Shown here: in pieces, positions 1-64,000 of the stretch
How the letters are laid out: each line of letters starts with the position of its first letter
Position numbering within the stretch: the stretch's first letter is position 1
Source of the DNA: Nitratireductor indicus C115
GTDB taxonomy: Bacteria; Pseudomonadota; Alphaproteobacteria; Rhizobiales; Rhizobiaceae
NCBI RefSeq assembly: GCF_000300515.1
Contig: NZ_AMSI01000008.1
Span: 1-64,000 of the forward strand
Length of the DNA: 64,000 bases
Direction of reading: 5' to 3'
Notes under the pieces: model-generated
Told to the model about the DNA's origin: nothing
What the model saw: only the letters and a program-made list of their open reading frames with translations
The model's database searches: none
Translations under genes and position numbers: made by a program

Positions 1-76
1 GTGCCGGCGCGGCGCACTAGATAACCGGTGATCGCTTCCGATACAAGGCCCAATCTGCGTCTATTTCGGCTCGCGG

Positions 77-106
77 CTTGACCTTGTAGACAGGTTCCGT
101 TATGGA
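77..106 (+). promoter_or_regulatory. Candidate promoter of rplU-rpmA
   Basis: CTTGAC at 77-82 is followed, 18 bases later, by TATGGA at 101-106. This fits the alphaproteobacterial housekeeping pattern of a CTTGAC-like -35 box and a weak -10 box. It lies about 120 bases upstream of the L21 start. The rest of the first 226 bases shows no gene that I can support. Confidence 0.4.
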
Positions 107-226
107 CACGCGACCTGCGGCGTGGGCCAGTCCCTGCGCCGTTTGTCATTTAACCCTAAAGACTGACAAAAAGACGGCGCACCGCGAAGCGGTTCAAGCC
201 GGACCGGACACCGAAAGGCAAGAAAA

Positions 227-838
227 ATGTTCGCAGTCATCAAAACCGGCGGAAAGCAATATCGCGTTGCCGCCAACGACCTCGTGCAGGTCGAGAGGGT
301 CGTCGGCGAGCCCGGCGAGATCATTCAGTTCGCAGAAGTTCTGGCCGTCGGTCAGGGCGATGACGTTACCTTCGGCGCTCCCCTCGTGGAAGGCGCCGCC
401 GTGGCCGCCGAGGTTGTCGAGCAGGGCCGTGGCAAGAAGGTCATCGCCTTCAAGAAGCGTCGCCGTCAGAACTCGCGCCGCAAGCGCGGCCATCGCCAGC
501 TTCTGACCACGGTGCGCATCTCCGAGATCCTCACCGGCGGCGCGAAGCCCTCGAAGAAGGCCGCTGAAAAGCCGGCGAAGAAGGCAGAGACGAAGTCGGA
601 AGCGCCCGCAGCGGCTGCTCCCCTCTTCACCGCTCCGGCCGGCGAGCCCGACGATCTGACCAAGATCAAGGGCATCGGCCCGGTTGCAGCCGGTCAGCTC
701 GCCGAGCAGGGCATCACCACCTTTGCCCAGGTGGCCGCCCTTTCCGACGAGGATGTGGTGCGGATCGACGAAGCCATGCCGTTCAGCGCAGACCAGATCA
801 AGGACTGGCGCGAGCAGGCCAAGGAACTGTCGAAATAA
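227..838 (+). CDS. rplU: 50S ribosomal protein L21 with C-terminal helix-hairpin-helix extension
   Basis: Large-subunit ribosomal protein that binds 23S rRNA. Residues 1-103 are a normal L21, opening [14 protein letters not shown] and containing the basic stretch [16 protein letters not shown] near residues 75-90. The protein is 203 residues, about twice the bacterial norm. After a Lys/Ala/Pro linker (about 105-135) the last 60 residues contain [17 protein letters not shown], a helix-hairpin-helix type motif used for nucleic-acid contacts. The start follows the ribosome-binding site AAAGGCAAG. rpmA follows 80 bases downstream, the usual rplU-rpmA pair. The extension is in frame and has the same base composition as the core, so it does not look like a recent insertion. 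Confidence 0.97.
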
Positions 839-918
839 GCCGGAAGGCTGTTTGAACAACAACGCGCTAGCGCGCGGCGATAATTCAGGCGTCCTGAGGG
901 GCGCAAAGGAGTAAGCAA

Positions 919-1188
919 ATGGCACACAAAAAAGCAGGCGGTTCCTCGCGTAACGGTCGCGATTCGGAGTCCAAGCGCCTTGGCGTGAAGAAGTTCGGCG
1001 GCGAGAACGTTCTCGCCGGCAACATCATCGTGCGTCAGCGCGGCACGAAGTGGCATCCCGGCGTCAATGTCGGCATGGGTAAAGACCATACGCTTTTCGC
1101 CCTTATTCAGGGCGCCGTTTCGTTCGCCAAAAAAGCCAATGGTCGAACCTACGTATCGGTCAACCCGATTACGGAAGCCGCGGAATAG
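919..1188 (+). CDS. rpmA: 50S ribosomal protein L27
   Basis: Ribosomal protein near the peptidyl transferase centre. It is 89 residues, the family length, and begins [20 protein letters not shown], the conserved flexible N-terminal arm. No N-terminal cleavage extension of the Firmicutes type is present. A clear AAAGGAG precedes the start. It is co-oriented with rplU and is followed by a strong terminator-like hairpin at 1257-1290, which suggests that rplU-rpmA is one transcription unit. Confidence 0.98.
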
Positions 1189-1256
1189 CCGGTCCGCTCA
1201 CCAAATGCCGGCGACCCATCTCGGGGGCCGGTGTCTGGACAGTCCGGAAAAGGTTC

Positions 1257-1290
1257 AAAGGGGAGATGGGTCGCCATCTCCCCTTTTTAT
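1257..1290 (+). terminator. Rho-independent terminator after rpmA
   Basis: A perfect 13-bp stem pairs AAAGGGGAGATGG (1257-1269) with its complement at 1274-1286, with a GTCG loop, followed by TTAT. It lies between rpmA and the acetyltransferase. The acetyltransferase therefore either has its own promoter or depends on read-through. Confidence 0.85.
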
Positions 1291-1309
1291 TTTGCCCGGA
1301 GGAAGAAAG

Positions 1310-1897
1310 ATGGTTGCCGAAAGTGAAGAGGTCGAAAGCGAAAGTATAAGGATCGAGTGCCCGGTTCTCGTCACCGAGCGTCTCGTCCTGCGCATCCCGC
1401 GCGATGACGATGTGACGGAGCTGGTGGAGCTGGCCAACAATCGGCGCCTCGCCGAGATGCTGGCCCGCATGCCTCATCCCTATCGTCTGCAGGATGCCGA
1501 TGCATTCCTGACGCGCGTGCGAAATGGCGGAATGAAGGGCTGTACCTATGCGATCACGCTTTCGGAAAGCGGCGCCTTCATCGGCTGTGCGGGGCTCGAG
1601 AACCGCGAGACGGGGCTGGAAATCGGTTACTGGATCGGTGAACCCTATTGGGGGAGAGGCTATGCCACGGAAGCGGCCCATGCCCTCGTGGACCTTGCCT
1701 TCCGGGCGACCGATATCGATCGGCTCAATGTTTCCTGCCGGGTGACCAACACGGCCTCGCGCCGGGTCATTCACAAATGCGGCTTCCAGTATGCCGGACA
1801 GGGCATGATGGATTCCGCGGTGGCCGGCAAGGTTCCCGTCGAGCGTTATCAGCTCGACCGCCGGACATGGGTGAGCCTCAGAAGCTGGGGCGCCTGA
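1310..1897 (+). CDS. GNAT-family N-acetyltransferase (RimJ/RimL type)
   Basis: Predicted acetyl-CoA-dependent acetyltransferase of 195 residues; the substrate is unknown. The order VLVTERLVLRIPRDDD, then an acceptor-side domain, then GLEIGYWIGEPYWGRGYATE is typical of the RimJ/RimL branch, and YWGRGYATEA is the acetyl-CoA pyrophosphate loop. Near the C-terminus NTASRRVIHKCGFQYAG matches the conserved NxxSxrVlEKlGF segment. The start at 1310 was chosen because GGAGGAAG precedes it; the same frame is open further upstream but would run through the terminator hairpin. It sits between rpmA and obgE, a position where Hyphomicrobiales often carry one or two such genes. Confidence 0.88.
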   Translation: MVAESEEVESESIRIECPVLVTERLVLRIPRDDDVTELVELANNRRLAEMLARMPHPYRLQDADAFLTRVRNGGMKGCTYAITLSESGAFIGCAGLENRETGLEIGYWIGEPYWGRGYATEAAHALVDLAFRATDIDRLNVSCRVTNTASRRVIHKCGFQYAGQGMMDSAVAGKVPVERYQLDRRTWVSLRSWGA

Positions 1898-2041
1898 CCG
1901 GCAATCGAAACGTGAGTGCGGGCGAAGCAGATCGTCCGCTCTCGCACTTCTGCGCGCGATGCTGTACAGGGTTGCCGCAGAAAGAGCTCGTCTCGCCTTT
2001 TCATGGAAAAGCGTGGGAGGATGCATCTCATTGTTTCTCCC

Positions 2042-2075
2042 CATTCGTGCGGGGGCCAGGTGAAACCGCCTGGCT
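2042..2075. repeat. Intergenic repeat copy 1, hairpin-forming
   Basis: This 34-base segment between the acetyltransferase and obgE matches a segment at 34821-34854 at 26 of 34 positions by direct ungapped comparison. Both start CATTC(G/A)TGCGGG and both can fold: here GCCAGG pairs with CCTGGC across an 8-base loop. Two copies in two unrelated intergenic regions suggest a short dispersed palindromic element. It could instead be two independent terminator-like hairpins. Confidence 0.35.
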
Positions 2076-2079
2076 TTAG

Positions 2080-3144
<1,065 letters not shown>

Positions 3145-3163
3145 GCATTCAGGCAAGACAATC

Positions 3164-4318
3164 ATGACCCGTTCCGAGCTTAAGGCGCATCGGCGCATCA
3201 CGGTCAAAATCGGCTCTGCGCTTCTTGTCGACCGCAAGACCGGGCTCAAGCGGGAATGGCTTTCCGCTCTGGTGGACGACATCGCCAAGCTGCGGGCAGC
3301 CGGTGTCGAGGTGCTGGTGGTCTCCTCGGGCGCCATCGCGCTGGGACGCACCATTCTGGGCATTGAGCGGCGCAGCCTGCGGCTTGAGGAAAGCCAGGCC
3401 GCGGCGGCGGTGGGGCAGATCGCCCTGTCGGCGGCATGGGATCAGGAATTGCGCAAGCGCGGCCTGAAGTCGGGCCAGGTTCTGGTCACGCTGGGCGATA
3501 CCGAGGAGCGCCGCCGCTATCTCAATGCCAGGGCGACGATCTCCACGCTGCTCAAGATGGATGTGGTTCCCGTCATCAACGAGAACGACACGGTCGCGAC
3601 CAGCGAAATCCGCTATGGCGACAATGATCGGCTGGCTGCGCGGGTTGCGACCATGCTGGGTGCGGATCTGCTCGTGCTTCTGTCGGATGTCGACGGTCTC
3701 TACACCGCGCCGCCGGCCAGCAACCCGGATGCCGAGTTCATTCCTGTCGTGAAAGCGATCACGCCCGAGATCGAGGCGATGGCGGGGGCGGCTGCATCGG
3801 AACTGTCGCGCGGCGGCATGCGCACCAAGCTGGATGCGGGCCGCATTGCCACGGCTGCCGGAACGGCGATGTTCATTGCTTCCGGCACGCGGCTTCATCC
3901 TCTGTCGGCAATCGATGAGGGCGCGCGGGCGACGCTTTTCATGGCGAGCGAGGCTCCGGTGCGCGCCTACAAGACATGGATCGCGGGTCAGCTTGAGCCG
4001 GCAGGCATGGTGACGGTCGATGAAGGCGCTGTGCGCGCGCTTTCTGCCGGCAAGTCGCTTTTGCCCGCGGGCGTGACGAGCGTGAGCGGCAATTTCTCGC
4101 GCGGCGACACGGTGGCGATCCTCGGGCCTGACGGTCGCGAGGCGGCGCGGGGGCTTGTTGCCTATGATGCGGCGGATGCCGTAAGAATTGCCGGGCTGAA
4201 AACCGGAGATATCGCCGAGGTGCTCGGCTATGACGCGCGCGCGGCGATGGTGCACCGCGACGATCTGGTGTTGTCATCCCATATACGGCAGGGCCAGACG
4301 GAACAGGCGGAGGGATAG
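3164..4318 (+). CDS. proB: Glutamate 5-kinase
   Basis: First enzyme of proline synthesis: phosphorylates glutamate to glutamyl 5-phosphate. 384 residues with an amino-acid kinase domain ([13 protein letters not shown] at the N-terminus, [49 protein letters not shown]) and a C-terminal PUA domain beginning near residue 275 ([20 protein letters not shown]). The frame is open further upstream, but the start at 3164 gives the family length and begins just before the kinase core. proA starts immediately after the stop codon, so the two are co-translated; their products form the channelled kinase-reductase step. Confidence 0.97.
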
Positions 4319-5605
4319 ATGTTGATGGAAAACAGGCAGGAAGGCGCGGATATTGCCGCGCTCATGAACGATATCGGCAAGCGCGCCCGCGCTGCAGCCG
4401 GTCCACTGTCCATCGCATCTTCTGAGCAGAAGAACCTGGCGCTTGCTGAAATGGCTGCTGCGTTGCTGCGCAACGAGGACAAGATTCTCGCTGCGAATGC
4501 GGTTGATATGGCGAATGGCGAAAGGGCAGGGCTTTCGCCGGCACTGCTCGACAGGCTCAAACTCGACATGGGCCGCATCGCCGGCATGGCCGACGGTATC
4601 CGCGCCATTGCGGCTTTAAAAGACCCGGTGGGCGACGTGATCGCGGCCTGGGAGCGGCCGAACGGGCTCTCGATAGAGCGGGTGCGCACGCCGCTGGGCG
4701 TTATCGGCGTCATCTATGAAAGCCGCCCCAATGTGACGGCGGATGCCGGTGCTCTCTGTCTCAAGGCCGGCAATGCGGTGATCTTGCGCGGTGGGTCGGA
4801 TTCCGCCCATTCCTCCGCGGCGATCCATGCTTGCATGGTGGAAGGGCTTGAGAAGGCGGGGTTGCCCGCCGATGCGATCCAGCGCGTGCCCGTGACCGAT
4901 CGCGCGGCCGTGGGCGAAATGCTCAAGGGATTGTCGGGAAATCTCGATGTGATCGTACCCCGTGGCGGGCGCAGCCTCGTGGAGCGTGTCCAGAACGAGG
5001 CGCGCGTGCCGGTTTTTGCGCATCTCGAGGGCATCTGCCATCTCTATCTCGACAAGTCCGCAAAACCCGACATGGCGGTCGCCATCGCGGTCAATTCCAA
5101 GATGCGCCGGACGGGCATATGCGGTGCGGCGGAAACCCTGCTGGTGGATCGTGCCGCAGCGGATGTGCTGCTTGTGCCCGTATTGACGGCGCTTGAGGCG
5201 GCAGGCTGCGAAATCCGCGGGGATGCGGAAGTTTGCGCACGTTTTTCTGCGGCCAGGCCTGCCGTGGACGAGGACTGGAGCCGCGAATATCTGGATGCCA
5301 TCATCTCCGTGAAACTGGTCGACGGGGTGGGTGAGGCAATCAGCCATATCGGGACATGGTCCTCGCACCACACCGAAGCCATCGTGGCCGAGGACGATGC
5401 GGCGGTGGAGCGGTTCTTCAACGAGATCGATTCGGCGATCCTGCTGCATAATGCCTCCACTCAGTTCGCTGATGGCGGCGAGTTCGGCATGGGCGGGGAG
5501 ATCGGCATTGCCACGGGCAAGATGCATGCGCGCGGTCCGGTTGGCGTCGAGCAGTTGACCTCGTTCAAATACCGCGTGCGCGGCAACGGCCAGCTGCGGC
5601 CTTGA
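4319..5605 (+). CDS. proA: Glutamate-5-semialdehyde dehydrogenase (gamma-glutamyl phosphate reductase)
   Basis: Second enzyme of proline synthesis: NADPH-dependent reduction of glutamyl 5-phosphate to the semialdehyde. 428 residues, the normal length. Signature segments are [31 protein letters not shown] and [15 protein letters not shown], which holds the catalytic cysteine, plus [20 protein letters not shown] near the end. The ATG directly abuts the proB stop (TAGATG) behind GGAGGG; a second ATG two codons later is also possible. The encoded protein shows no missing motif. Confidence 0.97.
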
Positions 5606-5618
5606 TCTGCGTTTCGCT

Positions 5619-6251
5619 ATGAGCGGGGGGAACAGGCCAGTGGCCGAGCGCTATCTGCGCATGCCGTATGTGGAGAAGGGAATGGCCGTCGGACTTTTCG
5701 GCGGCTCCTTCAACCCACCTCATGCGGGACATGCGCTCGTTGCGGAGACGGCGCTGCGACGGCTTCACCTCGATCAGCTCTGGTGGATCGTGACGCCGGG
5801 CAATCCCCTCAAGAATCATCGCGAGCTTGCGCCGCTTGCCGAGCGGATCGCGCTTTCGGAGAAATGTACCACCGATCCCCGGATCAAGGTGACCGCCTTC
5901 GAGGCGCGGCATCGTATCCGCTATACGGCCGACACGATCCGGCTCGTACAGCACCGCAATCCGGGCGTCGATTTCGTATGGATCATGGGCGCCGACAGCT
6001 TACGCGACTTCCACCGCTGGGAACGCTGGCGGGAGATCGCACAGTCCATACCGATCGCCGTGATCGACCGGCCCGGAGATACGCTGGCATTTCTCTCTTC
6101 CACCATGGCCAAGACATTCGATCATGCGCGCATCGATGAGAACGATGCACCGGTCCTCGCGCATCGTCGACCACCCTCCTGGACCTTCATTCACGGACCG
6201 CGTTCCTCGCTGTCCTCAACCGCGATCCGCGATGCGGCGCGCGAGGTTTAG
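5619..6251 (+). CDS. nadD: Nicotinate-nucleotide adenylyltransferase
   Basis: Joins nicotinate mononucleotide and ATP to give nicotinate adenine dinucleotide in NAD synthesis. 210 residues. The nucleotidyltransferase motif GGSFNPPHAGH occurs near residue 30 and the C-terminal SSTAIRDAAR matches the ISSTxIR motif. VWIMGADSL is the usual core segment. The first 20 or so residues before GMAVGLFGGSF are not part of the fold, so an internal start such as the MPYVEKGMAV methionine is possible. Only 13 bases separate it from proA. Confidence 0.95.
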   Translation: MSGGNRPVAERYLRMPYVEKGMAVGLFGGSFNPPHAGHALVAETALRRLHLDQLWWIVTPGNPLKNHRELAPLAERIALSEKCTTDPRIKVTAFEARHRIRYTADTIRLVQHRNPGVDFVWIMGADSLRDFHRWERWREIAQSIPIAVIDRPGDTLAFLSSTMAKTFDHARIDENDAPVLAHRRPPSWTFIHGPRSSLSSTAIRDAAREV

Positions 6252-6450
6252 GGGCACGGTTTGATCGTGCGGCGGCTCCCTCGCCGCCCTATCGGGAATG
6301 GGCCGGGCAAAACATGTGATTGGCCCATGTCTTGAAAGTGTTAAGAGACTCTGCCTATCTAAAAGACGTCAGGCGGTATTAAGCGCATGACGAGCTTGTT
6401 CTTATGGGAAAGGAAAGACGCTGAGAACAGCACTTACGAAGAAGGCTGAC

Positions 6451-6828
6451 ATGATGCCTTCGCCGGCCGGAGCCAGCGGCAATCTGGTGGCCCGGGCCGT
6501 AGAAACAGCCATCGCGAGTCTCGAAGACTCCAAGGCGGAAAACATCGTATCCATCGATATCCAGGGCAAGTCGCCCCTCGCCGACCACATGATCGTGGCG
6601 TCGGGTCGTTCGCATCGCCATGTTGCGGCGGTGGCGGACCACCTGCTGCGTGCGCTCAAGGAAGCCGGTCTGGGCACGGCGCGCGTCGAAGGTCTTTCGG
6701 GCGCGGACTGGGTTCTGATCGATTCGGGCGACATCATCGTCCATATTTTCCGCCCCGAAGTTCGTGAGTTCTACAACATCGAGAAGATGTGGCAGGCTCC
6801 GGACCTGGAGGATGAGACGGTTCACTGA
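6451..6828 (+). CDS. rsfS: Ribosome silencing factor RsfS (Iojap family)
   Basis: Binds ribosomal protein L14 and blocks subunit joining when nutrients are scarce. 125 residues. Family segments include VSIDIQGKSPLADHMIVASG, SHRHVAAVADHLLRALKE and WVLIDSGDIIVHIFRPEVREFY. It lies between nadD and rlmH, the standard bacterial order. A 200-base spacer separates it from nadD; it contains only a weak GGCGGC/GCCGCC hairpin at 6271-6288 and no gene. The start is the first ATG of a tandem pair. Confidence 0.95.
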   Translation: MMPSPAGASGNLVARAVETAIASLEDSKAENIVSIDIQGKSPLADHMIVASGRSHRHVAAVADHLLRALKEAGLGTARVEGLSGADWVLIDSGDIIVHIFRPEVREFYNIEKMWQAPDLEDETVH

Positions 6829-6893
6829 TCGCCTGCCCGTAAGGGCGGCGGGACTTTGAGCCAGCTTTGCCCCCATGGGGCGGAGAGGCTGGA

Positions 6894-7376
6894 ATGCGCG
6901 TTGGAATTTGCGCCGTGGGCCGGATGAAGGCCGGCCCCGAAAGGGATTTGGCGGGCCGTTATCTCGACCGTTTCGCCAAAAGCGGCCCGGCTGTCGGGCT
7001 GGAGTTTTCCGGCCTCAACGAGTTTGCCGAGAGCCGTGCGCGCGGCACCGACGAGCGCCGCCGCGAGGAAAGCCGCAAGATCAGGGAGATGCAGGCCGAT
7101 GGCGCCGCGATCTTCCTTCTCGACGAGCGCGGGAAAAACCTGACCTCAGAGGCGTTCAGCACGGCCATCGCGGATTTGCGCGATCAGGGCCGGCGCCAAC
7201 TCGTTCTGGTGATCGGCGGGCCTGACGGGCACGACCCGGAATTCCGCCAATCGGCCGAGCGTGCCATCTCGTTCGGTGCGCAGACCTGGCCACACCAGCT
7301 GGTGCGGGTCATGCTCGCCGAGCAGCTCTATCGCGCGGCCACCATTCTTTCGGGGCACCCCTATCATCGGGCGTGA
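6894..7376 (+). CDS. rlmH: 23S rRNA pseudouridine-1915 N3-methyltransferase
   Basis: SPOUT-class SAM-dependent methyltransferase acting on position 1915 of helix 69 in assembled 70S ribosomes. 160 residues, the family length, with the SAM-knot segment LVLVIGGPDGHDPEFRQSA and the C-terminal VRVMLAEQLYRAATILSGHP, ending in the conserved YHR. The start at 6894 (MRVGICAVGRMK) was preferred over an in-frame ATG 27 bases upstream because it gives the family N-terminus and follows GGAGAGG. It is the third member of the nadD-rsfS-rlmH set. Confidence 0.97.
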   Translation: MRVGICAVGRMKAGPERDLAGRYLDRFAKSGPAVGLEFSGLNEFAESRARGTDERRREESRKIREMQADGAAIFLLDERGKNLTSEAFSTAIADLRDQGRRQLVLVIGGPDGHDPEFRQSAERAISFGAQTWPHQLVRVMLAEQLYRAATILSGHPYHRA

Positions 7377-7457
7377 GAAACGTCGCTCCATCTTCCCTCT
7401 GCCCCGCAATCATGCGGAGGGCGGACGATTTCAGCTTGATGCAAAATACTCAGATTG

Positions 7458-7486
7458 TTGACAGGTTGAAAAATACAACCGATGAT
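7458..7486 (+). promoter_or_regulatory. Candidate promoter with inverted repeat in the spacer, upstream of the EnvC-like gene
   Basis: TTGACA at 7458-7463 is followed after exactly 17 bases by GATGAT at 7481-7486. The spacer itself is an inverted repeat: GGTTG and CAACC flank the seven bases AAAAATA (7464-7480). That arrangement would let a dimeric repressor block RNA polymerase. The region is clearly more AT-rich than the flanking genes. It is 86 bases upstream of the next start codon. Confidence 0.45.
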
Positions 7487-7571
7487 TGATCTAAAGGCGC
7501 ATCATGGTTGATGGTTCCTTAACGAAAGGGGCCTTAATGTCGCTCGTGGTTTCTTCCGGGAAAGACGAAGG

Positions 7572-8876
7572 ATGATAAAGGCGCCGGATTCGGCAAAGCT
7601 TGGGTTCTCGTTGCGCGCGGCGCTGGCTGCGGCGCTGCTTCTGGGTTCGGCGCTTGGATCGCCGGCGCAGGACGGCATCGAGGTGCTGGAAAGCGAGCGG
7701 GAAAAAACCAGCGCGGAATATCAGGATGTCAATCGCGAGATCGAGCTTTCCCAGCAAAGGCTGGACGAGATCACGGCACAGATCGCCAGCATCAAGAATG
7801 ACAACGCATCGATCACCGCAGCGCTGATCCAGGCGGCCAAGACCGAGCGCAAGCTCAGCGAAGACATCGACGAGATTTCCCTGCGCCTGACGACGCTGCG
7901 GCACGAGGAGGGATATCTGCGCGAATCGCTCCAGGCCCGGCGCGGTGTTCTTGCCGAGGTGCTGGGCGCTCTTCAGCGCATGGGCCTCAATCCACCTCCG
8001 GCCATTCTGGTGCGGCCCGAAGATGCGCTGGCTTCGGTTCGAAGCGCCATTCTTCTGGGCGCCGTCGTGCCGGAGCTGCGCGAAGAGACGGAGGTGCTTC
8101 TGGGGGACCTTCGCGATCTTTCGCGCATCGTCACTTCCATCGAGAGCGAGCGGGACAAGCTGCAGAAGACGGTGACCGAACAGGTTGAGGAAAAGGAGCG
8201 GCTGACGCTGCTGCTCGACGAGAAGAAACGCCTTCAGGACGAGGCGGAAAACCGCATGGCGGAGGAGCGCAAGCAGGCTGAGACGCTGGCCGCGCGTGCT
8301 GGAAGCCTGCAGGAACTCATCGGATCGCTTGAAACCGAAATCACGTCGCTGCAAACGGCTGAGGAAGAACGCAAGAAGCGCGCCAGCGAGCCAACTTCGC
8401 CTGAGCATCGGCTGGGAGAATCCGTGCCTTTCGCTCGCCGTGTGGGCGGATTGTCTTTGCCGGCTTCCGGCCAGTTCGCAGCGCGCTTCGGCGAGGATGA
8501 TGACACGGGCGCTGCGCTCAAGGGCGACATTCTAAGAACACAATCGGGGGCAATCGTAACTGCACCAGCGGGGGCGACGGTGCTTTATGCCGGGCCTTTC
8601 CGTTCCTATGGTCAGCTATTGATACTGAATGCCGGCGACGGTTATCATATCGTGCTTGCAGGGCTGGGGAAGGTCAACGTTTCCCTTGGTCAATCGGTGT
8701 TGGCGGGCGAGCCTATCGGAACGATGGGTGAAACGCGGCTGGCAAGCATTGCAGGCCCGGTGGGCGAAGGCTCCATGCCGGAATTGTATGTGGAATTCAG
8801 GAAGAACGGGAAACCGATCGACCCCAAAGCCTGGTGGGCTCCGGGACACTCTGGAAGGACAGGAAATGAAACGTAA
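7572..8876 (+). CDS. EnvC-like murein hydrolase activator with degenerate LytM domain
   Basis: Periplasmic factor expected to switch on cell-wall amidases at division. 434 residues: signal peptide (about 10-33, AALAAALLLGSALGSPAQ), a long coiled coil (about 40-270, rich in Glu, Gln, Lys and Leu heptads) and a C-terminal LytM/M23 domain (about 320-425). The zinc motifs of active M23 peptidases are broken: the HxGxD position reads ALKGDI and the final HxH reads LYVEF. This matches EnvC/NlpD regulators, which activate amidases without cutting peptidoglycan. It overlaps ctpA by 11 bases, so the two are translationally coupled. No amidase gene is in the window. Confidence 0.9.
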   Translation: MIKAPDSAKLGFSLRAALAAALLLGSALGSPAQDGIEVLESEREKTSAEYQDVNREIELSQQRLDEITAQIASIKNDNASITAALIQAAKTERKLSEDIDEISLRLTTLRHEEGYLRESLQARRGVLAEVLGALQRMGLNPPPAILVRPEDALASVRSAILLGAVVPELREETEVLLGDLRDLSRIVTSIESERDKLQKTVTEQVEEKERLTLLLDEKKRLQDEAENRMAEERKQAETLAARAGSLQELIGSLETEITSLQTAEEERKKRASEPTSPEHRLGESVPFARRVGGLSLPASGQFAARFGEDDDTGAALKGDILRTQSGAIVTAPAGATVLYAGPFRSYGQLLILNAGDGYHIVLAGLGKVNVSLGQSVLAGEPIGTMGETRLASIAGPVGEGSMPELYVEFRKNGKPIDPKAWWAPGHSGRTGNET

Positions 8877-10191
8877 CTTGTCGCTATTGTTTGCCGGCGC
8901 CCTGATGGGTGCGTCTGCGGTAACGCTTGTGCACAGCGTTGGCGGCTTCGCGGCAAACGCGGCCGGCTCCGACACCTACCGGGAACTCGCCATTTTCGGC
9001 GATATCTTCGAGCGTGTGCGCGCGCAGTATGTCACGCCGCCGGACGATAAGAAGCTGGTAGAGAGCGCCATTAACGGCATGCTCTCCTCGCTTGATCCGC
9101 ATTCCTCCTATCTCAATCCCGAAGCCGCCAAGGACATGCGGGTGCAGACCAAGGGCGAATTCGGCGGGCTTGGCATTGAAGTCACCATGGACAGCGAACT
9201 GGTCAAGGTCGTTTCGCCCATCGACGATACGCCTGCCGCCCGTGCGGGCGTTCTGGCCGGCGATCTGATTTCCAAGATCGATGGCGACGAAGTGCGCGGC
9301 ATGTCGCTCAACGATGCGGTCGACAAGATGCGTGGCGCCGTCAACACCCCGATCAAGCTGACGATCCTGCGCGAAGGCGCGGACAAGCCGATCGAGCTGA
9401 CCATCGTGCGCGATATCATCAAGGTGAAGGCGGTGAAATTCCGCGCAGAGGGCGATGTCGGCTACCTGAAGATCACCTCCTTCACGGAGAAGACCTTCGA
9501 CGATCTGATGAACGCCATCGACACCATCGGCAAGGACATTCCGAACGACAAACTGAAGGGCTATGTGCTCGACCTGCGGCTCAATCCGGGCGGTCTGCTC
9601 GACCAGGCGGTCAGTGTGTCCGACGCCTTCCTCGACCGGGGTGAAATCGTCTCCACCCGCGGGCGTGAAGCGAATGACATTTCGCGGTTCGATTCGCGGC
9701 CCGGTGACGTGGTCAATGGCAAGCCGATCATCGTATTGATCAATGGCGGCTCGGCGAGCGCTTCGGAGATCGTGGCCGGTGCGCTGCAGGATCACCGCCG
9801 TGCGACCGTGCTCGGTTCGCAGTCCTTCGGGAAAGGCTCGGTCCAGACGATCATTCCGCTCGGCGAGAGTGGCGCGTTGCGTCTGACGACCGCGCTTTAC
9901 TACACGCCATCGGGTGAATCGATCCAGGGCAAGGGCATCACGCCGGACATCAAGGTCGACCAGCCGCTGCCCGAGGAATTGCAGGGGCGCGACCTGCGCC
10001 GTGGCGAATCGGATCTGCCGGGCCACATCAAGGGCGCTGAGGAGAACGACGAGGGATCGGGCTCCATCGCCTATGTGCCGCCGGATCCGAAGGACGATGT
10101 TCAGCTTGCAGCTGCACTTGAATTGCTGCGCGGCGAGAAAACAGATCCGGCCTTCCCGCCTAACCCTGACAAGGCGGTCATGAATCAGTAG
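8866..10191 (+). CDS. ctpA: S41-family C-terminal processing peptidase
   Basis: Envelope serine protease that trims proteins at their C-termini. 441 residues: N-terminal signal or anchor (MKRNLSLLFAGALMGASAV), a PDZ domain (about 90-170, with GLGIEV and DTPAARAGVLAGDLI), then the S41 core. The Ser/Lys dyad is visible in NGGSASASEIVAGAL and SQSFGKGSVQTI. GNxRLTTALYYTPSG-like and GITPDI segments follow. The start at 8866 is preferred because it opens the signal peptide and has AGGAA just upstream; a longer in-frame reading overlaps the EnvC-like gene far too much. The EnvC-like/CtpA pairing links division-site amidase control to proteolysis, as known in other proteobacteria. Confidence 0.95.
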   Translation: MKRNLSLLFAGALMGASAVTLVHSVGGFAANAAGSDTYRELAIFGDIFERVRAQYVTPPDDKKLVESAINGMLSSLDPHSSYLNPEAAKDMRVQTKGEFGGLGIEVTMDSELVKVVSPIDDTPAARAGVLAGDLISKIDGDEVRGMSLNDAVDKMRGAVNTPIKLTILREGADKPIELTIVRDIIKVKAVKFRAEGDVGYLKITSFTEKTFDDLMNAIDTIGKDIPNDKLKGYVLDLRLNPGGLLDQAVSVSDAFLDRGEIVSTRGREANDISRFDSRPGDVVNGKPIIVLINGGSASASEIVAGALQDHRRATVLGSQSFGKGSVQTIIPLGESGALRLTTALYYTPSGESIQGKGITPDIKVDQPLPEELQGRDLRRGESDLPGHIKGAEENDEGSGSIAYVPPDPKDDVQLAAALELLRGEKTDPAFPPNPDKAVMNQ

Positions 10192-10200
10192 AACAGGTGC

Positions 10201-10227
10201 ATCGCCGGCGGGTTTCCTGCCGGCGAT
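10201..10227 (+). terminator. Hairpin downstream of ctpA
   Basis: ATCGCCGGC at 10201-10209 pairs with GCCGGCGAT at 10219-10227 and the stem extends inward by three more pairs, one of them G-U, around a TTT loop. No T-run follows, so it may be a 3'-end stabiliser or a weak attenuator and not a true terminator. It starts 9 bases after the ctpA stop. Confidence 0.4.
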
Positions 10228-10289
10228 GACATCAGGGTTTCATGAAGGCCCTGCAGGATTTGTGACCTTGACGGTTGTCACGGGTGGGT

Positions 10290-11468
10290 ATGACTTCGGG
10301 CAAAAAGGATATTGACCGGCCGCTTGGGCGCGATGCCAAGCCTTCCAGGAAGAGCCGTGGGCGCTCTTTCGGCAAGGGGAGCATTCTGCTTGGTCTTGCT
10401 GCCGTTGCAGTGGTTGGCGTTTCGCTTGCCGTTTCATTGCGTGAGCGTCCTTTCAGGACGCCGGTCCCGGTTGCGGTTACAGAGCCTGTCGAAACAACCA
10501 CGGTGGCCGAGACCAAGCCGGAGGCGACCTCGGTGCGCACCGGGGCTCCAGACGCCGCCATCGTGAAGGTGACACCCCAGGAAAGCGAGCCAGCTTCAGG
10601 CAATGGCGTTATCGTCATTCGCGATCCTTCGGCGATGGGGCAGCACCCACGCCTTGCCCATCTGCCGGACCGCGCGCTTATCGAGGAATCGGAGGCCGGT
10701 CCTCTGCCGGTGCGCCAACCGGGCGGGCGTCGGCCGTTCGATGTTTATGCACGCAGCTGGTCGGGCGCTCGGGGCGCCCGCATTGCAGTTGTGATCGGCG
10801 GGCTCGGGCTTTCGCAGACGACGACGCAGCGGGCCATCGAGGCGTTGGGGCCTGAAGTAACGCTGGCCTTCGCGCCCGCAGGCAACAGCCTGTCGCGGTG
10901 GATGCAGACGGCGCGCAAGGCCGGGCACGAGATCATTCTTCAGGTTCCGATGGAACCCTTTGGGTATCCGAACGAGAACCCCGGGCGTAACACGCTGACC
11001 GTCGATTCCGGCGAGGGACAGAATCTCAGCCGTTTGCGCTGGGCGCTGTCGCGAATCACAAACTATACGGGCGTCATGAACTATATGGGCGGGCGCTTCA
11101 CGGCCGATGAGGGCGCGCTTGAGCCGGTCATGGAAGAGCTTTCCAAACGGGGCCTGATGTATCTGGATGACGGCACCTCGGCGCGCAGCAAGGCGCAGGA
11201 TCTGGCCAGCAGTCTCTCGGTACCGTTTGCTGCGGCCGATGTGCTCATCGACCCCATCGGCGGAAACCGCCGCCCGGCCCCGGCAGATATTTTGAAGAAA
11301 CTCGATGAACTCGAGCGTATCGCGCGCGCCAAGGGCTATGCAATCGGTACGGGTTCAGCTTTCGACGAGACGATTGACACCGTGGCCGGATGGGCCAATG
11401 AGGTGGCCGGGCGCGGCATTGAGATCGTGCCGATTTCAGCCGTCGCCTTCGATCCAGAGGCGCGGTGA
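10290..11468 (+). CDS. Divergent polysaccharide deacetylase family protein (YibQ-like)
   Basis: Probable envelope protein of the YibQ/DUF610 branch of the NodB-like deacetylases; activity is not established for the family. About 392 residues: a basic N-terminus, one transmembrane segment (about 31-50, ILLGLAAVAVVGVSLAVSL), a Pro/Thr/Glu-rich linker, then the NodB-like barrel starting near residue 155 (ARIAVVIGGLGLSQTTTQRA). Characteristic pieces are VTLAFAPAGNSL, HEIILQVPMEPFGYPNENPG, NYTGVMNYMGGRFTADE and LMYLDDGTSARS. The start at the ATG is tentative; TTG and GTG codons lie five and two codons upstream. ctpA, this gene and rppH keep a common order in related genomes. Confidence 0.88.
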   Translation: MTSGKKDIDRPLGRDAKPSRKSRGRSFGKGSILLGLAAVAVVGVSLAVSLRERPFRTPVPVAVTEPVETTTVAETKPEATSVRTGAPDAAIVKVTPQESEPASGNGVIVIRDPSAMGQHPRLAHLPDRALIEESEAGPLPVRQPGGRRPFDVYARSWSGARGARIAVVIGGLGLSQTTTQRAIEALGPEVTLAFAPAGNSLSRWMQTARKAGHEIILQVPMEPFGYPNENPGRNTLTVDSGEGQNLSRLRWALSRITNYTGVMNYMGGRFTADEGALEPVMEELSKRGLMYLDDGTSARSKAQDLASSLSVPFAAADVLIDPIGGNRRPAPADILKKLDELERIARAKGYAIGTGSAFDETIDTVAGWANEVAGRGIEIVPISAVAFDPEAR

Positions 11469-11492
11469 AACAAGGCGGGGCCAATCGACAGA

Positions 11493-12005
11493 ATGAGCAA
11501 GAAATCAGGTGAACTCCCCTACCGGCCGTGTGTCGGCATCATGGTTCTGAATGGGGATGGACTGGCCTGGGCCGGTCGGCGCATTGTCAACGAAGGAACG
11601 GACGAGCTGTCGGGTTCAACACGCCTGTGGCAGATGCCGCAGGGCGGTATCGACAAGGGCGAGGAACCCCGCGATGCCGCCTATCGCGAGCTCTACGAGG
11701 AAACCGGCATGAAAAGCGTCGCGCTGCTTGCTGAAACACCGGACTGGATCACCTATGATCTGCCTGAGCATCTGGTGGGCGTTGCCCTGAAGGGCAAGTA
11801 TCGCGGGCAGAAGCAGAAATGGTTCGCTTTCCGCTTCGAGGGCCGCGACAGCGAGATCGCCATCAACCCGCCACCCGGCGGACATGAGGCGGAGTTCGAC
11901 GCCTGGGAATGGAAGCCGATGCTGGAGCTGCCGGAACTTATCGTTCCTTTCAAGCGGCCGGTCTATGACAGCGTCGTCGCCGCTTTCCGGCATTTGGTTC
12001 CGTAG
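11493..12005 (+). CDS. rppH: RNA pyrophosphohydrolase (Nudix)
   Basis: Removes pyrophosphate from the 5' end of triphosphorylated mRNA and so starts decay. 170 residues. The Nudix box reads [20 protein letters not shown] followed by TGM, with all catalytic glutamates present. The N-terminal [21 protein letters not shown] and the segment [12 protein letters not shown] are typical of RppH and set it apart from other Nudix enzymes. It begins 24 bases after the deacetylase gene. Downstream lies a long inverted repeat shared with the convergent acs gene. Confidence 0.96.
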
Positions 12006-12017
12006 ATTGGCGGGTAC

Positions 12018-12070
12018 CCTTCATCCCGCCCTCGTGGTTCGACAAGCTCACCATGAGGGCGGGATGAAGG
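12018..12070. repeat. 21-bp-arm inverted repeat between convergent rppH and acs
   Basis: Arms at 12018-12038 and 12050-12070 are complementary at 20 of 21 positions (the exception is a possible G-U pair), enclosing an 11-base loop. The central part contains GTTCGACAAGCTCACC, which resembles a short palindromic repeat found in many GC-rich proteobacterial genomes. Lying 13 bases after the rppH stop and about 94 bases from the acs stop, it could act as a bidirectional terminator or as a repetitive extragenic palindrome. Confidence 0.7.
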
Positions 12071-12163
12071 ATGAAGGCACGACCTCGGGATCAGGAGGAA
12101 TGCGTGGCAAGACAGGCGGCGCGCCGCCTGCTTGCCCGTCCGCGTGAGGCCAACAGCGAACGG

Positions 12164-14119
12164 TCAGGCCTTCTTGTTCTGGCGATTGTCGATGAGGTCG
12201 TCGACGACGGCGGGATCGGCGAGTGTCGATGTGTCACCAAGCGCACCGTAATCGTCCTCGGCGATCTTGCGCAGGATGCGTCGCATGATCTTGCCGGAAC
12301 GGGTTTTCGGCAGGCCGGGCGAGAACTGAATCTTGTCCGGTGAGGCGATGGGGCCGATCTCGTTGCGCACATGCGTGACCAGCTCCTTCTTGAGCTCGTC
12401 CGACCCCTTAACTCCGGCCATCAGGGTGACATAGCAATAGATGCCCTGGCCCTTCACATCGTGCGGGTAGCCGACCACGGCGGCCTCGGACACCTTGTCA
12501 TGGCTGACGAGCGCGGATTCCACCTCCGCCGTCCCCATGCGGTGGCCGGACACGTTGATGACATCGTCCACGCGGCCCGTGATCCAGTAATAGCCATCCT
12601 CGTCGCGGCGGCAGCCGTCGCCGGTGAAATATTTCCCCTTGTAGGTGGAGAAATAGGTCTGGATGAAGCGCTCGTGGTCGCCATAGACGGAGCGCATCTG
12701 ACCGGGCCAGGAATCGGCGATGCACAGATTGCCGCTGGTCGCACCTTCCAGAATCTTGCCGTCGCCATCCACCAGTTCAGGCTGAACGCCAAAGAAGGGG
12801 CGGGTGGCGGAACCGGCCTTCAGGTCGGTCGCGCCGGGCAGCGGGGTGATGAGGATGCCGCCCGTCTCCGTTTGCCACCAGGTGTCGACGATGGGCGACT
12901 TCTTCTCGCCGACCACGTTGTAATACCATTCCCAAGCCTCGGGATTGATGGGTTCTCCCACGGATCCGAGAATGCGCAGCGACTTGCGGGAGGTGCGGGT
13001 GACGAAGTCGTCGCCGGCGCCCATCAGCGCGCGGATCGCGGTGGGCGCAGTGTAGAAGATGTTGACCTTGTGCTTGTCGACCACCTGCCAGAAGCGGGAA
13101 GCATCCGGGTAGTTGGGTACGCCCTCGAACATGAGGGTGATGGCGCCATTGGCAAGCGGGCCATAGAGAATGTAGCTGTGGCCGGTGACCCAGCCCACAT
13201 CGGCGGTGCACCAGTAGATGTCGCCTTCATGATAGTCGAAGACGTATTCATGCGTCATCGAGGCGTAGACCAGATAGCCGGCCGTGGTGTGAAGCACGCC
13301 CTTGGGCTTGCCCGTGGAGCCGGAGGTGTAGAGGATGAACAGCGGGTCTTCCGCTTTCATCTTCTCCGGCTTGCAGTCGGGCTTGGCCTTTGCCGTCTCC
13401 ACATCGTACCAGAGATCGCGGTCCTCGAACCAGTTGATCTTGCCGGCCGTGCGACGGACCACCAGCACATGGCGAACCTTCACGCCCGCCTTCTCGGCGA
13501 TGGCGATGGCCTTGTCGGTGTTTTCCTTGAGCGGAATCTTCTTGCCACCGCGCAATCCTTCGTCCGCGGTGATGACGAAGTCCGACTTGCAGTCCTCGAT
13601 GCGGCCGGCAAGCGAGTCGGGCGAAAAGCCGCCGAAGACCACGGAATGGATCGCCCCGATACGCGCACAGGCGAGCATCGCGTAGGCCGCCTCGGGGATC
13701 ATGGGCATGTAGATGGTGACGCGGTCGCCCTTCCTGACGCCGCGCGACTTCATCACATTGGCAAGACGGCACACATGCTCGTAGAGCTCGCGATAGGTGA
13801 TCTTGCGGTCGTCATAGGGATTGTCGCCTTCCCAGATGATCGCCGTCTGGTCTGCGCGCTTCTTCAGGTGGCGGTCGATGCAGTTGTAGGCGACGTTGGT
13901 GACGCCGTCCTCGAACCATTTGATGGAAACCTTGCCCTTGAAGGAGGTGTTTTTCACCTTGGTGTAGGGCTTGAACCAGTCGATGCGCTTACCGTGCTTG
14001 TTCCAGAATTTCTCCGGGTCCTTGATGCTGTCCTTATACCACTTCAGATAGGTGTCGTTATCGATCAACGCGTTCTTCTTCCACGCGGATTTCACGCGGT
14101 GAACATGCACTTCGGACAT
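12164..14119 (-). CDS. acs: Acetyl-coenzyme A synthetase
   Basis: AMP-forming ligase that turns acetate, ATP and CoA into acetyl-CoA. 651 residues, the family length. Adenylation-domain motifs are [23 protein letters not shown] and [20 protein letters not shown]. The C-terminal [17 protein letters not shown] carries the lysine that Pat-type enzymes acetylate and sirtuin-type enzymes restore. The start at 14119 ([13 protein letters not shown]) was chosen because GGGAGGAG precedes it; the frame stays open 160 bases further upstream, into the regulatory region. It is transcribed toward rppH and divergently from usg, with two inverted repeats between. Confidence 0.97.
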
Positions 14120-14205
14120 TTGCTCCTCCCGGTATGCGCTCGCTGGAGACCGGGCACGCGCTGAACGGCGCGGGGCCTCCTGGCTCGCGCGCATTATTAC
14201 CATTC

Positions 14206-14222
14206 TGTTGTCGTCGACAACA
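14206..14222. promoter_or_regulatory. 17-bp perfect palindrome upstream of acs (candidate operator)
   Basis: TGTTGTCGTCGACAACA reads the same on both strands around a central T. It starts 87 bases upstream of the acs ATG in the acs/usg divergent region. Sites with TTGT...ACAA arms are typical of GntR- or LacI-type regulators. No regulator gene of these types is adjacent. Confidence 0.45.
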
Positions 14223-14272
14223 TTAGACATTGGGTGGCGGCAAAAAGTGACGCGAAAATGCGACATGGATTG

Positions 14273-14303
14273 TGTTAGCACTTGTCGTAAATCGCTGCTA
14301 ACA
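14273..14303. promoter_or_regulatory. TGTTAGCA-N15-TGCTAACA inverted repeat in acs/usg region
   Basis: Two perfect 8-base arms, TGTTAGCA (14273-14280) and TGCTAACA (14296-14303), are separated by 15 bases, about two helical turns centre to centre. They lie about 155-185 bases upstream of acs and about 112-142 upstream of usg. The DNA here is AT-rich. A dimer or tetramer binding site is plausible. Confidence 0.4.
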
Positions 14304-14414
14304 TTCTGTATTTAAATAATAAATGATGGCTTTTAAGCTAGTTTACCATGGACCATCAAGTCCTTTCCCTGCAGAATTTCCCGGTGGCTTGAACGCGATT
14401 CGGAAAGGCAAGGC

Positions 14415-14687
14415 ATGCAGCATGCGAGCGAATTCGAGCTGATGCTCAAGGGCTACGGGATGACAACGGCCGAGTTTCTGTACCACATGCCCGATCATCC
14501 TCATCTCCTGCAGAGTTTCATCTGGCAGGACTATGATCTTGCGCCGGATTTTCCGGCGCTTCATCGCTTTATCGGTTTCTGGAAAGCGAAACTCGATGGG
14601 CCCTTGCATTCAGTGGTCTACACGCATCGCCGTCTCATATCGGCGAGCGAGTGGCGCAGCGTGAAGGGTGAGCTCGCCCTTCACTGA
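14415..14687 (+). CDS. usg: Usg-family protein
   Basis: Small soluble protein of unknown biochemical role; the family was named for its place upstream of trp genes in Caulobacter. 90 residues with the family pattern: AEFLYHMPDHPHLLQSFIWQ, DYDLAPDFPALHRFIGFW and GPLHSVVYTHR. Here no trp gene is near; usg stands alone, divergent from acs. The last codons form a near-palindrome (14661-14684, GTGAAGGG and CCCTTCAC). An AGGTGCCG/CGGCACCT hairpin follows at 14708-14742. Confidence 0.85.
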   Translation: MQHASEFELMLKGYGMTTAEFLYHMPDHPHLLQSFIWQDYDLAPDFPALHRFIGFWKAKLDGPLHSVVYTHRRLISASEWRSVKGELALH

Positions 14688-14707
14688 GAACCGGCGTCGT
14701 GAAGGCA

Positions 14708-14742
14708 AGGTGCCGAAGGTTTTTCGCAACCCTCCGGCACCT
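14708..14742. terminator. Hairpin between convergent usg and aldo/keto reductase
   Basis: AGGTGCCG (14708-14715) pairs with CGGCACCT (14735-14742), and AGG/CCT add three inner pairs after one mismatch. It is followed by GTCCTGTTTTC on the plus strand. Its position 20 bases past usg and 10 bases past the reductase suits a shared terminator. Confidence 0.5.
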
Positions 14743-14751
14743 GTCCTGTTT

Positions 14752-15786
14752 TCAAACGGCGGGCGGGTTGAGCTGTGCGAAAGCTGCCTGCCGGCGATAG
14801 GGGAAGTAGGGGTAAGGGGCATCCACCAGACTTGCCGCGTCGAGGCGGGCGACCTGCTCTGGAGTGAGCGACCAGCCGATGGCACCGAGATTCTGCCGAA
14901 GCTGTTCCTCGTTTCGGGCTCCGATGATGACGGATGAAACGCTCGGGCGCCCGATCAGCCAGTTTATGGCAATCTGCGGCACGGTCTTGCCCGTTTCGGC
15001 GGCCACTTCCTCAAGCGCGTCGACAACACGATAAAGCAGTTCGTTTGGAACCGGAGGGCCGAAGCTCGCCGTATCGTGCAGGCGGCTCTTTTCGGGCAGT
15101 TCTTCACCGCGGCGGACCTTGCCGGTGAGGCGGCCCCAGCCGAGGGGGCTCCAGACCAGCGCGCCCAAACCCTGATCCAGGCCAAGCGGCATCAATTCCC
15201 ACTCGTAATCCCGACCGACAAGCGAGTAGTAGACCTGATGTGCCACATAGCGTTGCCACCCGTGGCGATCGGCAGCGGCAAGGGACTTCATCACCTGCCA
15301 GCCGGAGAAGTTGGAAATGCCCGTATAGCGGAGCTTGCCGGTGCGGGTGAGGTCATCGAGCGTGGACAGCACCTCCTCGACCGGTGTCGCGGCATCGAAG
15401 GCGTGAAGCTGGAGGAGATCGATATAATCGGTACCAAGCCGTGCGAGGGCCGCATCGACGGCGCGGATGAGACGAGCGCGCGAGGTGCCTGCTTCATTTG
15501 CCCCGTCACCCATCGGCAACGCGGTCTTGGTGGAGATCAGCACCTTGTCGCGCCTGCCCCGGATGGCCTCGCCGAGCACTTCCTCGGATGCGCCGTCCGA
15601 ATAGACATCCGCGGTGTCGAAAAGATTGAGGCCGGCCTCGAGGCAGATGTCGATCAACCGTCGTGCTTCCGTGGCGTCGGTGTTTCCCCAGGCGCCGAAC
15701 AATGGGCCTGTGCCACCGAAAGTGCCGGTGCCGAAACTCAATACGGGTACCTTGAGGCCGGACGCCCCCAGATTGCGGTATTCCAT
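14752..15786 (-). CDS. Aldo/keto reductase
   Basis: NAD(P)H-dependent oxidoreductase of about 344 residues; the substrate is not evident. The barrel opens MEYRNLGASGLKVPVLSFGT. The catalytic tetrad can be followed: Asp and Tyr in FDTADVYSDGASEEVLGEAI, Lys in LISTKTALP and His in LLQLHAFD. The cofactor end has SVIIGARNEEQL, typical of the YajO/PdxI-like branch. Two start codons lie six bases apart; the inner one at 15786 has GGAG at a better distance. It ends a minus-strand pair with the MFS gene 34 bases upstream. Confidence 0.92.
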   Translation of the reverse strand: MEYRNLGASGLKVPVLSFGTGTFGGTGPLFGAWGNTDATEARRLIDICLEAGLNLFDTADVYSDGASEEVLGEAIRGRRDKVLISTKTALPMGDGANEAGTSRARLIRAVDAALARLGTDYIDLLQLHAFDAATPVEEVLSTLDDLTRTGKLRYTGISNFSGWQVMKSLAAADRHGWQRYVAHQVYYSLVGRDYEWELMPLGLDQGLGALVWSPLGWGRLTGKVRRGEELPEKSRLHDTASFGPPVPNELLYRVVDALEEVAAETGKTVPQIAINWLIGRPSVSSVIIGARNEEQLRQNLGAIGWSLTPEQVARLDAASLVDAPYPYFPYRRQAAFAQLNPPAV

Positions 15787-15820
15787 TGTCATTCTCCTTG
15801 TGTGTCGGGGTGAGACAGAT

Positions 15821-17005
15821 TCAGTGTGCCTGCTCGCATGCGGGAGATGCGATGCGGGACGGGTGACCGAGGCGTCGGGCGAAGAGGGCAGTTGCAAGGG
15901 CTGCCAGCGGAACGAGCCCTGCAACCCAGATCACCGCATCGAGACCGGGACCCTTGTCGATCACCGTGCCGCCAAGCCAGGCGCCGATGGCGTTGCCGAG
16001 GTTGAAAGCGGCTATGTTGAATGAGGAAGCGAGGCCCTGGCCTGCGCCGTCGGCCTTTTCCAGTACCCACATCTGCAGGGGTGGAACCGTTGCGAAGGCT
16101 GCGGCGCCGAACAGGCCGATGGCAATTACGGCCGCGACCTTGTCGTGCATGGCAAAGCTCATGGCGAAGAGGACCGCCGAAAGGGCGGCGAGCGAGCCGA
16201 GCATCGCAGGCACCAGCCGCCAGTCGGCGAGGCGACCGCCGAGAAGGTTTCCGGCGATCAGGCCAGCGCCAAATACGAGCAGCACGGGGGAAACGGCACT
16301 CTCCGAAAAGCCGGTGATCCGGGTCAGGATCGGAGCGATGTAGGTGAAGGCGGCAAAGACGCCGATCCAGCTCAGAACCGTAGTGAGGAGGCCAAGCAGC
16401 ACTTGTGGGCGGCGCAGAACGGCAAGTGAATTGTCTTCGGCCTCCTGGCTTTGGGGAGCGTCGTCGCGCGGCACGAGCAGGGCGATGACGGCAAAGGCTG
16501 CAAGGCCCACCAGCGTGACAGCCAGAAAGGTGGAGCGCCAGCCGAACGCCTGTCCGAGCCAAGTGCCGAACGGCACACCCAGAATGTTCGCCACGGTCAG
16601 GCCGGTGAACATGACCGCGATTGCCGAGGCTTTGCGGTCAGGGGCTACGAGCCCGGTGGCGACAAGCGAGCCGACGCCGAAAAATGAGGCATGCGCGAAG
16701 GCCGTCAACACTCTTGCAGCCATCAGTGACCAGTAATCGGGCGCCAGCGCACAGGCGAGGTTGCCAAGGGTGAACACCACCATCAGCGCCAGAAGCAACG
16801 TCTTGCGTGACCAGCGTCCGGTCAGGGCGCCGAGGATGGGGGCGCCGACAACGACCCCGAGCGCATAACCGGAAATGAGCAGGCCAGCTGCGGATATGGT
16901 GACGTCCAGATCGGCGCTCACCTCCAGAAGCAGGCCCATGATGACGAATTCGGTGACGCCGATGCCGAAGGCACCGGCGGTGAGCGCGTAAAGGGCGAGG
17001 GGCAT
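15821..17005 (-). CDS. MFS transporter, AraJ/YdhP-like drug or sugar efflux family
   Basis: Inner-membrane proton-driven exporter of 394 residues with twelve predicted helices. N-terminal FGIGVTEFVIMGLL and GYALGVVVGAPILGALTGRW are hallmarks of the DHA1 family members AraJ, YdhP and NepI; the second carries the loop-2 motif region, and motif C is seen as GVPFGTWLGQAFGW. It shares a minus-strand unit with the aldo/keto reductase and faces a LysR gene across a 120-base divergent region, a usual arrangement for a regulated efflux and detoxification pair. The substrate cannot be read from the sequence. Confidence 0.92.
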   Translation of the reverse strand: MPLALYALTAGAFGIGVTEFVIMGLLLEVSADLDVTISAAGLLISGYALGVVVGAPILGALTGRWSRKTLLLALMVVFTLGNLACALAPDYWSLMAARVLTAFAHASFFGVGSLVATGLVAPDRKASAIAVMFTGLTVANILGVPFGTWLGQAFGWRSTFLAVTLVGLAAFAVIALLVPRDDAPQSQEAEDNSLAVLRRPQVLLGLLTTVLSWIGVFAAFTYIAPILTRITGFSESAVSPVLLVFGAGLIAGNLLGGRLADWRLVPAMLGSLAALSAVLFAMSFAMHDKVAAVIAIGLFGAAAFATVPPLQMWVLEKADGAGQGLASSFNIAAFNLGNAIGAWLGGTVIDKGPGLDAVIWVAGLVPLAALATALFARRLGHPSRIASPACEQAH

Positions 17006-17125
17006 ATCTTGTCCTTGGTCGTGATGGCGCCGGTGACGGGACCGGCCTTCAAGGACTAGATGGACCTCACGTCACTGATGAAATAGATTGCGATAATTCA
17101 AAACACCTGGGATTTGATTTCAACA

Positions 17126-18034
17126 ATGCCGCGCACGGACATCAATCGTTCCGGAGAGATGGAGGTTTTTACCCGGGTGGTGGAGCTGCAGAGCTTTTCG
17201 GCTGCGGCGCGTGACCTGAAAATGACGCCCTCGGCCGTGAGCAAGCTCATTGCCCGGCTGGAGGCGCGGCTGGGGACGCAACTTCTGCGCCGTTCCACGA
17301 GACGTTTGCAGATAACGCCCGAAGGCAATGCATTTTACGAGAGCGGGCTGCGGATTCTGGCGGATATGGAAGCGGCCGAGAAGGCCGCTGCAGCCGGCGC
17401 TGCGCCGCGCGGACGGTTGAAGGTCAACAGCAACGTGCCTTTCGGCCAGCACAGGCTGGTGCCGCTCGTGCCTGCCTTTCAGGAGCGCTATCCCGAAGTC
17501 GCGGTCGATCTTGTACTCACCGACCATGTGGTCGATCTCCTGGAAGAGCGTGCCGATCTTGCGATCCGCGCGGGGCCGCTGGCGGATTCCAGTCTCATCG
17601 CGCGCAAGTTGGGGGAGACGCGCATGGTGCTGGTGGCTTCACCCGCCTATCTTGCCAGACACGGCAAACCGGACGTTCCGGCCGATCTGGAAAAGCACAA
17701 TCTTTTGGGTTTCTGCTTTTCGCGTATGCACGAAGGCTGGCCGTTTCTTGGAAAGGACGGGCAACCGTCTTCCATCAGCCCTTCGGGTCGCTCGCTTGTC
17801 AGCGACGGAGAGACCATGCGGCTGATGACGCTGGCAGGGGCGGGGATCGCTCGGCATGCACTCTGGCATGTGGGGGCGGATATCGCCGCTGGAAGGCTGG
17901 TTCCTCTGCTGGAGGCCTTTAATCCGGGCGATGTGGAGACGGTCCACGCCGTCTATGTGGGGCAGGGGCCGTTCCTGCCTGCCCGGGTGCGGGCGTTCCT
18001 TGATTTTCTCGTGGAGAGAATTCAGCTGGAATGA
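17126..18034 (+). CDS. LysR-family transcriptional regulator
   Basis: DNA-binding regulator of 302 residues. The winged helix-turn-helix spans about 10-68 (MEVFTRVVELQSFSAAARDL, TPSAVSKLIARLEARLG, LLRRSTRRLQITPEG). The effector domain begins near residue 90 (GRLKVNSNVPFGQHRLVPLV). The start at 17126 is the first ATG; a TTG four codons earlier is possible. It is divergent from the MFS/aldo-keto pair and therefore the likely regulator of that pair. The target site was not identified; the 120-base spacer is AT-rich. Confidence 0.94.
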   Translation: MPRTDINRSGEMEVFTRVVELQSFSAAARDLKMTPSAVSKLIARLEARLGTQLLRRSTRRLQITPEGNAFYESGLRILADMEAAEKAAAAGAAPRGRLKVNSNVPFGQHRLVPLVPAFQERYPEVAVDLVLTDHVVDLLEERADLAIRAGPLADSSLIARKLGETRMVLVASPAYLARHGKPDVPADLEKHNLLGFCFSRMHEGWPFLGKDGQPSSISPSGRSLVSDGETMRLMTLAGAGIARHALWHVGADIAAGRLVPLLEAFNPGDVETVHAVYVGQGPFLPARVRAFLDFLVERIQLE

Positions 18035-18185
18035 AGCCGGCTTATTTCTTTTGTTCAAGCCCTGACCTCCCGGGTGTATGATGCGACTTCGCCGAAACGG
18101 TTTCGAGGAGGCGGAAATCGGGAGGAGTCAAGCGGGCTCGGGCTCATCCCCTGGGGCAGGCCTTTATAGGCAAAAGGGGTTAAAC

Positions 18186-18569
18186 ATGAACGGATTGGCA
18201 AAAATCTGCTGGATTACGGCGCCCATCTACGCCGTGCTTGGAATGATCTTCGGTGTCGTGATGGCGGCGTCGGGCGACCATACGCTGGCGCCCGCGCACG
18301 GGCATCTCAACCTGCTCGGTTGGGCGACCATCGCGCTCTACGGCACATTTTACACGCTCGTTCCCAAGGCGGCGGAAAGCCGCGTTGCGAAATTGCAGGT
18401 TCTGTTGGCCGAGCTTGGGGTTCTGGTCATCGTGCCGGGCATCGCCATGGCAGTGATGGGGCAGGGCGAAGGGCTCGCCAAGGCAGGCTCCCTGCTGATA
18501 CTTGCGGGAATGCTTTTATTTGCAGTGACGGTGATGCGTTCGGTGGGAAGTGGGCCGGTGCGCGCCTGA
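18186..18569 (+). CDS. Four-helix membrane protein with AHGHLNLLGW motif, copy 1
   Basis: 127-residue inner-membrane protein of unknown function. Four hydrophobic segments fall at about 6-28, 38-60, 68-90 and 97-117. Conserved polar points are ASGDHTL and AHGHLNLLGW, where two histidines in a helix resemble haem-ligand histidines of haem-copper oxidase subunit I; such short proteins are sometimes labelled cytochrome-oxidase-like, without proof. A paralogue of the same length is at 19763-20146; 45 of the first 60 positions are identical by hand comparison. The start at 18186 was chosen because it aligns with that paralogue; the frame is open about 100 bases further upstream. Copy 1 stands alone on the plus strand. 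Confidence 0.8.
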   Translation: MNGLAKICWITAPIYAVLGMIFGVVMAASGDHTLAPAHGHLNLLGWATIALYGTFYTLVPKAAESRVAKLQVLLAELGVLVIVPGIAMAVMGQGEGLAKAGSLLILAGMLLFAVTVMRSVGSGPVRA

Positions 18570-18618
18570 TTTTCATCGCTGATGCGGCGGAGCGCCGGGA
18601 TCTTTCCCAGCGCTCTTT

Positions 18619-19239
18619 TCATTCGCGCTCGATCTTTTCCCATATGGCATCGACGATCCATTGCATCGCCGGAACAATCTCCTTGCGTTCCATGTGGCAG
18701 CTGTCGACGCCTGAAATGAAAAGCTCGGGTCCCACAACCAACGCCAGCATGCGAATCAGCTTGCGCCGCTGTTCCTTCTCCAACTCCGTGTTCTCCAGCG
18801 CTTTTTCCAGGAGGCCGAAGCGACGGCCGCCACGCCGGTAGACGCGCTCGGAGCCCGTCGACAATGCATTGGCGCTGTCAAGCAGGGTGGCGGCCAGAAA
18901 GCGCCGAAACTTCACCTCATCGTTTTCAACGATGCCGAACAGGAGTTCGGGAACACGGTGCAGTCGCTCGCGCACGTCCGCCCCGGAAAGCTGGGCGAAA
19001 AAATCATCTGTCGCAGGCATCGCCGCATCGAAGCCTGCTTCAAGGATCATGGTTTCGATATTCGGATAATAGCGATAGGCCGTGGCGCGTGACACCAGCG
19101 CCCGGTCGGCGACTTCCTCCATGGAAGGCGCGCCACCCTTTTCGAGAATCTCACGCAGAGCAGCCAGAAGCGCGCGGCGGGTCCGCAGGCGCTGGTTCTG
19201 GCGCTTGTCGGTCGGCGGCTTCATCTTTTCAGTTGACAT
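18619..19239 (-). CDS. TetR/AcrR-family transcriptional regulator
   Basis: Repressor of 206 residues. The N-terminal HTH lies at about 18-65 (RTRRALLAALREILEKGG, SMEEVADRALVSRATAYRYY). The ligand-binding domain is the variable remainder. The start follows AAGGAGA. A perfect inverted repeat, TGAGACAAAATCTCA at 19252-19266, lies 13 bases upstream of its start, between it and the cupin gene, as expected for autoregulation and for control of the divergent cupin/membrane-protein pair. A TATAAT box on the minus strand (19266-19271) abuts this repeat. Confidence 0.93.
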   Translation of the reverse strand: MSTEKMKPPTDKRQNQRLRTRRALLAALREILEKGGAPSMEEVADRALVSRATAYRYYPNIETMILEAGFDAAMPATDDFFAQLSGADVRERLHRVPELLFGIVENDEVKFRRFLAATLLDSANALSTGSERVYRRGGRRFGLLEKALENTELEKEQRRKLIRMLALVVGPELFISGVDSCHMERKEIVPAMQWIVDAIWEKIERE

Positions 19240-19251
19240 TTTTTCTCCTTG

Positions 19252-19266
19252 TGAGACAAAATCTCA
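19252..19266. promoter_or_regulatory. Candidate TetR operator
   Basis: TGAGA and TCTCA arms flank CAAAA in a 15-base inverted repeat. It sits between the divergent tetR and cupin genes, next to TATAAT on the minus strand and TATAAG on the plus strand (19268-19273). A bound dimer would cover both promoters. Confidence 0.6.
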
Positions 19267-19306
19267 TTATAAGAACATGTATAGCACCGGTTGGGGGCAA
19301 CCATCA

Positions 19307-19762
19307 ATGACAATCCTGGAAATGAACGGCCTGACGGGGCCGGGCTTCGTGCTGGGGCATCGCGTGACGCTGTTGCCGTCGCCCGAAACGTTCTCGCTGC
19401 TTGAAGTCATCACGGATCCCGGCGTGGCGGGGCCGCCCATGCATCATCATCCCGATTTCAGTGAGTTCTTCTACATCTGCGAGGGAACGCTCGATGTTCT
19501 CCTGTCGGGCGGACGCAAGAGGCTCGATGCACGCATGGGGCTGAGCATCGGCCCCGGTGTGGCGCACAGTTTCATAAATCCCGGCGACCGGGCGGTGCGT
19601 TTCATCACCGGGTTTTCACCACGCGGTTTCGAAGCATTCTTCGAGGCGGCGCGGATACCGGCGCACGAACCCGCCGCGCAAAAACGCTCAATGGCCGCCG
19701 ACCGCCTCGAATGGGTGGCGCGGCATGGCCGATCCTTTGGCATGATCATCTGTGAGGACTGA
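19307..19762 (+). CDS. Cupin-domain protein
   Basis: Single-domain cupin of 151 residues. Motif 1 is seen in GPPMHHHPDFSEFFYICEG and motif 2 in LSIGPGVAHSFINPG, so the metal-binding His/His/Glu/His set looks complete. Whether it is an enzyme (dioxygenase, isomerase) or a small-molecule sensor is not decidable. The start at 19307 has no strong ribosome-binding site; an ATG 30 bases upstream (MYSTGWG) is an alternative. Its stop is directly followed by the ATG of the second membrane paralogue, so the pair is co-translated, and the divergent TetR probably controls it. Confidence 0.88.
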   Translation: MTILEMNGLTGPGFVLGHRVTLLPSPETFSLLEVITDPGVAGPPMHHHPDFSEFFYICEGTLDVLLSGGRKRLDARMGLSIGPGVAHSFINPGDRAVRFITGFSPRGFEAFFEAARIPAHEPAAQKRSMAADRLEWVARHGRSFGMIICED

Positions 19763-20146
19763 ATGAACACCCTTTCCAAAACCTGCTGGCTGGGGGCGGC
19801 GATCTATGCGCTTCTGGGCATGATCTTCGGCATTGTCATGTCGGCATCCGGCGACCACACGCTTGCTGCTGCCCACGGACATCTCAACCTTCTGGGCTGG
19901 GCGTCGCTGGCATTGTATGGTGCTTTCTATTCACTTTACCCGCAGGCCTCGATGGGCCTGCTGGCGCGCGCGCAGGTAGCTCTAGCGCATCTGAGTGTCA
20001 TCGTGCTGACCCCAGGCATTGCCCTGGCTGTCCGGGGAGAGGGTGAAACCCTCGCCAAGGCAGGCTCCATCCTCGTGCTTTTATCCATGGCGGCGTTTCT
20101 GGCGGTTGTCGCATTCCAGACGCGCCGCGCGGTGCGGCCCGCCTGA
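19763..20146 (+). CDS. Four-helix membrane protein with AHGHLNLLGW motif, copy 2
   Basis: 127-residue paralogue of the protein at 18186-18569, the same length and alignable without gaps. It keeps ASGDHTLA, AHGHLNLLGW, the second-half TPGIALAV and the TLAKAGSI start of helix 4. The N-terminal half is much better conserved than the end of the protein. The ATG abuts the cupin stop (TGAATG), so it is translated together with the cupin under the presumed TetR control, while copy 1 is outside that unit. Function is unknown; haem or metal binding through the two helix-2 histidines is only a suggestion. Confidence 0.82.
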   Translation: MNTLSKTCWLGAAIYALLGMIFGIVMSASGDHTLAAAHGHLNLLGWASLALYGAFYSLYPQASMGLLARAQVALAHLSVIVLTPGIALAVRGEGETLAKAGSILVLLSMAAFLAVVAFQTRRAVRPA

Positions 20147-20169
20147 CTGGAAAATGCGCCAGCCCAGCC

Positions 20170-20832
20170 TCAGCGCGTGCCGAAGATCGCCGATCCGACG
20201 CGCACGCTGGTGGCGCCGAAGCCGACAGCAATTTCATAGTCGCCGGACATGCCCATGGAGCATTTCTCGACGCCGGCTTCACGGGCGAGCTTTTCCAAAA
20301 GCGCGAAATGCGGGCCCGGGTTCTCGTCGAAAGGGGGAATGCACATAAGCCCCTCGATGGCCAGATCGTGCTCCTCTCGGCACCGCTTGACGAAAGCTAC
20401 TGCCTCACGCGGGTCGATGCCCGCCTTCTGCTCTTCCAGACCCGTATTAACCTGGACATAAAGCCGCGGGCTCCGGCCCTGCTTCTTCATTTCGTCCGCC
20501 AGTGCGCGAGCGATCTTTTCGCGGTCGACCGTTTCGATCACGTCGAACAACGCCACGGCATCGGCGGCCTTGTTCGATTGCAGCGGGCCGATGAGGCGCA
20601 GCTCGATATCGGGGAAATCCGCCTGCATCGCAGGCCATTTGCCCTGCGCTTCCTGAACGCGGTTTTCGCCGAACACCCGCTGCCCTGCCTCGATCACAGG
20701 CCGGATTGCATCGGCGTCAAAGGTCTTGGAAACGGCCACCAGCGTTACCGAACCGGCGGGCCGGCCGGCGGCCGTTTCGGCCTTCGCGATTGCTTCCTTC
20801 ACCGCACGCAGATTTTCGACGGCCTTGCTCAT
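20170..20832 (-). CDS. yggS: YggS-family pyridoxal 5'-phosphate homeostasis protein
   Basis: Small PLP-binding protein (ortholog of human PLPBP) that buffers vitamin B6; it has no known catalysis. 220 residues folding as a single barrel. Family segments: LVAVSKTFDADAIRPVIEAG with the PLP lysine, FGENRVQEAQGKW, LRLIGPLQSNKA, CSMGMSGDYEIAVGFGATSVRVGSAIFG. It ends convergent to the second membrane paralogue, 23 bases away, and is divergent from leuS. Confidence 0.96.
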   Translation of the reverse strand: MSKAVENLRAVKEAIAKAETAAGRPAGSVTLVAVSKTFDADAIRPVIEAGQRVFGENRVQEAQGKWPAMQADFPDIELRLIGPLQSNKAADAVALFDVIETVDREKIARALADEMKKQGRSPRLYVQVNTGLEEQKAGIDPREAVAFVKRCREEHDLAIEGLMCIPPFDENPGPHFALLEKLAREAGVEKCSMGMSGDYEIAVGFGATSVRVGSAIFGTR

Positions 20833-20986
20833 GATGCCCGTTCATTCCTCGCTTCTGGCCCAGACCGAGCGACAGGCGGGGCTTTCGCCGCCTGTCGCAA
20901 GAGTGCTTAGGAGTTGACGCTCCGGCGAAACCATGGTGAAGGTCCGCCGTCAAAGTTTCTGCTTCTTATCATGTGAAAATCCGGCC

Positions 20987-23617
20987 ATGGCAACCGAACG
21001 TTACAACCCCCGCGTCTCCGAACCTCGCTGGCAAAAGGCCTGGGACGAAGCCAAGCTGTTCGAAGCCCGCAACGACGATGCGCGGCCGAAATATTATGTG
21101 CTTGAGATGTTCCCTTATCCGTCCGGGCGCATCCATATCGGCCACACGCGCAACTACACGATGGGCGACGTGGTGGCGCGCTACAAGCGGGCCAAGGGTT
21201 ACAATGTGCTCCACCCGATGGGCTGGGATGCATTCGGCATGCCGGCCGAGAACGCGGCGATGCAGAACAAGGTGCATCCCAAGGAGTGGACCTACCAGAA
21301 TATCGCGGTGATGCGCGACCAGCTGAAGACCTTCGGCCTGTCGCTCGACTGGAGCCGCGAATTCGCCACCTGCGACGTGGATTATTATCATCGCCAGCAG
21401 ATGCTGTTCGTCGACTTTTTCGACAAGGGGCTGGTCGGCCGCAAGACCTCCAAGGTGAACTGGGACCCGGTCGACCAGACCGTGCTCGCCAACGAACAGG
21501 TGATCGACGGGCGCGGCTGGCGCTCGGGCGCGGAGGTGGAAAGCCGCGAACTGGCGCAATGGTTCTTCAAGATCACCGATTATGCCGAGGATCTGCTCGA
21601 AGCCATCGACGGTCTCGACCAGTGGCCGGAGAAGGTGCGCCTGATGCAGCGCAACTGGATTGGCCGCTCGGAAGGCATGCTGGTGCGCTGGGCGCTGGTT
21701 GCCGAAACCGCACCCGACGGGGCGAGCGAACTGGAAGTCTACACGACGCGGCCCGACACGCTGTTCGGTGCGTCCTTCATGGCGATTGCTGCCGACCATC
21801 CGCTTGCGAAGCAACTGGCCGAGACGAACGAAGCGCTCGCCAATTTCTGTGACGAGTGCCGGCGTATCGGTACCTCGGCGGCAGCGCTGGAGACCGCCGA
21901 GAAGAAGGGCTTCGATACGGGTCTGCGTGTGCGCCATCCGCTCGATCCGGAATGGACGCTGCCGGTCTATGTGGCCAATTTCGTGCTGATGGACTACGGC
22001 ACGGGCGCGATTTTCGGCTGCCCTGCGGGCGATCAGCGCGACCTGGATTTCGCCAACAAATACGGTCTGCCGGTCATTCCTGTGGTAATGCCCGAGGGCG
22101 CGGATGCCGCGACCTTCCAGATCACCGAGGAAGCCTATGCCGATGACGGCGTGATGATCAATTCGCGCTTCCTGGACGGTATGACGCCGAAGGCAGCGTT
22201 CGATGAGGTGGCAAACCGCCTTTCCTCGATGGCCATCAACGGACGCCCGGTGGGCGAGCGCAAGGTGAATTTCCGCCTGCGCGACTGGGGTGTTTCGCGC
22301 CAGCGCTACTGGGGCTGTCCGATCCCGATGATCCATTGCGAGGCCTGCGGCATCGTTCCGGTACCCAAGGCGGACCTGCCGGTCAAGCTGCCGGACGATG
22401 TGGAGTTCGACCGTCCAGGCAACCCGCTCGACCGGCACCCCACATGGAAGCATGTGAAGTGCCCGAAATGCGGCTCCGACGCGCGCCGCGAGACGGACAC
22501 GATGGATACGTTCGTGGATTCCTCCTGGTATTTCGCCCGTTTCACGGCCCCCTGGGAGAACAATCCGACCGACCCCAAGGCCGCCAATGAATGGCTGCCG
22601 GTGGACCAGTATATCGGCGGCATCGAGCATGCGATCCTGCATCTGCTCTATTCCCGCTTCTTCACCCGCGCCATGCGCGATACCGGGCATGTGGCCCTGG
22701 CCGAACCCTTCAAGGGCCTGTTCACGCAGGGCATGGTGGTTCACGAGACCTATCGCACGGCAGACGGGCGCTGGCTCGCGCCGGGCGAGATCCGCATCGA
22801 GGGTTCGGGCGATGCCCGCATCGCCACGGAGCTTGAATCCGGCAAGCCGGTGGCCATCGGTGCGCTGGAGAAGATGTCGAAATCCAAGAAGAACACGGTG
22901 AGCCCCGAGGACATCACCGAGTCCTTCGGCGCGGATACCGCCCGCTGGTTCATGCTGTCGGATTCGCCGCCCGAGCGCGATGTGGAATGGACCGACGATG
23001 GTGCGGCGGGCGCGCATCGCTTCGTCCAGCGCGTCTGGCGTCTGGTTGGGGAAGCCGCCGATCATATTCGCGGCGTGGCGCCTGAGGCTGCACACGAAGG
23101 TGCAGCACAGGCGACGTCAAAGGCCGCGCACAAGGCGCTGAAGGCCGTCGGCGAGGATATTGAACGCCTGGCTTTCAACCGCGCCATCGCGCGCATCCAC
23201 GAACTGGTCAACGACCTGCAGGAGCCGGTTTCCGCGCTTGGCAAGGGGGCGGACGAGGGTGTGAACGAGCCTGCGCGCAAGGCTGCGCGCGAGGCGGTCG
23301 AGATTCTGATCCGCCTGGTCGCTCCTTTCATGCCGCACCTGGCGGAAGAGTGCTGGGTGGCCATGGGTGGAGAGGGGCTGGTGGCTGCCGGCGCCTGGCC
23401 TGAATTCGATCCCGCGCTTGTCGTCGACAATGAAATCGTGCTGCCGGTCCAGATCAACGGCAAGAAGCGCGGTGATTTGACAATTGCCCGCGACGCGGAT
23501 CAATCTGCGGTCCAGGATGCGGTGCTGAAGCTCGATTTCGTGCAAAAAGCCTTGGACGGCGCGACGCCGCGCAAGGTCATCGTGGTTCCACAGCGTATCG
23601 TCAACCTGGTTGTGTGA
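20987..23617 (+). CDS. leuS: Leucyl-tRNA synthetase
   Basis: Charges tRNA-Leu. 876 residues. Class I motifs: HIGH region in [20 protein letters not shown] and KMSKS in [15 protein letters not shown]. The editing (CP1) domain runs between about 225 and 420 and holds [15 protein letters not shown] zinc-knuckle-like segment [10 protein letters not shown]...CPKCG occurs near residues 453-500, and the anticodon-binding domain is C-terminal. The start at 20987 gives [19 protein letters not shown], the normal N-terminus; an upstream in-frame GTG/ATG stretch lacks family similarity. lptE follows 46 bases after the stop. Confidence 0.98.
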
Positions 23618-23663
23618 TTCGCTGCCGGTCTCTTACGAATTGGATTGCAAACAGGGGGTATCC

Positions 23664-24209
23664 TTGAACCCGACGTCTCGTGTCTCGCTTCTGGCCGGTC
23701 TGGCGCTCGCTCTCGCGGTGGCTTCCGGCTGCACGGTGCGCCCCCTTCTGGCAACGCCCGATGTGGCGCCGGGCAGCGCCGCCTCGACGCCGGCGCTTTC
23801 CTCGATTGCCATTTCGCCGGTCGACACGCGATATGGGCAGCAGGTTCGCAATCACCTGATCTTCCTTCTGAACGGTGGTGCCGGGCAACCCGCCAATGCG
23901 CGCTATACACTCGATCTGACAGTCACCCGCTCCACGTCCACCGCCGCACAAATCCAGGTCGGCACGGATAACGAGCCGACGGCTGCCACGCTCACCATGG
24001 TTGCAACCTATACGTTGAAAGACAGCGCTACAGCGCAGCCATTGGCTTCGGGAACGCGGCAGGTGACGTCCGCTTACGACGTTCCGCGGCAGGAATTTGC
24101 GGCGCTGCGCGCGGTTCGCAATGCCGAGGACCGTTCCGGGCGCGAACTGGCCGAATTGTTGCGCCTTGCACTGGGCCAGGACTTGGCGAAGGCCGGCGGG
24201 CGGCTTTAA
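23664..24209 (+). CDS. lptE: LPS-assembly lipoprotein LptE
   Basis: Outer-membrane lipoprotein that plugs the LptD barrel during lipopolysaccharide export. About 181 residues with a lipoprotein signal: hydrophobic VSLLAGLALALAVASGC, lipobox VASGC, cysteine near residue 23. The body is weakly conserved, as is usual, but ALSSIAISPVDTRYGQQVRNHLIF fits the alphaproteobacterial family, and the position after leuS is standard. The TTG at 23664 is preferred because AGGGGG lies at a good distance; no ATG is available nearby. In relatives holA normally follows; here an acyltransferase does. Confidence 0.85.
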   Translation: MNPTSRVSLLAGLALALAVASGCTVRPLLATPDVAPGSAASTPALSSIAISPVDTRYGQQVRNHLIFLLNGGAGQPANARYTLDLTVTRSTSTAAQIQVGTDNEPTAATLTMVATYTLKDSATAQPLASGTRQVTSAYDVPRQEFAALRAVRNAEDRSGRELAELLRLALGQDLAKAGGRL

Positions 24210-24413
24210 TATACTTGTCGGCAGCAATCCTTGCGGGAAGGAAATCTGCGGCCTGTTGCGTGGCGCGTCATTGCGGCGTCACACTCTTGGTCGAAACAGC
24301 CGCCTGAGGCTGGCGTTTGATTTCGAGTCCGCGCAGACGAAGCCGACCAGGAAGGGCGGGGGCAGAATGGCGGTTGATAGGGAAGCCACTATGCTTCAGG
24401 GAGCACATTGCCG

Positions 24414-25325
24414 ATGGACCTGCACACTGCATTAACATCGGTTGCCGCAGTGCTTGGAAACCGGGTTCTGGGCCGCGAATTCTACGCGGCTGATACCCCG
24501 CACGTGGTCGATCAGCTTATCGCCGAGCGCACGACGCATCTTTCGCAGAGAGCGTTGTGGCCGCTCGCCCAGCCTTTTCTCTATCGCTTTTTTCACTATC
24601 GCCAGGCCGTTCGCATGGCCGACGAGGTTGGCGAATTATCGGGTTGGGACTCGTTCTCCTATATCAGCCGTCTGTTGTCTCTCGACGTGACATCACAGGG
24701 ACTTGAGAACATTCCCGCAAAGGGCGGTTTCATTCTGGCGCCGAATCACCCGACCGGCATCGCCGACGGGATTGCCGTTTTCGATCTCATGAAAACGCTG
24801 CGCAAGGATCTGGCGATCTTCGCCAACCGCGATGCGCTTCGGGTCAATCCGCGGTTCCGCGATATCGTCATTCCCGTGGAATGGCGAGCGGCGGAAAAAT
24901 CTCACGCAAAGAGCCGCGATACGCTGGAGATGACAGCCAAGGCCTTTTCAAACGGCAAAGCCGTCGTGCTGTTTCCGTCGGGGCGTATCGCCTACTGGAA
25001 CAAGGACAAGCTGACGGAACGCCCCTGGCAGCCATCCGTGGTGGCGCTGGCGCGGCGCTATGAAGTGCCGGTCATCCCGGTCAATATCACGGCGCGCAAT
25101 TCGGGATTGTTCTATCTTCTGTCACGCTATTCGACGGAATTGCGCGACATGACGCTGTTTCACGAGCTTCTGAACAAGAAGGGCCGGGCGATCAACATGA
25201 TCATCGGCAAGCCCATCGAGCCGGACGCACTGGGAGGAGGGGAGCCGGCCGATGTGGCCGCGCGCCTTCAGGAGCACACAGTGCACCGGCTGCGCGAGGA
25301 TGCCAGCGCAATGTTCGAAGGCTGA
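24414..25325 (+). CDS. PlsC-like lysophospholipid acyltransferase family protein
   Basis: Membrane-associated glycerophosphate-type acyltransferase, about 303 residues. The acyltransferase blocks are present in order: LAPNHPTGIADG (NHx4D catalytic motif), FANRDALR, VVLFPSGRIAYW (block III type) and VPVIPVNI (block IV). The long N-terminal region (about 1-95) is not part of the catalytic fold. The exact acceptor is unknown; it could be lysophosphatidic acid or another lysolipid. The start at 24414 (MDLHTAL) follows GGGAG. The 204-base gap from lptE holds no gene that I can support. Convergent with the aldolase gene. Confidence 0.88.
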   Translation: MDLHTALTSVAAVLGNRVLGREFYAADTPHVVDQLIAERTTHLSQRALWPLAQPFLYRFFHYRQAVRMADEVGELSGWDSFSYISRLLSLDVTSQGLENIPAKGGFILAPNHPTGIADGIAVFDLMKTLRKDLAIFANRDALRVNPRFRDIVIPVEWRAAEKSHAKSRDTLEMTAKAFSNGKAVVLFPSGRIAYWNKDKLTERPWQPSVVALARRYEVPVIPVNITARNSGLFYLLSRYSTELRDMTLFHELLNKKGRAINMIIGKPIEPDALGGGEPADVAARLQEHTVHRLREDASAMFEG

Positions 25326-25392
25326 CGGCTCGGCTACCTTGTCCAGATCATCCGGGCGGATGCTGTTGGGGGCTTGACCCGAGGATTCATGC

Positions 25393-25419
25393 CGGATCGC
25401 CGATGCAGTGCCGGCGATC
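25393..25419. terminator. Hairpin between convergent acyltransferase and aldolase genes
   Basis: GGATCGCCG (25393-25401) and CGGCGATCC (25411-25419) form a perfect 9-bp stem with a 9-base loop. There is no T-run on either side. It sits between two converging genes, where a bidirectional stop would be useful. Confidence 0.4.
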
Positions 25420-25438
25420 CAACACATATGTCGTTTGC

Positions 25439-26092
25439 TCAGCCGATCTTCTGGCCGGTCTTCGCCCAGTCGGCGAGGAAGGCTTCGAGACCCTTGTCGG
25501 TCAGCGGGTGCTTGACCAGCGCCTTGAGAACGGACGGGGGAACCGTGGAAACGTCGGCGCCGATCAACGCGGCCTGCTTGACGTGGTTCACGGAGCGGAT
25601 GGAGGCCGCGAGAATCTCGGTGCCGAAATCATAGTTGTCGTAGATGGTGCGGATTTCGGCGATCAGATCCATGCCGTCGATGCCCATGTCGTCGAGGCGG
25701 CCGATGAAGGGCGAGATGAAGGTGGCACCGGCCTTGGCGGCAAGCAGGGCCTGATTTGCCGAGAAGCAGAGCGTCACATTGACCAGACGGCCCGAGGAGG
25801 TGAGCGCCTTGCAGGCCTTGAGGCCATCCATGGTGAGCGGCACCTTGATGCAGATATTGTCGGCGATCTTCGACAGGACCTCCGCTTCCTTCATCATGCC
25901 GGCAAAGTCGGTCGCGGTGACTTCTGCCGAAACCGGTCCTTTGACCAGGTCGCAGATTTCCTTGGTCACTTCCAGGATGTCGCGGCCCGACTTCAGGATC
26001 AGCGACGGGTTGGTCGTGACGCCGTCGACGAGACCCGTTTCGCTCAGATCGCGAATTTCGTTCACATCGGCCGTATCGACGAAGAATTTCAT
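25439..26092 (-). CDS. fsa: Transaldolase / fructose-6-phosphate aldolase (TalC/Fsa family)
   Basis: Class I aldolase of the short transaldolase family, 217 residues. It either transfers a dihydroxyacetone unit between sugar phosphates or cleaves fructose 6-phosphate. [16 protein letters not shown] opens the barrel, GVTTNPSLI is the family signature, and the Schiff-base lysine is K83 in ICIKVPLT. Sequence alone does not separate TalC-type transaldolase from Fsa activity; in Hyphomicrobiales this gene usually serves as the pentose-phosphate transaldolase. It is divergent from priA across 93 bases. Confidence 0.93.
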
Positions 26093-26185
26093 GGCAAACT
26101 CCTTGGCAGGGAAACGCGGGGGAACTCATCCCCTCCATATGTTGGGTCTTTGCTCTAATGCAAGAACAGGGCAAGGTCACGCCCA

Positions 26186-28372
26186 ATGAGAGAAGATTCG
26201 TCCGCAAAACGTGTCGTGCCCGTCATGGTGCCGATGCCGGCCGACCGGCCCTATTCCTATGCCGTTCCCGAAGGCGCGCGTGTCGTGCCGGGCTCCATCG
26301 TGCGTGTGCCGCTGGGTCCGCGCGAGGTGGCGGGCATCGTCTGGGACGGGCCGGGCGGTGAAGTGTCGGCAAAGAAGCTGCGGCCGATTTCCGAGGTGTT
26401 CGACTGTCCACCGGTCGGCGAGGAGGTGCGTCGGTTCGTGGACTGGGTGGCTGCCTACACGTTGTCGCCACCCGGCATGGTGGCGCGCATGCTGCTGCGC
26501 GCGCCGGCGGCCTTCGATCCGGAGCCTCCCATCGAGGGGATGCGGTTTGTCGACGGAGCGGGACCCGACCGCATGACGGCAGCGCGCGCGCGGGTTCTGG
26601 AAATGGCGCGTGACGGCCAGGCATGGACGCGGGCGGGGCTGGCCCATGCGGCAGGCGTTTCCGCAAGCGTTATCGAGGGATTGCGCGAGCAGGGTGTGTT
26701 CGAAACCGTCGCCATCCCGCCGCAACCGGTTGTGGCGCCGCCCGATCCGTCCTATGCCGGTGCGGAATTAACAGCGGACCAGGAGCGTGCGGCCGAGCGC
26801 CTGCGCGAAAAGGCCGGCGCGAACGCTTTCACCGTGACCCTGCTCGACGGCGTGACAGGCTCGGGCAAGACCGAAGTCTATTTCGAGGCGGTGGCGGCCG
26901 CGCTTGAGCGCGGCAAGCAGGTGTTGATCCTCATTCCCGAGATCGCGCTGACGCAAGCCTTTCTGGAGCGCTTCCAGGACCGCTTCGGGGCGAAACCCGG
27001 CGAATGGCATTCCGACCTTGCGCCGCGCAAGCGCGAGCGCGTCTGGCGGCAGGTGGCCGAGGGGCAGGTGCGGGTGGTGGCGGGCGCGCGCTCGGCACTT
27101 TTCCTGCCGTTTCGCGAGCTTGGGCTGATCGTCGTCGATGAAGAACATGACCCCGCCTACAAGCAGGAGGACCGGGTCTTCTACAATGCGCGCGACATGG
27201 CGGTGGTGCGCGGCCACATCGGCAATTTCCCGGTCGTGCTCGCCTCGGCCACACCATCGCTCGAAAGCCGGGTCAATGCCAACCAGGGGCGTTATGAGCG
27301 TATAGTGCTCTCGGCGCGTTTTGCGGATGCGGCCCTGCCGGACCTTGCCACCATCGACATGCGCAAGGCGCCGCCCGAGCGCGGCGGCTTTTTGTCGCCG
27401 GTGCTGATCGATCAAATGAAGAAGACGCTGGCGCGAAAGGAGCAGTCCCTGCTCTTCCTCAACCGGCGCGGCTATGCGCCGTTGACGCTTTGCCGGGTCT
27501 GCGGACATCGCTTCCAGTGTCCGGACTGTTCCAGCTGGCTGGTGGAGCACCGTTTTCGCGGGCAGCTCGTCTGCCATCATTGCGGCCACAACGAACCGCG
27601 CCCCGAAGCCTGCCCGGAATGCGGTGCGCTCGATCACCTCGTCGCCTGCGGGCCGGGGGTGGAGCGCATTGCGGAAGAGGTGGACCGGCATTTCCCGGAC
27701 GCACGCACCATTGTCCTGTCGTCGGACATGCTGGGCGGGGTGAAGCGATTGCGGCTCGAGCTCGACGCCATCGCCAAGGGTGAGGCCGACATCATCGTCG
27801 GCACGCAGCTTGTCGCCAAGGGGCACAACTTTCCCGCCATGACGCTGGTCGGTGTGATCGATGCCGATCTGGGGCTTGCCAATGGCGATCCGAGAGCGGC
27901 AGAGCGCACCTTCCAGCTTCTCGCGCAGGTGACGGGACGCGCCGGCCGCTCGGGGCGGAAGAGCCTTGGCCTGTTGCAGACCTACCAACCGGACCATCCG
28001 GTGATGCGGGCGATCGTCACGGGAGACGCCGAAGCGTTTTATGAGCGCGAGATCGGCGAGCGCGAGCGTGCCGGCCTGCCGCCTTTCGGTCGGCTTGCCG
28101 GCATCATTGTCAGCGCTGCGACAAGGCAGGAAGCCGAAGGCCATGCCCGCGCCCTGCGCCGCGCCGCGCCGCGCTCCGACACGATAGACGTCCTGGGACC
28201 GGCGGAGGCGCCCCTGGCGCTGGTCGCGGGCCGTCATCGTTTCCGTCTTCTGGTGCAAGGCACGCGGCGCTGCGACCTGCAGGGTTATCTGCGGGCGCTG
28301 CTGACGGCAGGGCCGAGGCCGCGCGGCTCGATACGCGTCCAGGTGGATATCGATCCGCAGAGCTTCCTTTAA
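26186..28372 (+). CDS. priA: Primosomal protein N' (replication restart helicase)
   Basis: Superfamily 2 DNA helicase that reloads the replisome at collapsed forks. 728 residues: N-terminal 3'-end-binding domain (about 1-100), Walker A GVTGSGKTEVYFEA near residue 230, DEEH-type Walker B VVDEEHDPAYKQEDR, and a zinc region with four CxxC pairs (CRVC, CPDC, CHHC, CPEC) around 432-475. Helicase motifs V/VI are visible in GTQLVAKGHNFPAMTLVGVI and LLAQVTGRAGRSG. The start is the first ATG; GTG codons further in would remove part of the first domain. Confidence 0.97.
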   Translation: MREDSSAKRVVPVMVPMPADRPYSYAVPEGARVVPGSIVRVPLGPREVAGIVWDGPGGEVSAKKLRPISEVFDCPPVGEEVRRFVDWVAAYTLSPPGMVARMLLRAPAAFDPEPPIEGMRFVDGAGPDRMTAARARVLEMARDGQAWTRAGLAHAAGVSASVIEGLREQGVFETVAIPPQPVVAPPDPSYAGAELTADQERAAERLREKAGANAFTVTLLDGVTGSGKTEVYFEAVAAALERGKQVLILIPEIALTQAFLERFQDRFGAKPGEWHSDLAPRKRERVWRQVAEGQVRVVAGARSALFLPFRELGLIVVDEEHDPAYKQEDRVFYNARDMAVVRGHIGNFPVVLASATPSLESRVNANQGRYERIVLSARFADAALPDLATIDMRKAPPERGGFLSPVLIDQMKKTLARKEQSLLFLNRRGYAPLTLCRVCGHRFQCPDCSSWLVEHRFRGQLVCHHCGHNEPRPEACPECGALDHLVACGPGVERIAEEVDRHFPDARTIVLSSDMLGGVKRLRLELDAIAKGEADIIVGTQLVAKGHNFPAMTLVGVIDADLGLANGDPRAAERTFQLLAQVTGRAGRSGRKSLGLLQTYQPDHPVMRAIVTGDAEAFYEREIGERERAGLPPFGRLAGIIVSAATRQEAEGHARALRRAAPRSDTIDVLGPAEAPLALVAGRHRFRLLVQGTRRCDLQGYLRALLTAGPRPRGSIRVQVDIDPQSFL

Positions 28373-28427
28373 GATGCAAATCGGTGAATGATGGAGCGTG
28401 GAGCCTAAAGCGCCGAAAGGGGAGCGC

Positions 28428-28904
28428 ATGATGGCGTTGAACGCAAAACGATTGTGGAAGGCAATGCTTCCCGCGATGCTGATGGCAGGTGCGGCATTCG
28501 CACAGGAGGATGCCCTGAGCATCGACGAAATCCATTGGCCGCAGATCGACAGCTACTGCACCTTTCTCAAAAAAGGGCAGGACTTCCACTTCGACGATCC
28601 GGATACATGGCGATTCGTCGCTTTCACCAACTTGCCGCGAGAGGCGGAGGCCGATCCGATGGAGCGCGTGTTCATGCGCATCAATGGCGATCTTCTCGAA
28701 CTAGGGTTGGAGACACTGGAGAAGAGCAAGGGCGGAACGGAAATCCGTCTCTATAAAAGCCATGATGCGGACCCCTATGCCGTCACCTTCGAAATCGAGG
28801 AAGGCGAGCAGGGAAGCGAGTCCACCAATTATAGCGGTACGATCCGCGTGCAGCGTGGCGAACAGGAGGCGAGCGTCAACTTCGAGGGTGACTGCGGCGT
28901 ATAG
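28428..28904 (+). CDS. Secreted protein of unknown function
   Basis: About 158 residues with a clear signal peptide: basic start, hydrophobic LPAMLMAGAAFA, cleavage expected near AFA-QED. The mature part is acidic, with one cysteine near each end (DSYCTFL and the terminal GDCGV), which might form a disulfide. I do not recognise a domain. The start at 28428 follows AAAGGGGAG and is one of two consecutive ATG codons; the frame is open another 30 bases upstream. It lies between priA and a small membrane protein, 55 bases after priA. Confidence 0.75.
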   Translation: MMALNAKRLWKAMLPAMLMAGAAFAQEDALSIDEIHWPQIDSYCTFLKKGQDFHFDDPDTWRFVAFTNLPREAEADPMERVFMRINGDLLELGLETLEKSKGGTEIRLYKSHDADPYAVTFEIEEGEQGSESTNYSGTIRVQRGEQEASVNFEGDCGV

Positions 28905-28991
28905 TTCAGGTTTGCCTCTGATTTGCGGGCCGTCTATCTATTTGGCGCGGCACGATTCGGGTGCCGGAACCGTGTATGAGGAAGCCTCTTC

Positions 28992-29384
28992 ATGATTGAG
29001 TTTTACTGGCCGGGATCTTCAGGCGAGTGGCTGGCCTGGTCATCGGCGGCCGCGACTGGCCTGATCGGCTTTTTCGTCATGTTCATGCCCCGCCTGGCGC
29101 TCCGGCTGTTCGGCTTGCAGGCGAAGAACGAGCGTAGCGAAGTTCTGGTCATGCCGCGCTCGGTCATCGGCGGCTTCTATGTCGGCTTTGCCATGGCTGC
29201 GCTGTCGATGGCGCAGCCGTTCATCTATCTGACGCTCGGAGCTTCCTGGGCACTGGCCTTCTTCGGCTGCATCATCTCAATGCTTTCCGATGGCGCGCGT
29301 GCACTCTACAGCTGGATTTTCCTGCTGCTTTCGGCGGTGCTGGCCACCCTTCCTCTGGCCTTTGTGCTCGGATTCATTCCCTGA
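28992..29384 (+). CDS. Small membrane protein of unknown function
   Basis: 130 residues with about four hydrophobic helices: roughly 15-38, 62-80, 82-100 and 105-127. A basic loop KNERSEVLVMPRS separates the first and second. I do not recognise the family. It stands 226 bases upstream of atpH, and that spacer looks like a promoter and leader region, so it is probably not part of the ATP synthase operon; the F0 assembly gene atpI does not resemble it. Confidence 0.72.
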   Translation: MIEFYWPGSSGEWLAWSSAAATGLIGFFVMFMPRLALRLFGLQAKNERSEVLVMPRSVIGGFYVGFAMAALSMAQPFIYLTLGASWALAFFGCIISMLSDGARALYSWIFLLLSAVLATLPLAFVLGFIP

Positions 29385-29453
29385 CGGTATCAAAATACGT
29401 CAAAAGTGCGACAAAACCTCCCCTTCTGCGAGGGCTATGCGTGTTGCGACTCT

Positions 29454-29486
29454 TGGAAGCCTGTGATAGACGGCAATCGGCTTCCA
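29454..29486 (+). promoter_or_regulatory. Hairpin in the leader of the atp operon
   Basis: TGGAAGCC (29454-29461) is complementary to GGCTTCCA (29479-29486) with a 17-base loop. A second, smaller inverted repeat, TTTAGC-CAGA-GCTAAA, follows near 29548-29563. Both lie in the 225-base gap before atpH. They could be a terminator for the preceding gene or leader structure of the atp mRNA; there is no T-run. Confidence 0.3.
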
Positions 29487-29609
29487 GCAGGTGGGCGCTG
29501 ATGGTGTCTGTCTGCGAGGGGAAAATTTCAATCAGGTCAAGGATTTAGCCAGAGCTAAAAGCTCCAGCTGAAAATTTTGTGGCCTTCATGCGTGAGAGAA
29601 GACCATCCC

Positions 29610-30170
29610 GTGGCACAATCTGGCTCGATTATCTCCGGAATGGCAGGGCGATACGCAGGCTCTCTTTTCGAGCTTGCGAAGGAAGCCAAGGCGATTTCCA
29701 CAGTTGAGGCCGATCTCGGCCGTTTCGAGAAAATCCTCTCCGAGAGCGCCGATCTGCAGCGCCTCGTCGAGAGCCCGGTTTTCTCCGCCGACGATCAGTT
29801 CAAGGCCATCGGCGCCGTTCTCGACAAGGCCAAGATCGGCGGCCTTGTCGGCAATTTCCTGCGCGTCGTCGCGAAGAATCGGCGTTTGTTCGCCGTTCCG
29901 CAGATGATCCGCGCCTTCCGTCTCATCGCTGCAGAAGATCGCGGCGAGGTCTCGGCAGAAGTTACCTCGGCGCACGCTCTCAGCGCGGCCCAGGAAAAGG
30001 AACTCGCAGCCACGCTCAAGGACGTGGCCGGCAAGGACGTTGCGGTCAATCTCACGGTTGACCCCTCCATTCTCGGCGGGCTTGTGGTCAAGATCGGCTC
30101 TCGCCAGATCGACACTTCGCTCAAAACCAAACTCAATTCGCTCAAGCTTGCACTGAAAGAGGTCGGCTGA
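29610..30170 (+). CDS. atpH: ATP synthase F1 delta subunit
   Basis: Stator subunit joining F1 to the peripheral stalk (OSCP homologue). 186 residues starting with GTG at 29610 ([22 protein letters not shown]). That start is preferred over upstream codons because it gives the family N-terminus, and GAGAGAAG lies upstream. The C-terminal [23 protein letters not shown] is diagnostic. Its TGA overlaps the atpA ATG by one base. First gene of atpHAGDC; as usual in alphaproteobacteria the F0 genes are elsewhere. Confidence 0.95.
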
Positions 30171-31699
30171 TGGACATCCGCGCGGCGGAAATTTCCGCAA
30201 TCCTGAAGGATCAGATTAAGAACTTCGGCAAGGAAGCCGAAGTTTCAGAAGTTGGCCAGGTGCTCTCCGTGGGCGACGGCATCGCCCGTGTCTACGGCCT
30301 CGACAATGTTCAGGCCGGTGAGATGGTCGAGTTCCCCGGCGGCATCCGCGGCATGGCTCTGAACCTTGAAGTCGACAATGTCGGCGTCGTTATCTTCGGT
30401 AGCGACCGCGACATCAAGGAAGGCGACACGGTGAAGCGCACGGGCGCCATCGTGGACGTTCCGGTCGGCCCAGAGCTTCTTGGCCGCGTGGTCGACGCCC
30501 TCGGCAATCCGATCGACGGAAAGGGTCCCATCAAGGCGAAAGAGCGTCGCCGCGTCGACGTGAAGGCGCCGGGCATCATTCCCCGCAAGTCGGTGCATGA
30601 GCCGATGTCAACGGGCCTCAAGGCCATCGACGCCCTGATCCCGATCGGCCGTGGTCAGCGCGAGCTCGTCATCGGCGACCGCCAGACCGGCAAGACCGCC
30701 ATCATTCTCGACACGTTCCTGAACCAGAAGCCGCTCAATGACGGCGACGACGAGAGCGCCAAGCTCTATTGCGTCTACGTGGCTGTCGGCCAGAAGCGCT
30801 CCACCGTCGCGCAGCTGGTGAAGGTTCTCGAGGAGCGCGGCGCGCTCGAATATTCGATCATCGTCGCCGCAACCGCGTCCGATGCCGCTCCCATGCAGTT
30901 CCTGGCTCCGTTCGCCGGTTGCGCGATGGGCGAGTATTTCCGCGACAACGGCAAGCATGCCGTGATCGCCTATGACGATCTGTCCAAGCAGGCCGTCGCC
31001 TATCGTCAGATGTCGCTTCTGCTGCGCCGCCCGCCGGGCCGCGAAGCTTATCCGGGCGACGTGTTCTACCTGCACTCCCGTCTGCTCGAGCGTGCGGCCA
31101 AGATGAACGACGAGATGGGCTCTGGTTCGCTCACCGCTCTGCCGGTCATCGAGACGCAGGCCAACGACGTGTCGGCCTACATCCCGACCAACGTGATCTC
31201 GATCACCGACGGCCAGATTTTCCTTGAGACCAACCTGTTCTTCCAGGGTATCCGCCCGGCTGTGAACGTGGGTCTGTCGGTGTCGCGCGTCGGCTCCGCC
31301 GCCCAGATCAAGGCGATGAAGCAGGTTGCCGGCTCGATCAAGGGCGAGCTCGCCCAGTACCGCGAAATGGCGGCCTTTGCGCAGTTCGGCTCGGATCTCG
31401 ATGCCGCTACGCAGCGCCTGCTCAATCGCGGTGCCCGCCTGACGGAGCTTCTGAAGCAGCCGCAGTTCTCGCCGCTCAAGACGGAAGAACAGGTTGCCGT
31501 GATCTTCGCCGGCGTCAACGGCTATCTCGACAAGCTGTCGCTCAAGGACGTCACCCGTTTCGAACAGGGGCTGCTTTCGCACCTGCGCGCCGACGGCAAG
31601 GCCGTTCTTGAAGGTATCCGCAAGGAAAAGGCGCTTTCCGACGATCTGCGCGAGAAGCTCAAGGCCCAGATCGACGCATTCGCCAAGAACTTTGTCTAA
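30170..31699 (+). CDS. atpA: ATP synthase F1 alpha subunit
   Basis: Non-catalytic nucleotide-binding subunit of the F1 hexamer. 509 residues. P-loop [10 protein letters not shown], the conserved [40 protein letters not shown] and the signature near the C-terminal third, [17 protein letters not shown], are all present. N-terminal [13 protein letters not shown] is the delta-binding segment. It overlaps atpH by one base and is followed by atpG after 12 bases. Confidence 0.99.
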
Positions 31700-31711
31700 G
31701 GCCGATCGAGC

Positions 31712-32596
31712 ATGGCTTCCCTAAAGGACCTTCGCAACCGGATCGCCTCCGTCAAGGCGACGCAGAAAATCACCAAGGCGATGCAGATGGTCGCCGCGGC
31801 GAAACTGAAGCGCGCCCAGGAAGCGGCGGAAGCCGCGCGCCCCTATGCCGAGCGCATGGGGGCCGTTCTGGCGAACATCGCTGCGGCGGTCTCGGGCAAT
31901 GACGCCCCGCCGCTGATGGCGGGAACCGGTAAGGACGAGACGCATCTTCTGGTCGTCTGCACGGCCGAGCGCGGCCTTTGCGGCGGCTTCAACAGCCAGA
32001 TCGCAAAGCTTGCCCGCGAGCACATCCGTTCGTTGCTCGGCCAGGGCAAGACAGTCAAGGTGCTGTGCGTCGGCAAGAAGGGCTATGATGTCCTGCGCCG
32101 CGATTTCGCGCAGAACATCATCGACCGTGTCGACCTGCGCGACGTCAAGAAAATCGGCTTCGAGAACGCCAATGAGATCGCCCGCCGGGTGATCGGCATG
32201 TTCGACAAGGGCGAATTCGACGTCTGCACCCTGTTCTACTCCGAGTTCCAGACGGTCATGTCGCAGATTCCGACCGCGCAGCAGATCATTCCGGCCTCCG
32301 TGCCGGCTGCGAGCGATGCGGCGGATGCAAGCGGCGCCGATGCGGTCTACGAATACGAGCCGGACGCTGCCGCGATCCTGACCGATCTCATCCCGCGGAA
32401 TATCGCGGTGCAGATCTTCCGTGCGCTGCTTGAAAACGCAGCGGGCGAGATGGGCGCCAAGATGACCGCCATGGACAGCGCGACGCGCAACGCGGGCGAG
32501 ATGATCGACAAGCTGTCGATCACCTATAACCGCCAGCGCCAGGCGCAGATCACCAAGGAACTCATCGAAATCATTTCGGGCGCGGAAGCGCTCTAA
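31712..32596 (+). CDS. atpG: ATP synthase F1 gamma subunit
   Basis: Central rotor shaft of F1. 294 residues. The N-terminal coiled coil is seen in [20 protein letters not shown] and [13 protein letters not shown]; the C-terminal partner helix in [20 protein letters not shown] and the ending [15 protein letters not shown]. The middle holds the Rossmann-like domain with [16 protein letters not shown]. Full length, no anomaly. atpD follows after 80 bases. Confidence 0.98.
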
Positions 32597-32670
32597 ACCT
32601 GGACTCGCAATTCCGGATGGAAAGCCGGTCTCCACTTTCCTGGAATTGCCTAACGGACCGAAGAGGTTAA

Positions 32671-34251
<1,581 letters not shown>

Positions 34252-34345
34252 TCCGAAGCGAATAGGGAGTAGTGGACAGGAATTGCGGTGATGCCGGATA
34301 CGAAGTCTCCTTCGTCGCAGGCAATTCGCTGTCCGCTGGTTAAAC

Positions 34346-34753
34346 ATGGCTGACGCTTTCAAGTTCGATCTGGTCTCGCCCGAGCGGCTCCTCGTCTCGC
34401 AGGAAGTCGAATCGGTTGTCATCCCCGGCACCGAGGGTGAGCTGACCGTGATGGCCAATCACGCTCCGACGATGACCAGCGTCAAGCCGGGCGTCCTGAC
34501 GGTGAAGGCTGCCGGTGGCGGTACCGAACGCTATGTGGTGTTCGGTGGCTTCGCGGACATCCTGCCGGAAGGTTGCACGGTCCTGGCTGAATCGGCTGTA
34601 CATGTCGATGACATCAATCGCGAGGACCTTGCGCGCCGCATTCAGGATGCGCGCGAGGACGTGGCCGATGCCGAGGATCATGAGACCCGGCTACGGGCTG
34701 AAGATTTCCTCCACCAGCTGACCACGCTGGAAGGCGCGATCATTCCGGCCTGA
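34346..34753 (+). CDS. atpC: ATP synthase F1 epsilon subunit
   Basis: Rotor and inhibitory subunit. 135 residues: N-terminal beta-sandwich (FKFDLVSPERLLVSQEVESV, VVIPGTEGELTVMANHAPTM) and a C-terminal helical part that reads EDLARRIQDAREDVADAED, with DFLHQLTTLEGAI at the end. Last gene of the operon, 94 bases after atpD. Downstream are an intergenic repeat copy and a strong terminator at 34867-34892. Confidence 0.97.
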   Translation: MADAFKFDLVSPERLLVSQEVESVVIPGTEGELTVMANHAPTMTSVKPGVLTVKAAGGGTERYVVFGGFADILPEGCTVLAESAVHVDDINREDLARRIQDAREDVADAEDHETRLRAEDFLHQLTTLEGAIIPA

Positions 34754-34820
34754 TTTTCAGAGACAGTGTCGGGGGACACTTAGAGCGGATCGGCGTTTCA
34801 TTCTATCTCTTTATTTTCTG

Positions 34821-34854
34821 CATTCATGCGGGTGTCTGGCGGCACCGCCTGACT
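34821..34854. repeat. Intergenic repeat copy 2, hairpin-forming
   Basis: Partner of the segment at 2042-2075 (26 of 34 positions identical). Here GTCTGGCGG and CCGCCTGAC form a 9-bp hairpin with one mismatch. It lies in the untranslated region after atpC, between a TAGAGCGGATCGGCG-like stretch and the operon terminator. The rest of 34754-34866 shows no gene. Confidence 0.35.
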
Positions 34855-34866
34855 GCAAAATCCTGC

Positions 34867-34892
34867 AAGCCGGGCCAATGGCCCGGCTTTTC
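34867..34892 (+). terminator. Rho-independent terminator of the atp operon
   Basis: AAGCCGGGCC (34867-34876) pairs perfectly with GGCCCGGCTT (34880-34889) around AAT, followed by TTTCTGTTT. It lies 113 bases after atpC. Confidence 0.88.
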
Positions 34893-34945
34893 TGTTTCAA
34901 AGCCGGATGATTTCTTGAGAGATTTCGCTCGTAAAGGTGCCGGGG

Positions 34946-34975
34946 CTTGAACCGCCCTTAAGGCATGACCATATC
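34946..34975 (+). promoter_or_regulatory. Candidate promoter of the small-ORF/sRNA unit
   Basis: CTTGAA at 34946-34951 and CATATC at 34970-34975 are separated by 18 bases, which fits the housekeeping promoter pattern of this group. Transcription would start near 34982, about 30 bases before the 22-codon ORF. It lies after the atp terminator, so the unit downstream would be independent of the operon. Confidence 0.45.
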
Positions 34976-35011
34976 GGGGCTGAGTTCAACAAACCGAAAG
35001 GAGGTGGTCCA

Positions 35012-35080
35012 ATGTCGAGTGATTTCCGTTCCAGCGCGGTTTCGACGGATTGCCTTCACGGAGAGCAGTCTCTCCGCTGA
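35012..35080 (+). CDS. 22-residue small ORF with near-perfect Shine-Dalgarno
   Basis: ATG at 35012 lies seven bases behind AAGGAGG, among the best ribosome-binding sites in the window. The peptide begins MSSDFRSSAV and ends HGEQSLR, is hydrophilic, has one cysteine, and lacks a signal or membrane segment. Its 3' third forms the 5' arm of a strong hairpin whose 3' arm includes the TGA, so ribosome transit would unfold it. No similarity to known leader peptides (no run of a single amino acid) is visible. Coding is supported by the ribosome-binding site only. Confidence 0.5.
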   Translation: MSSDFRSSAVSTDCLHGEQSLR

Positions 35081-35148
35081 AGGCACGAAGCGCGGCCTGC
35101 CTTTGCCTGTAAGGTCGGTCAGAGCCGTGCGGGAACATGAAAACACGG

Positions 35149-35175
35149 GGCCGCTTCTTCGGAAGCGGCCTTTTG
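35149..35175 (+). terminator. Terminator with UUCG tetraloop
   Basis: GGCCGCTTC (35149-35157) and GAAGCGGCC (35162-35170) enclose TTCG, which gives the extra-stable C(UUCG)G loop, and TTTTG follows. It ends the small-ORF unit and also lies just past the 3' end of the convergent Excalibur gene. Confidence 0.9.
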
Positions 35176-35192
35176 TTTGGCGTCGACGCCTC

Positions 35193-35459
35193 TCAACAGC
35201 CGATTTCCGCCCGGATTTCATCGACGAGCTTCTTGTTGGGGCAGACATTCTCACAAGGGATGCCGTCTTTGTCGGCATCGGCCCTGCTGTAGCCCTCGCG
35301 CCACATGATGACCGCTTCCCGGCAGGAGCTGACCGTCTTGCAGGTGCGCCGAGCCTGCGCAATGACAAGGGACTGACCGACGTTTGCGTCACGCGCAATG
35401 CCATTGTCAGCGCCAAACAGAGCCAGGCCCGCAATAAAGATGAAAAATCCCCTGCCCAT
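35193..35459 (-). CDS. Secreted Excalibur-domain protein
   Basis: 88 residues: N-terminal signal or anchor (GFFIFIAGLALFGADNGIA) and a cysteine-rich calcium-binding Excalibur-like domain. CKTVSSCREAVIMW and ADADKDGIPCENVC give the DxDxDGxxCE pattern; five cysteines lie in about 50 residues. Such domains are often fused to secreted thermonucleases; here a nuclease gene lies 65 bases upstream on the same strand, so the two may act together outside the cytoplasm. Calcium binding is inferred from the motif. The frame could start at the first ATG (MGRGFF). Confidence 0.85.
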   Translation of the reverse strand: MGRGFFIFIAGLALFGADNGIARDANVGQSLVIAQARRTCKTVSSCREAVIMWREGYSRADADKDGIPCENVCPNKKLVDEIRAEIGC

Positions 35460-35524
35460 TGGATACCCCTATCCAGGGGGTATTATGGGCGAGGGTAATT
35501 AGCCGTGCAACTCCTGGGCGGCGC

Positions 35525-35965
35525 TCAGCAGTAAAGCGATATCCGCCGGCCGCCGCCATAGGCTGCGACCAGCCTTGTTTCCAGAAGCCTCCTGCCTATG
35601 TCCAGGCCATCCGACGTGCGGACATCGGCCAGCACACGACCATAATATTTGCCGCCGCTGATGGCGCTGATCGATACCTCGCCTGCTTCCAGCAGGGAGG
35701 TGAGTGCATCCCTTGCTTTGCGGGCGGCATTTCGTTCAGCAGGGCATTTGCTTCGCATTTCGGGAGCATCTATTCCGCGCAGACGCACGCTCACCTGTAT
35801 ATGCTGACCCGGCCACATATGCGCTTCAGCCACGAACGTGTCGCCGTCGATCACGCGAAGAACCCGCACCTGCACAGGGCCGGAAACGATATCACGACGG
35901 CCTGCCTCGACCGGCGTCGGGATTTGCAGAAGACTGAATAGAGCAATGAAGGCACAACGGATCAT
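35525..35965 (-). CDS. Secreted thermonuclease-family (SNase-like) nuclease
   Basis: Predicted extracytoplasmic nuclease, about 146 residues from the ATG at 35965 (MIRCAFIALFSLLQIPTPVEA is a signal peptide). The SNase-like fold is shown by RVLRVIDGDTFVAEA, VRLRGIDAPEMRSKCPAE and GRVLADVRTSDG, which keep the expected catalytic Arg/Asp/Glu positions. A TTG 30 bases upstream would add ten residues before the signal; I prefer the ATG. Its start codon and probable ribosome-binding site or -10 box lie inside a 28-bp perfect palindrome (35962-35989). A smaller inverted repeat, CGTTTTCGTAAAACG, is at 36079-36093. An Excalibur gene follows, probably in one operon. Confidence 0.9.
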   Translation of the reverse strand: MIRCAFIALFSLLQIPTPVEAGRRDIVSGPVQVRVLRVIDGDTFVAEAHMWPGQHIQVSVRLRGIDAPEMRSKCPAERNAARKARDALTSLLEAGEVSISAISGGKYYGRVLADVRTSDGLDIGRRLLETRLVAAYGGGRRISLYC

Positions 35966-35989
35966 TAGAGGAATATATTCCTCTAATGA
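35962..35989. promoter_or_regulatory. 28-bp perfect palindrome over the nuclease start
   Basis: The left half reads TCATTAGAGGAATA and the right half is its exact complement. On the minus strand it contains TATATT, a good -10 box with CTTGCC 18 bases upstream, and also the ATG of the nuclease at its far edge. It is strikingly AT-rich for this genome. It could be a repressor operator over the promoter or an RNA hairpin hiding the GAGGAA ribosome-binding site and the start codon. Confidence 0.6.
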
Positions 35990-36125
35990 GACCAAGGCAA
36001 GCGATCAAGGTTTGTGAGGCGGCGGGAATGCCTGATGTCGGCGTGCAAGCGGAAGAACGCAAAGGTGAGACGGTGCAGCGTTTTCGTAAAACGGAGAGAG
36101 CCGCTGAACAGAACCGTCGGGCGCT

Positions 36126-36347
36126 TCAGAAATCCGTCGCGATGCCCTTCACTTCCCAATCGCCATAGCGTGCGGGGTCATGGCCGCCCCGGCCGCCGAG
36201 TTCCTTCGGGTTTGCATCGGCCTGGCGCTTGTAGTCTTCGCGTCGCGCCTCCGCTTCTGCAAGCGCGCGCCTTGCGGCAGCCGAAAGTGTCTTCGCCGGG
36301 GCAGGGGATGAAGCAGCGGATGCGGGATTTTCCGTGTCTTCGCTCAC
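36126..36347 (-). CDS. DUF1674 / succinate dehydrogenase assembly factor 4-like protein
   Basis: 73 residues from a GTG at 36347 (VSEDTENPASA). The C-terminus, ELGGRGGHDPARYGDWEVKG followed by IATDF, is the family signature shared with eukaryotic SDHAF4, which helps flavinylate the succinate dehydrogenase flavoprotein. The middle is helical and basic (ARRALAEAEARREDYKRQ). The GTG follows AAGGAAGA and gives the usual family length; an ATG 57 bases upstream (MMGNALRV) is the alternative. Divergent from htpX. No sdh gene is in the window. Confidence 0.88.
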   Translation of the reverse strand: MSEDTENPASAASSPAPAKTLSAAARRALAEAEARREDYKRQADANPKELGGRGGHDPARYGDWEVKGIATDF

Positions 36348-36466
36348 GATCGATCTTCCTTCCGAAACAGGAATATTGAATACACGCAGCGCGTTACCCA
36401 TCATATAATCGATTGGTCGCGCGCTTGAAGACGCGATGACGCGGAATTTTGGAGCCCGTTACGACA

Positions 36467-37483
36467 ATGAACATGATACGCACAGCGATGCTTCTGGCCC
36501 TGATGACGGCCCTGTTCATGGGGGTGGGCTATCTGATCGGCGGTACCGGCGGCATGATGATCGCCTTCTTCATTGCCGCCGCGATGAATCTTTTCAGCTA
36601 TTGGAACGCCGACAAGATGGTGCTGAGAATGCACCATGCTGTCGAGATCGACGAGCGGACCGCACCGGAATATTTCGGCATCGTGCGGGATCTCGCCGCG
36701 CGCGCCGGCTTGCCCATGCCGCGTGTCTATCTGATCCAGAACGACCAGCCGAATGCGTTCGCGACGGGCCGCAATCCGCAGAATGCTGCCGTGGCGGCCA
36801 CGACCGGCCTTTTGCAGCGTCTTTCCTATGAGGAGGTCGCGGGCGTGATGGCGCATGAACTCGCGCATGTTCAGAACCGCGATACCCTCACGATGACGAT
36901 CACGGCAACGCTCGCCGGCGCGATCTCGATGCTTGGCAATTTCGCCTTCTTCCTCGGCGGCAACCGCGACAACAACAATCCATTCGGCTTCATCGGCGTG
37001 CTGGTGGCCATCATCGTTGCGCCGTTCGCCGCCATGATGGTGCAGATGGCGATCAGCCGCACCCGTGAATATTCGGCCGACCGGCGTGGTGCGGAAATTT
37101 GCGGCAATCCGCTGTGGCTCGCCTCCGCGCTGAAGAAAATCGCCGCCCGCGCGCATGAGATCGTCAATCCGGATGCGGAGCGCAATCCCGCCACGGCGCA
37201 TCTCTTCATCATCAATCCGCTCTCCGGCGAGAGAATGGACAATCTCTTTTCGACCCATCCCAACACGGAAAACCGCGTTGCGGCGCTTGAAGCCATGGCC
37301 CAGCATATGAGCGCCGCAGCCCCTCGCTCCACACCGCGGCAAGCGCCCGAAGCAAGGGCGGACGAGGCCGCGGGACCCTGGGGCGCACGACCGGCCGAGC
37401 CTCGACGGGAACCTTCCAAGAAAGCCAGTGAGCCGCGTTGGGGGCGGGATGCGGGCGACGGGTCGAAAGGCCCTTGGTCGTGA
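36467..37483 (+). CDS. htpX: Membrane zinc metalloprotease HtpX
   Basis: Inner-membrane M48 protease for quality control of membrane proteins. 338 residues: two N-terminal helices (about 5-25 and 28-48), catalytic [13 protein letters not shown] (HExxH) near residue 130, two further helices (about 148-165 and 175-198) and the third zinc ligand region [15 protein letters not shown]. The start at 36467 ([10 protein letters not shown]) is preferred; TTG six codons earlier is possible. The C-terminal 60 residues are a Pro/Arg/Glu-rich tail. Its TGA overlaps the GTG start of rsmB by four bases. Confidence 0.96.
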
Positions 37484-38859
37484 GCCGCTCCGCGCGACGG
37501 CCGGACGTTCACAAACACAGCGCAGCAGAACAGGAGCCGGAAAAACCTGGCCTGGCTGCTCGTCGTGTCGCCGCGAAGCTCCTCGCTGCCGTGGTCGATG
37601 CGAAGGCATCCCTCGACGGATTGACCGATCCGGCGCATGGACAACCGAATTTCCGCGCGCTCGAGCCGCGTGACCGGGCGCTGGTCCGGGCAATCCTCAT
37701 GAGTGCGCTCAGGCACCGGGCGACCGTCGAGGCGTTGCTGGCAAAGCGGCTGGAGCGCCCATTGCCGGCCAATGCGCGTGCCCTGTCGCACACCTTGCAT
37801 GTGGCGGCAGCGCAGATCCTCTTTCTCGACGTGCCTGACAGCGCTGCCGTCGACCTTGCCGTCGCGCAGGCCAAAAGCGATCCGCGCCTGTCTCGTTTCG
37901 CAGGGCTGGTGAATGGTGTCTTGCGCAATCTCATCCGCGTCAAGGCGCGGGCGCTGCCAGCCGCTCTCGCGCAGACGCGGGAAGCGCCCGATTGGTTTGC
38001 CGAGCGGCTCGAGGCGGCTTATGGCGCGGAGAAGACGGCAGCAATCCTTGCCATGCACAGGCTTGAGCCGCCGGTGGACTTTACCGTCAAGAATGATCCC
38101 GAGCGTTGGGCGGAGGCTTTTGGCGGTTTTGTTCTGCCGACCGGCTCCGTACGGGTCTCGAAGCTTGAACATTCGGTCGATCAATTGCCCGGCTTCGCAG
38201 AGGGCGAATGGTGGGTGCAGGATATGGCTGCCAGCCTTCCCGCACGGCTGTTTGGCGATGTGAAGGGCAAAAGAGTTGCCGATCTTTGTGCCGCACCCGG
38301 CGGCAAGACCGCGCAGCTGGCGCATGCGGGTGCGCTGGTGACGGCGGCCGATCTCTCCGCGAGCCGGCTGAGGCGTTTGCGCCAAAATCTCGACCGTCTG
38401 GGATTGTCTGCCGAGGTGGTGGAGACGGACATTCGCAAGTTTGAACCGGACCAGCCCTTCGATGCGGTGTTGCTCGATGCGCCTTGTTCCTCCACGGGCA
38501 CAGTGCGGCGGCATCCGGATGTGCCCTGGACCAAATCGCCTGAAGACATCGACAAGCTCGCAGCTCTGCAACGTTCCCTGCTCGACCATGCGGTCAAGCT
38601 GGTGAAGCCCGGCGGATGCATCGTCTTTTCCAACTGCTCGCTCGATCCGGCGGAGGGGGAGGCCATGCTCTCCGGCTTTCTGGCGCAGACACCGGAGGTG
38701 ATGCTCGATCCCGTCGGGTCCGACGAAATCCCCGGTATCGCACCCTTCATCACAAAAGAGGGAATGCTGCGGACCACGCCGGCGGACCGCTTCGGTGAAG
38801 GCGAGGAAATGCGGGGGCTCGATGGATTCTTTGCCGCACGGCTTGTTCGCAAAAGCTGA
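37480..38859 (+). CDS. rsmB: 16S rRNA cytosine-5 methyltransferase (RsmB/Fmu family)
   Basis: SAM-dependent m5C methyltransferase, 459 residues. N-terminal NusB-like RNA-binding domain (about 25-165, ending [16 protein letters not shown]) and C-terminal Rossmann domain with [15 protein letters not shown] (SAM loop), [20 protein letters not shown] (motif IV with the release cysteine) and [12 protein letters not shown] (motif VI with the catalytic cysteine; other members read CSLxPEEGE). GTG at 37480 overlaps the htpX stop as GTGA, so translation is coupled. An earlier in-frame ATG lies inside htpX and is unlikely. Confidence 0.95.
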
Positions 38860-39022
38860 GTTGCCGGCTGCGTTTGTCGGGCTTGTTTTCAAGCCGCTGT
38901 TTGAGATAATATTTCGACTTCGCACAAGCCTTTGAATCAACTAGACTCTCGCGCGGCCTGAAAGCATGCGGCACGGGGGCTTTTTCACCGTTGGCCAGAG
39001 TGCGAGGGCGCCAAGCGGTGGC

Positions 39023-40801
39023 ATGGCCGGCTTTCGCGAGGGTCGTTCATGTATCGGTATTGGAAGAAGATCGCTGCCTGTGGACACAGTGAGGGGGCAT
39101 TCCCCCTATCAGCTATGGGGACTTGTCACGCGGCAGGCCTGGACGCGCCTGCGGCGGCGCTTGCGCGCGGGTCCGTCCTATCGCTGGCGTTATTCCGGCC
39201 GCACGCCTGAACGTGTGCTCATCGCGCCGCCGGATCTGCGTCTTGCGGATCCTCAGGTGGCGCGCGACATCTATCATGGGCAATTCCTGCTTGCCGGACA
39301 GCTTGTCGAAACGCGCGGACAGTCGCCATTCCTCGTGCCGGTGCAGAATCGCGCCTGGCAGGAGTCCCTGCACGGTTTCCGATGGCTGAGGCACATGCGC
39401 GCCGCCGACAGCGAGCTCGCGGCGGCCAATGCGCGTGCCCTGGTCGAAGACTGGATATCGCTTCATGGCAAGCGTATCGCCGGGCTGCCCTGGGACCCTG
39501 CCGTCACGGCGCGTCGCATTATCTCATGGCTGCAGCATTCCTCCGTCGTGCTGCAAGGGGCCGAACTCTCCTTCTACCGTCAGTTTCTCAAGCTCATTGC
39601 GGTGCAGATGCGCTATCTGCGCAGCGTTGCGTCGGAAATGCCGGATGGCGAGGAAAGGCTGCGCGCTCGCGTTGCACTCGCTTTCTGCGCGCTTTCTCTG
39701 CCCGCACCCGCGGCAGCGCTCAAGGCGGCCAGCCGCAACCTCGTTTATGAGCTGGAGCGGCAGATTCTGCCGGATGGCGGGCATGTCTCGCGCAATCCCC
39801 GTGCGGTTCTGGAGCTTCTTGCCGATCTTCTTCCGTTACGACACACCTATGCCAACCAGGCGGAGCAACCGCCGCAGGCGTTGATCGACGCGGTGGAGCG
39901 CATGCTTCCGGCATTGCGCTTCTTCCGCCACCGCGATGGCAGCATCGCGCGCTTCAATGGTATGGGGATCACCTTGCACGACCGTGTGGCGGCGATCCTG
40001 CGATATGACGACACCGGTGGCGCGCCGCTTCTCCATGCGCCGCACTCGGGCTATGAGCGCCTGGCGCTCGGTTCCACTACAGTGATCGCCGATACGGCGC
40101 CGCCGCCGCCGAACGATCTTTCACATTTCGCGCATGCGGGGTGCCTCTCCTTCGAGATGTCGTCCGGGCGGCACCAGTTCATCGTCAACAGCGGGGTGGA
40201 CTGTTTCGGGGATGACAGTTTCCGTCCACTGGCGCGCACGACAGCCGCGCATTCCACGATGACACTCAACGACACGTCGCAGGCGCGTTTCAGCTTGTCG
40301 CCGCAATGGAGCGACCTGATCGGCACGCCTCTTCTTTCCGGACCGCGCAAGGTGGAGTGCCAGCGCGACGATGGCGATGGCGAACATCGTTTCGCGGCGA
40401 GCCATGATGGTTATGTGGCGCGGTTCGGACTGATGCATCAACGCCGTCTCAGCCTCTCTGCGGGAGGAAACCTTCTGGAGGGCATGGACAGTATTCGCAA
40501 ACCCGACGGAACGCGGACACTCGCCGAGGGCAAGGACATGGCGGCGCTGCGCTTTCATGTGCATCCCGACATCGACATCTACCGCGACCCCGAAGGCCGG
40601 TTGATCCTGACGGGAGAAGCGACGGACACCTGGCTGTTCACTTCGGACGATGTGGAGCCGGTGGTGGAAGAATCCATTTTCTTCGCGGGACTGGGCGGCC
40701 CCCGCAAGAGCCGGCAGATCGTTCTTTATGCCGATCCGGCACAGTATCCCGATATACGATGGCGGCTGCGCCGGACCCACGCCATCAACGGTGAAGGTTG
40801 A
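39023..40801 (+). CDS. Heparinase II/III family protein
   Basis: Large predicted polysaccharide lyase-like protein of about 590 residues, role unknown in this order. The (alpha/alpha) toroid region includes WLRHMRAADSELAAANAR, DWISLHGKRIAGLPWDPAVT and LPDGGHVSRNPRAVLELLAD; the beta-sheet part includes HAGCLSFEMSSGRHQFIVNS and ARTTAAHSTMTLNDTSQ, matching the family catalytic-sheet region (AHSTMTL). No signal peptide is evident. The start is uncertain: candidates run from 38966 to 39080, and family similarity begins near GLVTRQAWTRLRRRL. It follows rsmB; in relatives purH usually comes next, but three other genes intervene here. Confidence 0.85.
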   Translation: MAGFREGRSCIGIGRRSLPVDTVRGHSPYQLWGLVTRQAWTRLRRRLRAGPSYRWRYSGRTPERVLIAPPDLRLADPQVARDIYHGQFLLAGQLVETRGQSPFLVPVQNRAWQESLHGFRWLRHMRAADSELAAANARALVEDWISLHGKRIAGLPWDPAVTARRIISWLQHSSVVLQGAELSFYRQFLKLIAVQMRYLRSVASEMPDGEERLRARVALAFCALSLPAPAAALKAASRNLVYELERQILPDGGHVSRNPRAVLELLADLLPLRHTYANQAEQPPQALIDAVERMLPALRFFRHRDGSIARFNGMGITLHDRVAAILRYDDTGGAPLLHAPHSGYERLALGSTTVIADTAPPPPNDLSHFAHAGCLSFEMSSGRHQFIVNSGVDCFGDDSFRPLARTTAAHSTMTLNDTSQARFSLSPQWSDLIGTPLLSGPRKVECQRDDGDGEHRFAASHDGYVARFGLMHQRRLSLSAGGNLLEGMDSIRKPDGTRTLAEGKDMAALRFHVHPDIDIYRDPEGRLILTGEATDTWLFTSDDVEPVVEESIFFAGLGGPRKSRQIVLYADPAQYPDIRWRLRRTHAINGEG

Positions 40802-40855
40802 GCGCCTCTCCTCGGCCAGTGGCAGACAGGCGCTCGTCCTGGCAATGATGGGCGG

Positions 40856-41569
40856 TCAGGTCACCGACTGAAAGCGTACTTCGCTGCCGTGCAGAAAACA
40901 GCTTCTGTCGAAGAGCCTGAGATCGAGCGGATTTGGCAATCGCACATCATCCAGCCCCGGACATGCCCGCCTGGACGGGTCGTAGCTGCGATCGATCTGG
41001 GTGATGAAGACGAAGGTCACCCCGCGTTCGCGGGCGAAGGACCGTAATGCCGTGACCTGGCTCATGAGGTCGGGGTTTTCCCGTTTCTGGTCGAGCAGTT
41101 GCAGATAGTCGATTACGGCGATTGTTCCCCGAGGGACATCGGCGAGCGCGGCAATGATATGTTCCGCATTGATGGTGTCGGACGTATCGAGGGTGAGAAG
41201 CTCCTTGAAAGGGGCTAGGTCTATGTCCAGTGCCCGGAAGCGGGCGAGCACGTCGGAACCGGAATATTCCAGCGTGAAGAAAAAGGCCCTGTTGCCTGCC
41301 TTCATGGATTGAACCGCAAGTTCCAGGCTCATCAGGGTCTTGCCCTGCCCCGGGCGCGCACCCAGGAGAAGAAGATCGCCGGGAACGAGCCGGGAGAAGA
41401 GCTTTTGTGCGGGCGAGACAGTGGCGGCCTTCTGCGCGAGAAGGCTCCAGCGGGCAAAACCCTCTTCGCGGGCAATGCGGTCAAGCGCCCCGGAGAGCGG
41501 GAGCTTGTCCTTTCGGGCAAGGTCTCTGGCACGGCGTTTAAGGTGATAGACGGGCGCGGACAGTTTCAT
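40856..41569 (-). CDS. DnaB-like RecA-fold ATPase, stand-alone
   Basis: 237 residues. Residues 60-237 resemble the C-terminal ATPase domain of replicative helicase DnaB: Walker A GARPGQGKT (70-78), Walker B TIAVIDYLQLLD (149-160), sensor FVFITQID near 187-193. The N-terminal DnaB primase-interaction domain is absent; instead residues 8-45 form a helical motif, LKRRARDLARKDKLPLSGAL then IAREEGFARWSLL, like the short LKxxAK...ALDxIAxxxGFxxW motif found in some mobile-element proteins. The start at 41569 has AGGAGG seven bases ahead. It converges on the heparinase gene. Helicase activity is not established. Confidence 0.82.
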   Translation of the reverse strand: MKLSAPVYHLKRRARDLARKDKLPLSGALDRIAREEGFARWSLLAQKAATVSPAQKLFSRLVPGDLLLLGARPGQGKTLMSLELAVQSMKAGNRAFFFTLEYSGSDVLARFRALDIDLAPFKELLTLDTSDTINAEHIIAALADVPRGTIAVIDYLQLLDQKRENPDLMSQVTALRSFARERGVTFVFITQIDRSYDPSRRACPGLDDVRLPNPLDLRLFDRSCFLHGSEVRFQSVT

Positions 41570-41740
41570 CGGCAAACCTCCTGTGGCGGGCGAATGCCGC
41601 AACCCCTCCTCATGCGTTCCTGCCCGGACAGTCGGTTCGGTTTTTCGAATGCGCCCTGCATGCCTTTTGCTTTCCCAGTGGAGGGGGGAGACGCGGGCCG
41701 CGCCAGAATCGAAAGGATAGACGAATTCCGCCAGCCCATA

Positions 41741-41774
41741 AAGCAAACCGCCCGCGAATTTCTTCGCGGGCGGT
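41741..41774 (-). terminator. Terminator of the PQQ dehydrogenase gene
   Basis: ACCGCCCGCGAA (41747-41758) pairs perfectly with TTCGCGGGCGGT (41763-41774) around TTTC. On the minus strand the stem is followed by TTTGCTTTATG, a fair U-tract. It lies 39 bases past the dehydrogenase stop. Confidence 0.75.
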
Positions 41775-41812
41775 CGATCTTCAATCGCAGCGCAGCTGGC
41801 GCCGGATACGGG

Positions 41813-44284
41813 TCAGTTCGCCTTGGGCAGCGCGTAGGCGATGATGTAATCGCCACGGTCCGGCGATTGGCGTGCTCCGCCTGCCGAAACGATGATGAAC
41901 TGCCGTCCGGTCTCCGGCGATACGTAGGTCATCGGAGTGGCCTGCGCACCCACGGGGAGGCGGCCCTTCCAGAGTTCCTCGCCCGTGCGGGAATCGAAGG
42001 CGCGCAGGTAATAGTCCTGCGTACCCGCATAGAAGACGAGGCCGCCGGCGGTCGTCATCGGTCCGCCCAGCGAGGGCATGCCGATGGGGATCTGCAGACC
42101 GGTCTTCATGCCGAGCGGGCCGGTGTCCTGCAGCGTGCCGGCGGGAACCTGCCAGGCGATCTGGCGCGACTTCAGGTCAATGCCGGTGATCGTGCCGTAA
42201 GGCGGCTGGTGGCAGGGAACGCCGAGCGGGGACATGAAGCCGTTCTTCCAGGCCGCGTAGGGCGTGCCCTTCTGTGTGGAAAGGCCGTCATGGGCGGCCG
42301 AGCCGCCGCGTGCTTCCACCTGGTCCTGAGGGATGAGCTGGATGAACTGCGGCATGCGGATGTCGTTGACGATCAGCATGTCGTTGTCCTCGTCCACCGA
42401 AGCGGAACCCCAGTTCATGCCGCCGTAGTAGCCGGGGAAGATCAGGCTCTTGTCGGTTCCAGGAGGCGTGAACTCGCCCTCATAGCGCATCTTCTTGAAT
42501 TCGATGCGGCAATAGAGCTGATCATAGGGCGTGGCGCCCCACATGCGGGTTTCGGTGAAAGGCTCGGTGCCGATGGCCGGCATGCCGACCGAGTATGGCT
42601 GGGTGGGTGCAACGAAGTCTTCCGGTACACCGCCATCCTGCGGGACCGGTTTTTCCTCGACTTCGGCGATCGGTGTTCCGTCGCGGCGGTCCAGCACGAA
42701 GATCTGGCCACGCTTGGTAACCTGGATCAAAGCGGGAATGCGACCGCCCTTGCCGTCGGGCACATCATAAAGCGCCGGTTGCGAAGGAACGTCATAGTCC
42801 CAGATATCGTGATGAACGGTCTGGAATTTCCAGCGCTCGCGGCCCGTCTCGATATCGAGCGCGACCACGGCGGCGCTGTATTCTTCCGCCGCCTTCGAGC
42901 GGTGTGCGCCGAAGAAGTCGGGTGTCGCATTGCCCGTAGGCAGATAGACGAGGCCGAGGTCCGCATCGAAGGCGGGCGTCGACCAGACATTCGGCGTGCC
43001 GCGTGTGTAGCTTTCGCCGGCGGGCGGGAGCTTGGTGATCGATGGATTGCCGAGGTCCCAGGCCCAGACCAGTTCACCGGTGACGGCGCTGAATGCGCGA
43101 ACGGCGCCGGAAGGCTCACCCGTCTCGACATTGTCCCAGACCCAGCCACCGATCATGACCAGATCGCGCATCACGGTGGGGGCGGAGGTCTGGAAGTAGA
43201 AACCGTCCTTCACCTCGCCCATGCCCTGTTTCAGGTCCACCGTTCCGTTGTCGCCGAAATCGGGGCAGGGTTCGCCGGTCCTGGCATCGATCTCGATCAG
43301 GCGGGCATCGATCGTGGTCATCACGATGCGCTGCGCGCAGACGGATGCCTCAGCCGTTTGCGCCGGTGCGGCGGGGATGGCAGGTGCTGTGGCCTCGGGA
43401 GCGGCAGTTTCGCCCGCGTCTTGCGCGGGGGCAGCCGTCTGCGGTGCGGGGGCCGCTGCCGCAAGAGCATCGGCCGTGGATTCGTAGTAACTCACGCCCC
43501 GGCAGCGTTGCCACAAGGGAGCGCTGGCCTTGGGATCAAAGGTCCAGCGAGGTTCGCCGTTTTCTGCGTTCAGTGCGTGCACGATGTTGTGCGGCGAGCA
43601 GGTGTAGACCGTGTCGCCGACCTGAAGGGGCGTGTTCTGGTCCTGCGCCATGGCATCGGGCGCATCTCCGGTGCGGAAGGTCCAGGCGACTTCCAGGTCC
43701 TTCACGTTGTCCGCGTTGATCTGGTCGATGGGAGCGAAACGCGTGCCGCGAGAGGTGCGGCCATAGGCGCGCCAGTCTGTATCGTCGGAAGCCGTAAGGC
43801 CAGCCGGCGGCACGGTGTCGCTGGCAATCTCGTTGCGGATCAGGCCATGCGGCTTGAAGGCATAGAAACCGGTTGCAGCCAGACCGGCGACCAGAAGTGC
43901 TGCAACGGCAAAGGGAAGTCCCTTTGACGTTTTGCCCCGGCCGGCAAAAAGCGGAACACAAAGTGCCACGACAACGGCGATGACCGTGGGGGCAACGAGG
44001 CGGGGAACGAGCGGCCAGAACGAAAGGCCGGCTTCCCACAGCGCCCAGGCGATGGTTGCCAGATAAATGAGCGCATAAAGCCAGACGCCGGCGCTGCGGC
44101 GCATGAAAAAGAGAATGCCCGTCAGCACAAGGCCGATGCCGGCAAGAACGTAATACCAGGAGCCGCCGAGGCCGGCGAGCTCGACACCGCCCCACACAAG
44201 GGGCAAGCCGATCAAGGCAATGATCACGCCGACGACGGGCAGCAACCATCCGGCCTTCCGCGTCGGTGTCGTATTGCTAGACAT
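41813..44284 (-). CDS. gcd: Membrane-bound PQQ-dependent dehydrogenase (glucose/quinate/shikimate family)
   Basis: Quinoprotein that oxidises sugars or cyclic polyols in the periplasm and passes electrons to ubiquinone. 823 residues: five N-terminal membrane helices (within about 12-145), then the eight-bladed PQQ propeller with DTDWRAYGRTSRGTRFAPID, repeated W-docking motifs (EPRWTFDPK, ERWKFQTVHHDIWDYD, GEELWKGRLPVGAQATPMTY) and QFIIVSAGG. Residues about 258-300 are a low-complexity Ala/Pro/Gln/Glu insert in a propeller loop. PQQ biosynthesis genes are not in the window. The true substrate could be glucose, quinate or another. A divergent MarR gene is 213 bases away. Confidence 0.93.
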   Translation of the reverse strand: MSSNTTPTRKAGWLLPVVGVIIALIGLPLVWGGVELAGLGGSWYYVLAGIGLVLTGILFFMRRSAGVWLYALIYLATIAWALWEAGLSFWPLVPRLVAPTVIAVVVALCVPLFAGRGKTSKGLPFAVAALLVAGLAATGFYAFKPHGLIRNEIASDTVPPAGLTASDDTDWRAYGRTSRGTRFAPIDQINADNVKDLEVAWTFRTGDAPDAMAQDQNTPLQVGDTVYTCSPHNIVHALNAENGEPRWTFDPKASAPLWQRCRGVSYYESTADALAAAAPAPQTAAPAQDAGETAAPEATAPAIPAAPAQTAEASVCAQRIVMTTIDARLIEIDARTGEPCPDFGDNGTVDLKQGMGEVKDGFYFQTSAPTVMRDLVMIGGWVWDNVETGEPSGAVRAFSAVTGELVWAWDLGNPSITKLPPAGESYTRGTPNVWSTPAFDADLGLVYLPTGNATPDFFGAHRSKAAEEYSAAVVALDIETGRERWKFQTVHHDIWDYDVPSQPALYDVPDGKGGRIPALIQVTKRGQIFVLDRRDGTPIAEVEEKPVPQDGGVPEDFVAPTQPYSVGMPAIGTEPFTETRMWGATPYDQLYCRIEFKKMRYEGEFTPPGTDKSLIFPGYYGGMNWGSASVDEDNDMLIVNDIRMPQFIQLIPQDQVEARGGSAAHDGLSTQKGTPYAAWKNGFMSPLGVPCHQPPYGTITGIDLKSRQIAWQVPAGTLQDTGPLGMKTGLQIPIGMPSLGGPMTTAGGLVFYAGTQDYYLRAFDSRTGEELWKGRLPVGAQATPMTYVSPETGRQFIIVSAGGARQSPDRGDYIIAYALPKAN

Positions 44285-44466
44285 GAGAAATTCCTCGTTG
44301 GTGCTTTTCGCCGGATCCTGTTTCAGGGAACCGCGCGACAGGCTGTTGCTTTCCCGCGCAAGGGGATATGAAATCCTCCATGGGAGAAGTCGATTTCGCG
44401 GGGAACGGGATCAAGCGGGCTGATCAATATGGCGAGGCTGACCGCTCGGCGCGACAATTCGATTGC

Positions 44467-44483
44467 ATATTAATAGATAATAT
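44467..44483. promoter_or_regulatory. Candidate MarR operator
   Basis: ATATTA and TAATAT flank ATAGA, a 17-base perfect inverted repeat typical in size and AT-richness of MarR sites. It ends 14 bases before the MarR start codon in the divergent region with the PQQ dehydrogenase. Confidence 0.55.
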
Positions 44484-44497
44484 ATGAACAATAATCA

Positions 44498-44941
44498 ATG
44501 TCACACAGCGAGTACGAAGGCCGGGCGCGTCTCGGACAACGCATCCAGAATGTGAGCCGGCTTTGGCGCAGGGCCGCCAATCAGCGTCTTGACGATTACG
44601 GGGTGTCGCATGCAACGGCGGCGCCGCTGCTTGCTCTCTGGCGGATGGGCGGTGAGGCCCGGCAGGGCGTCGTGGCGGAAATGGCGGGGCTTGAAGGCCC
44701 TTCCATGGTACGGCTTGTCGATGTGCTTCTTGCCGAAGGGCTCGTTACACGGCGCGAGGATCCAAGTGACCGCCGCGCCAAGATACTTCAGCTTACGGCA
44801 CGGGGCGAAGCCCGCATGGAGCGCATCATGGCCGTGCTTGATGATCTGCGCGAGGAGCTGCTTGCAGGCATCGAGGAAAGCGAACTGGCAAGGGCTTCTG
44901 CTGTTCTGGAGCAGCTGGAGGCCACCCTGGAACATATCTGA
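44498..44941 (+). CDS. MarR-family transcriptional regulator
   Basis: 147-residue winged-helix regulator. The recognition region reads GVVAEMAGLEGPSMVRLVDV and the wing VTRREDPSDRRAKILQLTARG, the classic DxRxxxxxLT pattern. It begins RLGQRIQNVSRLWRRAANQR, the dimerisation helix. The gene faces the PQQ dehydrogenase across an AT-rich spacer containing a 17-base inverted repeat 14 bases before its own start, so it probably represses itself and perhaps the dehydrogenase. The ligand is unknown. Confidence 0.94.
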   Translation: MSHSEYEGRARLGQRIQNVSRLWRRAANQRLDDYGVSHATAAPLLALWRMGGEARQGVVAEMAGLEGPSMVRLVDVLLAEGLVTRREDPSDRRAKILQLTARGEARMERIMAVLDDLREELLAGIEESELARASAVLEQLEATLEHI

Positions 44942-45066
44942 GACTTTGCGGGCAGAATGCGCGGAAAAGCCCGGCAAAATGGCCTGCGGAAGTGCTGCGC
45001 GCTTGATTTGCCGGACGCCTGCCGGTACCTCCCCTCCATTCCTTCCTGAAGCCGGAGCCGCCAGCC

Positions 45067-46683
45067 ATGTCTGTTGCCGCGAAAAACATTCCCGCCCCCG
45101 ATCTCGTTCCCGTCAAGCGCGCCCTCCTGTCGGTTTCCGACAAGACCGGCATTGTCGATTTTGCCCGTGCTCTCGTTGCGCGGGGCGTCGAGATCGTGTC
45201 GACCGGGGGAACCTCTGCGGCTCTTTCCAAGGAAGGTATTCCGGTTCGCGACGTGTCGGAACTGACGGGCTTTCCCGAAATCATGGATGGCCGCGTCAAG
45301 ACGCTGCATCCGGGTGTGCATGGCGGTCTTTTGGGCATTCGCGACGATGCAGACCATGCGCGCGCGATGAAGGAACATGACATTGCGCCGATCGACCTTC
45401 TGGTGATCAATCTCTATCCGTTCGAGGAAGTCCGTTTCGGCGGCGGCGATTATGCGACCACGGTCGAGAATATCGATATCGGCGGTCCGGCCATGCTGCG
45501 CGCGGCGGCCAAGAACCACGCCTATCTGGCCGTAGTGACAGAACCCGCCGATTATGCGGGTATTCTGGAAGCGCTTTCCGAGAACGACGGAAATCTACCC
45601 TATCGCCTTCGTCAGGAGCTGGCGGCGAAGGCCTTCGCGCGCACCGCCGCATACGATGCCGCGATCTCCGGCTGGTTCGCCGAGACGCTTCAGGTCGAAA
45701 GCCCGGCTTTCCGCGCCGTGGGCGGCAAGCTCAAGGAAGTGATGCGTTATGGCGAGAACCCGCATCAGAAGGCGGGCTTCTATGTGACCGGAGAAGCGCG
45801 GCCTGGCGTTGCCACGGCGACCCAACTTCAAGGCAAGCAGCTTTCCTACAACAACATCAACGATACGGATGCCGCCTTTGAGCTGGTGTCCGAGTTCGCA
45901 CCGGAGCGCTCTGCCGCCGTCGCCATCATCAAGCATGCCAATCCCTGCGGTGTTGCCGAAGGCGGAAGCTTGCGCGAGGCGTATGAGAAGGCTTTGGCCT
46001 GCGATCCGGTTTCGGCCTTTGGCGGCATCGTGGCGCTGAACCGTGCCCTGGACGCGGAGGCCGCCGAAGAGATCGTGAAGATCTTTACCGAGGTCATCAT
46101 CGCGCCGGAAGCGAGCGCGGAAGCCCGCGCCATCGTTGCCAGCAAGAAGAATCTGCGCCTTCTGGTGACGGGCGGCCTTGCTGATCCGCGCGCGCCGGGC
46201 CTTTTCGTGAAAAGCGTTGCGGGTGGCCTCCTGATGCAGTCGCGCGACAATGGCGTGGTGGACGATCTCGATCTCAAGGTGGTGACGAAGCGTGCGCCGA
46301 CGGAAAAGGAAATGGCCGACCTGATCTTCGCCTTCCGCGTGGCCAAGCATGTGAAATCGAACGCCATCGTCTATGCGCGGAACGGCGCGACCGTTGGGGT
46401 GGGCGCGGGCCAGATGAGCCGTGTCGATTCAGCCCGCATCGCCGCCCGCAAGGCGGAAGACGCCGCACAGGCCGGCGGTTACGCCGAGCCGCTGACGAAA
46501 GGATCGGTGGTTGCGTCTGATGCCTTCTTCCCCTTCGCAGATGGTCTTCTTTCGGCGGTGGAAGCTGGCGCCACGGCGGTCATCCAGCCGGGCGGTTCGA
46601 TGCGCGACGAGGAAGTCATTGCCGCGGCGGATGAGCATGGCATCGCCATGGTGATGACCGGCATGCGCCATTTCCGTCACTGA
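45067..46683 (+). CDS. purH: Bifunctional AICAR formyltransferase / IMP cyclohydrolase
   Basis: Catalyses the last two steps of IMP synthesis. 538 residues: N-terminal cyclohydrolase domain ([44 protein letters not shown]) and C-terminal formyltransferase domain with [14 protein letters not shown], the catalytic KHANPCGVA and [20 protein letters not shown]. It ends MTGMRHFRH, the family C-terminus. A near-perfect terminator is 20 bases downstream. Confidence 0.98.
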
Positions 46684-46703
46684 CAAACAATTGTCATTGT
46701 TTT

Positions 46704-46741
46704 AACCGCTCCGTTTTCCCGGAAAGGAAAGCGGGGCGGTT
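46704..46741 (+). terminator. Rho-independent terminator of purH
   Basis: A 16-bp stem starts AACCGCTCCG (46704) and closes GGGGCGGTT (46741), with two G-U pairs and the loop CGGAAA, followed by TTCATTTTTC. It lies 20 bases after the purH stop. Confidence 0.88.
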
Positions 46742-46946
46742 TTCATTTTTCGTGTGTGTTTGGCCGTTTGCTCCCTGTTGACAGTGACAGGCAAAGCTGA
46801 CCGAATATTCGCGAGCGGTTTCCCGTTCTGATCGAACTCATGACCCGCTCTCTACTTTTTTGACCCCGTTACTGATCCGCCATGGCAGGCAATGCCGCCT
46901 GTCTGTTGCGGGTCAGGGGGCGAACGGGCAGCCCTGGAGGAACGCT

Positions 46947-49900
46947 ATGCGTACGGCACGCCAAATCTCGCTCTTTCTGTTCGCGTTTTTCGCGCTTGTC
47001 GTAAGCGCCGGCGCACAGGATGCGCGACGGATCGTTACCACCCAGAACGGGGATTATTTCGGTTTCGACCTGCGCACCGAGCAGAATGTTTCGCTCGAGC
47101 AGTGCAAGAATGTGTGCCTTGGCGACGCGCAATGCCGCGCATTTACCTACAATACGCGCGCCGAATGGTGCTTCCTCAAGTCCGACTTCAATCGGCTGAA
47201 TACGTTCGATGGCGCGGTGGCTGGAAAGGTGGTCGTCAACGGTGCGGCAGCCGATATCGGCGCACCGCCGCCTCTGCGCTTCGTTGCGGACTACGTGATC
47301 CAGGAAGCACAGCAGTTCAAGGCGGATACGCTGAAGGGAGCAAGCGCTGGCGAGGAGGGTTTCGTCTCGCTGGTCTCGTCTGCCGGCGAACGGCTTGCCT
47401 CGGGCGATCCGCATTCGGCGATGCGCGCCTATCGCGCCGCCATTGCCATCGAACCGCAGGATGCCCAATTGTGGAGCGGGCTTGCCCGCGCAGCCATTGC
47501 TGCCGACCCTATTCCGAACGTCACCTCCTATGCCCTGCAGCGCACGGGTACGGGAGCGGCGATTACCGCCTACACGCTTTCGCGCAGCACCGACGATCGC
47601 GCGGAAGCCCTGGCGGCGCTTGCCGCCGCCCTTGAAAAACGAAACATGTTCCGCCCGGCAATCAGCGCCTATGAGGCAAGCCTTGCCCTGCGCGGCGTGC
47701 CGGAGGTGCCGGCGCTCTATGCGGACCTCAAGAGCCGCAAGGGATTCCGTATTCTCGATCACACGGTCGATTCCGACAGCGCCTCGCCCCGCATTTGTGT
47801 TCAGTTCTCCGAGGACCTCGTGAAGAGCGGGGTCGATTATGCCCAATACATGACGGTGGAAAACGAGCGGAATGTCGCCATCGACCGTTCCGAGCGCGAA
47901 CTGTGTGTGAGCGGACTCAAGCATGGCGGGCAATACCGCGTGGTCGTGCGTCAGGGGTTGCCTTCGGCAATTGGCGAGGTGATTGCCCAACCCTCGGCGC
48001 TGGAAATCTATATCCGCGACCGTGCGCCCTCGCTGCGGTTTACGGGCGATAATTTCGTGCTGCCTTCCACAGCGCGCCAGGGCATTCCGTTCGTCTCCGT
48101 CAACACGAAGAGCGCCAAGCTTGCCCTTTACCGGGTGGGGGATCGGGCGCTGACTCGGCTCCTGACGGAAGAGAAGTTCCTGCGCCAGCTCAATGAATAC
48201 GAGGCGGATGAAGTCATCGGCTCGATGGGCGAACCGGTCTGGAAGGGCGAGGTGGAAATCGCCTCCGAACTGAACAAGGACGTGGTCACCAGCATTCCGG
48301 TGGACGAGGCTTTGCCGAAACGCGAACCGGGCATCTATATGCTGAGCGCGGTTCCCGATGGCGATACCAGCAAGAGCTGGGATGCGCAGGCGACGCAGTG
48401 GTTCCTCGTTTCCGATATCGGCCTGTCCACCTTCACCGGCGATGACGGGCTTACGGTTTTCGCGCGTATGCTTTCGAGTGCTGCGCCTGCCAAGGGCGTG
48501 AAGCTCCAGCTTCTGGCGCGCAACAATGAAGTGCTGGGCGAGGCGGAAACCGATGCGGATGGCCGCGCGGTTTTCGCGCCGGGGCTTTCCCGCGCGACGG
48601 CGGGGCTCGCGCCTGCCGCGATTCTCGCCGAAAGCGGGGAGCAGGATTTCGTGTTCCTCGACATGACGCGGGCCGGTTTCGACCTTTCGGACCGGGGTGT
48701 CACCGGTCGCGCTTCGCCGGGGCCGCTCGATGCCTTCGCGTGGACCGAACGCGGCATCTATCGCGCCGGCGAAACGGTGCATGCGGCTGTGCTTCTGCGC
48801 AACCCTGCCTCGGAAGCCGTGGACGACCTGCCGCTGACCTTCATCTTCTACCGGCCAGATGGCGTGGAATCGGGGCGTATGGTCTCCAAGGGAGCGGAGC
48901 TGGGCGGACATGCCATCGATCTTGCCCTGCCGACCACGGCCATGCGCGGCACATGGCGCATGGCGGTCCACTCCGATCCGAAGCAGCCGGCCATAGCGGA
49001 AAAGATGTTCCTGGTGGAGGATTTCGTCCCGGACAGGACGGAGTTTGATCTGACGGCGGCTGATGAGGAAGTGCCGGTCGGCGGAGAGACCCAGGTGACA
49101 GTCGATGGCCGCTATCTCTATGGCGCCCCGGCGGCGGGGCTTGGCCTTGAGGGCGAACTCAGCGTCTTTGCTACGCGCGAATGGGAAGCCTTCCCCGGCT
49201 ATGTGTTCGGTCTCGAGGATGAAGAGGACGTGGAAGCAAGCCGCACGCCGCTTGCGGGCCTGCCGGACACGGATATCGAAGGTAAGGCCGTGTTCCCTGT
49301 AGGCATCGATGCTGCGCCGTCGACCACGCAGCTTCTTGCCGCGGAACTGACCGTGCGCATGCGTGAGGCGGGTGGGCGCGCCGTGGAGCGTTCGCTCGAT
49401 ATCGGGATCGCCGCGCAGACCGACATGATCGGCGTGAGACCGGAATTTTCAGGCGGACAGGTGCCTGAGGGCGGTACGGCGAATTTCCGGGTGATCGCCG
49501 TCGATCCGGACGGCGAGCGCATCGTCATGCCGGGCGTGAAATGGTCGCTGCTCAGGGTGGAGCGGCGCTACCAGTGGTATCGCAATGACGGCTCCTGGAA
49601 CTACGAACCGATCACCTCCACAAGCCTCGTGCGCGAGGGCACGGTGGATGCGGCAGAAGGCAGCGAACCGCAGATCGGCGTTTCCGTCGACTGGGGCCGC
49701 TATCGTCTGGAGGTCGAGAGCCCCGATCCCGACGGTCCGGTGACGAGCGTCGAATTCAGCTCCGGCTGGTATGTGGCGGCGGGTTCCACCGAGACGCCGG
49801 ACGGGCTGGAAGTGGCGCTCGACAAGGAGAGCTATGCAGTCGGCGACACGGCGGAACTGAAAATCTCGCCACGTTTTGCGGGCGAGGTGCTCGTTACCGT

Positions 49901-52412
49901 CGGTACCGAGAGCCTGATCGAGACGTTCACCGCGCATGTGCCGGAGGGCGGTGCGACGGTTGACATACCGGTGACGGAGGCGATGGGTGCGGGGACCTAT
50001 GTCACGGCCACATTGTTCCGTCCCGGCGAGGCTGCGGAGAACCGCCTGCCCATGCGGTCGATCGGGCTGCGCTGGCTGAAAGTGGACCCCGCCGCTCGCA
50101 ATCTCGCCGTGGAGCTCGGCGTGGAAGACAAGGTGCGGCCCAATGAGACGCTGGTGATCCCGGTTTCGGTCGCGGGTGCCGCGGGGGAGGAAGCCTATGT
50201 AACGGTCGCGGCCGTCGATGTGGGCATTCTGAACCTTACGCGCTACCAGGCGCCGGATCCGGCGGGATGGTATTTCGGCCAGCGCATGCTCGGTATCGAG
50301 ATGCGGGACATTTATGGGCGGCTGATAGACGGATCGCTCGGCGCGACAGGCCGGCTGCGCACGGGTGGCGATGGCGGCGGCATGACGCCGTCCGGCAGCC
50401 CGCCCACTGAAAAGCTGATCGCCTTCTTCTCGGGCGTCGTCCGGCTCGATGCAGAGGGCAAGGCCGACGTTGCGTTCGACATTCCGCAGTTCAACGGCAC
50501 GGCGCGCATCATGGCCGTCGCCTGGTCGAAGAAGGGCGTCGGCAGCGCATCGAAGGATGTCATCATCCGCGACCCGGTGGTGCTGACGATGAGCCAGCCG
50601 CGTTTCATGGCGCCGGGCGACGAAACGCGCGTCCTGCTCGAGGTTGCCAATACGGACGGGCCGGCCGGCGATTATACGCTGACCGTCTCTTCTGAGGGCG
50701 AGCTCAGTGCCGACCTGCGGTCCGTTCCGGCCACGCTGACGCTTGCTGCGGGCGGCAAGGCCAATCTCGCCATTCCCGTCTCGGCAAAGAATGCGGGCGC
50801 GGGCGCGGTTTCCGTCGCGCTTACGCATGCGGACGGGCTGACGGTCGACAAGTCGGTCAGTCTGCCGGTGCGGCCGGGCGTCATGCCGGTTGCCGAACGG
50901 CGGACGGTTTCGCTTGCGCCCAATGGGGGCAGCATCAGGGTGGACCGGGAGCTTTTGGCCGACAGTTTCATCGACGGGGCTTCGGTGACGCTCAACGTGT
51001 CGCGGAACGACGGTTTCGATATTCCCGCCCTGCTCATGTCGCTCGATCGCTACCCTTATGGCTGTGCCGAGCAGACCACGAGCCGCGCGCTGCCGCTTCT
51101 TTATGTGAGCGAATTGTCCAAAGCCGCAGGAATGGACGAGGATCCCGAGATCAAAGGTCGTATCGAGGATGCGATCAAACGGGTGCTGTCCTACCAGTCC
51201 GCTTCCGGCAGCTTCGGCCTCTGGGGGCCGGGGTCGGGCGATCTCTGGCTGGATGCCTATGTGACCGATTTCCTGACACGGGCCCGGGAGCAGGGATTTG
51301 TCGTGCCTGAACTTGCCATGGATCAGGCTCTTTCAAACCTGCAGAACTCGCTCGCCTATGACACGGACGTTCAATCGCGCGGCGGCGAGATCGCCTATGC
51401 GCTCTATGTCATGGCCCGCAATCGCAAGGCTTCGGCAGGCGACCTGCGCTATTATCTCGATACGCGGATCAATGAATTCACGACGCCGATCTCGCGGGCT
51501 CAGATCGCGGCGGGGCTTGCCCTCTATGGCGACGCACAGCGCGCGGAGACGGGCTTCAGCTCGGCCTTCCGGCTGGCGCAGGGCATGAAGGATGGCTACA
51601 CGGCGCGCAGCGACTACGGGTCCCGGCTCAGGGACGGCGCGGCGATGCTGGCTCTCGCCGCCGAGAGCCGGCCCGAGCCGGCGCTCGTGCCGCAGATGAC
51701 GCAGCTTGTCGCCTCCATTCGCGGGTCGACACGCTATATGAGCACGCAGGACGAAGCCTGGATGCTTCTCGCCGCCCGCGCGCTCAGCCAAACGAGCCAG
51801 GAGCTGCGCCTGACGGTGGACGGTGCGGCACATGCTGGCGCCTTCTCGCGGCGCATCCCAGGGGCTGATCTTCTCGACATGCCGCTGACGGTGGCCAATG
51901 CGGGAGCGGAACCGGTGGATGCGGTCATCACCACCATCGCTGCGCCGCAACAGCCGCTTCCCGCAGGCGGCGAGGGCTTCACCATCGAACGCACCTATTA
52001 CACGCTGGACGGGGAGGAGGCGAATGTCTCCGAGGCGCGCCAGAACGAGCGCTATGTGGTGGTGCTGAACGTGACCGAGAGCAACAAATGGCCCTCGCGC
52101 GTTCTGGTTTCCGATCTTTTGCCTGCCGGTTTCGAAATCGACAATCCGCGTCTGGTCAACAGTGCGGATATCTCGAATTTCGACTGGCTTGGAGAGACCA
52201 GCGCCGTGCACACCGAATTCCGGGACGACCGTTTCATCGCGGCCTTCGACCGCAGCTCCGGCAGCGACCGTAGCTTCCGGCTTGCCTATGTGGTGCGGGC
52301 GGTGACACCCGGCGTCTACACGCATCCTGCAGCGAGCGTCGAGGATATGTACCGCCCGCAGCTCAACGCACGGACGGCGACCGGCTTCATGGAGGTGCTG
52401 GGGCAACAGTGA
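46947..52412 (+). CDS. Bacterial alpha-2-macroglobulin with N-terminal PAN domain
   Basis: Very large periplasmic protein, 1821 residues, expected to trap foreign proteases that breach the outer membrane. Signal peptide FLFAFFALVVSAGA without a lipobox cysteine; PAN/Apple-like domain at about 25-95 (EQCKNVCLGDAQCRAFTYNT); a TPR-like region near 110-260 (SGDPHSAMRAYRAAIAIEPQ); macroglobulin domains; and a thioester domain with YGCAEQTTSRALPL, where Cys1373 and Gln1376 could form the thioester. The start at 46947 follows GGAGGAA. pbpC begins 31 bases downstream, the pairing known from many proteobacteria. The A2M-type receptor region is C-terminal. Confidence 0.94.
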   Translation: MRTARQISLFLFAFFALVVSAGAQDARRIVTTQNGDYFGFDLRTEQNVSLEQCKNVCLGDAQCRAFTYNTRAEWCFLKSDFNRLNTFDGAVAGKVVVNGAAADIGAPPPLRFVADYVIQEAQQFKADTLKGASAGEEGFVSLVSSAGERLASGDPHSAMRAYRAAIAIEPQDAQLWSGLARAAIAADPIPNVTSYALQRTGTGAAITAYTLSRSTDDRAEALAALAAALEKRNMFRPAISAYEASLALRGVPEVPALYADLKSRKGFRILDHTVDSDSASPRICVQFSEDLVKSGVDYAQYMTVENERNVAIDRSERELCVSGLKHGGQYRVVVRQGLPSAIGEVIAQPSALEIYIRDRAPSLRFTGDNFVLPSTARQGIPFVSVNTKSAKLALYRVGDRALTRLLTEEKFLRQLNEYEADEVIGSMGEPVWKGEVEIASELNKDVVTSIPVDEALPKREPGIYMLSAVPDGDTSKSWDAQATQWFLVSDIGLSTFTGDDGLTVFARMLSSAAPAKGVKLQLLARNNEVLGEAETDADGRAVFAPGLSRATAGLAPAAILAESGEQDFVFLDMTRAGFDLSDRGVTGRASPGPLDAFAWTERGIYRAGETVHAAVLLRNPASEAVDDLPLTFIFYRPDGVESGRMVSKGAELGGHAIDLALPTTAMRGTWRMAVHSDPKQPAIAEKMFLVEDFVPDRTEFDLTAADEEVPVGGETQVTVDGRYLYGAPAAGLGLEGELSVFATREWEAFPGYVFGLEDEEDVEASRTPLAGLPDTDIEGKAVFPVGIDAAPSTTQLLAAELTVRMREAGGRAVERSLDIGIAAQTDMIGVRPEFSGGQVPEGGTANFRVIAVDPDGERIVMPGVKWSLLRVERRYQWYRNDGSWNYEPITSTSLVREGTVDAAEGSEPQIGVSVDWGRYRLEVESPDPDGPVTSVEFSSGWYVAAGSTETPDGLEVALDKESYAVGDTAELKISPRFAGEVLVTVGTESLIETFTAHVPEGGATVDIPVTEAMGAGTYVTATLFRPGEAAENRLPMRSIGLRWLKVDPAARNLAVELGVEDKVRPNETLVIPVSVAGAAGEEAYVTVAAVDVGILNLTRYQAPDPAGWYFGQRMLGIEMRDIYGRLIDGSLGATGRLRTGGDGGGMTPSGSPPTEKLIAFFSGVVRLDAEGKADVAFDIPQFNGTARIMAVAWSKKGVGSASKDVIIRDPVVLTMSQPRFMAPGDETRVLLEVANTDGPAGDYTLTVSSEGELSADLRSVPATLTLAAGGKANLAIPVSAKNAGAGAVSVALTHADGLTVDKSVSLPVRPGVMPVAERRTVSLAPNGGSIRVDRELLADSFIDGASVTLNVSRNDGFDIPALLMSLDRYPYGCAEQTTSRALPLLYVSELSKAAGMDEDPEIKGRIEDAIKRVLSYQSASGSFGLWGPGSGDLWLDAYVTDFLTRAREQGFVVPELAMDQALSNLQNSLAYDTDVQSRGGEIAYALYVMARNRKASAGDLRYYLDTRINEFTTPISRAQIAAGLALYGDAQRAETGFSSAFRLAQGMKDGYTARSDYGSRLRDGAAMLALAAESRPEPALVPQMTQLVASIRGSTRYMSTQDEAWMLLAARALSQTSQELRLTVDGAAHAGAFSRRIPGADLLDMPLTVANAGAEPVDAVITTIAAPQQPLPAGGEGFTIERTYYTLDGEEANVSEARQNERYVVVLNVTESNKWPSRVLVSDLLPAGFEIDNPRLVNSADISNFDWLGETSAVHTEFRDDRFIAAFDRSSGSDRSFRLAYVVRAVTPGVYTHPAASVEDMYRPQLNARTATGFMEVLGQQ

Positions 52413-52443
52413 GGCTCGCTTTGACGTAGAGCGGAATCAGGAC

Positions 52444-54525
52444 ATGAAACGGCTTCGCACGGTTCTCGTTTGCGGATGTGCGCTGGTCGCGATGGGGATC
52501 GCGGCCGGCGTGGCGCTCGACCGTCTCGACAAGGCGTATCCACCGCCGCTGGCCAAGCTCTCGCTGTCGCAGGAAGTCATCGACCGTGACGGCGCGCTGT
52601 TGCGGGCCTATGCGGCGCCCGATGGGCGCTGGCGGCTGCAAGCCCGCATCGACACGCTCGATCCGCAGTTCCTGGCCATGCTCGTCGCCTATGAGGACAA
52701 ACGGTTCTGGAGTCATTCAGGCGTCGATCTTCGCGCCATCGCCCGGGCGGCGTTCCAGCTTGCGACAAGCGGGCATATCGTGTCGGGCGCCTCGACGCTT
52801 TCGATGCAGCTTGCCCGGCTGATCGAACCGCGCGAGGAGCGCAGCTTTGGCGCAAAGCTGCGGCAGATGGCGCGGGCCCTGCAGATCGAAAGGCGATTGT
52901 CGAAGCGCGAAATCCTTGAGCGCTATCTCACGCTGGCGCCCTATGGCGGCAATCTGGAAGGCATTCGCGCGGCCAGCCTCGCCTGGTTCGGCAAGGAGCC
53001 GCACAAGCTGGGGCTCGCGGAGGCCGCGCTTCTCGTCGCTCTGCCGCAATCGCCGGAGGCACGTCGGCCCGACCGGCATCCCAAGATCGCAAAAGCTGCG
53101 CGAGACCGGGTGCTGTCGCGCATGGCGAGCGCCGGCGTCATCATCGAGAGCGAGGTGGAGCGAGCCTCTGAAACGAAGGTCATGGCAAGGCGTTTGCAGA
53201 TGCCCGCCTTCGCTGCCCATCTCGCCGATGCCGCCTTGAAGGCCGAACCGGATAAAACCCGCCACGAGCTTTTCATCCGCCGGTCCGCACAGGCCAATCT
53301 CGAAGCCGTCGCAGCCGATGCCGCGCGCCGCATCGGCCCCCGTATCTCGGTGGCGATGATCCTTTCCGATGCCGCTACGGGAGAAGTCCTGGCACGGGTC
53401 GGGTCGGCCGGTTATTTCGATGCTCGCCGCGCCGGCTGGATCGATATGAGCGTGGCGCAGCGCTCGCCCGGCTCGACGCTGAAGCCCTTCATCTATGGCC
53501 TCGCCTTCGAGGAAGGCCTGGCGATGCAGGAAACCATGATCGAGGATCGGCCGGGCAATTTTTCCGGATACCGGCCACGCAATTTCGACCTTGCCTATCA
53601 GGGCGATGTCAGTGTGCGCACGGCGCTGCAGATGTCGCTCAACGTGCCGGCGATCCGGCTGCTCGATGCCGTGGGGCCGGTGCGGCTCGTTTCCCGGATG
53701 CGTCAGGCGGGAGCGGAACCGATCCTTCCTCCCGGCGAAACGCCGGGTCTCGCTATCGGGCTGGGCGGCGCGGGCATGACGCTTGAGGGGCTTGTGCAGC
53801 TTTACGGAGGGCTTGCCAATCGCGGGCGGGTCCGCCCCTTGCGTTACCTTGCGGCAAGCGAAGCGCTGCCCAATCCGCCGACGATCCTGACACCGCAAGC
53901 CACGTGGCAGGTTGCCGATATTCTGTCGGGTGTCACCCCGCCGGAAGGTGCGCCGCGGCTCGGCATCGCCTACAAGACCGGCACATCCTATGGATATCGC
54001 GATGCCTGGGCCGTCGGTTATGACGGGCGTCATGTGCTGGGCGTATGGGTGGGCCGTCCCGATGGAGGTTCGGTGCCGGGGCTGACCGGCTATATGGCGG
54101 CAGCACCCATTCTGTTCGAAGGGTTTGCAAGGTCGGGTGCGGGGCTGACCCCGTTGCCTTCTGCGCCGGCTGGTGCGGTGCGGCTTGCAGCAAGCGAATT
54201 GCCGTTTCCCATGCGCCGTTTTTCGCTCGGGTCGCCTGGCCATATGGCCGGCGCACCGACCGAGCCTGCGCCTGAGATCGTGTTTCCACCTCAGGGCGCG
54301 CGCATCGATCTCGGCTTGCGGTCGGGTGGCGTGGACAGCATGCCGCTGGCACTCAAGATCAATGGCGGGCGGGCACCTTTCCGCTGGCTCGCCAATGGCG
54401 CGCCGCTGCCTGATACATTCCGCCGGCGCACCGCCTCTTGGGTGCCGGACGGTGGTGGAGCCTCCACGCTTACCGTCATCGACGCGGCCGGTCGCTCGGC
54501 GACTGTTCAGGTTTTTTTGGAATAG
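52444..54525 (+). CDS. pbpC: Penicillin-binding protein 1C
   Basis: Bifunctional peptidoglycan synthase, 693 residues: signal/anchor helix (about 5-25), glycosyltransferase domain (VAYEDKRFWSHSGVD with the catalytic Glu, GASTLSMQLARLI, KREILERYLTLAPYGGNLEG), transpeptidase domain with S344-T-L-K347 in RSPGSTLKPFIYG, SLN near residue 399, KTGTSYGYRDAWAVGY, and a C-terminal BiPBP_C domain (about 610-693, IVFPPQGARIDL). All catalytic motifs are intact. With alpha-2-macroglobulin upstream it probably forms an envelope repair and defence unit. Confidence 0.96.
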   Translation: MKRLRTVLVCGCALVAMGIAAGVALDRLDKAYPPPLAKLSLSQEVIDRDGALLRAYAAPDGRWRLQARIDTLDPQFLAMLVAYEDKRFWSHSGVDLRAIARAAFQLATSGHIVSGASTLSMQLARLIEPREERSFGAKLRQMARALQIERRLSKREILERYLTLAPYGGNLEGIRAASLAWFGKEPHKLGLAEAALLVALPQSPEARRPDRHPKIAKAARDRVLSRMASAGVIIESEVERASETKVMARRLQMPAFAAHLADAALKAEPDKTRHELFIRRSAQANLEAVAADAARRIGPRISVAMILSDAATGEVLARVGSAGYFDARRAGWIDMSVAQRSPGSTLKPFIYGLAFEEGLAMQETMIEDRPGNFSGYRPRNFDLAYQGDVSVRTALQMSLNVPAIRLLDAVGPVRLVSRMRQAGAEPILPPGETPGLAIGLGGAGMTLEGLVQLYGGLANRGRVRPLRYLAASEALPNPPTILTPQATWQVADILSGVTPPEGAPRLGIAYKTGTSYGYRDAWAVGYDGRHVLGVWVGRPDGGSVPGLTGYMAAAPILFEGFARSGAGLTPLPSAPAGAVRLAASELPFPMRRFSLGSPGHMAGAPTEPAPEIVFPPQGARIDLGLRSGGVDSMPLALKINGGRAPFRWLANGAPLPDTFRRRTASWVPDGGGASTLTVIDAAGRSATVQVFLE

Positions 54526-54720
54526 TTTGCCTGTTTACGTTGGGTAAGGGGTGATTTCGCCAGGCCAGAAAATCCGTTACAATTCTTGAGCGCGCATGTG
54601 CCCGGAGAGGGGTGCCGAGGGCGCTTTGGCTTCTTGCTTGCCGCATTCATTTGGACGTCAAGGGAGACTGCCAGGCATGCAAAATGCTCTGGGGGGAACG
54701 GGAAAAGTGCTCGGCTCAAG

Positions 54721-55695
54721 ATGAACACACTCAGCCTGCGGGCATCGGATTTCGAGCCGGGACACAGGGTGGCGGCCTTTCAGGACGCTGTTTCCTCCAT
54801 GTGTAAGCTCGACATCACGCCGGCCGACCCCGAAACTTTTCAGTCGCATACCGAGATCGGCCTTCTGCCCACATTGATGACCGGACAGACCATGCATTCC
54901 GCCTGCACGGTGGTGCGCACGCCGACACTGGCGGCCGAAACCGGCGACAACATCATGTTGCATGTGCCGGTGAAGGGCGCGTTCTCCATGCACCAGCGCG
55001 GCGGGCAGGATGTGGTGTGCGGGCCCGGCCAGATCTATGTCGATCCCAATGAGATGCCGGGCATCGCGGAGTTCGGCGAGGGACGGACGGAAGTGTTCTA
55101 TGTGTCGATCCCGCGCGGTTGCCTGCAATCCAGTGCACGGGGTCTCAATGCAGTCATGCGCGACACGGCGGCGATGACGCCGCAATGGCGGCTCTTTCTA
55201 AGATATGCCCAGTCGCTGCATGCGGAATTGCGGCTCCTGCCGCCGGACCAGGCGCTGCAATGTGCTGCACACGTGCAGGATCTTGTTGTCATGGCGCTGG
55301 GGGCTGCGAATGAGCGCATGGAGATTGCGCGCGGACGCGGCGTGCGCGCGGCGCGGCTCAAGGCCATCAGGGACGATATCGAACAGCATCTCACCTCGAC
55401 GGAGCTTTCCGTGGACTGGATGGCTGCCCGCCACGGCATTTCGCAACGGTATATCCGGTCGCTCTTTGCAGGTGAGGAAACCACTTTCCGCGATTATGTG
55501 GCAGTGCGCCGGCTGCGCCTTGTTCATCGCATGCTGACCGATCCGGCGTGTAGCGGTTTGACCGTCAGCGAAATCGCCATGAGCGCGGGCTTCGGCGATC
55601 TGTCCTGGTTCAACAATTGCTTTCGCAGGACCTATGGCCGGACACCGAGCGATATCCGTGCGGAAGCTCTGGCGGTGGCCTTTTCCCGCAACTGA
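54721..55695 (+). CDS. AraC-family transcriptional regulator
   Basis: 324-residue regulator. The N-terminal cupin-like sensing region (about 1-200) contains GDNIMLHVPVKGAFSMHQRG, as in the AraC-binding-domain-2 type (FeaR/NitR). The C-terminal two-HTH domain (about 220-320) has VDWMAARHGISQRYIRSLF and SEIAMSAGFGDLSWFNNCFR then TYGRTPSDIR. The start at 54721 gives MNTLSLRASDFEPG; the frame is open 135 bases upstream, but that part is not family-like. It has no obvious partner; the neighbours are pbpC and a membrane protein. Targets are unknown. Confidence 0.92.
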   Translation: MNTLSLRASDFEPGHRVAAFQDAVSSMCKLDITPADPETFQSHTEIGLLPTLMTGQTMHSACTVVRTPTLAAETGDNIMLHVPVKGAFSMHQRGGQDVVCGPGQIYVDPNEMPGIAEFGEGRTEVFYVSIPRGCLQSSARGLNAVMRDTAAMTPQWRLFLRYAQSLHAELRLLPPDQALQCAAHVQDLVVMALGAANERMEIARGRGVRAARLKAIRDDIEQHLTSTELSVDWMAARHGISQRYIRSLFAGEETTFRDYVAVRRLRLVHRMLTDPACSGLTVSEIAMSAGFGDLSWFNNCFRRTYGRTPSDIRAEALAVAFSRN

Positions 55696-55866
55696 CGCAG
55701 GATTCGGGATGAGTGACGCGGGAAAATCGGGTCAGTGCCGTCGCCCCCGCATCGGGTGCCGTCCAGCCCAAGAACGGCAGGGCAAAGCGCAATAGGATTG
55801 TGCGGACGGCTTCGATTCGGGCGTCGCTCTGCAAGGGACATGTAATTAAGAACGAGGAGCCCCTTG

Positions 55867-56871
55867 ATGTGGGATTTCAGCGTCACGAACGCGTTTCGCC
55901 TGATGGCGGCGACGACGCCCTTTCTGCTGTTTCGCGCGATGGTCTATTTCGGTATCGCCGTGGCCTATGTGCTGGCGACGGGTGTCGGCGCCGGGGTCGG
56001 CTATGGCATTGGCGGCTTCGCCGGACCTGACGATCAGGCAGGCTATGCCATATGGGGCGGGGGGATCGGTTTTTCGCTGACAGCGGGCGTTCTCTACTTC
56101 CTGCGGGAATATATTCTCTACACTGTCAAGGCGGCGCACATCGCGGTGCTCGTGGAGAAGATGGATGGCCGCCCGTTGCCCGAAGGACGCGGCCAGATGG
56201 CCTATGGTGCCTCGGTGGTAAAGGAGCGGTTCGCGCAGGCCAGCGTGCTGTTTGCCGTCGATCAGCTGGTCAAGGGGGTGATCCGGGCGATTACCGGGCT
56301 GGTGCAGGGTATTCTTTCTTTCCTTCCCATTCCGGGCCTCGACAACATTGCGCGCATCCTGCGTGCGTTTCTCAACGTCGCGGTCGGCTTCATCGATGAG
56401 GTGATCCTTGCGCATGCCATCCGCACCCGCAGCGACAATGCATGGGCTTCGGCCCGCGAGGCGCTGGTGCTTTATGGCCAGAACCATAAGGCCATGCTCA
56501 AGAATGCCGCGTTTCTTGCCGTCATCGTCTATGGTCTTTCCTTCCTCGTCTTTCTGGTGATGCTCGCTCCCGCCGCAGCAGTGGTTTATCTGATGCCGGG
56601 TGCATGGAGCGCCGGCGGCATGATCTTCGCGCTGCTGTTTGCCTGGGCGGTAAAGGCTGCGCTGATCGAGCCTTTCGCCATCACCTGCATGATGCAGGTC
56701 TTTTTCAAGGTAACGGAAGGCCAGGTTCCCGATCCCGCCTGGGATGCGAAGCTGGAGCAGATGTCCGGGAAATTCCGCGCACTGAAGGACAAGGCGGTGG
56801 GCGCTATGGGCGGTCGCCCCGCGGGAGGGCAACAAGGCCCGGGTGCTGCGGGCCACGAAGGGGCTCTGTGA
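55867..56871 (+). CDS. Membrane protein of unknown function, partner of VWA protein
   Basis: 334 residues with four to five membrane segments: about 20-45 (RAMVYFGIAVAYVLATGVGA), 58-82, a reentrant or amphipathic stretch at 130-160, and two strong helices at 215-240 and 243-270. Between them lie long cytoplasmic-type stretches (ALVLYGQNHKAMLKNAA). The last 35 residues are Gly/Gln/Pro-rich. I do not recognise a family. The stop overlaps the VWA-gene ATG (TGATG), so the two products are made together and likely work together. An ATG directly follows a TTG at 55864; either may start it. Confidence 0.75.
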   Translation: MWDFSVTNAFRLMAATTPFLLFRAMVYFGIAVAYVLATGVGAGVGYGIGGFAGPDDQAGYAIWGGGIGFSLTAGVLYFLREYILYTVKAAHIAVLVEKMDGRPLPEGRGQMAYGASVVKERFAQASVLFAVDQLVKGVIRAITGLVQGILSFLPIPGLDNIARILRAFLNVAVGFIDEVILAHAIRTRSDNAWASAREALVLYGQNHKAMLKNAAFLAVIVYGLSFLVFLVMLAPAAAVVYLMPGAWSAGGMIFALLFAWAVKAALIEPFAITCMMQVFFKVTEGQVPDPAWDAKLEQMSGKFRALKDKAVGAMGGRPAGGQQGPGAAGHEGAL

Positions 56872-59270
56872 TGCGCTGTTTCTTAAAGCAGCGACAGGCC
56901 GGGGGCTCTTCAGGACGTGAACACCCGATCTGTGTGGCGGTCGCGGGCCTTGCCCCGCTCGCACTTGCCGCAGCGCTCTCCGCCGCACATCCGGCACGTG
57001 CGGCGGAGAGCGACCATGCCGCCGTTCTCGTGCTCGACGCTTCGGGTTCCATGTGGGGGCAGATCGCGGGAGGGCAAACCAAGATTGAGGTTGCCCGGGA
57101 CGTGCTCGGCGATTTTCTTGCGCTTCGCGATCCTCAGGTGCCGCTTGGCTTCATCGCCTATGGGCACAATCGCAAGGGCGATTGCTCGGACATCGAGGTT
57201 ATCGCACCGACAGGAATTCAGCGTGGCGGCGGTCTGGCGACGCGTCTCAATGGCATCAGTCCCAAGGGCAAGACGCCGCTCGGCCAGTCTCTGCGGCTGG
57301 CGGCAGGGCAGATACCGCGTACGGCGGAATCTGCCGATATCGTACTCGTCACCGACGGTCTGGAAACCTGCGGTGTCGATCCCTGTGCCGTCGCCGAAGA
57401 GTTGATGGCCGAAGGGATCCGCATTCGTGCGCATGTGGTGGGGTTCGGCCTCACGGAACAGGAGGCGCAAAGCCTTTCTTGTGTGCCGGAGAAGACCGGC
57501 GGCCTGCTTCTGCGGCCTCAATCGGGCGACGAACTCGCCGAAGCGTTGACGCGCACGGCGGAGCGCGTGGAACGGCAGCCGCCCGTGCCGGGCAAGGCGG
57601 TGCTCAACCTGGCGATCAAGGCGGATGTCGCCGGACGGCCCGATGCAGTCGAGTGGCACGCGCGCAACCTGGCTAGCGGTGAGGAGCGCAAGCTCGGCCG
57701 GCTCGTCTTCGACGGCAGCCGCACGGCTCTTCCCGTGGAGCTTGAAGCGGGGCCGTGGCTCATCAGGGCGGAGGCAGGCGAGGCCGGACGGGGAGAAATC
57801 GAGCTGACGGTCGCAGCCAGCGACAGCCGCACGGTCTATGTGCCGTTCACTGGCGCATATCCCGAAATCTCGCTCTCGGACCGGGGGCCCTATACGGCGG
57901 ATATGAGCATTGCGCTGCCCTATGAGGTTACGCGCGAGGGGCTGGCCAAGGGCGGGGCGGACTTTCTGATCTATCAGCTTGAGCCGGGCCAAAAGGACCT
58001 CGGCAAGGCCCTGACCTGGACCTATGTGGAGGGAACGCTGGGGCGCAAGCTCGCCGCATTGCAGCTCGTCGGCGGCCCCGGTCGTTATACGCTTGCCTTT
58101 GCGCGCTCCGGCGAAACGGATATCGCCAATGTGCAGGCGCGTTTCGACATTGAGGTTGAGGCGCGACCCGCGGTCTCGCTCGAAGCGCCGGCAGCAATCA
58201 ACCCGGGGATGGCCATTCCGGTGTCGGCACGGGGCGCGCATTACTATCTCGACCGGATCGAGCTGCATCGGGACGGGCAGGCTGTCAGCTATGATCATTC
58301 GCGCACCTTGCAGGATCTCTATTGGCCTGACGGCAGCAATGCGCTGAAGGCTCCGGCGGAGGTAGGGCACTACGAGCTGGTCTATATCCGCAACGATGCT
58401 GCGGGCGGGGACGCGGAGATCGTGGCGCGGGTTCCGATAGAGGTGCGGGAGGGCGATCTCTACCGGGAGGAGCGGGAGCGTCCCACGAGCGGCGCTCATC
58501 AGAAAGCTGAGGCCGGCGGCGATGGCATGGGCCATGGTCCTGACGATTTTCTTGCTGCGGAAGATGTCGGCTTTCGTTGCGACAAGCGAACGGCCTGTCA
58601 GATCCGCGATGCCGAAACCGGGCTGAGCTTCGTGCTGCCGGCGGGCTGGTTTACGGATATTCCGGTTTTCGGCGGGCGCACGGCAGGGCAGGCGCAAGCG
58701 GGGGAGATGCTTCCGTTCCCATCGATCAGCTTTTTCAGTGCTGCGGAGGTGCCGGATACGATCGTCCTCAATCCTCATCAATGGCTTCGCATGAACGGTC
58801 CCTGTGAGCCGATCAATGTGGGCGAATTGTGCATGTTCGAGAGCGCCAATCCGGAAGCCTCCACTGCATTCGAGCTGCTCATCGCGACGCTGAGCTGGGA
58901 CGGCACCCGGCCGGGCGTGGTTCAGGTTCCGCCAAGCGATGCTCCTCCGGAGACCTTGCAGCAATGCGGTACGCGCCAGGAATGCCCGTTCTTCGAAGCG
59001 GAGACAGGGCTTGGAGGGACATTGCCGCCAGGCTGGGCCGTCGATGTTTCGACGCTTGCGGTGGACGGCAGAAGCCGGGCGACCTGGTTCTCCTACAAGA
59101 GGGATGGCGTCGAGAAATACATGGCGCTGAATCAGGACGGAAACGATCCAGGCATCAATTGCGCCGCCACCGGGGCCGGTCGCCTGTGCGAGTTTTCAGA
59201 GACGATCACGCCGCGCGAGAAAAACACCCTTGTGGAGACGCTTTATCGCAAACCCGTCGGCGGGGGCTGA
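56871..59270 (+). CDS. Secreted VWA-domain protein with duplicated C-terminal Cys modules
   Basis: 799 residues. A hydrophobic signal segment (VAVAGLAPLALAAALSAAHP, about 25-45, cleavage near ARA-AES) leads into a VWA domain (about 48-235) whose metal site is D56-x-S58-x-S60 in VLDASGSMWG, with LVTDGLETCG as a later motif. The middle (about 240-540) looks like beta-sandwich repeats. At the end two copies of a Cys module occur: C570-x5-C576 then AETGLSFVLPAGW, and C699-x5-C705 then AETGLGGTLPPGW. The ATG overlaps the stop of the upstream membrane protein. Probably an envelope-localised adhesion or scaffold protein; the function is unknown. Confidence 0.85.
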   Translation: MRCFLKQRQAGGSSGREHPICVAVAGLAPLALAAALSAAHPARAAESDHAAVLVLDASGSMWGQIAGGQTKIEVARDVLGDFLALRDPQVPLGFIAYGHNRKGDCSDIEVIAPTGIQRGGGLATRLNGISPKGKTPLGQSLRLAAGQIPRTAESADIVLVTDGLETCGVDPCAVAEELMAEGIRIRAHVVGFGLTEQEAQSLSCVPEKTGGLLLRPQSGDELAEALTRTAERVERQPPVPGKAVLNLAIKADVAGRPDAVEWHARNLASGEERKLGRLVFDGSRTALPVELEAGPWLIRAEAGEAGRGEIELTVAASDSRTVYVPFTGAYPEISLSDRGPYTADMSIALPYEVTREGLAKGGADFLIYQLEPGQKDLGKALTWTYVEGTLGRKLAALQLVGGPGRYTLAFARSGETDIANVQARFDIEVEARPAVSLEAPAAINPGMAIPVSARGAHYYLDRIELHRDGQAVSYDHSRTLQDLYWPDGSNALKAPAEVGHYELVYIRNDAAGGDAEIVARVPIEVREGDLYREERERPTSGAHQKAEAGGDGMGHGPDDFLAAEDVGFRCDKRTACQIRDAETGLSFVLPAGWFTDIPVFGGRTAGQAQAGEMLPFPSISFFSAAEVPDTIVLNPHQWLRMNGPCEPINVGELCMFESANPEASTAFELLIATLSWDGTRPGVVQVPPSDAPPETLQQCGTRQECPFFEAETGLGGTLPPGWAVDVSTLAVDGRSRATWFSYKRDGVEKYMALNQDGNDPGINCAATGAGRLCEFSETITPREKNTLVETLYRKPVGGG

Positions 59271-59296
59271 GGGGCCGGGTGGCGCGCGCTGGCAAA

Positions 59297-60667
59297 TCAG
59301 CGCGCGCCTTTGCCGAAGATGACGGTGCTGATGGTCGACAATATGATCAAGATGTCGAGATCCACGGACAGATGCTTGATGTAGTAAAGGTCATAGGAAA
59401 GCTTGTCGATTTCCTGCTGGGTGGTTTCGGCGTAGCCCGAATTGACCTGTGCCCATCCGGTTATTCCGGGGACGACCAGCCAGCGATGGATGAATTTCGG
59501 CTCTGCCGCCTCGCTCGCCTGCGCCACATATTCCGCCACCGGCCGGGGACCGACAAGGCTCATTTCTCCGCGCCAGATGTTCAGAAGCTGGGGCAGTTCA
59601 TCGAGCCTCAGACGGCGCAGGAAACCACAGCCGCGAATGATGCGGTCGTCGTTCTTGCGCGTCGAGCCACCCTGACGTCCCAGATGCATGGTTCTGAATT
59701 TCAGCATGTTGAACGGCTGTCCCGCATAGCCCCGGCGTGTCTGCACAAAAAGTGCGGGACCGCCATCGAGGGCCCGGATGTAGAGCCAGATCAGGATGCC
59801 GAGCGGCACCGTAAGCGGTGCGGTCAAAAGAACGGCGACAATGTCGAAAACCCGCTTGGCCTTGGAGTAGTAAATCTGGCTCGGGCTGTAGGCCAGGTGG
59901 GAGATGTCGAAGGCATCGACATCCACGCGGCCGCGACGCATCTCGAGGAAGCTGATCCAGGGCGTGATCTTCGCACCGACCATGTAGGCACGGGTGAGGA
60001 AGCCCGACCATTCGGGATTGTGGTGGGTCTCGCTGTCGATCAGGATGCGGTCATAGGGCGTGATGTCGGCATCCTTGTCGCGCAGAACCGCAACGCCGCC
60101 CAGAAGCGCGTTTGCGCGCTCGGCATCGGGAAAGTCGAGAATCGCGACGGAATCATGAAGCGATCGGCGCAGCCGCAGATTGGCGAAGACCATCGCGACC
60201 GTGATGATCGGATAGCAGGTGAGAAGTGCCGAATAGCTTATCGGAATCCGCGCGCCCGACAGCATGGCCACTGCGGCATTGAAGAAGACAAGCGTGACGA
60301 ATACAGCCGTCGTGAAGGGATAATCCTGTCTCCTCAGCCCCAGCAATGCCAGGGCGATCGCGAAAGGCAAGGCCACCAGAACGGTGCAGACAATGGCGAG
60401 GTTGTCCCAGTCACTGCGCTCCGCGTTGAGAATGAAGGCCGTATAGATCAGCGACTGCAAGGCGCCCGCAGCGAGGATTTCAGGCAGCATCGGCTTCAGG
60501 TAGCGCAACCAGCGGTAGCGGCGCACGGAAGCCCCCTGGCCAAGAAGGTTCACAAGGTCGGGATGCGTTTGCGGCTGGGCTGGTTTATTCCCACGCTTCT
60601 TCCGCGCCGTCCTGTTGGAGCCTCCTTCGGTCTCAGGAATGTTGGATTTTTCAGGGGCGTGCTTCAA
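59297..60667 (-). CDS. Bacterial sugar transferase (polyprenyl-phosphate glycosyl-1-phosphate type)
   Basis: Membrane enzyme expected to start exopolysaccharide or O-unit synthesis by moving a sugar phosphate to undecaprenyl phosphate. 456 residues: basic cytoplasmic N-terminus, four helices (about 60-160), a variable central domain, then the catalytic domain after a further helix (RVFDIVAVLLTAPLTVPLGI). Diagnostic motifs are MLKFRTMHLG, LRRLRLDELPQLLNIWRGEM, SLVGPRP and VPGITGWAQVNSGY. It is an orphan: no glycosyltransferase, flippase or polymerase gene surrounds it, and the convergent VWA gene is unrelated. The exact sugar is unknown. Confidence 0.92.
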   Translation of the reverse strand: MKHAPEKSNIPETEGGSNRTARKKRGNKPAQPQTHPDLVNLLGQGASVRRYRWLRYLKPMLPEILAAGALQSLIYTAFILNAERSDWDNLAIVCTVLVALPFAIALALLGLRRQDYPFTTAVFVTLVFFNAAVAMLSGARIPISYSALLTCYPIITVAMVFANLRLRRSLHDSVAILDFPDAERANALLGGVAVLRDKDADITPYDRILIDSETHHNPEWSGFLTRAYMVGAKITPWISFLEMRRGRVDVDAFDISHLAYSPSQIYYSKAKRVFDIVAVLLTAPLTVPLGILIWLYIRALDGGPALFVQTRRGYAGQPFNMLKFRTMHLGRQGGSTRKNDDRIIRGCGFLRRLRLDELPQLLNIWRGEMSLVGPRPVAEYVAQASEAAEPKFIHRWLVVPGITGWAQVNSGYAETTQQEIDKLSYDLYYIKHLSVDLDILIILSTISTVIFGKGAR

Positions 60668-60967
60668 TTCGATCGGGGCTCTAGACTTGCTGCCTACAGG
60701 GAATGCTTATAGGTTGTATTCTCATAAAATCACAACCCAATCCGCATATCTTCGTTAATTCCCCGTCCGCCGCTTACCGGTTTTACGGATTGCAAGGCCC
60801 CAACCTGCGCACCAACCCCCCGATGCGATTCGGAACGGTTCTAAAGTGTTGCCCTTATATTGATGAAAAGTGCAACTCATTTGGCATCAATTCTGACCTC
60901 TGGCATTTACGATTTGTGCCAAAGGTCCTATCGAGCTCACTCCGAATCCGGTTTTTTTGCGGGTCTT
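60668..60967. other. Divergent intergenic region, sugar transferase / EamA transporter
   Basis: About 300 bases without a supportable gene. It is more AT-rich than the flanks and must hold both promoters. I see a TTTGGCA (60880-60886) / TGCCAAA (60917-60923) pair with a 30-base spacer and a repeated TGGCAT, too loose to call an operator. An in-frame extension of the EamA gene to 60860 exists but has no family similarity. Confidence 0.4.
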
Positions 60968-61891
60968 ATGCATCGTAACGCCTATGTTCTCCTTTGCCTG
61001 ACAACTCTGTTCTGGGGCGGCAACGTCGTCGCCGGAAGGCTTGCGGTCGGGCATGCCTCACCAATGATCCTGACCACTCTTCGCTGGGTGATCGGCGTGG
61101 TGATCCTTTACGCGTTTGCCTTGCCGCATCTGCGGCGTGACTGGCCCGAGATCAAACGCAATCTGCCGCTGCTCGCCGCGCTCGGTGCGTTTGGCTTCAC
61201 CGGTTTCAATGCGGTTTTCTACAGTGCCGCGCAGTTCACCTCCGCCATCAATATCGCGATCGAGCAGGGCGCCATTCCAATGGTGATCTTCATCGCCAAT
61301 TTTGTCCTGTTCCGCATGCAGGTAACGGGGCTCCAGATGGTAGGCTTCCTGCTTTCCCTGTTCGGTGTCGTTCTGGTTGCGAGCCATGGAGAGCCGGCGC
61401 GGCTTCTGGAACTCGACATGAATTTCGGCGATGCACTGATGCTTGGCGCGGTTCTGCTTTATGCCGGCTATACAGTGGGCCTGCGGCTCAAGCCGAACAT
61501 TCACTGGCTCAGCCTGATGTTCGTATTGTCGCTGGCGGCCTTTTTCGCGTCATTACCGCTTCTTGCCTGGGAAGTGGGAACGGGTCGCTTCATCGCGCCC
61601 GACACGCAGGGGCTGATGGTGCTGTTCTACGCGGCCCTGTTTCCTTCGGTCCTGGCGCAGATTCTCTATATCCGGGGCAATGAGCTGATCGGGGGGAACC
61701 GCGCGGGGTTGTTCATCAACCTTGTGCCGATTTTCGGTACGCTTCTGTCGATCGCCATCCTTGGCGAGGCATTCTATCTTTACCACGGGGTGGCGCTTCT
61801 GCTGGTTCTTGGCGGCATCTGGATCGCGGAGCACAGCGGTCGCAGGCAGGCAGCACTTGCCGCCGGTGGCGGGGCCAATCCGGCTCCCTGA
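60968..61891 (+). CDS. EamA-family (DMT superfamily) transporter
   Basis: Inner-membrane transporter of about 307 residues with ten predicted helices in two EamA repeats (about 5-135 and 150-290). Signature pieces are LTTLFWGGNVVAGRLAVGHA, FTSAINIAIEQGAIPMVIF, and GNRAGLFINLVPIFGTLLSI in the second repeat. Such proteins export amino acids or other metabolites; the substrate is not evident here. The start at 60968 (MHRNAYVLL) places the first helix normally. It converges on serA over a shared terminator. Confidence 0.93.
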   Translation: MHRNAYVLLCLTTLFWGGNVVAGRLAVGHASPMILTTLRWVIGVVILYAFALPHLRRDWPEIKRNLPLLAALGAFGFTGFNAVFYSAAQFTSAINIAIEQGAIPMVIFIANFVLFRMQVTGLQMVGFLLSLFGVVLVASHGEPARLLELDMNFGDALMLGAVLLYAGYTVGLRLKPNIHWLSLMFVLSLAAFFASLPLLAWEVGTGRFIAPDTQGLMVLFYAALFPSVLAQILYIRGNELIGGNRAGLFINLVPIFGTLLSIAILGEAFYLYHGVALLLVLGGIWIAEHSGRRQAALAAGGGANPAP

Positions 61892-61962
61892 CAGCACGTC
61901 ACTCAAGCGATGGGGGGTGGTTTCGCCCGGCCAAGAGATACAGATAAACAAGGGATACAAAT

Positions 61963-61992
61963 AAAAAAGCCGGCGCTTGCGCCGGCTTTTCT
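61963..61992. terminator. Bidirectional terminator between EamA gene and serA
   Basis: AAAAGCCGGCG (61965-61975) pairs with CGCCGGCTTTT (61980-61990) around CTTG, with A-rich and T-rich flanks on the two sides, so it can stop transcription from both directions. It is 71 bases after the transporter and 45 bases after the serA stop. Confidence 0.92.
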
Positions 61993-62035
61993 TGTTCGAA
62001 GATCGCTCTGTCTTTCCGTGCTCTCGCACAATACG

Positions 62036-63631
62036 TCAGACGGTAACGTCGAATTGCAGTGGCTTGGCCGAAAGGATTGCCTTGTTGGCGCGCAGTTCTT
62101 CAAGCACTTTCGCAGGGAACGGACCGTCGAGATAGAGCAGCGCGATGGCGTCGCCGCCGGGGCGGTTACGGCCGAGCTGGAAGTTTGCGATGTTGACTTC
62201 GTGCTTGGCGCAGATGCCGCCCAGAATGCCGATGATGCCCGGCACGTCGTAATTGGTGGTGTAGAGCATGTGCTCGCCCACCTCGGCGTCGAGATTGATG
62301 CCCTTGATCTGGATGAAGCGCGGCTTGCCATCGGAGAAGCAGGTGCCTGCGATGGTGCGCGTCTTCACCGAGGTCTTGACCGTCAGCTTGATGTAGCCGT
62401 CGAAAGCACCGGACTTGTCGCGCTTGACTTCCGAGAGGATGATGCCGCGTTCCTTGACCATGATCGGCGCCGAGACCATGTTGACGTCCGACACCTGCGG
62501 ACGGATGAGACCGGCCAGGGCGGCGCTCGTCAGCGCGCGGCGGTTCATGTCGGCGGTGGAGCCGTCGAACAGAATCTCGACTTCCTCGATGGGCTCCTCG
62601 GTGACCTGGCCCACAAACGCACCGAGAACTTCGGCAAGCTTGATGAAGGGCTTCAGGCGCGGCGCTTCCTCGGCCGAGATCGAGGGCATGTTGATCGCGT
62701 TGGTGACCGCGCCCTTGACCAGGTAATCGGACATCTGCTCGGCGACCTGCAGGGCCACGTTCTCCTGAGCTTCGGTGGTGGATGCGCCCAGATGCGGGGT
62801 GCAGACCACATTCGGCATATCGAACAGGGCGTTCTCCGTGGCAGGCTCCACCTCGAACACGTCGATGCCGGCGCCGGCAACCTTGCCGGATTTGAGCGCC
62901 TCGACCAGATCAGCCTCGACCACCAGGCCGCCACGGGCGCAGTTGATGATGCGCACGCCGTCCTTCATCTTGGCGAAGGCGTCCTTGTTGACGATGCCGC
63001 GTGTCTTGTCGTTGAGCGGTGTGTGCAGGGTGATGAAGTCCGCACGGGCGAAGAGCTCGTCCAGCTCGACCTTTTCCACGCCGAGTTCCGCAGCGCGCTC
63101 GACCGACAGGAAGGGATCGAAGGCGACCACATGCATCTTCAGCCCGATGCCGCGCATGGCAACCACGGAGCCGATATTGCCGCAGCCGATGACACCAAGC
63201 GTCTTGCCGGTGATCTCTACGCCCATGAAGCGGTTCTTTTCCCACTTTCCGGCATGGGTCGAGGCGTTGGCTTCGGGAATCTGGCGGGCGACGGCAAACA
63301 GCATGGCAATGGCATGCTCGGCGGTGGTGATGGAGTTGCCGAAGGGCGTGTTCATCACGATGATACCGCGGCGCGAAGCAGCCGGAATGTCGACATTGTC
63401 GACGCCGATGCCGGCGCGGCCGATGACCTTGAGATTGGTGGCGGCCTCGATCAGCTTTTCGGTGACCTTGGTGGCCGAGCGAATGGCGAGACCGTCATAC
63501 TGGCCGATGACGGAAAGGAGCTTTTCCTTGTCCTTGCCGAGGTCCGGCAGGTAGTCGACCTCGACGCCGCGATCCTTGAAGATCTGGACGGCGGTCGGCG
63601 AAAGTTTATCGGATACGAGTACGCGAGGCAT
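62036..63631 (-). CDS. serA: D-3-phosphoglycerate dehydrogenase
   Basis: First step of serine synthesis: NAD-dependent oxidation of 3-phosphoglycerate. 531 residues, the long form. N-terminal MPRVLVSDKLSPTAVQIFKD; Rossmann fingerprint GKTLGVIGCGNIGSVVAMRG; catalytic region INCARGGLVVEADL and CTPHLGASTTEAQENVA with the active His; then the ASB domain (about 320-450) and a C-terminal ACT domain (DVPGIIGILGGICAKHEVNI) for serine feedback. The start at 63631 is preferred over one seven codons upstream because it gives the family N-terminus. serC lies 120 bases upstream on the same strand. Confidence 0.97.
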   Translation of the reverse strand: MPRVLVSDKLSPTAVQIFKDRGVEVDYLPDLGKDKEKLLSVIGQYDGLAIRSATKVTEKLIEAATNLKVIGRAGIGVDNVDIPAASRRGIIVMNTPFGNSITTAEHAIAMLFAVARQIPEANASTHAGKWEKNRFMGVEITGKTLGVIGCGNIGSVVAMRGIGLKMHVVAFDPFLSVERAAELGVEKVELDELFARADFITLHTPLNDKTRGIVNKDAFAKMKDGVRIINCARGGLVVEADLVEALKSGKVAGAGIDVFEVEPATENALFDMPNVVCTPHLGASTTEAQENVALQVAEQMSDYLVKGAVTNAINMPSISAEEAPRLKPFIKLAEVLGAFVGQVTEEPIEEVEILFDGSTADMNRRALTSAALAGLIRPQVSDVNMVSAPIMVKERGIILSEVKRDKSGAFDGYIKLTVKTSVKTRTIAGTCFSDGKPRFIQIKGINLDAEVGEHMLYTTNYDVPGIIGILGGICAKHEVNIANFQLGRNRPGGDAIALLYLDGPFPAKVLEELRANKAILSAKPLQFDVTV

Positions 63632-63751
63632 AGCGGTTTCCTTCGATCGCAATATGCTTGGGGACGGCTTGCCCTGCCTCCTGTCTGATCCTTCGCCCCA
63701 TCGGGAGAGAAGAAGAGGAAGCAGGGCTTGCGCCTATGCGGGTATGATTGC

Positions 63752-64000
63752 TCAGGCTGCGGCCTTGAGCGCTGCCTTCTGGGTTGCAAAAGCCCAATCG
63801 AGCCACGGCATCAGAGCTTCCAGATCGGAAGTCTCGACAGTGGCACCAGCCCAGATGCGCAATCCGGGAGGCGCATCGCGGTAGTGGCCGATATCCTGGG
63901 CAACACCCTCCTTGCCGAGCAGGGACACCATGCCCTTGGCGAAGGCAGCCTGGCCGGCGGCATCGAGCGCGGTCACTTCCGGATCGACGATGGACAGGCA
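63752..64000 (-). CDS. serC: Phosphoserine aminotransferase, C-terminal fragment (cut by window edge)
   Basis: The last 82 codons of a gene running off the right edge. The reading frame stays open to base 64000, beginning [20 protein letters not shown] and containing [19 protein letters not shown] and [16 protein letters not shown], the C-terminal small domain of the Rhizobiales-type SerC. It converts 3-phosphohydroxypyruvate to phosphoserine with PLP; the PLP lysine lies outside the window. Same strand as serA, so the pair is the serine pathway unit. Confidence 0.92.

Follow-up and report, generated by a model that had tools for sequence, protein, structure and literature searches.

A compact transcription unit behind atpC in Nitratireductor indicus: a divergent relative of the Caulobacter RNA CC2171 and a candidate ribosome-gated RNA

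Between atpC and the convergent gene of an Excalibur-domain protein, Nitratireductor indicus C115 carries a compact intergenic transcription unit which, judged by sequence comparison, is a member of a class-wide alphaproteobacterial RNA family around the Rfam entry CC2171. Its short ORF starts directly behind a tract that is complementary to the 3′ tail of 16S rRNA, and its selected features, as far as they can be read from comparison, are mostly features of an RNA: the tract, the start codon, an internal mimic of the 16S tail, a hairpin with a CARY loop, a long-range helix and the terminator. On balance we favour reading the unit as a translated, bistable, ribosome-gated regulatory RNA that would work in trans or affect its own stability, with the encoded peptide mostly a by-product. 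All claims have a computational basis, to which one published Mesorhizobium transcript is added. The window referred to throughout is the whole stretch of DNA that was analysed, 64,000 nucleotides in length.

Layout of the unit and its relation to CC2171

The features of the unit and its surroundings are as follows.

34346-34753: atpC (Pfam ATP-synt_DE_N)
34867-34889: terminator-like site 3′ of atpC (terminator scanner)
34946-34951 and 34970-34975, plus strand: promoter-like elements, -35 CTTGAA and -10 CATATC with an 18-nt spacer (sequence and family comparison)
34985-34990, plus strand: UUCAAC leader motif (CAAC-like motif kept in the family)
34996-35011, plus strand: docking tract GAAAGGAGGTGGTCCA, containing the Shine-Dalgarno sequence (SD) (16S 3′ tail complementarity and conservation)
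35003-35011, plus strand: 5′ strand of the predicted SD-masking helix, partner 35046-35054 (RNAalifold)
35012-35080, plus strand: 22-codon ORF MSSDFRSSAVSTDCLHGEQSLR with its stop; ATG at 35012, TGA at 35078-35080
35019-35050, plus strand: 5′ arm of the predicted rod, codons 3-13 (MFE pairs and covariation)
35046-35054, plus strand: internal anti-SD CGGATTGCC, a 16S-tail mimic and the partner of 35003-35011 in the alternative fold
35051-35085, plus strand: 15-bp stem with one bulge, stop codon within the 3′ arm (MFE fold)
35059-35076, plus strand: conserved hairpin CGGAGAG-CAGT-CTCTCCG of the CARY loop type (pairing in relatives)
35114-35146, plus strand: 3′ arm of the predicted rod, directly 5′ of the terminator (MFE pairs and covariation)
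35147-35175, plus strand: intrinsic terminator with an 11-bp stem, a C(UUCG)G loop and a short U tract (scanner and MFE fold, 35147-35172)
35193-35459, minus strand: Excalibur-domain protein gene, convergent with the unit (Pfam match)

A first-pass annotation of the same DNA had named the promoter, tract, ATG, 22-codon ORF, stem and terminator, and all of them are found where it had placed them. The 15-bp stem, with its one bulge and the stop codon, is likewise present, but as part of a larger predicted fold and not as a free-standing hairpin. A consensus scan with a sigma-70 rule gave no match to the promoter of the unit, and its support comes from comparison: TTG lies 59-71 nt 5′ of the start codon in 129 of 133 family members and CTTG at 65-67 nt in 113 of them, these 133 being the members, out of 155, in which a terminator was found by script. 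A CAAC-like leader motif is kept in 131 of the 133, and the UUCAAC at 34985 probably lies at or near the 5′ end of the RNA. At the other end, the pairs of the terminator stem covary among 39 relatives (RNAalifold). The unit would be read as an RNA of about 190 nt that is transcribed on its own, with predicted ends. No terminator was found by script at 18 of 170 and at 22 of 155 loci, and four more of 174 were too short; these loci are absent from the general anti-SD, cognate-pair, rod, promoter and fold-energy comparisons.

The first-pass annotation had also proposed a comparison with Rfam by cmscan. This returned RF01867, aligned along the whole model (positions 1-159 of 159), with 30.8 bits and E 1.3e-4 for 801 bases. 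The score is below the cut-off of 75 bits that sets membership; no match to RF01867 was returned by the whole-window scan at the gathering threshold. By sequence, the unit is a divergent, below-threshold relative of RF01867, the Caulobacter sRNA CC2171. Continuity with proven members was found in the wider set of loci, 18 of 20 chosen members of which match RF01867 at E<=0.05, four of them above the cut-off; the two that do not match are the Azospirillum-type L034 and the Sphingomonadales locus L107. When the RF01867 model was applied to class genomes, 61 of 289 matched at E<=0.001 (nine above the cut-off), and among 14 named control genomes it found Caulobacter vibrioides only. CC2171 and the unit have in common an SD tract, a start codon, a long-range helix after the start and a terminator, in the same order, and the consensus helix CAUUGUC/GACAAUG of RF01867, directly after the start codon, takes the place of the rod of the unit; they differ in the ORF, the internal anti-SD and the hairpin.

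The Caulobacter sRNAs reportedly go back to Landt 2008, and no function for CC2171 is stated in the literature searched (the 2008 Caulobacter sRNA paper lay outside that search). The Rfam 15 paper places RF01867 among the families gaining one covarying pair (PMC11701678). In Mesorhizobium huakuii 7653R, MH_s33 has been described as an intergenic RNA annotated RF01867, with a 215-nt transcript in RNA-seq; the description consulted is a table row, in which an ORF, 16S complementarity, a switch and a function do not figure (PMC5596092). The Mesorhizobium elements found here (L066, L139 and L163) are of the window's type, and MH_s33, going by its RF01867 annotation, is a probable relative of the unit. 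The unit is already partly known, as CC2171 in Rfam and as MH_s33 in Mesorhizobium. A weak match to RF02879 (MH_s10; 23.1 bits against a cut-off of 81, E 0.044) was also recorded on the minus strand at 35178-35306, mostly inside the Excalibur-domain gene.

The docking tract and its spread through the class

The alphaproteobacterial 16S 3′ end contains GGCUGGAUCACCUCCUUUCU, as read from a Sinorhizobium meliloti oligonucleotide (PMC6943124). Against this tail, duplex prediction gives GAAAGGAGGTGGTCCA 16 contiguous pairs, one of them G.U, at -29.3 kcal/mol. When 47 ORFs of at least 120 aa were picked in the window and each was scored at the best of up to eight starts, the lowest energy, -32.1 kcal/mol, was that of the top position of the whole-window scan, which lies inside the unit itself; the next-lowest was -22.2 and the median -14.6 kcal/mol. 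Further 16S-tail duplexes near -30 kcal/mol were met in the energy scan at 56263 and 25225 (plus strand), and because of such sites reliance is placed on the ORF comparison and on the 16 contiguous pairs. When up to one mismatch was allowed, the genome gave a single match to the tract pattern and none to its reversed control. The 16S complementarity of the tract is more than chance. In two members of the family (L011 and L012) GGGGGTG replaces GGAGGTG; the same replacement is seen at G614:C4:10269 (L330), 5′ of an apparently ordinary gene.

That the tract surpasses all other scored ORF starts of the window in complementarity, and that this is kept across the class, is also what would be expected of a sponge or reservoir, in which the 16-nt tract binds free 30S subunits and lowers initiation with no further output. 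A start codon and an internal mask would be superfluous in such an RNA, and a group of relatives with a bulged tract (the GGAAGG group, below) has kept its internal partner, which a pure sponge disfavours; we hold this explanation to be improbable. A further candidate for the target of the tract is found in the alphaR8 sRNAs (SisA-D, MmgR), which occur across the class except in Rickettsiales and carry UUUCCUCCCU, and for which the unit could be a decoy in the way of CrfA, a known sponge in Caulobacter (PMC12559287). The duplex with the alphaR8 10-mer is predicted at -8.7 kcal/mol as against -29.3 kcal/mol with the 16S tail, and the UGAUCC of the tract would be left unexplained, so that a decoy is very unlikely. 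What these RNAs share with the unit is the use of SD/anti-SD chemistry in Alphaproteobacteria, by an anti-SD stretch in alphaR8 and by a G/A-rich loop in CrfA (PMC12559287); the unit, unlike either, combines a 16S-complementary tract with a start codon and a possible mask in one RNA. Extended SD:anti-SD pairing has likewise been reported to guide start-site choice in Staphylococcus aureus, there in ordinary mRNAs (PMC13009471), whereas the unit is predicted to pair with up to 16 nt of the 16S tail by a tract that can be masked within the same RNA.

BLAST of the unit gave matches in 32 of 61 genomes, namely its own, 10 of 10 congeneric genomes, 14 of 26 others of the family and 7 of 24 of the order, at least one of the last seven being false (hit L030 in G047 is not the unit). 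The first-pass annotation had made its reading depend on a homologous unit in close relatives, and the ten congeneric genomes all have one. A strict tract pattern matched 57 of the 385 genomes searched across the class and 147 of the 257 searched within the family (72 of 109 genera), with no match of the reversed pattern in either set; as a count of the unit, 147 of 257 is slightly too high, because at least four pattern matches are something else. In three of these (L243, L296 and L330) the tract opens into longer, ordinary-looking genes, and in L334 an unrelated short ORF stands behind it. Two of the 147 matching family genomes have two matches, the other 145 one each. A covariance model (R1), built here from 39 family members, found 92 of 116 genomes and 87 of 109 genera of the family at E<=0.01, the weakest of these being partial matches.

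Across the phylum, a longer tract pattern was found in 26 of 200 genomes, all among the 51 class members sampled, and in none of the 149 genomes from outside the class. In titled genome contigs, at least 117 stretches carry the pattern, most with alphaproteobacterial titles; Sphingomonas, Paracoccus, Ruegeria, Bosea, Bradyrhizobium, Methylobacterium, Mesorhizobium, Brevundimonas, Azospirillum and others appear among the matches listed. The exceptions among the matches listed are one Gemmatimonadota record, one SAR92 record and a few titles that are too general. Two of the matches listed, under a Gemmatimonadota title (L093) and as an uncultured bacterium (L175), are alike and may be misbinned or transferred, and the one with the SAR92 title (L166) may be due to chance. 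Plasmid records gave no match in the tract pattern search. Among viral contigs, 11 stretches carry the tract, five with other phage-like ORFs and six with element-like ORFs; in L337, L340, L342, L343 and L344 a near-complete 16S-complementary SD tract stands before ORFs of 58, 372, 58, 58 and 71 aa, respectively. A scope of Hyphomicrobiales, as first suggested for the unit, is too narrow in view of its occurrence across Alphaproteobacteria.

The short ORF, the alternative structures and the terminator would also suit an attenuator, or a leader peptide that acts in cis on a gene downstream. In the window, the gene downstream is on the opposite strand and convergent; a downstream ORF could be seen for 161 of 174 elements. 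Of these ORFs, 77 run in the direction of the element and 84 against it, and no conserved co-directional downstream gene was found among the 161. Neighbouring ORFs of at least 90 aa were picked greedily by length, for which reason single neighbour calls may be wrong; their families recur mainly within orders, with few exceptions. The strand split, the order-limited neighbours and the convergent gene make a cis-acting leader highly improbable. At 18 Rhodobacterales-type loci (L069, L073, L079, L096, L109, L173 and others) one upstream ORF family recurs, which we take to be a VUT/YhhQ-type transporter, and eight loci (seven of Rhodobacterales type and the Hyphomonadaceae locus L122) have a neighbouring ORF with a GGQ motif, presumably ArfB-like.

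Peptide or RNA: the short ORF

Selection on the short ORF was measured as pN/pS from disjoint nearest pairs, with the first three codons omitted. No purifying selection was found on the window's peptide type, for which pN/pS is 0.92 (0.64-1.51), and the values of five sets, this one included, range from 0.83 to 1.54: the frame-shifted RSSL type stands at 0.99 (0.56-1.38), Rhodobacterales at 0.83 (0.63-1.08), Sphingomonadales at 1.47 (0.96-5.84) and the MSHC group at 1.54 (1.37-2.21; four pairs). The first 15 codons of the GGAAGG group gave 0.68 (0.50-1.01). As a control, the 22-aa members were read in all three frames, and pN/pS came to 1.47 for the true one and to 1.26 and 0.71 for the wrong ones, with wide intervals; the true frame is thus unmarked by selection in these members. 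Selection on the peptide was met only in a 25-aa subtype, at 0.48 (0.35-0.81), and in the Azospirillum-type relatives, at 0.41 (0.27-0.50; 12 pairs). Peptide lengths lie mostly between 14 aa (Bradyrhizobium type) and 36 aa, one peptide of 44 aa belonging to a non-alphaproteobacterial record; peptides of different orders have little in common beyond MS, and a Pfam search at E<=0.001 gave nothing for the peptide of the mini-ORF. Of 42 MSS-group members, 30 have the motif GAGCARYC within the ORF; 26 of them carry it in frame 0 and four in frame 1 or 2. In this comparison the mostly constant frame speaks for a peptide and the exceptions for an RNA. The GGAGCAGCCTC motif reads EQP in most members and falls in another frame in others (RSSL type).

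These results bear on the possibility that the unit is a conserved small-protein gene, its RNA a short mRNA and its peptide the active product. The start codon and in-frame stop of the listed members (found by patterns that contain the start codon), the 26 of 30 motifs in frame 0 and the low pN/pS of the 25-aa subtype and the Azospirillum type are what such a gene would be expected to show. The pN/pS of the five sets and of the GGAAGG group, the unmarked true frame, lengths from 14 to 59 aa with so little shared between orders, the motif that outlives the frame change in the RSSL type and the lack of a Pfam match argue against it, and we consider it rather unlikely. For the group of the window, the small-protein gene of the first-pass annotation is accordingly given up, since pN/pS is 0.92 and the motif is kept across frames, with the Azospirillum type and the 25-aa subtype as exceptions.

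A further question is whether the start site is used. As the search patterns contain the start codon, its conservation rests on the members found by model: it is kept in 7 of 7 loci found by RF01867 and missed by the pattern, and in 19 of 20 loci found by R1, in which set L429 is shifted by one base and the remaining locus, L426, was misanchored and left out. In the Azospirillum-type relatives (L346-L370 and L151), which were found in 25 of 59 genomes and 3 of 13 genera of that family, the same tract and start site head a conserved protein of 56-59 aa whose N terminus looks, by eye, like a signal peptide. Because this protein begins at the same start, the start site of the RNA family is probably translated, and the Azospirillum-type protein is the best evidence for it. 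The alternative suggestion of the first-pass annotation, an sRNA whose SD also binds ribosomes, comes close, in that the unit is self-contained, conserved and RNA-like and has a ribosome-binding start, at which binding of the 30S subunit is presumed. The dual-function RNA rnTrpL also has a short translated ORF on a small RNA; it derives from the trp attenuator, is leaderless and encodes a functional 14-aa peptide (PMC10117765). The unit differs from it in having no downstream operon and mostly no selection on the peptide, and its translation is deduced from the Azospirillum type.

Two predicted folds and a possible ribosome gate

The first-pass reading was incomplete in that it left out a partner of the SD inside the unit and the pairing of the ORF with the segment before the terminator. 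The latter pairing is that of the predicted minimum free energy fold of the window's transcript, a rod in which codons 3-13 pair with 35114-35146 and the 15-bp stem forms the tip, the tract being left with only six weak local pairs. Its energy, -88.7 kcal/mol, is 4.1 sd below that of dinucleotide shuffles, none of 200 being as good. For the helix beside the start codon, 78 distinct family combinations from 131 members were examined, in which 78.8% of cells are paired (shuffle mean 71.2%, maximum 74.5%; none of 1000 as high) and 53 cells are changed on both sides, against a shuffle maximum of 38 (1000 shuffles, kinship ignored); the counts of pairs with both-side changes and of pair types, equalled or exceeded by 141 and 58 of 1000 shuffles, were unremarkable. 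Cognate 3′ segments are predicted to pair better than those of foreign groups, with -29.6 vs -17.9 kcal/mol in the MSHC group, -25.4 vs -17.1 in MSS, -22.6 vs -16.2 in Rhodobacterales and -25.5 vs -18.6 in Sphingomonadales, and 4-11% of foreign segments are as good as the cognate one in these four; the corresponding figures for the Bradyrhizobium (14%), Azospirillum (26%) and Aceto (35%) types come from small sets and are less convincing.

The second fold was recognised only after alignment, later than a general test for an internal anti-SD over the transcript, which had been weak (mean z -1.08 in MSS, -0.56 in MSHC, -0.14 in Sphingomonadales and -1.44 in the Bradyrhizobium type) and gave -2.00 in Rhodobacterales and -2.16 in the Aceto type. 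In the RNAalifold consensus of 39 relatives, GGUGAUCCR of the tract pairs with YGGAUYGCC inside the ORF, with 98.9% of cells paired. The last pair of this masking helix is G-C in 24 relatives, A-U in 12 and G-U in one, and is unpaired in two, of which the window is one (A.C at 35011:35046); most of the A-U rows are from the window's genus and its near kin, so that independent covariation events are few. The CARY hairpin is also paired in 98.9% of cells, with both-side changes at two of seven pairs. Taken together, both helices and the hairpin are paired in 91.3% of cells in the 39 relatives, as against 41-49% with the partner slid, the per-helix values of this combined test being 98.9, 80.7, 91.2 and 98.9%. 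They show 58 both-side cells vs 22.5 in shuffles and a covariation score of 0.227 vs 0.167 (each 0 of 500 as high, kinship ignored); the number of pairs with both-side changes was nine vs 7.1 (65 of 500 as high) and that of pair types 36 vs 35.8 (290 of 500), neither standing out from the shuffles.

The predicted energies of the unconstrained and masked folds are -88.7 and -82.4 kcal/mol in the window, and -82.5 and -81.0, -88.0 and -84.0, and -83.5 and -82.7 kcal/mol in three relatives, so that a structure constrained to the masking helix is less stable by 6.3 kcal/mol in the window and by 1.5, 4.0 and 0.8 kcal/mol in the relatives. In L007, one of these relatives, the fold predicted without constraint matches the rod only in part, and some of the tract is already paired locally. 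The partner motif GGRTYRYY was found in 11 of 39 MSHC members (3.2 in shuffles), 3 of 3 of Azospirillum type (0.3), 3 of 3 of Aceto type (0.5), 3 of 21 MSS members outside the family set (1.7) and 0 of 5 others (0.4); it is absent at the place searched in 65 of 152 family members. A pair rule applied, with kinship ignored, to the 82 distinct members with the motif is fitted by ten A-T and 56 G-C combinations, with six G-T wobbles, and is not fitted by seven A-C and three G-G; 15 A-T and two G-C were counted among 21 in MSHC, and 3 of 11 fit in the Bradyrhizobium, Azospirillum and Aceto types together.

A divergent group found by R1 has the tract AAAGGAAGGTGATCC, with a one-base bulge against 16S (one member, L416, has GGATGG instead). 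In 14 of 15 members of this GGAAGG type, CYUUCY follows within 40 nt of the stop codon, as CCTTCC in 13, and the same is true of 2 of 152 members of the GGAGG type. On this comparison the tract left 16S and a matching partner came along, at another place than the GGAUYGCC element. No other single observation speaks as strongly for selection on masking as this swap, even if the 15 members, being related, may represent one or few events. A masked SD with an internal partner and 5′-3′ pairing is also the layout of a type I toxin-like mRNA, hok-type mRNAs being comparable. The peptides of the unit are short, by eye non-hydrophobic and not conserved, and of the 147 family genomes with a match, 145 have just one; a toxin is the reading to which we give the least credence.

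Our preferred reading, the ribosome-gated RNA, takes the two predicted folds, of similar energy, as alternatives: in the masked form the tract would be held by the internal anti-SD, and in the rod the ORF by the 3′ segment. The masked fold would form first during transcription and the rod later. A 30S subunit would dock on the exposed tract only, and initiation on, or translation of, the mini-ORF would break the rod and block the return of the masked form, so that a ribosome on the mini-ORF would keep the RNA out of both folds. It is since 30S loading would need the exposed form and translation would break the rod that the RNA is seen as ribosome-gated. The two interleaving helices could instead coexist as a pseudoknot. 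A more specific proposal, which we put forward tentatively and regard as possible rather than probable, is that this bistable, class-wide RNA mimics both partners of initiation, with a docking site for 16S and its own copy of the tail; because free 30S subunits would compete with the internal copy, the fold would report ribosome availability.

If that were so, the freed anti-SD segment or the hairpin would then act on other RNAs, and the unit would be a sensor of free ribosomes made of RNA alone. The level of free ribosomes is a central variable of growth, and we know of no direct RNA sensor of it. Nearly always single-copy where it was counted and kept over several alphaproteobacterial orders, with a 16S-matched start site, a candidate internal mask and no function stated in the literature searched, the unit qualifies well as a candidate general regulator linked to translation, and its Azospirillum-type relatives suggest a route from the start site of an RNA to a conserved small protein.
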